A stretch of DNA of 33,676 nt from a virus, in the IMG/VR virus record IMGVR_UViG_3300020475_000001, positions 1-33,676 of that record; one strand, written 5' to 3'. Each line of letters starts with the position of its first letter. Within the stretch, counting starts at the first letter, position 1. The position numbers were made by a program, and so were the translations under genes. A model generated the notes under the pieces. The model had not been told where the DNA came from. It ran no database searches and was given only the letters and a program-made list of their open reading frames with translations. Below, one piece after another: positions 1 through 33,676 of the stretch.

Positions 1-30
1 AAATAAAATTATAAATGTTATAAATTCTTA
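1..30. repeat. Terminal direct repeat, left copy
   Basis: These 30 bases are identical to the last 30 of the window. The copy contains the stop codon of the SET-domain gene. The match most simply marks circular assembly closure or terminal redundancy; a 30-bp length is more like an assembly overlap than physical phage ends. Confidence 0.95.
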
Positions 31-413
31 GGTGTAAAATTTAATTTTGAATGATAATTATTATGTGTAAAATCTAAAGTAACTTCTTCATCTGCTTTTA
101 TATCTCTTTTAGCTAGGTAGTTTCCCTCTACAAATATCATATTAGGATTAAAACTGTGATTCATAAAATTAACATGGTGTAAACTTGGATCTCTATGTAA
201 ATATAAAATATCATCTTTACTATAATAAATTCGTTTTAATACATCAATAACTCTTTGACTAACGTTTTTACTTAACAAATCTTTTATACTTAAAGGCTTT
301 GTGCCTATTGTTCTATAATAAAATATCTTTTCACCTTTTTTAATATCGTTTATTGCTCTTATACCTACACCATGTATATCAGATTTAGCTATGTAAACCT
401 TGTAATGAAACAT
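18..413 (-). CDS. SET-domain protein
   Basis: Small protein (131 aa from ATG 413; an in-frame GTG at 440 gives 140 aa and overlaps the tape-measure stop). Three signatures of SET lysine methyltransferases are visible in order: an N-terminal 'SDIHGVGIRA' strand segment, 'NFMNHSFNPN' (the NHS pseudoknot motif that binds S-adenosylmethionine) and 'DEEVTLDF' (the EE-x-x-x-DY-like C-terminal motif, with F for Y). The length is enough for a minimal SET core without pre-SET or post-SET cysteines. SET proteins normally methylate lysine side chains; the substrate here is unknown. It is the last gene after the tail operon, 40 nt before the first head gene across the circle junction, so a virion or host protein could be the target. 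The missing final Tyr is a caution for activity. Confidence 0.75.
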   Translation of the reverse strand: MFHYKVYIAKSDIHGVGIRAINDIKKGEKIFYYRTIGTKPLSIKDLLSKNVSQRVIDVLKRIYYSKDDILYLHRDPSLHHVNFMNHSFNPNMIFVEGNYLAKRDIKADEEVTLDFTHNNYHSKLNFTPKNL

Positions 414-432
414 CCATTCTATATCGTATATA

Positions 433-2550
433 TTATCCACCTAGTGTAGCTCCTGAGATTATATTATTTTCTAAGCTTTGTGCCGTTGTAACATCTTGTG
501 AAACAACGTAAGCTTGTACTGGCTCTGATTCTTGTTCAGCTATTGAAGCCGCTAATTGACTAGTTGCGCCTTGACCAACAATGTTAAATGTTGGAACAGC
601 TGGTTGACTACCTCCTCCAGCCGGAGTTAAACCCCCTACAGAAGGGGATTCTGGATTAGTTGCTATTAATTTAGCTAGTTGAGCTGCGCTAAAAGCACCT
701 GCTATTATTGCTTGCTGTAAAGGATAACCTGGATTTACTGCTGTTATTGGTGATAGTGATGCAGTCGTAAATGCGTTTTGAACAGATTGAATTCCGCTTA
801 TTACTGTTTGACCTATTGCTGCAATTTTTCCAACCTTACTACCTTTACCAGCAAGCTCTCCAACTAATGCAAAAGCTTGTTTTGCTTGAGACATTTTTGC
901 AGCAGCAACTTGCTTGTCTAAGTTTGTACTAGCATCAGCATTTTTTTCCTCTTGCTTTTTTGTCTTATTAGCGTAAAAAGCTATTATATCTGCTTTTTGT
1001 TGCTCTGTTGCATTTAATCTTTCTAGTTCTGCTAAGGCCCTTTCTTTTTCTAATTCTATTTTTTGTAGTTCAGTTTCAGCAGCTTCATCTTCAGCTCTTC
1101 GTTTATAACCATCTTGAATAGCTTTAATGCCTTCTTGATTTTGCTGGATTTTTTCAAATCCTTCTTTAGATATATAACCAATGCCTGGGATAAAAACGTA
1201 ATCAGCTAAACTTTTTTCTATTTCTGCTTTTTGTTCTCTCTGGTTAGTTGTGATCTCGGCACTAATTGCTTTTTGTTTTCTAAGCCTTTTACCTTCTAGA
1301 TCAATTACTTTAGCTTGTAGTTTAGCTACTTCATCTAAATCAGCTTTAGTTGTTTTACCTAAGTCATTCTCCGCTTGTTTAGCTCTTAGTCTAATTTTAG
1401 CAGCTGCTATTTGTTTATTTACTATAGCTTGTTCAACTTCACCGGCCTCTGTTAAAAATTTTATTCTTTCTTGAGTTGAAAAATTTTCTCTTCGTGAAGC
1501 TTTTTCTCTTAACTCATTTACTTTCCTAGTTGCTTCAGCTCTTTCTACAATTAAAGCTCTATCTATTTTATCCGCTTTATTTCTGTCTTGTGCAATTTTA
1601 GTAGCTATTTTTTGTTCCCTTTTTAACTTACCAAAATATTCATTCATAGAAAGAGTTGAATTTACATATGATTTAATTATTTCTTTATTTGCTTGATCTA
1701 TTTTTTTCTGACCCTCTTCTATTTTTTTATTTACATTATCTAATTCCTTAGTTAAAGCTTTTACAGCTTCATCGTTACCCCAAAACTTTTTCCAAGAAAT
1801 ACGCATTTTTAAAATGCTTTTCTCAACCTTACCTGCCATAACAGCAAAACGACCGGTAATTCTATTTATTACTTGGTCTTTTATAAATTCATAACCCTCT
1901 CTCATTGATGTAACAAAAGATTCCCATACTTCTTTTGGTTTTGTAAAGACATCAATAATAAATTCACCAAACGTGGCTAATACGTCAAGTAATTCATTCA
2001 TTACTACACCTATTTTAGCCATTAAAACATTAAACTTGTTTTGACCTTCTTCTGATCTTTTAAAAGCAGCTATCAAACCTGTTATAGCAAGAACAATAAT
2101 TCCAATTCCAGATGCTAATAAAGCAATCCTCATAGCAGTTAAACCTTTAACAGCACCCATAGTGGCTACTTGCATAGCTTTAAATCTAGCTATTAATCCA
2201 CCTGTCATTGTATTTAATAAACCTGTGACACCTGTATTTTTTTTAGTTGCTTTGGTTAAGCTTGTAACTTTCTTTTTTGCTTTTGTTCTTTCTGCATTAA
2301 GTTGCTTGAGGTCATTTTTTTCTTCCTTTAAACGTGTTTTGGTTTTATCGATAGCCTCATTGTAATCCCTAAGTCTATTCATGGCTTTAGGATCTAACTG
2401 AGCCCTTTCCTTTTCCAGTCTAATTATCTGTGCCTCTAAGCTAATAATACTATCTTTTGATTCCGTAACTCTTTGATCAAAAGTCTCAAAATCTTTTATA
2501 GCATCTCTTAAATTTACATTTACTTTTATGTTGCTTGTTTCGTTCGCCAT
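433..2550 (-). CDS. Tail tape measure protein
   Basis: 705 aa, the second longest gene and placed after the chaperone and tail genes as expected for a tape measure protein, which sets siphovirus tail length inside the tube. Residues 20-105 are charged and coiled-coil-like, residues about 137-163 form a strong hydrophobic segment, residues about 250-560 are again Lys/Glu/Ala-rich coiled coil, and the C-terminus is Ala/Gly/Pro-rich with low charge. By the usual ~0.15 nm per residue of helix, a tail near 100 nm is implied (inference). No lysozyme or peptidase motif is seen. The start codon is inside the 3' end of the small gene 2526-2681. Confidence 0.88.
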   Translation of the reverse strand: MANETSNIKVNVNLRDAIKDFETFDQRVTESKDSIISLEAQIIRLEKERAQLDPKAMNRLRDYNEAIDKTKTRLKEEKNDLKQLNAERTKAKKKVTSLTKATKKNTGVTGLLNTMTGGLIARFKAMQVATMGAVKGLTAMRIALLASGIGIIVLAITGLIAAFKRSEEGQNKFNVLMAKIGVVMNELLDVLATFGEFIIDVFTKPKEVWESFVTSMREGYEFIKDQVINRITGRFAVMAGKVEKSILKMRISWKKFWGNDEAVKALTKELDNVNKKIEEGQKKIDQANKEIIKSYVNSTLSMNEYFGKLKREQKIATKIAQDRNKADKIDRALIVERAEATRKVNELREKASRRENFSTQERIKFLTEAGEVEQAIVNKQIAAAKIRLRAKQAENDLGKTTKADLDEVAKLQAKVIDLEGKRLRKQKAISAEITTNQREQKAEIEKSLADYVFIPGIGYISKEGFEKIQQNQEGIKAIQDGYKRRAEDEAAETELQKIELEKERALAELERLNATEQQKADIIAFYANKTKKQEEKNADASTNLDKQVAAAKMSQAKQAFALVGELAGKGSKVGKIAAIGQTVISGIQSVQNAFTTASLSPITAVNPGYPLQQAIIAGAFSAAQLAKLIATNPESPSVGGLTPAGGGSQPAVPTFNIVGQGATSQLAASIAEQESEPVQAYVVSQDVTTAQSLENNIISGATLGG

Positions 2551-2681
2551 AATGTTTCACGTTTAATTTGATTTATTCCTTGCATAATTGTTTCAGGTAA
2601 TTTATACTTACCTTTTGCTATTTCTATGTTTTTACTTAATCCGTAAAAGTTATCTACATTTAATAATTTTATAATGATCAT
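2526..2681 (-). CDS. Small tail-operon protein, 51 aa
   Basis: Start overlaps the stop of the upstream tail gene as ATGA, and its 3' end overlaps the tape-measure start by 25 nt. It fills the only gap in the tail operon. The peptide begins 'MIIIKLLNVDNFYGLSKNIE' and is basic; no family recognised. The double overlap and lack of other coding in the gap are the evidence that it is translated. Confidence 0.6.
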   Translation of the reverse strand: MIIIKLLNVDNFYGLSKNIEIAKGKYKLPETIMQGINQIKRETLWRTKQAT

Positions 2682-5002
2682 ACTGTTATTAATTCTAATT
2701 CTGATTTATTATTTAATAAATTTATTTTTATACTGTTTATCCTATATGTTTGACTGCCAATCATCACGTAATCGTTTAATTTATAATTTAAAGTAATCCG
2801 CAAAGGTAAGTAAGCTGTAACTTTAACTAATCTTGCATTCTCTCTAAAAATATTAGTAATATAATTGTAGTAAAATCTAGTAAATAAAGTTTCTACAAAT
2901 ATTTCATTTGCATACTCGTTAGGCATAGGGCCAAAATTAATATTATTAGTATTGTTTAAAGACGTTAAATTTTCGCTATTACTAGGGATAATATAATTAT
3001 CTAATTCTTCACCAAAAACTTGACCGCCTGCAGCACTTCTAACTAACCATTGAACAGGGGTTATCCCCCCACCATCTTGGTGTTTAGGGTAAAAAAGCAA
3101 AGGGCTACCTTTATATGCGCTTTGACTTTCATTAACAGACCAACCTACTTGAACAGTGGTATTGTTACCGCTATCTTGGTTGACTAATCTTTCGAATTTC
3201 ATATGTTCGAAAGGTGGTATAATTTTATAATCTGAACCATCTATTCTTTTCGTTTGTGTATCTTCGTTCCAGCTTTCCGCACCCCATTGTTGATTAAACA
3301 ATTGACCATGTTTTAAAGCTAGAAATGTTTTTAGATCTTTATAGGTCATCGTTATTGATCTAAAAGGTAAAGCAACATCTACTTGACTTGTTGTAACGTC
3401 TACGTAATCCGAAATATCCCAAGTTTGTATATCGCTTAAGTTATAATAACTATCTGAAGTACCATCATCTAATGTTCTTACCTCTACCTCGTTATTATCG
3501 TTTAAATAAAATACTAAGTTAAACATCTTAGACAACCCTGTTAAGAAATCCACAACTTTCATTTCAGGCATTTGTAAACCCACATCAAATATAGAGATCG
3601 TTGGCGTGTCTAAATTATTTATATAAATATCTACATCTAAAGGAGTTATTGTATCGTTAGGCGGTGCTTCGTATTCCCCTGTGACATTTAAATTTATATT
3701 TGTAAAACTTACTTGAGCGTTACTTTGAATTTGTACTTGAAAAGTTCCTCTTAATAAATTAGCAGCAATCCCAATATCACTTGCATCAAAAGTAAAATCA
3801 CCATCACCAGCAGTTCTCAAAGTAGAATAAATCTCTGACCCGTCTTGAATTAAAACAAAAGTGTAGTCAACTAAATCAGTATTCATTTGCACACTAAATT
3901 CAAAAGAATCTACATCATATGGATTTACAGCTATATTAGAGCCAGAACCGAAAACGCCTTCTATTTGAGTACCCCCACTCCAAGGCGCAACAGTAAATGT
4001 AAAAGCATCAACGCTTGTGCTTGTCTGCACATCACCTTGATTCCTATTCATCCACATGTAAAGATCATAATAAGTTGCGTTTGAAGTATTAAAGAAATCA
4101 TTACTAAAGACCAAGTCTTGAGGATAACCATTACTTATTGTGTAAGTGTTTTCCATTGCTTTAATAATTTCATCGATTCTTAATGCAAATTTTAAATCTT
4201 TAAATTCCACTCCGTGATCAGCTGTACCTGCGCCACCACCATTCCAATACAAATTACCATCACCTTGAATTGCTGCTGATGAATCATAATATAGTCTTTT
4301 AGTGTGGGTTATCAACGGAACAACTAAACTGTTTTTAGCTAAATCAGGATCTAATTGCATTTTAGCAAGAACAGCATCATTACCGTATATTGGACTTAAA
4401 AATATAGTATAAGCAACAGGTGAAGACGTGAATATATCTGAATCTAAAACTAAAGTTGAATTATTAGTTACTTCTGTTATAGTTGCGTATTGACTAGATG
4501 ATTCATTTTTTACTCTATCACCTGGACTAACTGTTGTTGTAAAACTCGCGCTAGTATCTATAAGCTCATCTGCAACAGCCGAAGTATTTGTGCCTGATGC
4601 TTTAGTCTCAACATAATTTAAATCGCTTAACTGATCCTCTCCTACTAAATCATTTATATCAACAGTGCTTCCAAAAAATACAACTTTATAAGAATATGCT
4701 TTATTGTTTTTTAATATTACAGAATTTAACTTTAGTTTTCCTAATTTAAAATCAGCGAAATTTAGTTTTATTTCAGCATTAACTCTAACTCTAGCATCAA
4801 ATCCATCTGTTATAGTATAATTATAATAATGTTTAAATATTTTATTATTTACACTATTAGCAGGTAAAGTAAATTGTTGTGTAAAAGCAGTGAAAACCTG
4901 TTTTATATCTTTAGCATTTTTAATTGAATCTGTAATAGTAACTGATTCATCTTTAAAAAGATCTACTCTTTCACCCTCTATATATAATTGTATTGTCTGC
5001 AT
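2678..5002 (-). CDS. Large tail protein (tail tip / baseplate type)
   Basis: 774 aa, the largest protein of the phage. It is beta-rich with many Asn, Thr and Ser residues and no transmembrane segment. The N-terminus ('MQTIQLYIEGERVDLFKDES', then 'FTQQFTLPANSVNNKIFKHY') is of a type I associate with tail proteins of Bacteroidota siphoviruses. Its position between a second tail protein and the tape measure differs from the lambda order but fits those phages. A role at the tail tip or baseplate hub is inferred from size and context. The upstream stop and this start overlap as TAATG. Confidence 0.6.
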   Translation of the reverse strand: MQTIQLYIEGERVDLFKDESVTITDSIKNAKDIKQVFTAFTQQFTLPANSVNNKIFKHYYNYTITDGFDARVRVNAEIKLNFADFKLGKLKLNSVILKNNKAYSYKVVFFGSTVDINDLVGEDQLSDLNYVETKASGTNTSAVADELIDTSASFTTTVSPGDRVKNESSSQYATITEVTNNSTLVLDSDIFTSSPVAYTIFLSPIYGNDAVLAKMQLDPDLAKNSLVVPLITHTKRLYYDSSAAIQGDGNLYWNGGGAGTADHGVEFKDLKFALRIDEIIKAMENTYTISNGYPQDLVFSNDFFNTSNATYYDLYMWMNRNQGDVQTSTSVDAFTFTVAPWSGGTQIEGVFGSGSNIAVNPYDVDSFEFSVQMNTDLVDYTFVLIQDGSEIYSTLRTAGDGDFTFDASDIGIAANLLRGTFQVQIQSNAQVSFTNINLNVTGEYEAPPNDTITPLDVDIYINNLDTPTISIFDVGLQMPEMKVVDFLTGLSKMFNLVFYLNDNNEVEVRTLDDGTSDSYYNLSDIQTWDISDYVDVTTSQVDVALPFRSITMTYKDLKTFLALKHGQLFNQQWGAESWNEDTQTKRIDGSDYKIIPPFEHMKFERLVNQDSGNNTTVQVGWSVNESQSAYKGSPLLFYPKHQDGGGITPVQWLVRSAAGGQVFGEELDNYIIPSNSENLTSLNNTNNINFGPMPNEYANEIFVETLFTRFYYNYITNIFRENARLVKVTAYLPLRITLNYKLNDYVMIGSQTYRINSIKINLLNNKSELELITV

Positions 5003-6165
5003 TAACGTATGTTGTTAATTGTGTCAAAAGCAAATTCAAAATTTACCGTATAATTTATTAATTTTTCTGTTAATCTTGTTTTAAATTTCATTGTCGAACC
5101 AGAAACTATTACTGGTAAATCAACAGCATCTAGAGTAATATAAACTCTTCTACTCAACATTAATTCCTTAAATAAATTATTATTATCTTCAGGATAATAC
5201 CCACTGTTTAAAGTTATTTTTTCAACACCATTTTTAGTTAAAATTTGTTGCGTAGGCTTATCAGTAGCGTAAGCTGTTTGTTCACTTAGCATGATGTTTC
5301 CTTTGAATGTTTCTTTTTTGGTTGTTATCTCTCTTTGATTATTACCCATAAACCATAAATCTTGCCAAGCACCAAACTTGTTCTCAAATGTAATTTTTAT
5401 GGGTTGATACTGATCACAACTAACCATTTTAACATTTACTTTTCTTAAACCATCATCACCTTCAACTATAACTTGATCAACAGGTTGCCAAGTGCCACCT
5501 TCGTTCCAGTAAGATTGTAATAACGTGTTATCCTCAACAGTGTATTGGTTTGACTCAGCATAGTCGTACCAGTCATTATCGGTGTTAGAAGAACTAACAT
5601 TGAAACCGTTTATATATCTAAATTGTCGATAACCTTGGGTATCAGGAGATTGTTCTATATTTACTACCTCGTTACCCTGATATAAATAAGTAATATTATC
5701 GGTAGCTGCTGAATCTATTGGCAAACGAATAAGGTAACCAGCAGGGATTAAAATAGTTGGATTAGAAATTAGTAGTGCTTGATTTAATTGTGGATTGGCT
5801 CCTTCCGAAAAATATCCATATCCCATCGTGGCTACATTCTTAAAGGTTTGGTCTTGATCTAAATTTGTTCCTGCATCATTATATATAGTTAATCTAGTGT
5901 CAACATAAACTGTTTGATCAAAACCAAAACTGTATTGGTAATTATTTAAAAAAGGATTTAAGTAATCTTGTATTAGTTCGCTTATTTCAAATTTAGCTAT
6001 TTGAGTAGAGCCTGATGCGTTAGAAATAGTATTAGTTCTAAGTGTATATGTAGGTGTTCCTGAAGGTGTAGTTCCCCCATAGATAAACAACTCTAGTATT
6101 GCATAACTACCTGATGGGTTTTCTATTGAAATATAATATGGACTTCTAGTGTTTATTTTAGCCAT
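5002..6165 (-). CDS. Virion tail protein, 387 aa
   Basis: Beta-rich protein without membrane segments, rich in Thr, Tyr and Asn. It overlaps neighbours on both sides by 1-8 nt inside the tail operon, which argues for co-translation with tail genes. No enzymatic motif is visible. A distal-tail or tail-tip role is likely from position; the exact part cannot be assigned from sequence. Confidence 0.55.
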   Translation of the reverse strand: MAKINTRSPYYISIENPSGSYAILELFIYGGTTPSGTPTYTLRTNTISNASGSTQIAKFEISELIQDYLNPFLNNYQYSFGFDQTVYVDTRLTIYNDAGTNLDQDQTFKNVATMGYGYFSEGANPQLNQALLISNPTILIPAGYLIRLPIDSAATDNITYLYQGNEVVNIEQSPDTQGYRQFRYINGFNVSSSNTDNDWYDYAESNQYTVEDNTLLQSYWNEGGTWQPVDQVIVEGDDGLRKVNVKMVSCDQYQPIKITFENKFGAWQDLWFMGNNQREITTKKETFKGNIMLSEQTAYATDKPTQQILTKNGVEKITLNSGYYPEDNNNLFKELMLSRRVYITLDAVDLPVIVSGSTMKFKTRLTEKLINYTVNFEFAFDTINNIR

Positions 6166-6685
6166 TTTTCTCTAATTTTTTTATTATTGTTATTACTTCT
6201 GTGTTAAAATCGTCCTTGATACCTTTAGATAAGTTTTCAAAGTATTTATTAAATGGCTTAGTAAAGAAAAAACTTGGTTGAATACCGTTTTCAAATACAC
6301 TTCTAGCGATAGCAAAATTAACTGATTTACGAGGTAAAAACCTACCTTTCTCATCTCTAGGTGCAATGCCTTTAACAACTCCCCACTTGTCGAATGCACT
6401 TGGTGGAGGCATACCTTTAAGACCTTGTTTACCCCCTTTACTACGATAAGAATAAGGACTGTTTATCTTATTTTTTACACCACTAACTCCTTTGTCTATA
6501 AATAACCCATATGTTAACATTACAAATTCAACTATATAAGAACCTTCTTCAGGATTTAACACCTCAAAGTTAATTGAATCTGAAAGAGCTTTGCTTACAT
6601 TCTTTCTATCATTTGCTAAATTAAATCTAGAAGCATTAACCACTCCTCTACCAAAAGCCCTTAAAGTGTCTTTAATGTTATTCAT
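6158..6685 (-). CDS. Tail completion / HK97 gp10-like connector
   Basis: 175 aa. The stretch 'YGLFIDKGVSGVKNK' followed by 'PYSYR' and basic loops resembles the HK97 gp10-like family of head-tail or tail-completion proteins, where a 'Y...ET/DKG.SG' segment is typical. The N-terminal half is helix-rich and basic. It sits between a 171-aa putative terminator and the 387-aa tail protein with one-base and eight-base overlaps, where a neck or tail-completion protein is expected. Confidence 0.55.
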   Translation of the reverse strand: MNNIKDTLRAFGRGVVNASRFNLANDRKNVSKALSDSINFEVLNPEEGSYIVEFVMLTYGLFIDKGVSGVKNKINSPYSYRSKGGKQGLKGMPPPSAFDKWGVVKGIAPRDEKGRFLPRKSVNFAIARSVFENGIQPSFFFTKPFNKYFENLSKGIKDDFNTEVITIIKKLEKNG

Positions 6686-7200
6686 TAATTATCTTGATTT
6701 TCTGGAATAACACAAATAGTCATGTCATTAGGAATTAAAATATTAAATGAAACAGTCCAACCAGCTAATTCGTTTTCAAATCTATCAGTAAATGGTTCAC
6801 AAACAGGTTGGCCTTCTAACTGAAATTTGTTCTCATATAAATTACCTCTATATAAAAGTTCTAATAATCTATTAGCAACAGCCAGTTGCGTGTTCCAAAT
6901 ATCTTGCTCATTAGTGTTTCCTCTAAAAATGTTTTTAGCCGTATCATTCTCAGTGTCCACATAATCTTTAGGCTTCTCAACAATATCCATACATAAAATA
7001 GATATGTTAAACATCCACACATTTTCTTGCATCGTTGCTGAGACAACTTGAACATGTGATAAAGGGAAGATTGTTTGCTTACTTAGATCTACCTGAAATA
7101 TATCACCATAAGTAACAGTGTTAACATTAACATCCTTTGCTAATTGTTCTCTAATAAGTTCTGTTATTAGATAAAAGCCGTTCAATGAATATCCGCTCAT
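6685..7200 (-). CDS. Putative tail terminator-like protein
   Basis: 171 aa. The first 35 residues ('FYLITELIREQLAKDVNVNT') look like the N-terminal helix of small tail terminator proteins; the rest is mixed alpha/beta with 'WNTQLAVANRLLELLYRGN' as a second helix and a beta C-terminus. No catalytic motif. It starts on the last base of the frameshifted chaperone extension (TAATG). Tail terminator is a guess from fold pattern and context. Confidence 0.4.
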   Translation of the reverse strand: MSGYSLNGFYLITELIREQLAKDVNVNTVTYGDIFQVDLSKQTIFPLSHVQVVSATMQENVWMFNISILCMDIVEKPKDYVDTENDTAKNIFRGNTNEQDIWNTQLAVANRLLELLYRGNLYENKFQLEGQPVCEPFTDRFENELAGWTVSFNILIPNDMTICVIPENQDN

Positions 7201-7460
7201 TATTTTTTAAAATTTTTCTTTATTAATAAATTTTCTAATTCTGTTTTTTCTTTTTCAAATGATAAATACAAATAACATTTATGTAATTTTAACTTAGCGA
7301 TGGATTCAAATCTCGTAATGTCTCCTTGAGCGAGTGAATAGAGTTCAGTAAATCTACCCCATTTTCTTGTAAAGTTTGCTTGAGGCCCGAGTCCTCCATC
7401 TCCTCCTGATTCTCCAAATAGTTCAGGGTAAAGTTTAGCAATTCGCTGGTTAAATTGTAA
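7200..7460 (-). CDS. -1 frameshift extension of tail chaperone (gpT-like)
   Basis: This open stretch has no start codon of its own. It reads in the -1 frame from the T-run inside the upstream chaperone gene and gives 86 residues, ending in TAA that shares a base with the next ATG. The translation looks like real protein: 'RIAKLYPELFGESGGDGG', then 'KWGRFTELYSLAQGDITRFE', then 'KLHKCYLYLSFEKEKTELE'. Such a Trp- and 'LA.GDI'-bearing tail is what I know from tail assembly chaperones of Bacteroidota phages, equivalent in role to lambda gpT. The predicted fusion is 240 aa (154 + 86). It would recruit tail-tube subunits to the tape measure. Confidence 0.8.
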   Translation of the reverse strand, partial: LQFNQRIAKLYPELFGESGGDGGLGPQANFTRKWGRFTELYSLAQGDITRFESIAKLKLHKCYLYLSFEKEKTELENLLIKKNFKK

Positions 7461-7921
7461 AAAAAAACAATCGAACCTAATACAACATTTAACGGCATTT
7501 TCTTTAATTGTTCAGAATATTTATAACTGTTTTCATAATCTTCTATTAAATACTTATCCCCTAACTTTTGCTTTATCGGTCTATATAAAACAGCCATCGC
7601 TTTATGCATAGATCCATACTCACCAATATGTTTTGTTACGTCTAAATTTTCACCGTATGTAATATCGTCTAACTTAGGAATAAATCCATATTCCACTCCA
7701 TCCAATTTAAACCTTGTTACTAATTCATGATCACGATTTAAAATAGAATTTATTTGCATCGTGTAAATATCCACATGTTTTTGTGGAAGCTTGTTTAGTT
7801 CTATTGTTGACATGTTAAGAAAGAATTTTAATAAGTCAATTTCTTTAACATTATCCTTGATCATAACTTTTTGATATTCTTCTAAAGTTTTAGAACTAAG
7901 ATCTATTTCTTTTAATTTCAT
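7289..7921 (-). CDS. Tail assembly chaperone (gpG-like, unshifted)
   Basis: 210 aa helical protein. It holds 'DGVEYGFIPKLDDITYGE' and a short hydrophobic helix 'VVLGSIVFFYNLT'. It opens the tail operon just after an intrinsic terminator and lies five genes upstream of the tape measure, the standard place for a chaperone. Codons 152-155 run through nine T bases, where a -1 slip would swap the last 56 residues for the 86-residue extension. The zero-frame C-terminus ('NQEEMEDSGLKQTLQEN') is acidic and low in complexity, as expected if the shifted frame is the conserved one. Confidence 0.75.
   Translation of the reverse strand: MKLKEIDLSSKTLEEYQKVMIKDNVKEIDLLKFFLNMSTIELNKLPQKHVDIYTMQINSILNRDHELVTRFKLDGVEYGFIPKLDDITYGENLDVTKHIGEYGSMHKAMAVLYRPIKQKLGDKYLIEDYENSYKYSEQLKKMPLNVVLGSIVFFYNLTSELLNFTLNYLENQEEMEDSGLKQTLQENGVDLLNSIHSLKETLRDLNPSLS
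7459..7468 (-). promoter_or_regulatory. Slippery sequence for -1 ribosomal frameshift
   Basis: On the coding strand the zero-frame codons are GTT TTT TTT TAC, so the heptamer T-TTT-TTT (7466-7460) lets both tRNAs re-pair after a one-base backward slip. The next -1 codon is TTA at 7460-7458, leading into the 86-residue extension. The -1 frame stays open from about 7508 to 7200. No stimulatory pseudoknot was worked out. Confidence 0.72.
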
Positions 7922-7938
7922 ATTTCTTTTTTATAAAA

Positions 7939-7971
7939 CAAAAAAAAGACCCCCATGTTAAACGGAGGTCT
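7939..7971 (-). terminator. Rho-independent terminator before the tail operon
   Basis: An 8-bp stem (AGACCTCC with GGGGGTCT, one G-U pair) around a 9-nt loop is followed on the minus strand by a run of seven or more T. It lies after the 72-aa gene and just before the tail chaperone gene, so it would separate the small accessory genes from the late tail operon. Confidence 0.85.
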
Positions 7972-7992
7972 CTAACTAAAAATCAAACTAAC

Positions 7993-8211
7993 TCAATACT
8001 TATTGAAATGATTAAAATAAGTTTTGTAAATTTCGTTTATTTTTTCCCAAACTAAATTGTTCTGTTGCGCATATTCTATTTTTCCTTTTTTGATCTGACC
8101 TTTATAATCTATAACAATAATAACAGGTGGTCTTTTACCCTGTCTTATTGGTTCAACATATATTTTTATATCGTTTTTTAAACACCAACTAATCTCTTTT
8201 CTATAGTCCAA
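7993..8211 (-). CDS. Hypothetical protein, 72 aa (TTG start)
   Basis: Basic, soluble, alternating charged and aliphatic residues ('KRPPVIIVIDYKGQIKKGK' suggests a beta-hairpin). The only upstream start available is TTG at 8211, which overlaps the end of the small membrane peptide gene at 8201-8326. It is followed 22 nt later by a strong terminator, supporting that it ends a transcript. Family not recognised. Confidence 0.55.
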   Translation of the reverse strand: MDYRKEISWCLKNDIKIYVEPIRQGKRPPVIIVIDYKGQIKKGKIEYAQQNNLVWEKINEIYKTYFNHFNKY

Positions 8212-8326
8212 ATATTATATTGATCAAAGCTTCAAGGTGTAAAAGTAATAAACTCCCGGCTAATAAGATCAATGAAAATAAACTTAATGCAGCTAATCTT
8301 GTTAATTTATCGTAATGCTTTCTCAT
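8201..8326 (-). CDS. Small membrane peptide, 41 aa
   Basis: Residues 10-30 ('RLAALSLFSLILLAGSLLLL') form one clear transmembrane helix after a basic N-terminus 'MRKHYDK'. It overlaps the upstream coiled-coil gene by 20 nt and the downstream gene by 11 nt. Function unknown; single-helix peptides in phages can be holin-like or act on host membrane processes. Confidence 0.55.
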   Translation of the reverse strand: MRKHYDKLTRLAALSLFSLILLAGSLLLLHLEALINIIFGL

Positions 8327-8717
8327 AATCTAATATTGTTTTAGTCATTGTTGTTTTAATAATGTCAGTTAATTGTATCTCTAGACCTCGTGCATCTACC
8401 AGAACTTCATCTTGCCAATTTGTACAACCTTTTAATAAGTGTTTTATTTTATTAATATCTTGATCTAGATGTCTGATAACATCGGAATGATATTTATGAA
8501 TTGATTCGTCGTATGATCTAACAGTTGCGTAGTAACATTCTTTCTCGCGATATAGTTCCTTTTCTAATCTGCTCTTTTGCATTTTTAATGTATCAACATC
8601 TATTAATGCATCATGCAATTGTTGTTTAAGTGTCCAAACGTCTTCTGTAGTTTTATTATTATCCATTTTTTTTAAGTTTATAAGATAAAGGGGAGTGTCG
8701 GAAATCTTATTTACCAT
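8307..8717 (-). CDS. Coiled-coil hypothetical protein, 136 aa
   Basis: Mostly helical, with a heptad-like middle ('LKMQKSRLEKELYREKE') and no membrane segment. ATG 8717 has a rare GGGGGAG purine block seven bases upstream, which would be a strong Shine-Dalgarno in a genome that mostly lacks them; ATG 8666 behind an A-run is the alternative. Function not recognised. Confidence 0.6.
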   Translation of the reverse strand: MVNKISDTPLYLINLKKMDNNKTTEDVWTLKQQLHDALIDVDTLKMQKSRLEKELYREKECYYATVRSYDESIHKYHSDVIRHLDQDINKIKHLLKGCTNWQDEVLVDARGLEIQLTDIIKTTMTKTILDYEKALR

Positions 8718-8740
8718 TGTTATCTCCCCCTGATCTTGAT

Positions 8741-9136
8741 TTATAATTTATAAAGTTTTAGCATTAAATGTAGATATTTATCATTTGAAGTTTGCTTAAA
8801 CATATCGCTACACATTTTCTTAAGTCTATCTATCTTAACTTCTCTTTTAAATTTTAGATCTTCTTGCTTTTGTTTTTCTTCCCATCTAATATCTTCCTTG
8901 ATAGACAATTCTTGTTTTTGTTTTTTTGTTGGTCTACCGATCATAATTATATCATTTGGTTCAAACATTCCTCCATTGTAAGAAACTCTCGATCCACATA
9001 CATGTACGTATCTTGATACTATTTTTTTAGATTTATATTTATTACGGTTTGTTAACCAATCATAAACCATAATAGTAACCCAAGTCCCTATTTCTAAATT
9101 GGAGTTTTTAGTTTGTAATTTTATTTCTTGTCTCAT
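8741..9136 (-). CDS. Hypothetical protein, 131 aa
   Basis: First gene after the non-coding RNA and promoter-like block. The N-terminal 65 residues are beta-rich ('GTWVTIMVYDWLTNRN', 'RYVHVCGSRVSYNGGMFEPN'), suggesting a small SH3-like barrel; the C-terminal half is a highly charged helix. No family recognised. Confidence 0.6.
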   Translation of the reverse strand: MRQEIKLQTKNSNLEIGTWVTIMVYDWLTNRNKYKSKKIVSRYVHVCGSRVSYNGGMFEPNDIIMIGRPTKKQKQELSIKEDIRWEEKQKQEDLKFKREVKIDRLKKMCSDMFKQTSNDKYLHLMLKLYKL

Positions 9137-9159
9137 TTTGTTTTAGCGTTTGATTATTA

Positions 9160-9232
9160 GTATGGTATAAATATAATAAACAATTGTTAACTAATATAAT
9201 TTCAAATGTTAAAGTTTTGTTAAAGTTTTGTT
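9160..9232 (-). promoter_or_regulatory. Promoter-like TTAAC repeat region D
   Basis: On the minus strand an 11-base unit AACAAAACTTT is repeated twice in tandem directly after the RNA terminator, followed by AACATTTGAAA and an A/T-rich stretch up to the 131-aa gene. Similar TTTAACA boxes occur just upstream of the RNA (9969-9998). A promoter for the 9.1-8.0 kb genes is likely; the exact -33/-7 boxes are not certain. Confidence 0.45.
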
Positions 9233-9272
9233 AAAAAAAAACCCCCTAGAGATCCGTGATCAATATGGGGGT
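9233..9272 (-). terminator. Rho-independent terminator of the 0.7-kb RNA
   Basis: A G/C stem ACCCCC (9272-9267) with GGGGGT (9246-9241) is followed on the minus strand by eight T. The 20-nt loop contains a small inner GATC-ACG-GATC hairpin. It marks the 3' end of the structured non-coding transcript. Confidence 0.88.
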
Positions 9273-9942
9273 CAAATATCTAATAGGCTGTCTGATGGAG
9301 GTATACGTTTTACCACTCTCGAGATTCGAATCTCTCACCATCGTCGTTACAAGATTAAGTCTTGACAAAAGACACGGTCCTCTTCCCGCTAAGGTTTCGC
9401 CCGACTGCCTACGAGTCTTTAAATATTTTAATAATATTATTATCTAGTTAGGTGCCTCTGTAGGTTATGAAGACGCGCATCATCTTTTTTAACCTCCCAG
9501 CTATGCGACTTGCCGGTTACAATCACAAGGTCTTTAATGGTTGGGTTTACAATGCGTACTTACATTGCAAAGAAACTTTTGATTTCTAGTTTCCCTTTAC
9601 CATCCGTTGCCCGAGTATACTCTTTTGTCTATGTCGAAATTATAATCTTGTTTAAGTAATTAACTTAATTTCATATAATTATCTGCGTGATGCTACTACA
9701 CTAACCCCCTTTGAAGAGGGTGAAGGAATTGCACCTCCGTTTCAGTATCCTTTTCCTCAAATATTAATGCCTTCCTAATGCGACATTGTTACTCGAAACA
9801 AATTTCCTAGATATATTCTGGATTGCTTAGATCGTTTGAATTATGATTCTCATCCTAAGTGTTTTAAAAGTCTCGCATTCGATGTTAATGACTTTCCAGT
9901 TTTTCAGTATTTTAATGAACATTTGTACATAAGTACATAGCT
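9233..9942 (-). ncRNA. Candidate large structured non-coding RNA (~700 nt)
   Basis: No convincing ORF exists on either strand across about 700 bases in an otherwise gap-free genome. A promoter-like TAAATTTG box lies at 9956-9949 and an intrinsic terminator at 9272-9233. Helices readable by eye include 9895-9890/9872-9867, 9859-9855/9830-9826, a 5-bp stem with the T-loop-like TGCAATT at 9738-9722, 9720-9705, nested 9680-9674/9644-9638 and 9668-9663/9657-9652, a three-way junction closed by ATGGT/ACCAT (9603-9599/9541-9537) with two inner hairpins, 9516-9512/9501-9497, 9495-9490/9467-9462, 9373-9369/9363-9359, and a 14-base palindrome with TTCGAA at 9334-9321. G+C is higher than the flanks. Size, phage location beside the terminase, and T-loop-like elements recall the ornate phage RNAs GOLLD and ROOL, but family membership cannot be shown here. 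Confidence 0.78.
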
Positions 9943-9948
9943 AATATA

Positions 9949-9998
9949 CAAATTTAGTTTAGTTTAAAGTGTTAAAGGAATGTTAAAGTTTTGTTAAA
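9949..9998 (-). promoter_or_regulatory. Promoter-like region C before the structured RNA
   Basis: Minus strand carries three TTTAAC boxes (within 9998-9960) and then TAAATTTG at 9956-9949, an exact match to the Bacteroidota -7 consensus TAnnTTTG. The expected transcription start is near 9942. An inverted TTTGTA...TACAAA pair (9952-9922) overlaps the start and could be an operator. Confidence 0.6.
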
Positions 9999-10001
9999 AT
10001 T

Positions 10002-11171
10002 CTAATATATATGATAAGAGCCTCGATGAGGATTATCTAATTGTGCGGTAATTGCATACCTCATTGCATCAATACAATGGTTATAAGCATCAATTGGTTT
10101 GTTTAATGTTTCACCATCTTTTGTTTGTAACCAAATATAATTTTGTAGTTCTTTGATCATGTTAACAGATCTACTAGTTATATATATTTCATTTTGATTT
10201 ATTAAGTTAATACCGTAAACAATACTATCTCTTCCTTTCATACATGGTAAAACCGTGTGCCCATAACTATTTAATTCAGCAATTGATTTTGGCTCTGCAC
10301 TATCCGCATATATTATATTGTCTACTTCATAACTCTTTAATAAAGCACTGATCTCAGTATTTAACATTCCTCTTTTATATATTACCTCATCAAAAATAAA
10401 GGAATCATTATATTTATACATTGCAATCAATGTTGTAGGATCGTTAGAATATCCCCAATCCATTCCATAACATAATAACCTAGCTTCATGAGGTAGATCT
10501 ATTTGTTTCCAATCTGGTATACATGCACCTTCTAAACTACCTATCTCACCTAAACCATAAACTGTCCACCAATTTTTCCAATAAGTAGAAGTTGTTGCTT
10601 TTAATCTTGCCTTCTCAATATCCTTTATTATTGTTTGTGGTAAAGCTTCATTATCTTTATATGTTAATTTAATAAAGTCTGTGTCTTCTGTGTTTTGTAA
10701 TTCAGTGTGTGCCCAGAAAGATGAGGTAGGATTAAAGTCAATCCATATAGTTTCATTAGTTCTTATTGCTAATTGATTATAGGCATCAAACGGAATATTG
10801 TTTGCTTCATTAACGTATAAAATATTTCTACGAGCTCCTCTTAATTTATCAGCTGATTCTATAGAAAAGAATTCTATATAACTACCATTTGTAAATTGAT
10901 ACTTTAATAAGCTTTTATTAAACATGCCGTCTATGTATCTATTAGTTGACATCATAATCTTTAAGAAGTCTTTTAAAGCACCTCTACGTAGATGAGGAAT
11001 AGATTCACTAACTATAGATATTTCTTTGTTAGAATTCTTAATTGCATGATCAATAAGTAATGGTATAATTCCAAAGGTTTTACCTGCAGATGTTCCACCT
11101 TGAACAACTCTATTACGTTTATTTAATTTACTAAGTTTCTTTATTGCTGTCGTTACAATAAAATCATTCAT
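10002..11171 (-). CDS. terL: Terminase large subunit
   Basis: 389 aa, DNA-packaging motor. The N-terminal ATPase shows Walker A 'QGGTSAGKT' (residues 24-32), a Walker B-like 'NILYVNEAN' (about 116-124) preceded by 'KLRGARR', and a coupling segment 'WIDFNPTS'. The C-terminal RNase H-like nuclease shows 'YGMDWGYSNDPT' (Asp238), 'NIIYADSAEP' (Asp290) and 'DAYNHCIDAMRYAI' (Asp361/Asp368). Length is at the short end of the family. Its start overlaps the small subunit by 8 nt; the structured RNA follows directly downstream, separated by a promoter-like block. Confidence 0.95.
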   Translation of the reverse strand: MNDFIVTTAIKKLSKLNKRNRVVQGGTSAGKTFGIIPLLIDHAIKNSNKEISIVSESIPHLRRGALKDFLKIMMSTNRYIDGMFNKSLLKYQFTNGSYIEFFSIESADKLRGARRNILYVNEANNIPFDAYNQLAIRTNETIWIDFNPTSSFWAHTELQNTEDTDFIKLTYKDNEALPQTIIKDIEKARLKATTSTYWKNWWTVYGLGEIGSLEGACIPDWKQIDLPHEARLLCYGMDWGYSNDPTTLIAMYKYNDSFIFDEVIYKRGMLNTEISALLKSYEVDNIIYADSAEPKSIAELNSYGHTVLPCMKGRDSIVYGINLINQNEIYITSRSVNMIKELQNYIWLQTKDGETLNKPIDAYNHCIDAMRYAITAQLDNPHRGSYHIY

Positions 11172-11400
11172 CTAATTGGAATAATGGTTGCTCTGAAGCT
11201 AGATTAATATCTTTTGTTTCTCTAGGTTTACCAGCAAAGTAATGATAAAATAATTGTACATATTTAAAATCACCAGATTCAATACCTTCTTCAAGAGCTC
11301 TAAATGCTTTGCCTTCTAACGGACCAAGCTTTTCAATTAACTGTATCTCCTCAGCTTTTGATTTCCTACCTGAACCTTCTCTTTTACCACCTCTACTCAT
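11164..11400 (-). CDS. terS: Terminase small subunit
   Basis: 78 aa. The basic Gly-rich N-terminus 'MSRGGKREGSGRKSKAEE' is typical of small terminase subunits in this phage type, followed by helices ('EKLGPLEGKAFRALEEGI') and an acidic tail. It would bind the packaging start site and present DNA to the large subunit, with which it overlaps by 8 nt. It is shorter than lambda-type small subunits. Confidence 0.8.
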   Translation of the reverse strand: MSRGGKREGSGRKSKAEEIQLIEKLGPLEGKAFRALEEGIESGDFKYVQLFYHYFAGKPRETKDINLASEQPLFQLDE

Positions 11401-11503
11401 CCTCTTTGTTTGTGTATATTACCCATGAAATAACGTATGCTCCTATTGCTATTGTAATACATATCGGGCATGGGTGTAATGCTGCTATTCCTATTAAATT
11501 CAT
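11393..11503 (-). CDS. Small membrane peptide with HPCPIC motif, 36 aa
   Basis: A single hydrophobic helix ('CITIAIGAYVISWVIY') after an N-terminal 'HPCPIC' Cys pair. Its stop overlaps the terminase small-subunit start by a few bases, which suggests translational coupling. No family known; the CxxC could bind metal or form a disulfide. Confidence 0.5.
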   Translation of the reverse strand: MNLIGIAALHPCPICITIAIGAYVISWVIYTNKEDE

Positions 11504-11548
11504 TTTGAAAAAAATTGATTAATCAAATACTTTTTTATATAACAATGT

Positions 11549-11998
11549 TTATTTCTTTTTGTTAAGTATATCAACAATCGCTGAAACTCTACATTCTACA
11601 TTTGTTATTTCTTCTTCTGGTATTTTAGTAATAATGTCAAATAGCTTTTTATATTTATTGCTTACAGCGTATTTACATAGTTCTAAATATTTATGATTTA
11701 ATAGATCATATTTTTGTTGTAAAGGTAATCTATCTTTTTCAGTTAGTTCTACGTATATTTTATATATAGGATCTTTATATTCTTTTAATGTAGGAAAAAC
11801 TGTTTTTATACCGTGTAATACTGATGCGTGATTTCTATTTACTGTTTTAGCTATCTCATGTAATTTCATGTTGGTTAGATCTCTGCATAGTTTATAATAG
11901 ATTGCTCTCGCATATACATGTTTTCTATCTCTCGTATTTGTTTTTATATCAATATTTAATCTTTGATTTATTTTATTTTTAATACTCTCGCTTGTCAT
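11549..11998 (-). CDS. DnaA domain IV-like DNA-binding protein
   Basis: 149 aa. Residues about 26-72 match the C-terminal DNA-binding domain of DnaA: 'ARAIYYKLCRDLTNMKLHEI' then 'NRNHASVLHGIK', which corresponds to the DnaA signature region that reads DnaA boxes. The AAA+ ATPase of DnaA is absent, and the C-terminal half is a charged helical region. It may bind phage or host origin-type sites, as replication initiator or regulator. Position just upstream of the terminase genes also allows a packaging or transcription role. Overlaps the previous gene by 20 nt. Confidence 0.72.
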   Translation of the reverse strand: MTSESIKNKINQRLNIDIKTNTRDRKHVYARAIYYKLCRDLTNMKLHEIAKTVNRNHASVLHGIKTVFPTLKEYKDPIYKIYVELTEKDRLPLQQKYDLLNHKYLELCKYAVSNKYKKLFDIITKIPEEEITNVECRVSAIVDILNKKK

Positions 11999-12278
11999 AA
12001 TTAATTTTTATATTATCTGTTTGTTCATCTAAACACAGATAGGTTATTATTTGATAAAGTGTAAAAAACTTTATATGATCAATGGCTTTATAAATTCCAG
12101 CACATTCCATATATAATTCCTTTTTCTCATATTCTTCTAGCATTATCATTACATGCTCCAATGGTTCTCCTCTTTCAACTTCATAAATAACTAACAAATA
12201 ATATTCGTCTATTATTTTATTAGCTAATGTCGATCTCTTGTTGTTGTAAGTCTCTCGCTTTAATGTAACACGAATCAT
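11979..12278 (-). CDS. Hypothetical helical protein, 99 aa
   Basis: Charged, mostly helical protein. It overlaps the upstream nuclease-like gene by 59 nt, unusually long here, so the true start may lie downstream (no ATG until residue 44). Overlaps the DnaA-like gene by 20 nt. No family recognised. Confidence 0.5.
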   Translation of the reverse strand: MIRVTLKRETYNNKRSTLANKIIDEYYLLVIYEVERGEPLEHVMIMLEEYEKKELYMECAGIYKAIDHIKFFTLYQIITYLCLDEQTDNIKINYDKREY

Positions 12279-12639
12279 TTATAAAAGATTTATTTATATT
12301 ATCTAATATATCTTCTCTGTTTTTTATTGGTTCTATGTATGCGTGATTATTTTTTAGTTGAATAAATACATAAAAATAAGAATTTAAATGATCATCTATT
12401 TTATCTAAAGAACAATTAAAAGTATAACTTTTTTTGCTAGTAGTTTTAATTTGATAAGTATATCCTTTCTCGTCTGAAAAATCTATCTGTTGGTATTCTC
12501 TATCTGCTTTCTGTTTAAATAATTGCTCATCTTCAAATGTTCTTTTAAACCACAACTTAAATATTTGTTCTCCTATATAACCTACTGACTGGTGATCAAG
12601 GTTTTCAGGTATTCTAATTTTAGCTAAATATCTTCTCAT
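12220..12639 (-). CDS. PD-(D/E)XK nuclease-like protein
   Basis: 139 aa. A helix with Glu ('GYIGEQIFKLWFKR', Glu24) is followed by 'QQIDFSDEKGYTYQIKTTSK', which fits the restriction-endonuclease-like core D-x(n)-(Q/E)xK with Gln in the E position, as in several resolvase and repair enzymes. A later beta-strand 'YFYVFIQLKNNHAYIEPI' fits the fold. Substrate unknown. It starts in an ATGA overlap with mazG, tying it to the nucleotide-modification operon. Active-site spacing was judged by eye. Confidence 0.5.
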   Translation of the reverse strand: MRRYLAKIRIPENLDHQSVGYIGEQIFKLWFKRTFEDEQLFKQKADREYQQIDFSDEKGYTYQIKTTSKKSYTFNCSLDKIDDHLNSYFYVFIQLKNNHAYIEPIKNREDILDNINKSFINDSCYIKARDLQQQEIDIS

Positions 12640-12965
12640 TCTGTTCCTGCAATTATGTGATCGCTTTCTTTTGTTTGTTTAACAAATGTTCCATTGATCA
12701 TAACTCCTTTTCTATTTCTTATTTCTAAATAAGCTGTTAAAATACAGTCTTCGATACTTAAACCTTTCATGTGAGCAAGGTTAGTTAATACAACTACTAT
12801 ATCGCCTATAGAATCTATGATCTCATCTCTATCGTCTTTTAATAAAGCTTTAGCTAATTCTCCAGCCTCTTCTTGAAATTTTACGTATTGAGTATGAGGA
12901 TTTCCTTTTTTATATAAGCTACGTTCTTGAGCCCATAATCTAATTAATTCAAATGTTTTTTCCAT
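12636..12965 (-). CDS. MazG-like nucleotide pyrophosphohydrolase
   Basis: 109 aa from ATG 12965, which lies inside the last codons of the thymidylate-synthase-like gene; an upstream ATG at 13025 would add 20 residues that look like non-coding shadow. The metal-binding motif of the all-alpha NTP pyrophosphatases is present: 'EEAGELAKALL' (Glu32, Glu33, Glu36) and 'DEIIDSIGDIVV' (Glu48, Asp51). The family hydrolyses (d)NTPs to monophosphates. Here it may remove the unmodified dNTP or feed monophosphate to the adjacent hydroxymethylase-like enzyme. Confidence 0.82.
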   Translation of the reverse strand: MEKTFELIRLWAQERSLYKKGNPHTQYVKFQEEAGELAKALLKDDRDEIIDSIGDIVVVLTNLAHMKGLSIEDCILTAYLEIRNRKGVMINGTFVKQTKESDHIIAGTE

Positions 12966-13590
12966 AATGTCTAGGGTATAAATGTAAATTTTGTGCAAAA
13001 TGTGTATATTCTCCTTGTATCGCATTTAAGTCTTCGCACATTGACTGATGCAATTTAATAAAACAATAAGCGTCATTACAAAAACCAAACCATAAATCGT
13101 TGCTACGCATAATAACTGACATGTGCAGGATTCTAGGATCTGTTTTAAAATAAAATTGTATTGCTAAAGTGCAAGGTGTATCTTTCTGGTATTCTTCCCA
13201 TTCTTTGCCATCGTATATTGTTATAACAGCTCTTCTCGAATACCTATTTCTTTGTAACTCTTCAACCACATAACGATATTGATCGTTTCTCCACCATTGC
13301 CAACCATAATTAGAATTGACATTTCCATTCTCATCCATGTGATCATACCAAATTTTAGCGCATTTAGCTATGTCCTCTGCATTTCTATTACCTGAAACAT
13401 ACCAAATCCATTCCTGTTCAGCATAACTAGTCTTGAACTTTCTTTCAGGTGTTTTAACAACAAGCTTACTAGTATCTTTTATTGTAAAGCATTCGTTATA
13501 AACAGCTTTTGTTTTACCTGGATTTTCAGGTAAAGAATCTATTTTTTTATATAAAGACTCGAAAGCTTCAGTTACATCTTTATAAATCAT
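12949..13590 (-). CDS. Thymidylate synthase-like enzyme (possible dCMP hydroxymethylase)
   Basis: 213 aa. Family marks in order: 'NVNSNYGWQWW' (91-100, YG of the nucleotide site), 'SRRAVI' (118-123, phosphate Arg), catalytic Cys140 in 'KDTPCTLAIQF', 'MRSNDLWFGFCND' (161-173) and the C-terminal 'NLHLYPRH' (201-208). Counting from RSxD to the usual 'GLPFN', the position of E. coli Asn177, which selects dUMP, holds Asp173. Asp there is found in T4 dCMP hydroxymethylase, so a dCMP substrate and a hydroxymethyl product are predicted; ordinary dTMP synthesis is less likely. It is shorter than cellular enzymes. The start overlaps the PLP-enzyme stop (ATGA). Confidence 0.85.
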   Translation of the reverse strand: MIYKDVTEAFESLYKKIDSLPENPGKTKAVYNECFTIKDTSKLVVKTPERKFKTSYAEQEWIWYVSGNRNAEDIAKCAKIWYDHMDENGNVNSNYGWQWWRNDQYRYVVEELQRNRYSRRAVITIYDGKEWEEYQKDTPCTLAIQFYFKTDPRILHMSVIMRSNDLWFGFCNDAYCFIKLHQSMCEDLNAIQGEYTHFAQNLHLYPRHYGKNI

Positions 13591-14480
13591 ATTTTTAAAT
13601 CTTTTAAATCATTCCAATCTCTATATGAATTGATCTTACTTTTATCAATAACAGGTTCTTTAGCGTTACCAGCTACACTAAAAAACCAGTCTCCTTGTTT
13701 ACCATGTTTACACATGTAATGCCAGCCTTTAGAATCATAGCTTGATTCACAATCAAATTTATCTGGTATTAAATCCGACAGACTGTTAAAGGGCTTATGA
13801 TAACTGTAGAACTCGGCTCGCCCTAATTCGCCTTGTTGTATATTTCTCGCAACCGCTACCGCTTTAAATTCAGTATCTGGCAAAGCTATTTGTAATGACC
13901 TTTGTAAAACACCTGTACTTATCACGCTCCACATTGTCTTAGGTTTATCTTTGTCTTTAAAATAATCATAAATAACTTTTACTCCTCCTGCAATAACCAA
14001 CGGATGATTTAATCCTAACGGTATAAAGAAAGCATTTACTTTTTTAGCATATTCTTTAGCATACTTATTAGCATTTGGCATAGCCGCTATTCTAGCAAAC
14101 TTAGCTTCAGCTCCTAACTCGATACATAAAGCTTGGTGATCACTAACTTCTTTAGAAGCAGGCATTACTAAAGTGAGTTTCATGTCGTACTTTTTACACA
14201 ACCAAGCTAATGAAATACCTGCAAACCCTCTTCTAGGTTGAACATAAACAACGTGATTTACTTTTATATCTTTTAGATGCTGCATGAAAAATTCACCTGA
14301 TCTTGCTTTGTAACCAACTTCACATGATTCAGATTCATCAATAACGTTGAACCCGTTTACATCTTTAACTACAAAAGGATCAAAAGATGATTTAAAATCT
14401 TCAGTCAACATTAAGTATTGATCAAGACCAAATAAGTTTAGATCTTTATTCTCTATATATTTTTGTTTATTTAAAAACAC
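13587..14480 (-). CDS. PLP-dependent enzyme (fold type II-like)
   Basis: 297 aa. 'EVGYKARSGEFFMQHL' (55-69) resembles the 'SFKxRG' PLP-lysine site of cysteine-synthase/threonine-deaminase type enzymes, making Lys58 the likely Schiff base. 'VQPRRGFAGISLAWLCKKY' replaces the usual SSGNxGxxLA helix, followed by 'LTLVMPASKEVSDHQALCIELG' as in 'vvmP......K...l...GA'. The C-terminal Gly-rich phosphate loop is not clear. PLP enzymes occur in phage clusters that hypermodify pyrimidines, where they rework or attach amino-acid groups. Its place between the aGPT-like and TS-like genes, overlapping both, supports that role. Confidence 0.72.
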   Translation of the reverse strand: MFLNKQKYIENKDLNLFGLDQYLMLTEDFKSSFDPFVVKDVNGFNVIDESESCEVGYKARSGEFFMQHLKDIKVNHVVYVQPRRGFAGISLAWLCKKYDMKLTLVMPASKEVSDHQALCIELGAEAKFARIAAMPNANKYAKEYAKKVNAFFIPLGLNHPLVIAGGVKVIYDYFKDKDKPKTMWSVISTGVLQRSLQIALPDTEFKAVAVARNIQQGELGRAEFYSYHKPFNSLSDLIPDKFDCESSYDSKGWHYMCKHGKQGDWFFSVAGNAKEPVIDKSKINSYRDWNDLKDLKI

Positions 14481-15378
14481 TGTTATAATATTTTATGCCG
14501 TTATTATATTCTACATGATGCTTACTCTGAAAATTGTTTTTGTATCTTATAAAATCACATGCTACATCTTCCATATCATACTTCTGACTAAAGTTACCTG
14601 TTAAATTACACAAAAATTCTAATGCATCATTAGTTGATTTTAAATTACTGCCTAGTCCTTTTCTATCTGGAAATATTAATTTTAAACATTTTCTAGCATT
14701 TGAACCAACATAAACATGACTATTTCTTGGTATTATTTTAGGATAATATTCTGCTAAATCCATAGCGAAAGCACATAGGACAAAATTCTGTCTTTTATAA
14801 CCTCTCCTTAACAACCATTCATTACCTAGATCTACAATTTCATAGATTTCTAATCCCCACATATTATCTAAAATATAAGTAACTAATTGCTTACTGTCTT
14901 CTATAATAAAATTTCTTAATCCTTTTGGAATCATAGGTAGTAAATAACCCTTGTTGTCGCTGAATTTTCTTACAGGTAAATCTTCTATCCATTGATCAAA
15001 GGTGAATCTGTTATTTATTAAGCTATCAACTACCCAGAAATTACCGAATCCATGTGTTGAAAAAGGTTTAGCTGTTTTAGGCTTGTAATTTATACCGCTA
15101 CCACATAACCTAAACAAATAACATAAAAGCATAAAATCAAAATCATTAAGACCGACATGCTTAAAGTAATTACCATTTCCTTTAGGATCATTTTCACCGT
15201 GAATTAACGCTTCTAAAAAACTACTAAAAGCAGCATATCTACGATTTACAACATCATATATTGGTACGTGCCAAATTAGATCATCATCAATATCTTCTTT
15301 AGTCCAGTCGTAACCTTCGTAAAGTCTTTGCTGATTAAGCTTTGCTTTGTTATAATAAAGTTGGAACTCTTCTATCAT
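14467..15378 (-). CDS. aGPT-pyrophosphorylase-like (base hypermodification)
   Basis: 303 aa. The segment 'FMLLCYLFRLCGSGINY' (82-98) and 'HGFGNFWVVDSL' (109-120), followed by helical 'WLLRRGYKRQNFVLCAFAMD', resembles the alpha-glutamyl/putrescinyl thymine pyrophosphorylase group, enzymes related to DNA glycosylases that attach amines or amino acids to pyrophosphate-activated hydroxymethyl pyrimidines in phage DNA. The assignment is from memory of the family pattern. Context strengthens it: neighbours are a PLP enzyme and a TS/hydroxymethylase. Alternative: another helical glycosylase-like protein. Overlaps both neighbours by 14-29 nt. Confidence 0.55.
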   Translation of the reverse strand: MIEEFQLYYNKAKLNQQRLYEGYDWTKEDIDDDLIWHVPIYDVVNRRYAAFSSFLEALIHGENDPKGNGNYFKHVGLNDFDFMLLCYLFRLCGSGINYKPKTAKPFSTHGFGNFWVVDSLINNRFTFDQWIEDLPVRKFSDNKGYLLPMIPKGLRNFIIEDSKQLVTYILDNMWGLEIYEIVDLGNEWLLRRGYKRQNFVLCAFAMDLAEYYPKIIPRNSHVYVGSNARKCLKLIFPDRKGLGSNLKSTNDALEFLCNLTGNFSQKYDMEDVACDFIRYKNNFQSKHHVEYNNGIKYYNSVFK

Positions 15379-16300
15379 TTATAAATGTATTTTTGTGTAA
15401 ATAAAAATCTGGTCTTACGTGAACAGATTGTCTAGCTTCCATGCATTTAAAGTCTAGTGGATAATTTAACCACATCTTTTGAACTTTATAAGGATGGTTT
15501 GTATCAATAGAATCTTTGATCAAAATATTAAATAAGTTAACTAAGTTTTGCCTTGCTTCTTTACTTCCGTAAAAAGGATTGCCCTTGTACATTCCTGAAC
15601 CTGGTATTTTCCTTGATTCATCTTCGATAGGTAATAACTCTTGAACAGTTACATTAATTTTAGGACTTATCTCTGCAATAAAATCTATTAATTTTTTTAC
15701 TAATACGCAAACTGCCTGCTCTGGATTAGGTTGACGCATTAAATGAAATCTAACATCTATGTTGCCAAAGTATAAAGTTAGATCAGTAGTATTATCTTTG
15801 TCAAAATACTTATAAGGGTCTTTTAAAAAACCATGTAATGTTTTACCGTCTAATCTATTTATGCCCCATCCGTATTTATATATTGAAAGAGAATGAGAGT
15901 CTCCTAGTATTAATTTTTTATCAGTAGTAAAACCCTCAAACACTACTTGATCAGTAGGGATTGATGTTATTTCTTTTCTCTTTAATAATGAATTAAAATC
16001 TAAGGACTCATTAAAAGTATATAATAAACCATCATATTTAAATAGCTCATTCAAATAATCTAAAGTTATTTGTTGTACGCCTCCAAAAAAATTCCACACA
16101 CCACTTTTATAATTAATACCGTTATTAATAATAACCGTTTTATAGTCGTGTATTTTTGACGGTTCATTTACTATTTCAACATCATAATCAGATCTAAAAC
16201 TAGCGATGCTTTTTAAACAATATGTCCAACCAGCGTTATGTGAATTCATTCTAGTAGGAACGTTTCCTAGTAAGTTAATCATGCATGCGTTATCTCCCAT
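15350..16300 (-). CDS. SGNH/GDSL-hydrolase-like protein in modification cluster
   Basis: 316 aa. Residues about 132-140 read 'LILGDSHSLSIY', the GDS(L) block I with nucleophile Ser; 'LYFGNIDVRFHL' fits the block with Gly/Asn of the oxyanion hole; 'RPDFYLHKN' near the C-terminus could supply the Asp/His pair. SGNH enzymes hydrolyse or transfer acyl groups. The cluster context suggests it acts on a decoration of the modified base, but it could act on another phage or host substrate. Length is larger than minimal SGNH domains, with an N-terminal extension of about 125 residues. An internal ATG seven codons in is an alternative start. Confidence 0.55.
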   Translation of the reverse strand: MGDNACMINLLGNVPTRMNSHNAGWTYCLKSIASFRSDYDVEIVNEPSKIHDYKTVIINNGINYKSGVWNFFGGVQQITLDYLNELFKYDGLLYTFNESLDFNSLLKRKEITSIPTDQVVFEGFTTDKKLILGDSHSLSIYKYGWGINRLDGKTLHGFLKDPYKYFDKDNTTDLTLYFGNIDVRFHLMRQPNPEQAVCVLVKKLIDFIAEISPKINVTVQELLPIEDESRKIPGSGMYKGNPFYGSKEARQNLVNLFNILIKDSIDTNHPYKVQKMWLNYPLDFKCMEARQSVHVRPDFYLHKNTFINDRRVPTLL

Positions 16301-16556
16301 TGTGTAAATTATTTAATGCTCCTAAATACGCAACAGCGTCGAGCAGGTTATCCTCCTTGTGATTATAAGATTCTCTAGATAGCTTTAGTGCTACCATGCA
16401 CATATACATATCCTCAGTGGTTATCTCTTTACCTGTAGCGCCTGAGGCTATTTTAGCAGCGCGTCTCATACCTTCAGAGAAAGGACCGTAAGTTCTAGAC
16501 TTTTCCTCTGATCTATTATTTATTATTTCGTTTGCTTCGTGTAATATATTACTCAT
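16290..16556 (-). CDS. DUF6378-like phage protein
   Basis: 88 aa from ATG 16556, which overlaps the exonuclease stop as ATGA (the longer reading from 16583 is less likely). The conserved pattern 'RSEEKSRTYGPFSEGMRRAA' then 'MYMCMVALKLSRESYNHKED' and 'LLDAVAYLGAL' matches the small phage family I know as DUF6378. Its role is unknown; it often sits among DNA-metabolism genes, as here. Confidence 0.75.
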   Translation of the reverse strand: MSNILHEANEIINNRSEEKSRTYGPFSEGMRRAAKIASGATGKEITTEDMYMCMVALKLSRESYNHKEDNLLDAVAYLGALNNLHNGR

Positions 16557-17230
16557 GTTCTTAGTTTTAAAATTGTGTGACAAATTATAAATTTTTCTCT
16601 TGCTTTCGACCTGTATATTTGTTTGAATAATTCAAAGGTTTTTTTCATGAATTGGTATTTAGTTTTGCAGTTTTTAAATATTCTTTCAGCATACTTAACA
16701 CCGTATCCTTTACAGAAATTAACATTATCAGCTGAATCACCTACAACCATCTGAGTATAAAAATTATACATAGCTTGCACCTCTGAAATGTTCCACATAG
16801 TTTGGTGTTTAATATGGTAATTGTAAAGCATACAAGGAAGTTGTTTATAATCCTTGTCAATTGCAACTATGATCACATTAGATCTACCAAATTGTTTCTG
16901 TAATTTATTCCAATATATAGCAACTAAGTCGTCAGTTTCCATACCGTAAGCTATCTTGCTATTATATTCCTTAGTGACATGATCAGATAATTGACTTAGC
17001 AATGGTGGTTTAGGAGAGGTTCTATTTGCTTTATAAGAATCTAGTATTATTTTTCTAAAATTACCTCTAGCACTATTAAAAACAATTAGCTCTTGAACAT
17101 CATACTCCTCGTCTAACTTGTTTACTATTGACATTAGTACTTCGTCAAATTTAGCGCAAGCGTCTTCTAGATCTTCTACGTTAATACATGAAGAGTAAAT
17201 TAAACTATCTGCGTCAAATAATATTATCAT
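16553..17230 (-). CDS. 5'-3' exonuclease (FEN/T5-type, PIN fold)
   Basis: 225 aa. Acidic metal-site motifs in order: 'LFDADSLIY' (4-12), basic 'SYKANRTSPKP' (helical arch side), 'GMETDDLVAIYW' (about 95-106), 'VAIDKDYKQLP' and 'QMVVGDSADN' followed by 'GYGVKYAERIF', a helix-hairpin-helix-like segment. This is the order seen in T4 RNase H/T5 exonuclease-type 5' nucleases, which remove primers and flaps. No polymerase is joined or nearby. The upstream stop and its start overlap as ATGA. Confidence 0.88.
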   Translation of the reverse strand: MIILFDADSLIYSSCINVEDLEDACAKFDEVLMSIVNKLDEEYDVQELIVFNSARGNFRKIILDSYKANRTSPKPPLLSQLSDHVTKEYNSKIAYGMETDDLVAIYWNKLQKQFGRSNVIIVAIDKDYKQLPCMLYNYHIKHQTMWNISEVQAMYNFYTQMVVGDSADNVNFCKGYGVKYAERIFKNCKTKYQFMKKTFELFKQIYRSKAREKFIICHTILKLRT

Positions 17231-17388
17231 CTTTTTATATGTATTTTTTTAGGTGCTTTATTGTATTTAATACTTGTTATTCCTTCTTTATCGACTATGT
17301 TGTTTTCCATGTCAATTATTTGGTAATTATATTTCAACAATAATTCTTTAGCTTTGATCAGCTCCTCTACTTTTTTCTTTATCGACAT
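17227..17388 (-). CDS. Hypothetical small protein, 53 aa
   Basis: Basic peptide beginning 'MSIKKKVEELIKAKELLLKY', with its stop overlapping the exonuclease start (ATGA) and its start inside the end of the 54-aa gene. The helical Lys/Glu/Leu N-terminus followed by a short beta-like C-terminus suggests a folded small protein. No family recognised. Confidence 0.6.
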   Translation of the reverse strand: MSIKKKVEELIKAKELLLKYNYQIIDMENNIVDKEGITSIKYNKAPKKIHIKR

Positions 17389-17512
17389 TTAATAATTTCT
17401 CTACTACATCCAGTCTTGTTTGCATTGATTGTATTAACACGTAATAAGTAGTTAATACTTTTTCCATTCTTGACATTCTCTGGTTGTTAGTGTATTTTTT
17501 TGGTTTCTTCAT
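17348..17512 (-). CDS. Hypothetical small protein, 54 aa
   Basis: Begins 'MKKPKKYTNNQRMSRMEKVL', with one amphipathic helix and a charged tail. It overlaps the 53-aa gene by 41 nt in another frame. It lies just after an intrinsic terminator, so a promoter or read-through must feed it. Function unknown. Confidence 0.5.
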   Translation of the reverse strand: MKKPKKYTNNQRMSRMEKVLTTYYVLIQSMQTRLDVVEKLLNVDKEKSRGADQS

Positions 17513-17524
17513 GTTTTGTAATTT

Positions 17525-17559
17525 AAAAATAAAGGCCGCTACTATTATTCACGGCCCTT
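17525..17559 (-). terminator. Rho-independent terminator
   Basis: A 7-bp stem (AGGGCCG with CGGCCTT, one G-U pair) around a 13-nt loop is followed by TATTTTTAAA on the minus strand. It follows the 63-aa gene closely. The short, interrupted T-run may allow read-through into the exonuclease and modification genes. Confidence 0.7.
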
Positions 17560-17567
17560 AAGTTGAT

Positions 17568-17759
17568 CTACAGCCTGTTGTCTTCCGCAATACCAATCCC
17601 GCTGTCAAGTGGGTTGCCTTGCGATACCTCGACAGCAATATGAGGGTAACCTAATCCTAAAGCTTCACGAGCTTCCTTGGTAAGATACACCTCAACATTT
17701 CCGTTGTCTTGGTTTTCGACTGCTGTAAAAATTTTATTATCAAAATCTACTGTTATCAT
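17568..17759 (-). CDS. Hypothetical protein, 63 aa
   Basis: Short acidic protein ('MITVDFDNKIFTAVENQDNG') with beta-hairpin-like pattern, flanked by promoter region B upstream and a terminator downstream, so it seems to have its own transcript. G+C is a little higher than its surroundings. Such isolated small early genes often act on host processes, but no function is recognised. Confidence 0.65.
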   Translation of the reverse strand: MITVDFDNKIFTAVENQDNGNVEVYLTKEAREALGLGYPHIAVEVSQGNPLDSGIGIAEDNRL

Positions 17760-17818
17760 AGTTACGAATATATAAACAAATGTTTATTAAAAAAAATATT
17801 TAACATAATTTTAACATT
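17760..17818 (-). promoter_or_regulatory. Promoter-like region B
   Basis: Minus strand: two TGTTAAA boxes, then GTTAAATATTTTTTTTTAAT, then CATTTG about 30 nt from the ATG. The 18-base core is nearly the same as that of region A (21724-21782), so both are probably recognised by the same factor. A TTTG at the -7 position fits Bacteroidota promoters. Confidence 0.55.
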
Positions 17819-18532
17819 TTACAAATCCATTAGTTCATTTATAGCTATCTTACCATTGATCACAACACCACATCCAATCGCAGGCTTTTTACCTCTTTTA
17901 GCGTATGCCATAGCGTATGTGTCAAAATCTATTCCACATCCAACTTGCATGCCAAAAACTTTAAAATTTTGTCCAACAAAAAACTCAGTATAACATTGAG
18001 TGTGTAAATGACCTTGAACAGTTGATTGCATGTCAGCCTTACATTTAACTCTAGCGGTGCCTGCTTCACCATGTATATATTGAACATTGTCTAAAACAAA
18101 TCTGTCAACAAACTTCCAACCAGGAACTTCTAAAACATCTTTGTAAGCTTTAATCCATTTTTTAGGCACAGCAGAGGTTTGAGCTTTTCTCATTATAATT
18201 CTATCGTGATTTCCAATACACACAATTGCCTTAGGGAATTCATTATACCACCTAGCTATTCTTTGAATTGCTAATTCTAATTCGTCAGAACCACCTAAAG
18301 CCTCAGTATCTGTTTCGTGGTAACTACTATAATGATTATCAATTACATCACCGATAAAAATTACTTTATTGCAATTATGCTTCTTATATACTTTTATACA
18401 GTGATCTAAATATTCGTCTAAACAAAAAGGCTCATGTAAATCACCAATAACTAAAACTCTATTTACTTTTTCGGTTAAGTATTTGTAAGCGTATTTCTTG
18501 TTCCCGGTAAGTCTTGGTCTATAAGGATCCAT
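17819..18532 (-). CDS. Calcineurin-like metallophosphoesterase
   Basis: 237 aa from ATG 18532 (ATG 18559 would overlap the upstream gene by 41 nt). All five metal-site motifs are present in order: 'VLVIGDLHEP', 'VIFIGDVIDN', 'IVCIGNHDR', 'YIHGEAG' and 'VQGHLHTQ'. The family cleaves phosphomono- or diesters with two metal ions; phage members may act as DNA-end, cyclic-nucleotide or nuclease-type enzymes. The C-terminal 40 residues include 'GCGIDFDTYAMAYAKRGKK'. The specific substrate cannot be inferred. It ends just before promoter region B. Confidence 0.88.
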   Translation of the reverse strand: MDPYRPRLTGNKKYAYKYLTEKVNRVLVIGDLHEPFCLDEYLDHCIKVYKKHNCNKVIFIGDVIDNHYSSYHETDTEALGGSDELELAIQRIARWYNEFPKAIVCIGNHDRIIMRKAQTSAVPKKWIKAYKDVLEVPGWKFVDRFVLDNVQYIHGEAGTARVKCKADMQSTVQGHLHTQCYTEFFVGQNFKVFGMQVGCGIDFDTYAMAYAKRGKKPAIGCGVVINGKIAINELMDL

Positions 18533-18932
18533 AAGTTTTAAATACTTTCTGCAGTTCACCGATCATAGTCTTTACGCAACTACTGCATGTTGATTTTTCT
18601 TTTTTAGTTTGAAATATTCTATTGTATATTTGCAAGAGTTCACCTTGAACTTTAGGATTAATAACGCCTCTTCTAGATCTAAAATATTTATCTAAATAAG
18701 TGTATTCATCCTCGTTTAGGCAAAGAGGTTTGTGATAACGGAACAATCTATTCATGACCTCTTTTCTTTGATCACAACCACAATCTTCACCAGCTACCCA
18801 TTCAACAAGTTTCTTAATACCAGTTGCTTTAGTAATTTTTTCGATTGTGTCTCCTAATCCTTTACTTGATTTTTCATGATTAGCTTTCCATTGCTTGTAC
18901 GCTTTAGTGCGTTTGTCTTTTGGTTTTTTCAT
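18519..18932 (-). CDS. Cys-cluster hypothetical protein, 137 aa
   Basis: Starts basic ('MKKPKDKRTKAYKQWKAN') and has 'GLGDTIEKITKATGIKKLVE' followed by 'EDCGCDQRKEVMNRLF', a segment I associate with a recurring phage domain, and a C-terminal 'STCSSCVKTM' pair. The two Cys pairs (CGC and CSSC) could bind zinc. It lies between the sigma factor and phosphoesterase genes. No function is known. Confidence 0.6.
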   Translation of the reverse strand: MKKPKDKRTKAYKQWKANHEKSSKGLGDTIEKITKATGIKKLVEWVAGEDCGCDQRKEVMNRLFRYHKPLCLNEDEYTYLDKYFRSRRGVINPKVQGELLQIYNRIFQTKKEKSTCSSCVKTMIGELQKVFKTYGSL

Positions 18933-18938
18933 AGTAAT

Positions 18939-19508
18939 TTATATTTGGTTAAAATCTTCGTTTTTAAAATCCTCGTAATCCTCACTAAATTTTTGTCTCA
19001 TTATGTTTTTACCTTTTTTCAAAGTGTGAAATATATTTACAAAACTAATACCTGTTTCTTTAGCCATGCCTCTAATACTAAGAGGCGTATCTCTATATAT
19101 TTCAAAAATTCTTTTATTATACCAATTCCAATTCTCTAATTCTTTATCCATTTTATTTACTAATCTGCCAAATGCTTCTTGTTCAGCTAAATTATCGTTA
19201 GCAGTAAATTTATGTAAATGCTCAGGTTTAATTTCCTTAAAGCCTTCATCTTTATAATAATCATCAATGTTAATTTTCTTGATTTTATTTCTGTTTATAA
19301 CATAATCTAAATAAATAGATCTAATAACAAAAAACATATATCCTTTAGATACTTTTCCTTTTTTTATTATCTTTTCAGGCTTAGCATATAAATGTAATTT
19401 AATATAAGCTTCCTGTACTATGTCTTCTGAATAGCTTTTAGCCCCCATTTTTTGAGCCATTAAAATCCATTCTTTATGTTGTCTCGCTACAATTTCAAGC
19501 CATTTCAT
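18939..19508 (-). CDS. Phage sigma-70-like factor
   Basis: 189 aa. Residues 27-70 resemble sigma region 2 ('YSEDIVQEAYIKLHLY', 'GYMFFVIRSIYLDYVINRNK'), and 128-172 resemble region 4 with a helix-turn-helix ('TPLSIRGMAKETGISFVNIF' then 'HTLKKGKN'). The size and spacing fit ECF-type sigma factors. It would redirect host RNA polymerase to phage promoters, perhaps the late head and tail operons. The start overlaps the ATPase stop as ATGA. The linker between the two domains is charged. Confidence 0.8.
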   Translation of the reverse strand: MKWLEIVARQHKEWILMAQKMGAKSYSEDIVQEAYIKLHLYAKPEKIIKKGKVSKGYMFFVIRSIYLDYVINRNKIKKINIDDYYKDEGFKEIKPEHLHKFTANDNLAEQEAFGRLVNKMDKELENWNWYNKRIFEIYRDTPLSIRGMAKETGISFVNIFHTLKKGKNIMRQKFSEDYEDFKNEDFNQI

Positions 19509-20347
19509 TCAAAATCTTTTAGAGGGTTATATAAGTCGGTAATTACCTGAGGTAAACCGAAATCATTTATTTTAAAACTAAATTGTTCAAAACTATATCC
19601 TCTTGATCTTTTGCATGTGACTGAGATCCAACCCGCGTGTGTCGAGTTTTTACTCAATTGTATTTGTGTTTCTGTTTTCTTTTCTAAAAAGCTTCCTAAA
19701 TGACCAGTAGGCTTTTCAGTGTTTCCATGGTTTGTGTGTATTATTGTAATAATGTGGCAATTAAATATTTCTGACCATTCCATGATTTTCTGGACTACAT
19801 CATTTGATTGTTCAATATTGTTAACATCATTGCAAAGATCAGCAATCCCATCTATGATCACTAATCCAACTTCTCCTTTTTTTATTTTGTGTGTTAAGTA
19901 ATGTTCTATAAATGCTATTCTATGTTTATAAGAAATCGTTCTAAGACCAAACGTGTGATAACATTTATCAACGTTATCTTCATTCATTTCTATGACTCTT
20001 CTAAAAGTTCTATGAGCGTGAAACTTACCTTGCTCAGTATCAAAATGAATTAAACATTTATCATCTCTATAACCTCTAATGTCTCCTCCGTATTTATTTT
20101 TTCCAGATAAATAAACACTTGCTAATAAACTTATAAAATATGTCTTTAATGTTTTAGGAGGTGCCTGTACAAAAGAAAAGTTGCCGTATGTCCCGATAGG
20201 AATAGGCAACTCTATTTTTCCTTTTTTAGTTCTTATTGTGTTTTTACCAAACGATAAAGCTAATGGTGGATATTTCACATCATTAGTAGTATCAACGAAG
20301 CACTGGTCTTCGATAGATTTTAATTGTTCATCGCTAAGTGTAAACAT
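19505..20347 (-). CDS. RecA/RepA-like AAA ATPase
   Basis: 280 aa. The P-loop is unusual: 'VQAPPKTLKTYF' (60-71) keeps Lys-Thr but lacks the canonical GK glycine; related mobilisation and RepA-type ATPases of Bacteroidota show similar changes. Walker B is 'GLVIIDGIADL', followed by a sensor-like 'HIITIIHTNHG' strand and 'GHLGSFLEKKTETQIQL', the arrangement of RecA/DnaB-like hexameric ATPases. It may be a replicative helicase, SSA-associated ATPase or Sak4-like recombinase. It neighbours the SSB-like gene, supporting a role on single-stranded DNA. Confidence 0.75.
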   Translation of the reverse strand: MFTLSDEQLKSIEDQCFVDTTNDVKYPPLALSFGKNTIRTKKGKIELPIPIGTYGNFSFVQAPPKTLKTYFISLLASVYLSGKNKYGGDIRGYRDDKCLIHFDTEQGKFHAHRTFRRVIEMNEDNVDKCYHTFGLRTISYKHRIAFIEHYLTHKIKKGEVGLVIIDGIADLCNDVNNIEQSNDVVQKIMEWSEIFNCHIITIIHTNHGNTEKPTGHLGSFLEKKTETQIQLSKNSTHAGWISVTCKRSRGYSFEQFSFKINDFGLPQVITDLYNPLKDFE

Positions 20348-20350
20348 GTA

Positions 20351-20668
20351 TTATAGATCAAAAGGTAAATCAATTTTTTCATTGTCTTTTTTAGGTTCCT
20401 CTGGAGAAACTTCTTTATCTTTTACGTTAACAGGTAAAGCATTACCGTTAGACCAAAAGACTCTTCCATTTCCAGTCCAAACTCTAGGTTTTTTATTATC
20501 TCTTTCTTCAACAGATTGAGAAATCCAACTAGAAACAGATTGGTTGTATTCGTTTTCTTGATCATCTATATTTAACGTAAGATCTATATAAACTCCTTTT
20601 TTTCCTTTAACCATTTTATCTTGTGGTAAAGCGGCAACGTTAAGCCTTAATGATAACATGTGTCCCAT
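20351..20668 (-). CDS. Putative single-stranded DNA-binding protein
   Basis: 105 aa. The N-terminal 75 residues are beta-rich with basic and aromatic residues ('LSLRLNVAALPQDKMVKGKK', 'VWTGNGRVFW'), and the last 25 are acidic, ending 'EKIDLPFDL'. That tail closely mimics the DDDIPF-type acidic tip by which SSBs recruit partners. The gene lies between the annealing-type gene and the RecA-like ATPase. No sequence match to E. coli SSB can be claimed; OB-fold status is inference. Confidence 0.55.
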   Translation of the reverse strand: MGHMLSLRLNVAALPQDKMVKGKKGVYIDLTLNIDDQENEYNQSVSSWISQSVEERDNKKPRVWTGNGRVFWSNGNALPVNVKDKEVSPEEPKKDNEKIDLPFDL

Positions 20669-20670
20669 AA

Positions 20671-21099
20671 TTATTTATTTATTAATTGTTTTGGTTTTTT
20701 TTTATTTTTTTTAAAATCCTCTGATTCGTCTTCACCAAATACTCCTAATTGGTAAAATCCTGTAACTTTTAAAATAGCTCTTGACAAAGCTCGTTTTTCT
20801 GCCATTTCAGCAACGTACCAGGTATTGCAATTTCCAGTTTTAAAATCACCTTTTAATGCTGATCCAAAAGTTTCTACTACTTGTTTAACATCTACATAAG
20901 CCGTAGCTTTCATAACTGCAAAATCTTTTTCTAATACTTTCGCTTCAAAGTTAACTGCAATATTTGCAATTGCTTGTATTTTTTCAATACCACTTCTAGT
21001 TATGATCACGAAACTTGAATTTTTAAATTCATGTTTAAAAACGTCATCAGGACTTAGATCGTATTTTACATACAAGTCTTTTAATTTTTCTCTATTCAT
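20671..21099 (-). CDS. Putative recombination / ssDNA annealing-type protein
   Basis: 142 aa. The pattern 'WYVAEMAEKRALSRAILKVT' followed by 'GFYQLGVFGEDE' is reminiscent of the 'A.KRA..RA' helix in ERF/Rad52-type annealing proteins. The N-terminal part ('FVIITRSGIEKIQAIANIAV') is alpha/beta, and the tail is basic. Context with SSB-like and ATPase genes supports a recombination role. The match is weak and by eye. Confidence 0.42.
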   Translation of the reverse strand: MNREKLKDLYVKYDLSPDDVFKHEFKNSSFVIITRSGIEKIQAIANIAVNFEAKVLEKDFAVMKATAYVDVKQVVETFGSALKGDFKTGNCNTWYVAEMAEKRALSRAILKVTGFYQLGVFGEDESEDFKKNKKKPKQLINK

Positions 21100-21343
21100 T
21101 GTTTTTTTGTTTTTGTTTTAATTTTAATAATTCTGTTCTAACTTCATTTAATTCTGATTTTAACAATTTATTGTTTAAATGTACAGAGTTAAAATGAAAA
21201 AACATTTCTCTTAATTTAGATGCTAGTTCTTTTAATTTCCTGTTGTTAGGGTTTGCTTTAGTTAAAGAGATCATTGCCTTGCTTAATTGCTCAAAGCAAT
21301 TGTTAAAATATATTTGTTGTAATACCTCCTCTTTAGTCTGCAT
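21092..21343 (-). CDS. Hypothetical helical protein, 83 aa
   Basis: Lys/Glu/Leu-rich helical protein, with coiled-coil pattern in the C-terminal half ('LLKSELNEVRTELLKLKQKQ'). Overlaps both neighbours by 8-11 nt in the early operon. No family recognised. Confidence 0.6.
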   Translation of the reverse strand: MQTKEEVLQQIYFNNCFEQLSKAMISLTKANPNNRKLKELASKLREMFFHFNSVHLNNKLLKSELNEVRTELLKLKQKQKNNE

Positions 21344-21572
21344 TATTTCTTTGATCTTGAAATATAAAACTCCTAACGCTTTCCTTAAAATTTTCCTTGC
21401 AATTTTTATCTAACAAGTCTATGATTATTTTTTTTAGATCATCATTGCTTTTTTTCAATTCAAGTATTTCAATATAATACTCGTTGTTTAACTCTCTACA
21501 TGCATCGATTTGCATTTCTTGAAATTCGAACATAGTTGATCTAGCTGTCTTTCCTTCGTTTCTTTTACTCAT
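21333..21572 (-). CDS. Hypothetical helical protein, 79 aa
   Basis: Charged helical protein with a central coiled-coil pattern ('YIEILELKKSNDDLKKIIID'). Starts within the end of the 52-aa gene (8-nt overlap) and ends in the start of the 83-aa gene. No family recognised. Confidence 0.6.
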   Translation of the reverse strand: MSKRNEGKTARSTMFEFQEMQIDACRELNNEYYIEILELKKSNDDLKKIIIDLLDKNCKENFKESVRSFIFQDQRNNAD

Positions 21573-21723
21573 AGCTATTTATAAATGTTTCATGTCCGTT
21601 ATATGCATAATACACTGATGCTTTTTGATTGTAAGCAATAACCTCTGCTTGCATAGCACCAATGACTTTAGTATATAACTTGCCATCCTTGTAAATATAA
21701 TATTGATTTGTTTTTTTGCTCAT
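21565..21723 (-). CDS. Hypothetical early protein, 52 aa
   Basis: Start ATG 21723 is preferred to 21774 because the extra 17 residues would be coded inside the promoter block A. Sequence 'MSKKTNQYYIYKDGKLYTKV' then 'YYAYNGHETFINSYE' is Tyr-rich with alternating strands. First gene of the early operon; no function recognised. Confidence 0.6.
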   Translation of the reverse strand: MSKKTNQYYIYKDGKLYTKVIGAMQAEVIAYNQKASVYYAYNGHETFINSYE

Positions 21724-21782
21724 GTTTTTTCTTAAAAGTACAAATAAAGTATTAATAAAAAAAATATTTAACAAAATGTTAA
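21724..21782 (-). promoter_or_regulatory. Promoter-like region A of the early operon
   Basis: Minus strand: GTTAACATTTTGTTAAATAT, then a T-run, then TACTTTATTTGTAC about 25 nt upstream of ATG 21723. The TTTTG and TTTATTTG boxes fit Bacteroidota -33 and -7 elements. It follows a terminator directly, so it should start the operon 21.7-17.8 kb. Confidence 0.6.
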
Positions 21783-21810
21783 CAAAAAAAGGGAGTAAAT
21801 TAATACTCCC
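21783..21810 (-). terminator. Rho-independent terminator after ninG
   Basis: A perfect 7-bp stem GGGAGTA/TACTCCC with a 6-nt A/T loop is followed by seven T on the minus strand. It ends the transcript carrying the lysis genes and ninG. Confidence 0.88.
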
Positions 21811-21840
21811 CTTTCACACATAAAACAAAAAAAACAAGAA

Positions 21841-22227
21841 TTATAATAAATCGACTAAGTCAATATAGTAATCGATTTTGTCTTGGATTTCATCATCAGA
21901 AAATTTCCTAATTAACTGACCTTTATTATATAGTTCATCTGTAGTTCCTATCCCAAATCTATGATCTAACCATTTGCCAAATTTATATTGCTCCCCGTAC
22001 CTGTATACGTTACAAGCAACGCATTGCACTTGAACATTAGTTGGATCCCAGCGCGTATTATAATTTTTACGGCTTATAAAATGGCCGGCTTGAAGCCTTT
22101 TATAATTATCTTTTTTTCCACATGTAACACATTCAGCAATTTCATTTTTAGCATTTCTTAATCTAATATATCTGCTAAATATTGTGTCTAGTTTTTTGAT
22201 CAATGATTTTCTGCTTTTCTTTTTCAC
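21841..22227 (-). CDS. ninG: NinG/Rap-like recombination endonuclease
   Basis: 128 aa. Two Cys pairs (Cys33-xx-Cys36 and Cys69-xx-Cys72) flank 'LQAGHFISRKNYNTRWDPTN' with His49, the arrangement of lambda NinG (Rap), a structure-specific nuclease that resolves recombination intermediates. 'QCVACNVYRYGEQYKFGKWL' matches the NinG C-terminal pattern. The protein is shorter than lambda NinG (about 200 aa) and lacks its N-terminal extension. It sits apart from the other recombination genes, after the lysis block. Confidence 0.85.
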   Translation of the reverse strand: MKKKSRKSLIKKLDTIFSRYIRLRNAKNEIAECVTCGKKDNYKRLQAGHFISRKNYNTRWDPTNVQVQCVACNVYRYGEQYKFGKWLDHRFGIGTTDELYNKGQLIRKFSDDEIQDKIDYYIDLVDLL

Positions 22228-22375
22228 TTCTTAAAATTAAATAAAAAAAATGCCAAATACAGATAAACTTATTAACATTTATTAATAAATTATCACGTGC
22301 CCGTATATATAAGATATATATATATAAATATATTCAAAGATATAAGTATAAATATATATTTTAATAATTCAATAT
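22228..22375. other. A/T-rich intergenic stretch
   Basis: No ORF is supported. It holds a long alternating TATATA tract (about 22304-22360) and on the minus strand a TGTTAATAAG...TGTATTTG arrangement near 22249-22280 that could be a promoter for ninG. The low melting stability would suit an origin, but no iterated DnaA-like box was found by eye. Confidence 0.35.
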
Positions 22376-22501
22376 TTATCTTCCCTGACCGCGATATGAT
22401 TTTTTGTAACCTTTTGAGCTTTTTAATCTTGATTGGTTTTTATTATGAGGGTGACTTTTCTTTTTAGGTTTTTTGTAAACAGAGATATTTGCTTTAGCCA
22501 T
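22376..22501 (-). CDS. Small basic protein, 41 aa
   Basis: Begins 'MAKANISVYKKPKKKSHPHN' and ends 'KSSKGYKKSYRGQGR'. Extremely Lys/Arg/Ser-rich with no acidic residues, so it probably binds nucleic acid. Start overlaps the holin stop (ATGGCTAA), which supports coupled translation. No family recognised. Confidence 0.65.
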   Translation of the reverse strand: MAKANISVYKKPKKKSHPHNKNQSRLKSSKGYKKSYRGQGR

Positions 22502-22943
22502 TAGATATTTTTTTAAATTTCTCAGCTCCTCGTGATCCAAAATAAGCTACATAAACAGTAACCAACAATGTTTGCAAAAGATCTACCCAGCCTTCAGAAA
22601 CATTAAACCCCCATTCAAAACTATCTAAAATAATTAACATAACCATTGATAAAGTTAAAAATATTAAACTCATAGGCCTTGTGTTCTTAGAAAGCCAAGA
22701 ATCAGACTTCATATCGGAGTCCCACCTTTTTGAAACCTCTTGTAGCTCCGCTGAGTCGATTTCGATTAGCTTTAAGGCTGTTTCTTTATCTTCCTGTGGT
22801 AAACTGTCATCTTTAGAAATAAGCCCCTTAACGAGCCCTAAAACACCTTGATCTGGTAATACATCTCCTATAGAGTCTACTAATCCAGATTTGCCTATTA
22901 AAAATTGACCAACTTTCGTATCTTTAAACTTCTTCTTCACCAC
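22494..22943 (-). CDS. Putative holin (3TM-type)
   Basis: 149 aa. Two hydrophobic helices at about 95-111 ('MSLIFLTLSMVMLIILDSF') and 120-135 ('LLQTLLVTVYVAYFG'), with a soluble N-terminal helix region and a 'SRGAEKFKKI' tail, resemble the Holin_3TMs family. It sits directly after the M15 endolysin gene with a 7-nt overlap. It would open the inner membrane at lysis. Confidence 0.72.
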   Translation of the reverse strand: MVKKKFKDTKVGQFLIGKSGLVDSIGDVLPDQGVLGLVKGLISKDDSLPQEDKETALKLIEIDSAELQEVSKRWDSDMKSDSWLSKNTRPMSLIFLTLSMVMLIILDSFEWGFNVSEGWVDLLQTLLVTVYVAYFGSRGAEKFKKISNG

Positions 22944-23302
22944 CTTGCTTTTTTACCTCTTATGTCATAATGAACAAATGTTTCGTACAAACCTAAACCT
23001 CCTTGAAGCATTTCACCATTGCTTATAGCATCATTAATATAATGATAAATAAATTCTGGTTTAACTCCTTCAACAGCAATATCAGCAGCTTTACCAAGAA
23101 CATGTTGAGAATCTTTTACTCCACCTATTTTCTCGTTATGATCAGGACTTCTATATCCGCTATTTATTTTGATTGGTTTACCTATATAATCCCTTAAATA
23201 CTGTAATTGATTTGCTACTTTTACAATATTTAAATAAACTTGTTCAGGCATTTCCGAACCACATTTAGATTCAAATTCTGATTTGTTAAAATTCTTTGTC
23301 AT
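22937..23302 (-). CDS. M15-family peptidase (endolysin)
   Basis: 121 aa. Zinc and catalytic motifs of the M15A D-Ala-D-Ala/L-Ala-D-Glu type: 'SQHVLGKAADIAV' (His67, Asp74) and 'FVHYDIRGKKARW' (His111, Arg116). 'INSGYRSPDHNEKIGG' is the usual upstream loop. It cleaves peptidoglycan stem peptides. No signal peptide or cell-wall binding domain, so holin-dependent release is expected. Start overlaps the preceding secreted protein's stop (ATGA). Confidence 0.9.
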   Translation of the reverse strand: MTKNFNKSEFESKCGSEMPEQVYLNIVKVANQLQYLRDYIGKPIKINSGYRSPDHNEKIGGVKDSQHVLGKAADIAVEGVKPEFIYHYINDAISNGEMLQGGLGLYETFVHYDIRGKKARW

Positions 23303-24390
23303 AATTTATAATTTAATCCAACTTTGATTTCTCTTAAATCTCTGTCCCAATATCTTTGTTGAGCAAATTCAGTAAATACACCGAACTTACCTAATCTTAT
23401 ACCAATTATTGCGCCAACACTATAATCTATCCAATCATCTCCATTTTTATTTCCATACCAATATCTTTGATCACCATTAATTAACTTATGTTTTGGTAAT
23501 ACATTCCCATACGCGTGAAGCCAAAATGATTTTCTAAAATGGTAAAAATCTAATCCAGCGATTAAACTACCATATTGATGAGGATCTATTTTAGATAGCT
23601 CCTCCTCGTTGTATCTATTAACAACATTACCAAATACTCCTTGCCTATAATCAGCGTCACTAGCTGCAATTAAATTACCTTGTTGGTTATACCAAAGATA
23701 ATCATAACCTAATGACTCGTTGTTGTATGGATCTATCATTTCATAAAATTGATCAGTGTGACCAGCGTAGTCATATGCTAACGCCCACCATGGATTATCT
23801 TCTAAGTAAGATTGTATTGGGTTATGTCCATAAGCTTTATTAGCTGTTCTCCAAATTACACCTGCTGATAAACTTAATTTTTTTCCTAATGGTAGTCTTA
23901 GTCTTGCTTCCGCTGAAGCATAATCTAAATCAATTAATTCATTGACTTTATATTCTCCTTTAACTAACCACCATTTTCCTAAATACCTAAGAAAAGCTTC
24001 TTTATTTTCAAACTCATCACCTTGTTGTCTTCCTCTACTATATTCAACTAAATATTCAAGTCCTTTAGTGTTTCCAATATTAGATCTTGTCCCTACGTTA
24101 TTCTCACTACCATCGTAAAATTTATTTCTATCCTCGTATTGGAAATTAGCTAATTTTCTTAAACCAATATTCCATTTAAAGTCAGCGGGATTTCTAACTG
24201 TAGTTTCAATTAAATCATTTTCTTGTGTTACAAAGAATGTTTGATTATTCTGAATTGAATTAGTTTCTGAATAAGACGCGTAGAAAGTAGAAAACTTAAA
24301 TAGTTTCTTAAAATTACTTTCTTTTTTTTCTTGCGAGTTTACGCTTATGCTTACGATAAGAGCGAACAAGCTTATTATTAATTTTTTCAT
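23299..24390 (-). CDS. Secreted beta-rich protein, possible outer-membrane barrel
   Basis: 363 aa. A signal peptide is clear: 'MKKLIISLFALIVSISVNSQ'. The mature part alternates polar and aromatic residues with strand-like segments ('LEYLVEYSRGRQQ', 'RLRLPLGKKLSLSAGVIWRT', 'SVGAIIGIRLGKFGVFTEFA') and ends 'REIKVGLNYKL', resembling the last strand of outer-membrane barrels, though the terminal aromatic is missing. It would be exported via Sec. Encoded in a lysis and envelope block, it could aid envelope disruption or alter the host surface. No family recognised. Confidence 0.5.
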   Translation of the reverse strand: MKKLIISLFALIVSISVNSQEKKESNFKKLFKFSTFYASYSETNSIQNNQTFFVTQENDLIETTVRNPADFKWNIGLRKLANFQYEDRNKFYDGSENNVGTRSNIGNTKGLEYLVEYSRGRQQGDEFENKEAFLRYLGKWWLVKGEYKVNELIDLDYASAEARLRLPLGKKLSLSAGVIWRTANKAYGHNPIQSYLEDNPWWALAYDYAGHTDQFYEMIDPYNNESLGYDYLWYNQQGNLIAASDADYRQGVFGNVVNRYNEEELSKIDPHQYGSLIAGLDFYHFRKSFWLHAYGNVLPKHKLINGDQRYWYGNKNGDDWIDYSVGAIIGIRLGKFGVFTEFAQQRYWDRDLREIKVGLNYKL

Positions 24391-24691
24391 TTTTCTTGTT
24401 ATTTACTAATGTTATTGTAACTGAGTAAGCTAAACCACCAACAGCAGTAGCTATTAAATCATTTGTATCAAACTTACCATAATCAATATAGTCGTATGTT
24501 TCTTTTGCAAAACCAACAACAAAAGATGTAGCGACAGGTGTTTTCACACCAAATCTTTCACCCATATATTCAGATATAATCCCAGCTCCAAAATGATAAA
24601 ATTTATCCTTTTGAATTTGAGAAAAACACATAGTTGTTAGAAGCGTTGCTCCAATAATAAATCTATATGTTCGTCTATTTGTTGTTTCCAA
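24314..24691 (-). CDS. YfiM-like secreted or membrane protein, 125 aa
   Basis: Signal-like N-terminus ('TYRFIIGATLLTTMCFSQIQ') then 'KDKFYHFGAGIISEYMGERF', 'FVVGFAKETYDYIDYGKFDT' and 'NDLIATAVGGLAYSVTI', the pattern of small lipoprotein-like envelope proteins (YfiM/DUF2279-like). It ends in a very basic tail. It overlaps the thioredoxin-like gene by 55 nt and the next by 77 nt, where the signal peptide fixes the start. Could be a spanin-like part of the lysis block. Confidence 0.55.
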   Translation of the reverse strand: METTNRRTYRFIIGATLLTTMCFSQIQKDKFYHFGAGIISEYMGERFGVKTPVATSFVVGFAKETYDYIDYGKFDTNDLIATAVGGLAYSVTITLVNNKKNEKINNKLVRSYRKHKRKLARKKRK

Positions 24692-24969
24692 TTTTCTGGT
24701 AGTTTTAAACTTATTCCACTTTCTACTTTAAAAATAACTTCACCGTCACTATATAAAATTATAGTAGGAAGGTATTTAATATTCTCTTTTTCAAATATAT
24801 CTTTAGATTTAGATATAAATAAAGTTTGAATATTGTGATCACGAAAACTTTTTAATTCTACTTGTTCCGCGAAAGAAGCAGTATATTGAACCACACTGAT
24901 CCCATCTTTAATTTGTGCAAAATTAGCAGCCCATACAAAAAGGACAATTACCGTTACATTCCATTTCAT
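24637..24969 (-). CDS. Secreted thioredoxin-fold protein without CxxC
   Basis: 110 aa. Signal peptide 'MKWNVTVIVLFVWAANFAQ', then a thioredoxin-like pattern: a strand-loop-helix where the WCxxC site should be ('VQYTASFAEQVELKSF' holds no Cys), 'IQTLFISKS', the cis-Pro segment 'KYLPTIILYSDGEVIF', and a final helix. Redox activity is not expected. It may bind another envelope protein. It is next to a membrane-anchored coiled-coil protein and the other secreted proteins. Confidence 0.6.
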   Translation of the reverse strand: MKWNVTVIVLFVWAANFAQIKDGISVVQYTASFAEQVELKSFRDHNIQTLFISKSKDIFEKENIKYLPTIILYSDGEVIFKVESGISLKLPENWKQQIDEHIDLLLEQRF

Positions 24970-25281
24970 TTATTTTTTACTTAGTTCGTATAATCTTTGA
25001 TCAATCTTGTTTAATTGTTCTTTGACCTCATTGACGTCATCACTTAAAACGTCTGTTTTTTCTTCTACTCTTTTTATTGTTGATCTCACCAATTCGTCTT
25101 TGTATTTAAACTCGACAGGGTTAACATTATTAGTTCGTAAAGAGTCTATATCGTCAGTATTAGTTTTGACCGCTGCTTGTAAAGTAAAGTAAATACCAAA
25201 CAAACTTGATAATCCTACAACTGCTCCTACTACTTCTTTTAGCGATAAACTAAATTTACTTTCTGGATTTATCTCTGACAT
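24970..25281 (-). CDS. Membrane-anchored coiled-coil protein, 103 aa
   Basis: One transmembrane helix at about 16-37 ('EVVGAVVGLSSLFGIYFTLQ'), followed by 60 charged residues with heptad pattern ('VEEKTDVLSDDVNEVKEQLN'). Such architecture is seen in small phage envelope proteins of the lysis region, including inner-membrane spanins. Stop is TAA directly before the next ATG. Role inferred only. Confidence 0.55.
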   Translation of the reverse strand: MSEINPESKFSLSLKEVVGAVVGLSSLFGIYFTLQAAVKTNTDDIDSLRTNNVNPVEFKYKDELVRSTIKRVEEKTDVLSDDVNEVKEQLNKIDQRLYELSKK

Positions 25282-25282
25282 T

Positions 25283-25420
25283 TTATTTATTATATTGTTT
25301 ATAGCATACAGCTATTTGTTGTTGTTTATTTTTAAATTCTTTTTTTACTACATCTGAACTTATGCATCTTGACATAAAATCAGTTTGTTTTTCTCCTTTT
25401 TTAGGTGTTGGTAGTGGCAT
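25283..25420 (-). CDS. Small conserved phage protein, 45 aa
   Basis: Reads 'MPLPTPKKGEKQTDFMSRC' and then 'EFKNKQQQIAVCYKQYNK'. The 'SRCxxS...KEF...QQ.AVC' pattern is familiar from Bacteroidota and other phages, where it occurs alone or fused to protease genes. Two Cys might bind zinc. It fills the gap between fibre and coiled-coil genes; stop and next start are 1-2 nt apart. Confidence 0.65.
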   Translation of the reverse strand: MPLPTPKKGEKQTDFMSRCISSDVVKKEFKNKQQQIAVCYKQYNK

Positions 25421-25422
25421 AA

Positions 25423-26757
25423 TTATTGTGTTAGATCTCTTTGCAATTCTTTTATTTGTGATGGTGATAATGTTCTTACATCATAAAATCTCATTTGATA
25501 AAGATCACCTTCATTAAACGGGTTAAATCCTCCACCATTATCGTTATCTATTCTCTGTAGCATTCTACTTCCAAAAGTTACAAAATTTGTGTCAATATTT
25601 ACAGAACTTCCATTGTAAAACAACTCACAATAATCGGTTTTATAATACACTGCTAATTTTATTTCTTCATTAAAATCTAATGTTTGTGAATAGAATGATT
25701 GAGAAGAACCGTTGACGGTTATATTCATAGCAAAATTTGGTGATCCACTCTTAAAGTTAAAAAATATACCATTTGTAGTGCTACTAGAATTTAACGAAAT
25801 AACTGCTTGAGAATTTGATAAATAAACATTTTCTGCGGCCATTTTTAAATGAATAAAAAATATTCCCTCAGGTGAATTAACATGATCTTGTAATCCAGTA
25901 ACGTGAAAGTTGTCATCTTCTAAGTCTGTAAAACTACCGTCTGCCTTAATATAAGGCATAGCGTATTTTGTCTTAGTTATATTTGCTCCCCAAAATTGAA
26001 TTTGTTGACCAGAAGCTAAACCAGTATTTAAATAATTAGGGAATGAAGCTGATTCAGGAGAATTAACTCCAGCATGTAATCTAAGTTGAAATGTACCACT
26101 ACTTCCAGGACTTGTTTCAGTAAAAAAACCAACTCTAAACCACTTATCAGGATATTCCTTGACCATTATTCCTTTAGGTCCACCATCTACCGCAATACCG
26201 TTAACAATATCAACCGTAAGATAATCAAGATAAGTAGATGTTGAGTTATTAAAAATAGACATAGTAAAATATCCAGTTCCAGGATTTCCTTCATCTCCTC
26301 CTCCATCTCTTACCCAAACGGAACAATATATAGTCGAGTCAGTAACTTTAACATCTAAGTTTTGATGAATAAAACAAGCTGTACTAGTTGCTTGCGTTGT
26401 AAATCTTTCAGCGCTTTGTAATCCATCAGGACCCGTATGTCTATCAGCACTTATAAATCCCCCTGTTTTTTGCCATAATCCGTTATTAAACTCTTGTGTG
26501 TATTTAGTGTAATTATCTACTTTTTGTCTAAAAGATAAACATGGATAATCACTTACTTTACCCTTATTAACATCCCAATCCTGTCTAGGAACTCCAGTGC
26601 CTAATTCTTCAACTAAACCTTCAGGATTTAATCTATGAGTTTCACTAGTTCTTTGAACTTGAGGGGCTCCACTATTAACAGGATAAGAGGGTACTTGTTT
26701 AAAAACTTTTCCAGCTTTAAATGCTCCTGCTATATAAGTATATGTTGGTGAAATCAT
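25423..26757 (-). CDS. Lectin-like tail fibre / appendage protein
   Basis: 444 aa. It looks like two beta-sandwich modules: residues about 80-275 with 'LWQKTGGFISADRHTGPDG' and 'IQFWGANITK' resemble carbohydrate-binding domains, and residues about 285-440 ('GIFFIHLKMAA', 'KLAVYYKTDYCELFYNG', 'MRFYDVRTLSPSQIKELQRD') resemble a concanavalin/LamG domain. Binding to host surface glycans is likely. It sits after the connector genes, not with the tail genes, an order met in this phage type. No chaperone domain or Gly repeats seen. Confidence 0.65.
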   Translation of the reverse strand: MISPTYTYIAGAFKAGKVFKQVPSYPVNSGAPQVQRTSETHRLNPEGLVEELGTGVPRQDWDVNKGKVSDYPCLSFRQKVDNYTKYTQEFNNGLWQKTGGFISADRHTGPDGLQSAERFTTQATSTACFIHQNLDVKVTDSTIYCSVWVRDGGGDEGNPGTGYFTMSIFNNSTSTYLDYLTVDIVNGIAVDGGPKGIMVKEYPDKWFRVGFFTETSPGSSGTFQLRLHAGVNSPESASFPNYLNTGLASGQQIQFWGANITKTKYAMPYIKADGSFTDLEDDNFHVTGLQDHVNSPEGIFFIHLKMAAENVYLSNSQAVISLNSSSTTNGIFFNFKSGSPNFAMNITVNGSSQSFYSQTLDFNEEIKLAVYYKTDYCELFYNGSSVNIDTNFVTFGSRMLQRIDNDNGGGFNPFNEGDLYQMRFYDVRTLSPSQIKELQRDLTQ

Positions 26758-26877
26758 TTATTTTTTTTGTAAATTACCTTTATTTTTTCCGTCACTGTTG
26801 TATACCAATCCATTAATTTTCTTTTTTAAAAACTGCTCTAAACGAACAATGTTTTTTTGCTTTATTTTATAACTCAT
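26758..26877 (-). CDS. Small basic protein, 39 aa
   Basis: Starts in an ATGA overlap with the connector gene and ends (TAA) directly before the fibre gene's ATG. Basic helix 'MSYKIKQKNIVRLEQFLKKK' then a short polar tail. The exact fit between neighbours supports translation. No family known. Confidence 0.55.
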   Translation of the reverse strand: MSYKIKQKNIVRLEQFLKKKINGLVYNSDGKNKGNLQKK

Positions 26878-27386
26878 AAAACCCAGCCTCCAAAATCAGA
26901 CGTTGTATCAGGGTAAAAATCATCTTCAGTGTTTTGATTATACTCCGGATAAGTGCTTTGATTATAACACATAAAGTCTATAAAATTATTAGTATAAAAT
27001 TGAGCAATGTCTCTATATTTTTCTTGCAAATAATCCACTTCATTTTTTTCAACTGTTACCGCGGATTCTGCAGTATGTTTATACACGCCTCCATTAGCAA
27101 CAGTATAAGCGGCAAACGGCATATATGTAGTTAAAGACCAATAAATAGTCATTGGTTTTAAGTAAGTTTCTAATAAAGTTTTGTATTTATCATTAGCAGG
27201 TAAGTTTATTGAACCTGTCGTAATTAGATCTTGTATTTTTTCATATAAAACAGTTCCTGTATAATTTTGAACTTGAGTATCCATGGCTATTTCCACCATG
27301 TAAATAAATTTGTCCGGATCTACATTCCCGGATAGAATGGAATACCTTTTAATGTCTTTAGTTGTTATGAATAATGCTGTTGCCAT
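26874..27386 (-). CDS. DUF6712-like head-tail connector
   Basis: 170 aa helical protein. Its N-terminus 'ALFITTKDIKRYSILSGNVD' and 'MDTQVQNYTGTVLYEKIQDL' match the pattern of the Bacteroidota phage family I know as DUF6712, which lies directly after the portal gene. By context it would be a head completion or adaptor protein. Start overlaps the portal stop by one base. Confidence 0.72.
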   Translation of the reverse strand: MATALFITTKDIKRYSILSGNVDPDKFIYMVEIAMDTQVQNYTGTVLYEKIQDLITTGSINLPANDKYKTLLETYLKPMTIYWSLTTYMPFAAYTVANGGVYKHTAESAVTVEKNEVDYLQEKYRDIAQFYTNNFIDFMCYNQSTYPEYNQNTEDDFYPDTTSDFGGWVL

Positions 27387-29227
27387 TAGTATGTGTATTT
27401 TAGTGATCCGTGATTTGGTAAATCAAAAGTAGCTTTTTTAGCGTCTTTGCTTCCCCATGGGTTTCTTTCATATCGTTTAGGAATTGATCCTGTTCTCCTA
27501 TAGTTTTTTAGATCAGGTGAAACATCAGCTCCTTTTTTTCTTCTATATAGTACTTGTTTCCAGGCATGTCTGCAATAACATCCTCCTTTGTATTTAAAAA
27601 GATCATAGGTGTCTTCACCTTCAGGCGCAAAACCTCCATTGATCCCTTTCTCACTAGCTTCGTCAATATCTTCAATCCTGTACACAACACCTTGCTTTGC
27701 TAAACTCATCATGTTTTCACAAAATGGTCTAGTTTTGTAAGTACTTTTTCTTTTACCGTCTTCATCTTTTTGAATAGATTTTGCTTTAGATTTTTGAAAA
27801 TAAACGTATCTTATTTTATAATTATCTGAGTCTAACACAGACCATTTGCCTTCGCTATAAGCTATAGGACTAGGGTTATTAAATAAAACTTTTTTAACTT
27901 TATCTAAAGTAGTTTCTTTTTTATCTACAAGTGAAGCCGCAACCCAATCTTCAGGAGTAGAATTTTCATCATCTACTTCTCTAACATCAGTAACAATCCA
28001 ATCTTCGTTCATTTCTTCACCTTGCAAATTAGCTAATATTTGCTTACCTAATTCATCATCTAAATGAGGTACTTTACTCATTTCAACACCTGTTTCTTCT
28101 TCAGCTACATCTTCATTTACACCTTCAAGCTGATCAATATCATTAAAAGCTAAAGGTTTAAGTGTTTTAAAATATAGATCTAAAGCTATTTCGTTTACAC
28201 TTAAAATTTTATCCATAGAATCTATAATCTGATCTTGATAACTCTTGATCACAATATTATCCATTAATAAAGTTGCGGTCTCTATTTCATCAGCGTTATT
28301 ACCAAGACCGTTATTACCTTCTCTAATTCCTAACAACATAGGAGAGGTAACTCGGTGAGCAACAATAAGTTTTCTAAAACATTCTTCAGATAGATACTGG
28401 TAATGTGCTGGCGCATCATTTAGCGGTATATCATCAATTGTTGTCTTAGACTCAGCGTTGTTATTAAAAGCAACTATTACCTTTTCACCACGAGCGCCTG
28501 TGAGCTTTTGCATTACATCAGATTTTATTTGCTGCATTTTTTCCGGTGTCGGGACGCCGTTGTTAAAGTTTACTACTTTAGTTCCGGAAAAGTTGTTAAT
28601 CGTATCATTTATTAAATAATCCCCAATTTCATCTTCTAGTTTAGCATATGGTAATCCCCCGGTATAATCACAAGGAGAATAATAATAATGACCTGGCACA
28701 TAAGGAGCTAAAACATACATTTCTGATTCATTTTTACCACCTCGTCCAAAAGCTGGTATTCTAGTTGGTTCTTGTCTTCTAGTTTTGACTTCTTCCCAAT
28801 CATTTGAATAATACCAAGCTTCTATTTCACCATCTTCATTACATTTTTCTGCTCTAAGTGTTTCCATTGGAAAATGCTTAGCTTTAATGACTTTACCATC
28901 TTTGTATAAAACTTGTAAAGCGGACATCCCAAAGATCTTAAAATCTTTAATGTATTTCCTTAAACAATCTTTTTCGAATATAATCATCATTTGAGCATAT
29001 TGCTCAGGTTTTTTATCAGAGTTTAATGCAGCAATTCCTCTACCGTAAACTTGATTTGAAACACCGTTAATAATTGAGTGATTAGTTGTTGAGTTTAAAT
29101 AAAGGCTTATTAAATAATTAAAATAATCATTGTCTTCACCATAATAAACCCAATCTTTACTTTTTATTTCTACTATTTTAGGAGCTGTGTAAGCTGCTAA
29201 ATTCGCTACAAACAAATCATTTGTCAT
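27386..29227 (-). CDS. Portal protein with C-terminal MuF-like part
   Basis: 613 aa. The first ~400 residues fit a portal: 'YGEDNDYFNYLISLYLNSTT', 'SIINGVSNQVYGRGI', 'FKIFGMSALQVLYKDGK' (wing), 'VTSPMLLGIREGNNGLGN'. The last ~160 residues form a separate unit with 'TRPFCENMMSLAKQGVVYR' (Cys503) and 'YKGGCYCRHAWKQVLYRR' (Cys550, Cys552, His554), which resembles the RxFC...CxCxH core of MuF/gp7-type minor head proteins. Portal plus MuF-like fusion in one chain is inferred. The portal is the dodecameric DNA gate that binds terminase and connector. Confidence 0.85.
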   Translation of the reverse strand: MTNDLFVANLAAYTAPKIVEIKSKDWVYYGEDNDYFNYLISLYLNSTTNHSIINGVSNQVYGRGIAALNSDKKPEQYAQMMIIFEKDCLRKYIKDFKIFGMSALQVLYKDGKVIKAKHFPMETLRAEKCNEDGEIEAWYYSNDWEEVKTRRQEPTRIPAFGRGGKNESEMYVLAPYVPGHYYYSPCDYTGGLPYAKLEDEIGDYLINDTINNFSGTKVVNFNNGVPTPEKMQQIKSDVMQKLTGARGEKVIVAFNNNAESKTTIDDIPLNDAPAHYQYLSEECFRKLIVAHRVTSPMLLGIREGNNGLGNNADEIETATLLMDNIVIKSYQDQIIDSMDKILSVNEIALDLYFKTLKPLAFNDIDQLEGVNEDVAEEETGVEMSKVPHLDDELGKQILANLQGEEMNEDWIVTDVREVDDENSTPEDWVAASLVDKKETTLDKVKKVLFNNPSPIAYSEGKWSVLDSDNYKIRYVYFQKSKAKSIQKDEDGKRKSTYKTRPFCENMMSLAKQGVVYRIEDIDEASEKGINGGFAPEGEDTYDLFKYKGGCYCRHAWKQVLYRRKKGADVSPDLKNYRRTGSIPKRYERNPWGSKDAKKATFDLPNHGSLKYTY

Positions 29228-29583
29228 AATACTATATATTCATTAGTTGTTTCATGCTCTTTATATTCATCTTTATTTATAGAATAACCTTCTACAGGTG
29301 TTTGATCCGTGCAAAATATAGTATCTCTATAAATTACTTCAGTACCTTTAAAAATTTTTATATAATAAAATACACCCTCTTTTAATTGAAAATTATTTAT
29401 TGATACAATATTAAACTTCGTGTAATATTCATCAAAAGAAGAGTTGGATATACCTCCAGTATCTACATTACGATCTTGATTTAAAATCCTAAAACCATCA
29501 GGCGCTATTGGATCTCCATTTGAATCAGGCCTTCCTAAATAATAAAAAGAATAGCTTGGTTGATTTGGTTTTAAAATTAGCAT
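29224..29583 (-). CDS. Virion-operon hypothetical protein, 119 aa
   Basis: Starts at ATG 29583 (a GTG at 29589 is in frame). Beta-rich and soluble ('FNIVSINNFQLKEGVFYYIK', 'VIYRDTIFCTDQ'), reminiscent of a small immunoglobulin-like domain. Its stop overlaps the portal start (ATGA), and a terminator lies just upstream, so portal genes may have their own transcript. Function unknown. Confidence 0.6.
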   Translation of the reverse strand: MLILKPNQPSYSFYYLGRPDSNGDPIAPDGFRILNQDRNVDTGGISNSSFDEYYTKFNIVSINNFQLKEGVFYYIKIFKGTEVIYRDTIFCTDQTPVEGYSINKDEYKEHETTNEYIVL

Positions 29584-29623
29584 GATCACGTTTTTTATAA
29601 AACAAGAAAATTAGATTTCTGTT

Positions 29624-29652
29624 AAAAAAAAAGCCCCTATTACTAGAGGCTT
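29624..29652 (-). terminator. Rho-independent terminator after the tube-like gene
   Basis: An 8-bp stem AAGCCTCT/AGGGGCTT (one G-U pair) with a 6-nt loop followed by a run of T on the minus strand. It ends the capsid and tube transcript before the portal operon, which would let capsid and tube proteins be made in excess. Confidence 0.85.
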
Positions 29653-29676
29653 ATAAAATATGAAAATTAAAAGAAA

Positions 29677-30225
29677 TTATACTCCGTCGACAACAACCGT
29701 GTTAGTTGTATCATCGATAATAGATGGATCAATAAAATTAGCCGGTGCTTTTTCCATTCCTGTAAATGTTATATTATAACCATTTAAATCACCCATCGCA
29801 GCGCCACTAGCTGTGCTAGGAGCAACTTCGCATCCATTCTCTATCCCTGCTATTACGTATCTACTTGCGTTTGCCGTACCAGTATTATAAAACTCAATTA
29901 CTATTTGAGGTCTTCCCCAAGATAATAATTTCATTTGCTTTCTAGTTGTTGGATCTTGTTTTTTAAGTACAATAGTACCTGTTTGTGTAAAGAAACTTGT
30001 TCCGTTATCCCTAGAATTTTCATTTGCTTCATCAAATGAATTAGCACCTTTTAAGTCATATTTGTATAATGTTAAAGGAGATGCAAAACCTTCTATAATT
30101 TCATCAGCGTCGAAAGTAGCAGAATCTAATAAACCAGCTGTGTAGTTTATAAAGTAAATTGCTTTTAGTCCTCCAACTGAATCCTTACAGGGTTCTAATC
30201 GTCCTAAGTTAATATCACATGCCAT
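29677..30225 (-). CDS. Probable major tail tube protein
   Basis: 182 aa, beta-rich, no membrane segment. It opens 'MACDINLGRLEPCKDSVGGL' and ends with 'GDLNGYNITFTGMEKAPANF', the sort of strand-loop that closes tail-tube folds. It lies directly after the capsid gene between two hairpins, so it is likely expressed at high level like the capsid, as a tube protein must be. Alternative: a capsid-linked decoration protein. Confidence 0.5.
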   Translation of the reverse strand: MACDINLGRLEPCKDSVGGLKAIYFINYTAGLLDSATFDADEIIEGFASPLTLYKYDLKGANSFDEANENSRDNGTSFFTQTGTIVLKKQDPTTRKQMKLLSWGRPQIVIEFYNTGTANASRYVIAGIENGCEVAPSTASGAAMGDLNGYNITFTGMEKAPANFIDPSIIDDTTNTVVVDGV

Positions 30226-30246
30226 TTTTTAAGGTTTTAGTATATG

Positions 30247-30266
30247 GAGGAGGTTTTACCCTCCTC
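30247..30266 (-). terminator. Stem-loop after the capsid gene (attenuator-like)
   Basis: A perfect 7-bp G/C-rich hairpin (GAGGAGG/CCTCCTC, 6-nt loop) without a following T-run, in the gap after the major capsid gene. Lacking the U-tract, it may act as a partial terminator or as an mRNA-stabilising element that tunes capsid to downstream gene ratio. Confidence 0.45.
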
Positions 30267-30282
30267 GATATAAGGTTAATTA

Positions 30283-31209
30283 TTAGTTATAATATACAAC
30301 ATCCTGTGGAATACCGATAGCCAAACCAGCAGTAAATCTCATAACTACTCTTACGTTTTGACTTCCATCAATATCTGCCATGTCAATTGTTTTTACGACA
30401 TTCCAATCGTTCATTAAACCAGTTCCGAAATACAGATTAGTTGATTCAGCTGCAAACATTGAATCTGCAGATAATCCTCTTGCTACGAAAACTGGAACAC
30501 CACCATAAGATAAAGATCCGTTATTAAACCACATTGTTCCTTTATTATCAATACCTGCTGCGCCAACTGCAGTAAATCCACCAAGGACTTCTACATATAA
30601 TTTAGCTGCTTTAGGAGAAATGTATAATTTTAACTCTTCTTTTCCGTAAAGAGTGTTAGGAATTGCATCTACTACTTTTTGTAGTTCAGCTAAAATATTA
30701 GCTGCTGTTAAACCACCTGCACCTGCTACCGTGATCACGTTAGAACCAGGAGCTGCTGCTAATGTTTCAAATCCGTCATATTCACCAGCGTTACCTGTAG
30801 CTCCTTGCCAAATAGTAGTTTCATTTTGTGCTGCTACTTTAGCTGCTACGTGAGCAATTAAATAGTCTGCAAAAGATGTTGGTAGTTGATCAAAAGCTGA
30901 ATAGCCCATTTGAATCGCATCCCATGTGTTAATAAAATCTTTCTTACATAGTTGTAAGTTTACTTGAAATTCTTCTGGCTCAAGCGCTACTTCTGTTAAA
31001 GTAACTGATGAGCTCGCATCGAAGTCACAACTACCGTCAGCAATCAGAGAACCAGTTTCAACTCTCTGGATGACTTCTCTGTACTTCACGTTAGGCATAA
31101 CTTCAACTCCACCATCGCTAATTGTAGACGATGATAGCAATGCCGCTGAAATATATTTCTGTGAAAATTCACCAGCATAAGTTGTTGTAATGTTTACTGT
31201 TGTTGCCAT
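30283..31209 (-). CDS. Major capsid protein
   Basis: 308 aa. Position directly after protease and scaffold genes is the standard head order. 'MATTVNITTTYAGEFSQKYI' and 'LEPEEFQVNLQLCKKDFINT' with 'YISPKAAKLYVEVLGG', 'GGVPVFVARGLSADSMFAAE' are the sort of strands and spine helix seen in capsid proteins of Bacteroidota siphoviruses, presumably HK97-fold. Codon usage is more G/C-rich than neighbours ('gct' Ala codons abundant), consistent with high expression. The leader is purely A/T. Confidence 0.82.
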   Translation of the reverse strand: MATTVNITTTYAGEFSQKYISAALLSSSTISDGGVEVMPNVKYREVIQRVETGSLIADGSCDFDASSSVTLTEVALEPEEFQVNLQLCKKDFINTWDAIQMGYSAFDQLPTSFADYLIAHVAAKVAAQNETTIWQGATGNAGEYDGFETLAAAPGSNVITVAGAGGLTAANILAELQKVVDAIPNTLYGKEELKLYISPKAAKLYVEVLGGFTAVGAAGIDNKGTMWFNNGSLSYGGVPVFVARGLSADSMFAAESTNLYFGTGLMNDWNVVKTIDMADIDGSQNVRVVMRFTAGLAIGIPQDVVYYN

Positions 31210-31238
31210 TGTTTATTAATTATTGATTAAAATTATTA

Positions 31239-31817
31239 TTATTTGTTAAATATTTGATTAAATACTCTTTGTCTTAAATCAGAGACTTTACCGATTTTAG
31301 TTAAAGAAATCTCTTTTTTAGATTCTGGATTGTGTTTAATCTCTTTAGTTTCAGCAGATAATTCTGTTTCATCAGATAATTCTTCCACTTTATCAGCAGA
31401 TAGATCTTCTTCGATTTCTTTCTGCTCTCCACCTACTTTTTCTTTAAGATCAGCAATTGCATCTTCTAAATTTTTTACTCTTTTTTCCATACCTGCCCAA
31501 TCATCAGCTTTTACTTCGTCATCATCTTTTCCTTCATCTTCACCAAGTTCTTCTTCTTCCTCGACTGTTTCTTCAGCATCTCTTATTTCATCGATTAAAC
31601 CATCTTCTTTAACTACAAGAGTTTGGCCATCTTCCATTTCATACTCTCCTGCTGGAACAGGAATTTTTTGATCATCCTCAGCTTGAATAAATACTTCATC
31701 CCCTGCTTTAAATGACTCCGCAACGAATTTAGTTCCGTTTTCTAGTAATTTCTCTTCGAGACTTACTTCTAAGCCTAATAAAGTTTTTACCTTGTTTAAA
31801 ATTAGTCTATCATCCAT
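31239..31817 (-). CDS. Capsid scaffolding-like acidic protein
   Basis: 192 aa, very acidic (Glu/Asp-rich stretch at about 80-105 including 'VEEEEELGEDEGKDDDEVKA'), then a coiled coil ('MEKRVKNLEDAIADLKEKVG') and a basic C-terminus 'SDLRQRVFNQIF' that could bind capsid subunits. Charge, coiled coil and place between protease and capsid genes are the marks of a scaffold. An N-terminal beta segment ('KTLLGLEVSLEEKLLENGTK') is unusual for short scaffolds. Confidence 0.65.
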   Translation of the reverse strand: MDDRLILNKVKTLLGLEVSLEEKLLENGTKFVAESFKAGDEVFIQAEDDQKIPVPAGEYEMEDGQTLVVKEDGLIDEIRDAEETVEEEEELGEDEGKDDDEVKADDWAGMEKRVKNLEDAIADLKEKVGGEQKEIEEDLSADKVEELSDETELSAETKEIKHNPESKKEISLTKIGKVSDLRQRVFNQIFNK

Positions 31818-31878
31818 GTCAATATATATATATTAGATTTTTTTTTAAAAACATCTGTTTTGATCACTCGTTATAAAT

Positions 31879-32034
31879 TTATCCGTTTTGGCCAGTTGTT
31901 GACCCAATTCCTTGTGCTTGGAGTGATCCATCACAACACTTAGAACTGTATGTGCCATCTTTACATAAACATCCACGTCTTCCCCCTACTGGAGAAGTCT
32001 TGCTTGGTGTTGCCTCATTTTTGTTGAATGGCAT
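31879..32034 (-). CDS. Cys-rich small protein, 51 aa
   Basis: Reads 'GGRRGCLCKDGTYSSKCCDG' and ends 'SLQAQGIGSTTGQNG'. The 'CxCKDGTYSxxCCDGSLQAQGIG' pattern recurs in Bacteroidota phages as small proteins or C-terminal tails (from memory). Four Cys may hold a metal or disulfides. It overlaps the protease gene end by 20 nt, in the ~60-nt to 200-nt space before the scaffold gene. Confidence 0.65.
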   Translation of the reverse strand: MPFNKNEATPSKTSPVGGRRGCLCKDGTYSSKCCDGSLQAQGIGSTTGQNG

Positions 32035-32611
32035 CTATAATTTGTTTTAATAGTTTTTCATCAGCAGATAATTGATCTTTTTGTTTGTCTTGAGGACGAT
32101 CTAATTTATCCGCAAAATAACCTTCAATTGAGAAGCCCCTGACTCTACCTGTTTTAACATATTCATTCCAAACCTCGTCATTATAAACTTTCATGCTTAC
32201 CATCCAAGTTCCTATAGGCATTTTTAAGCCGTATTTTCTAGATTTATCATGAACTTCATCTTCAACTAACCAAGATTCTACCACGGTCATTCCGCCTAAA
32301 GCTTCAGCGTGTTCTAGAGTTGCTTTGTTCTGATTACCCTTTCTTAAAAACATTTGACTTGCTTTTGCAACTGTGCTTTTAGAGAAGTAAATATAAAATT
32401 CTTCTTCACCTGCACGTCTGAAAATAGGTTTATCAGGTATTAAAGCTGCTCCCATTAAGATCCTTTTCTCCGCGTTTACTTCTGCAAGTTTTATTTCTTG
32501 TTTTTTTAACGCTATAAAGTCTTCTTCTATAGCAGGTTCTTCAACTACAGAAATAGCATCTACTCCTGCTAATTCTTCGTCATCATTTATTACTAATTCT
32601 ATTATATTCAT
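32015..32611 (-). CDS. XkdF/S78-type prohead protease
   Basis: 198 aa. Core pattern of Peptidase S78_2 (XkdF-like): 'FRRAGEEEFYIYFSKSTVAK' , 'ATLEHAEALGGMTVVESWLV' (His101) and 'RGFSIEGYFADK' (Ser161), the likely catalytic pair. The N-terminal 'ELVINDDEELAGVDAISVVE' resembles the propeptide-like start of this family. It would cleave the scaffold or capsid during maturation. It precedes the scaffold and capsid genes as expected. Confidence 0.85.
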   Translation of the reverse strand: MNIIELVINDDEELAGVDAISVVEEPAIEEDFIALKKQEIKLAEVNAEKRILMGAALIPDKPIFRRAGEEEFYIYFSKSTVAKASQMFLRKGNQNKATLEHAEALGGMTVVESWLVEDEVHDKSRKYGLKMPIGTWMVSMKVYNDEVWNEYVKTGRVRGFSIEGYFADKLDRPQDKQKDQLSADEKLLKQIIDAIQQK

Positions 32612-32618
32612 TAGTCTA

Positions 32619-33080
32619 TTATGTAAATTTTAGAAATCCGTATTCCTGCGATAACGGTGGGTAAAATGATATTGTAATCGTCATGAAAGCGTCACCATCT
32701 TGTAAAACACTTCCCATTTGTGAATACAATACAACGTTATTATTATCTATTTCTTCTCCTGATGCAAACCATGGAGAAAGATCACTTTGTGAATTATCAG
32801 TCCAGTATTGACCTGTAATTTCTACATTAAAAGGTGAAACTACTTCGTAATCAAAATTAGATGAAAGAAAACCAGGCCAGCTTAAGTTTATTCTACCTGC
32901 GTCCATTTGTGATAAATCAAGAGTCGGAGAAGTTCTCCCTGTTCCTTCCCAAATCTCATCTTGCATGATCACGTATTCAGCGCTTGCTGTATTAAAACCT
33001 AACCCCACTTTAATTACTGTTTGTAAATAAGATCTATTCGGGGGCATGGAAATATTTCTTATTGTTCTTGCTGTTGGCAT
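32619..33080 (-). CDS. Head-operon hypothetical protein, 153 aa
   Basis: Beta-rich, soluble, with no Cys and no membrane helix ('SWPGFLSSNFDYEVVSPFNV', 'FMTITISFYPPLSQEYGFLK'). Located just before the protease gene in the head module, so a virion or decoration protein is possible. No family recognised. Confidence 0.55.
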   Translation of the reverse strand: MPTARTIRNISMPPNRSYLQTVIKVGLGFNTASAEYVIMQDEIWEGTGRTSPTLDLSQMDAGRINLSWPGFLSSNFDYEVVSPFNVEITGQYWTDNSQSDLSPWFASGEEIDNNNVVLYSQMGSVLQDGDAFMTITISFYPPLSQEYGFLKFT

Positions 33081-33124
33081 ATTATTTTATTTTTTTTTAG
33101 TTAATTTATAAGTTTAATTGAATG

Positions 33125-33361
33125 TTAACCCATCATGTGTTCTTCAGGCATTCCACCGCCTAAATTTCCATACTCTGTTCCAACATCTGGTAGTTGTATA
33201 CCGTTTGTTGATACTAACTTAAAATCTCCTACTTGTCTTTCTCCTGGTCCTGTACCTGCTGTTCTGTGAATTCCTAAACCTTGTACCGTTACATAAGTTC
33301 TTTCACCGTATCTACTTGCTGGATTTTCATATCCGCTAAACGCTTCTGCTTCTGGTGCCAT
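33125..33361 (-). CDS. Small head-operon protein, 78 aa (paralogue pair)
   Basis: Gly/Glu-rich short protein. 'SRYGERTYVTVQGLGIHRTA' resembles a stretch of the neighbouring 75-aa protein (RxG.R.Y......hHRT.), so the two seem to be diverged copies. No family recognised; both precede the head genes. Confidence 0.5.
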   Translation of the reverse strand: MAPEAEAFSGYENPASRYGERTYVTVQGLGIHRTAGTGPGERQVGDFKLVSTNGIQLPDVGTEYGNLGGGMPEEHMMG

Positions 33362-33395
33362 ATTTATTTATTTTTATTAGTTATTAATTATTTTA

Positions 33396-33623
33396 TTAAG
33401 ATGCTCCTTCCATCATTGCCATAGCTTCCTCTATTGATGCTAATTCAGATGGAGTATTAACACTATAATAAGTGTTATTTCGTAAATTAAAATGTTTTTC
33501 TTCAGTTCCAATAACTGTTCTATGAACTAAAGGTCCATTTTCACTTGAGTATTCCCTAAGCCCAAATCTTGGTTTGGCTGCTGCTACTCCAACTTCTTCG
33601 TGTATTTCTTCAAAATGTCCCAT
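33396..33623 (-). CDS. Small head-operon protein, 75 aa (paralogue pair)
   Basis: First gene of the head transcript. 'PRFGLREYSSENGPLVHRTV' parallels the 78-aa neighbour, while the C-terminus is a short acidic helix ('SELASIEEAMAMMEGAS'). No family recognised; early-in-operon virion proteins of this size can be spike or decoration parts. Confidence 0.5.
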   Translation of the reverse strand: MGHFEEIHEEVGVAAAKPRFGLREYSSENGPLVHRTVIGTEEKHFNLRNNTYYSVNTPSELASIEEAMAMMEGAS

Positions 33624-33676
33624 AATTGTGTATTTTTTTTAAAAACAAATAAAATTATAAATGTTATAAATTCTTA
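33624..33676 (-). promoter_or_regulatory. Promoter-like region E of the head operon
   Basis: On the minus strand, TTTATAATTTTATTTGTTTTTAA sits 20-40 nt before ATG 33623, with the same TTTATTTGT core as region A. It spans the circle junction, right after the SET gene stop. No terminator separates it from the tail operon, so read-through is likely too. Confidence 0.45.
33647..33676. repeat. Terminal direct repeat, right copy
   Basis: Identical to bases 1-30. Joining the two copies restores a continuous sequence: the SET-domain gene stop falls in the repeat, and the head operon begins 40 nt later. Confidence 0.95.

Follow-up and report, generated by a model that had tools for sequence, protein, structure and literature searches.

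A likely new class of large modular RNA genes with a boxA-type leader in Bacteroidota phages

The minus strand of the window (the whole stretch of 33,676 nt from IMG/VR virus record IMGVR_UViG_3300020475_000001) carries, between the terminase gene and the next gene, a locus that we read with fair confidence as encoding a large structured RNA, modular and trans-acting, of Bacteroidota phages, probably flavobacterial ones; this assignment covers class and organisation, not role. The lack of a conserved reading frame, a covarying fold, a conserved leader, modularity, an empty site and an accessory distribution were all observed. Three further points are inferred: the product is the RNA as such, it uses Nus factors through NusB–S10 binding, and it is expressed lytically. 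The results support a new class, unrelated to GOLLD and ROOL, among the large structured phage RNAs, which are a known kind. A preliminary description of this DNA had missed the boxA leader, as well as the modularity of the RNA and the accessory nature of the site.

The locus and its coding potential

The unit at 9941-9233 on the minus strand is self-contained and non-coding, and comprises a promoter box, a 5' hairpin, a folded body and an intrinsic terminator (Table 1). No ORF of at least 60 aa was found on the RNA strand in 9233-9942, and none of the small ORFs in the RNA homologues is common to the whole family, which bears out the earlier statement that the stretch has no supportable ORF. 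A 96-aa ORF within the RNA of L105 (L-numbers are labels of the compared loci or contigs) was taken as a chance occurrence because it is absent from the homologues. ARAGORN predicted neither tRNA nor tmRNA.

The RNA stretch has a GC content of 37%, and the contig one of 31%. The predicted fold of the minus strand was better than those of dinucleotide shuffles (z = -2.55, 0 of 20 shuffles as good), while the plus strand was no better than its shuffles (z = -0.70). Such a single-sequence excess of folding energy is a weak discriminator, being small in the window and missing in some homologues; it is therefore only modest evidence, and covariation is decisive.

The strong terminator described previously at 9272-9233 is present in the sequence, and a hairpin with a T-run ends 13 of the 18 RNAs inspected. 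No terminator lies ahead of the following ORFs in L008 and L108, and therefore not all copies are stand-alone units. The promoter-like element AACAAAACTTTAACATTT flanks the RNA on both sides (9204-9232 and 9978-9995, minus strand). A blastn search against named phages revealed an exact copy of this 34-nt element in Tenacibaculum phage Larrie, which has five matching places, and nothing beyond it; queries with the L092 and L104 RNAs gave no match to named phages. About 1.1 kb of Larrie (L159:990-2127) is unannotated, contains several promoter-like repeats, and is possibly another non-coding RNA locus.

Table 1. Features of the locus and its relatives, and module orders of the RNAs (box, boxA; T, terminator)
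Feature	Position	Strand	Basis or remark
Terminase large subunit	10002..11171	-	Upstream neighbour of the RNA; Pfam PF17288, PF04466
Promoter -7-type box TATATTAG	9941..9948	-	Leaders of 19 RNAs lined up, alignment A5
5' hairpin UGUAC-UUAU-GUACA	9924..9937	-	Directly before boxA; leader alignment
boxA-type antitermination element AATGTTCATTAAAATACTGAAA	9902..9923 (18-mer core 9921-9904)	-	Sequence and position
Module A'	9818..9899	-	Closed by CUGG/CCAG; otherwise only in L004
Module B'	9521..9807	-	Homologous to L092, L105, L084, L121; alignment A2
T-loop hairpin GGAGG-UGCAAUU-CCUUC	9722..9738	-	Alignment A2
Core module C	9451..9520	-	Ends in conserved RCCUMACU; alignment A1
Core C P1	9516-9512/9501-9497	-	A1, RNAalifold unaided
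Core C P2	9495-9490/9467-9462	-	A1, RNAalifold unaided
Core C P3	9486-9482/9474-9470	-	A1, RNAalifold unaided
Core C kissing helix	9507-9503 with 9480-9476	-	A1, added by hand
Linker TTAAAATATTTAAAG	9417..9431	-	Separates C from D; a boxA-like repeat of a kind that recurs at numerous module junctions
Module D	9288..9415	-	Alignment A3
Module D three-way junction	9342-9338/9298-9294		With hairpins 9334-9321 (UUCGAA loop) and 9314-9300
Intrinsic terminator (ACCCCC...GGGGGUUUUUUUUU)	9233..9272	-	Read from sequence
131-aa ORF	8741..9136	-	Neighbour downstream of the RNA; no family match
boxA-type leaders of large-phage GOLLD RNAs	L095:8840, L099:7774, L140:566 (LR745206.1)
Order, window			box-A'-B'-C-D-T
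Order, L004			box-A'-B-C-D-T
Order, L005			box-A-B-C-D-T
Order, L086			box-A-B-C-D-E-T
Order, L007			box-M-box-A-B-C-I-D-E-T
Order, L010			box-B-C-F-E-T
Order, L011			box-A-B-C-T
Order, L102			box-B-C-T
Order, L104			box-B-C-M-T
Order, L092			box-B'-C-T
Order, L105			box-Q-box-B'-C-T
Order, L084			box-N-box-Q-box-B'-C-T
Order, L143			box-N-box-M-T
Order, L160			box-M-X-T

Covariation of the predicted fold

Alignments were built for core C (A1, 14 sequences), B'+C (A2), D (A3), B+C (A4, 10 sequences) and the leader (A5). For core C, unguided RNAalifold predicted the helices P1, P2 and P3, with double changes in 7 of 17 pairs, and 94.4% of the cells pair once the kissing helix is included. The covariation score of this structure was 0.322, compared with 0.146 for shuffled alignments (0 of 500 as high) and no more than 0.061 for slid partners; the kissing helix alone scored 0.297 (shuffled 0.107, slid at most 0.10). 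By eye, the kissing loops change together (CGCAU/AUGCG, CGUAU/AUACG, CUGGUA/UACCGG and, in the more distant L100, UUGAUAG/CUAUCAA); the contact could be intra- or intermolecular.

Support extends beyond the core. Double changes affect 29 of the 50 pairs predicted for B+C, where 92.2% of cells are paired and the score is 0.461 (0.181 shuffled, at most 0.09 slid), 13 of 67 in B'+C, and 6 of 32 in D, for example GC/UA in the 9314-9300 stem. The rows of these alignments are related and their cells not independent; slid controls preserve this relatedness yet score far lower. A covariance model of core C (R1) gave the window, a member of its training set, 110 bits and recovered four untrained relatives, L100, L102, L104 and L106, with E-values of 2e-6 to 3e-4. 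The compensatory changes across related phage contigs, exceeding both shuffled and slid controls, and the lack of a conserved reading frame uphold the preliminary description of the stretch as a structured non-coding RNA.

Individual elements of that description fared differently. The three-way junction read at 9603-9537 stands in the stem 9604-9599/9541-9536, which covaries (GAUGGU/ACCAUU, replaced by GACACU/AGUGUU in L084), and falls in its extra arms, an insertion present only in the window; a simple hairpin is the counterpart in four homologues. Both hairpins regarded as T-loop-like are conserved, 9738-9722 in the homologues of module B' and 9334-9321 in all homologues of module D. In L105, the counterpart of the former is a perfect canonical tRNA T-arm, GGAGGUUCGAAUCCUCC.

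The promoter and boxA leader

All 19 RNAs lined up begin alike, with a TATATTWG-type box, a short covarying hairpin and then ATGTTCWTTAAAATA. The box, TATATTAG in the window, which we take to be a -7-type promoter of the TAnnTTTG family of Bacteroidota, is kept as TATATTWG in most homologues, and one or two of the 19 RNAs carry one change. The preliminary description had assigned this function to TAAATTTG at 9956-9949; that box is indeed in the sequence, but it was discounted, being absent from L010 and L011, and the conserved box is TATATTWG, here at 9948-9941. As read from the leader alignment, the stem of the 5' hairpin covaries (GUAC/GUAC, GUAG/CUAC, GUAA/UUAC).

The motif AATGTTCWTTAAAATA, found at the start of every RNA, resembles the boxA upstream of Bacteroidia 16S rRNA genes. 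The window has a single exact copy of it, 7 RNA-bearing relatives have one copy each, and 18 relatives without the RNA have none, even with up to one mismatch allowed. In 9 of 10 Bacteroidia genomes with enough upstream sequence, the 16S rRNA gene is preceded at a distance of 77-140 nt by GTTCTTTGA..., often in the form TGTTCTTTGAAAATATTGA. The phage RNA passes the test for an element near its 5' end that matches the host rRNA boxA. The phage-type motif also lies within a tRNA cluster that is followed by tuf (read from sequence) in a Chlorobiota genome, and a boxA-type leader precedes a phage tRNA array (L103:9972). Two other prokaryote hits, one apparently in coding sequence and one in Staphylococcus, were dismissed as chance.

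As far as sequence and position alone can tell, the phage leader is a boxA; binding of NusB–S10 to it is inferred. In bacteria, boxA binds NusB–S10 and blocks Rho-dependent termination of untranslated rRNA, and Nus factors together with boxA provide rRNA antitermination and support for rRNA folding (PMC12691694, PMC10931766). The phage locus resembles bacterial boxA-led rRNA and tRNA operons in its nearly identical leader and in the motif shared with the Chlorobiota tRNA-tuf cluster, but the body of the phage RNA is neither rRNA nor tRNA.

Modular architecture

Seed modules were mapped on the 19 RNAs, and short matches below the threshold were completed by reading the sequence. The modules (A, A', B, B', C, D, E, M, N, Q and others) occur in many different orders (Table 1). 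Module A replaces A' in L005, L086, L007, L011, L012 and L008. Module B' of the window holds the T-loop hairpin 9738-9722 and the covarying stem 9604-9599/9541-9536. Module M is the 5'-most module in L007 and the 3'-most in L104, and module N is 98% identical between L143, where the RNA follows the terminase, and L084, where it precedes the portal; L160 and L143 lack the core altogether. The longest forms have tandem modules each with its own boxA (N, Q, B'-C), located at about 1,600-2,660 of the locus on the minus strand in L084, an RNA of about 1 kb upstream of the portal, and at L105:6500-7340.

After the first boxA, 13 boxA-like repeats TTAAARTAYT were counted in 18 RNAs, compared with 0.32 in dinucleotide shuffles, and most of them sit at module junctions; homologous rows are not independent here either. 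In L161 and L162, which resemble L108, the promoter, hairpin and boxA are kept and the whole body is missing, which represents a natural empty site. The break falls between TTAAAATA and AAAGTATTAAACT, repeats that flank B-C in L108. Recombination at boxA-like repeats would be the simplest account of module exchange, an inference from these arrangements.

Distribution among phages

A terminase search yielded 80 related loci, and scanning for patterns taken from the RNA and its leader brought in further RNAs. The nine closest relatives (87-95% identity) have a related RNA at the same place, and about 20 phage contigs carry relatives of the RNA in total; this set is small, several members are close, and the contigs are fragments. 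The RNA also lies beside a terminase of only 61-64% identity in L092, L100, L102, L104 and L106. A second site is found just upstream of the portal gene cluster in L101/L121, L105 and L084, and the L101 RNA is 11.6 kb from the terminase. In the window itself, the place where L101, L105 and L084 hold the RNA (29590-29676, minus strand) is a short gap ahead of a 121-aa gene and the portal gene, with only a promoter-like match.

The RNA is absent from many relatives with 73-80% identical terminases, and in more distant relatives small ORFs or other short sequence occupy the post-terminase gap instead. It is an accessory element of these phages. At this site, L036 (AAAAGGGTGGTATTTAACGC...AACCCTTTTA), L064 and L024 have different short stretches that are non-coding and look structured.

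A flavobacterium is the probable host; this is inferred from the terminase of the window, which is 54% identical to terminases of Flavobacterium psychrophilum phages, and from promoters that belong to the TAnnTTTG type of Bacteroidota. The core pattern had no match in 84,980 prokaryote genomes, and model R1 none in 395 Bacteroidia genomes under strict filters; a positive control on phage records worked.

Comparison with known RNA families

A scan of the window against Rfam 15 at the gathering score gave no match, and at E<=10 only three chance-level matches, none to GOLLD or ROOL, were obtained for 9150-10050; no module matched any Rfam family. The GOLLD (RF02032) 3'-domain model at 150 bits or more had no match in the window, L007, L010, L012, L084, L092, L100, L102, L104, L105 or L108, while the same scan found GOLLD in L095 and L099 at 290-300 bits. 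Conversely, R1 did not match the GOLLD loci, and local alignments with GOLLD scored about as high as the average shuffle and lower than the best one, with nothing beyond the leader.

The RNA is thus neither GOLLD nor ROOL, because Rfam 15 has no match to it even at E<=10. A kinship with one of these families had been suggested, with a new class as an equal alternative; only the latter is supported. GOLLD membership was rejected for want of a model match and of similarity past boxA, and ROOL membership because the whole library at E<=10 gave no ROOL match. With neither an Rfam nor an ARAGORN match, tmRNA, RNase P, group I/II introns and tRNA were also rejected, so a hit to a housekeeping RNA or intron, which would have refuted the preliminary description, did not arise.

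GOLLD is a large phage-encoded ncRNA with kissing loops and a variable 5' part joined to a conserved part, and is described as assembling into a 14-mer RNA cage (PMC12286853). The RNA of the window resembles it in size, phage setting, kissing loops and, for some GOLLD RNAs, the leader: those of L095, L099 and LR745206.1 begin with the same boxA leader, at a distance of 477-510 nt from the Rfam 3' domain downstream, whereas L141 (LR756502.1) and L142 (Acinetobacter phage vB_AciJM_313) have no recognisable boxA in theirs, which makes three of only five phage GOLLD RNAs checked. A GOLLD search of Bacilli genomes for the same purpose returned nothing, its controls were also empty, and hence it carries no weight. 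Unlike GOLLD, the RNA of the window is not beside tRNA genes, and its class has several interchangeable domains instead of one 5' and one 3' domain. With ROOL it shares the size range, the phage or prophage setting and an ornate fold, but not an Rfam match at E<=10. In the open-access literature, to which the search was confined, we found no description of this class or of boxA in GOLLD.

Proposed mechanism and possible roles

We propose that the locus has its own promoter, which yields a transcript starting with the short hairpin and the rRNA-type boxA, which, by analogy with rRNA, would load NusB–S10 and Nus factors. RNA polymerase so equipped would be shielded from Rho, allowing the long untranslated RNA to be completed and aiding its folding. 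The transcript is predicted to fold into a core of B or B' plus C, with a tertiary kissing-loop contact and, in B', a tRNA-like T-loop; accessory domains (A' and D in the window) would join this core, and the intrinsic terminator would end the transcript. Between phages, domains are swapped, apparently by recombination at the boxA-like repeats at module junctions.

For the role, a GOLLD- or ROOL-like structural RNA assembling through kissing contacts is our first choice, inferred and held only tentatively. Next comes an RNA acting on host machinery or on defence, also an inference and in our judgement rather unlikely. The strongest competing readings are an RNA directed at the host or its defence, and an array from which separate small RNAs are released by processing.

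In the first of these, the locus would be a hypervariable counter-defence or host-takeover RNA whose modules act as decoys or mimics (e.g., of a T-arm) against host defences that cut tRNA or sense RNA. The accessory distribution with absence from many close relatives, the two different sites, after the terminase or before the portal (L101/L105/L084), the trading of modules between phages and the perfect T-arm of L105 would all fit. However, no module matches a known Rfam family, and T-loops are also ordinary tertiary motifs. We regard this version as unlikely; it competes for the role only and is compatible with the class assignment.

In the array model, a single boxA promoter would drive several independent small RNAs that are then separated by cleavage, as in a phage tRNA array, and each module would function alone. 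It could explain why modules occur singly and in varied orders (L143, L160), why full boxA copies separate some of them (L084, L105) and why the same boxA leads the tRNA array of L103. Against it, C was never found without B or B', and RNAalifold pairs B' with the 3' end of C (A2 columns 112-117 with 401-406), although the support for this pairing is weak and the T-loop hairpin is incompatible with it. We consider this model quite doubtful.

The structural RNA reading has weaker competitors. The pRNA of phi29 is a structured phage RNA encoded near packaging genes, whose multimer is held by loop-loop contacts, and the RNA described here is similar in being structured, in its loop-loop contact and in its position: in every case where the surroundings could be read, it is adjacent to the terminase or immediately precedes the portal gene. 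Still, a packaging RNA acting with the adjacent terminase or portal is very unlikely: phi29 pRNA has 174 nt, compared with about 700, the present RNA has no Rfam match of any kind, it is missing in 18 contigs with related terminases (though contigs may be incomplete) and is dispensable judging by distribution, while an essential motor part should be neither optional nor so variable. It is equally improbable that the RNA is a boxA sponge titrating NusB–S10 and disturbing host rRNA synthesis, for which the three boxA copies in L084, the two in L105 and the restriction of boxA to RNA-bearing genomes (7 with the RNA, 0 of 18 without) could be cited, since 400-1,000 nt of covarying fold would be unneeded and most copies have a single boxA, as antitermination predicts. 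Least credible is a long cis-regulatory 5' leader (riboswitch or attenuator), suggested by the location upstream of genes, the terminator at the end and the ORFs that follow without one in L008 and L108, but contradicted by downstream genes that vary between relatives, by two unrelated sites and by the promoter-like stretch after the terminator in the window.

Significance

To our knowledge, few classes of large phage RNAs are known, and GOLLD and ROOL are RNA-only cages whose function is not known. The unrelated class described here comes in many natural combinations of domains, among them forms without the core and an empty site, and thereby makes the function of large phage RNAs testable by comparison and deletion. 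The leader shared with rRNA leads to the testable idea that phages borrow the host rRNA antitermination machinery for long untranslated RNAs, and the succession of promoter, hairpin and boxA is a simple search handle for more such RNAs. More generally, it is quite possible, although we stop short of calling it probable, that Bacteroidota phages carry combinatorial RNA genes in which a boxA-driven promoter is combined with interchangeable folded domains shuffled at boxA-like repeats, giving RNAs of several domains that, in much the same way as multi-domain proteins, would assemble or act on the host; some GOLLD RNAs would share the expression system.
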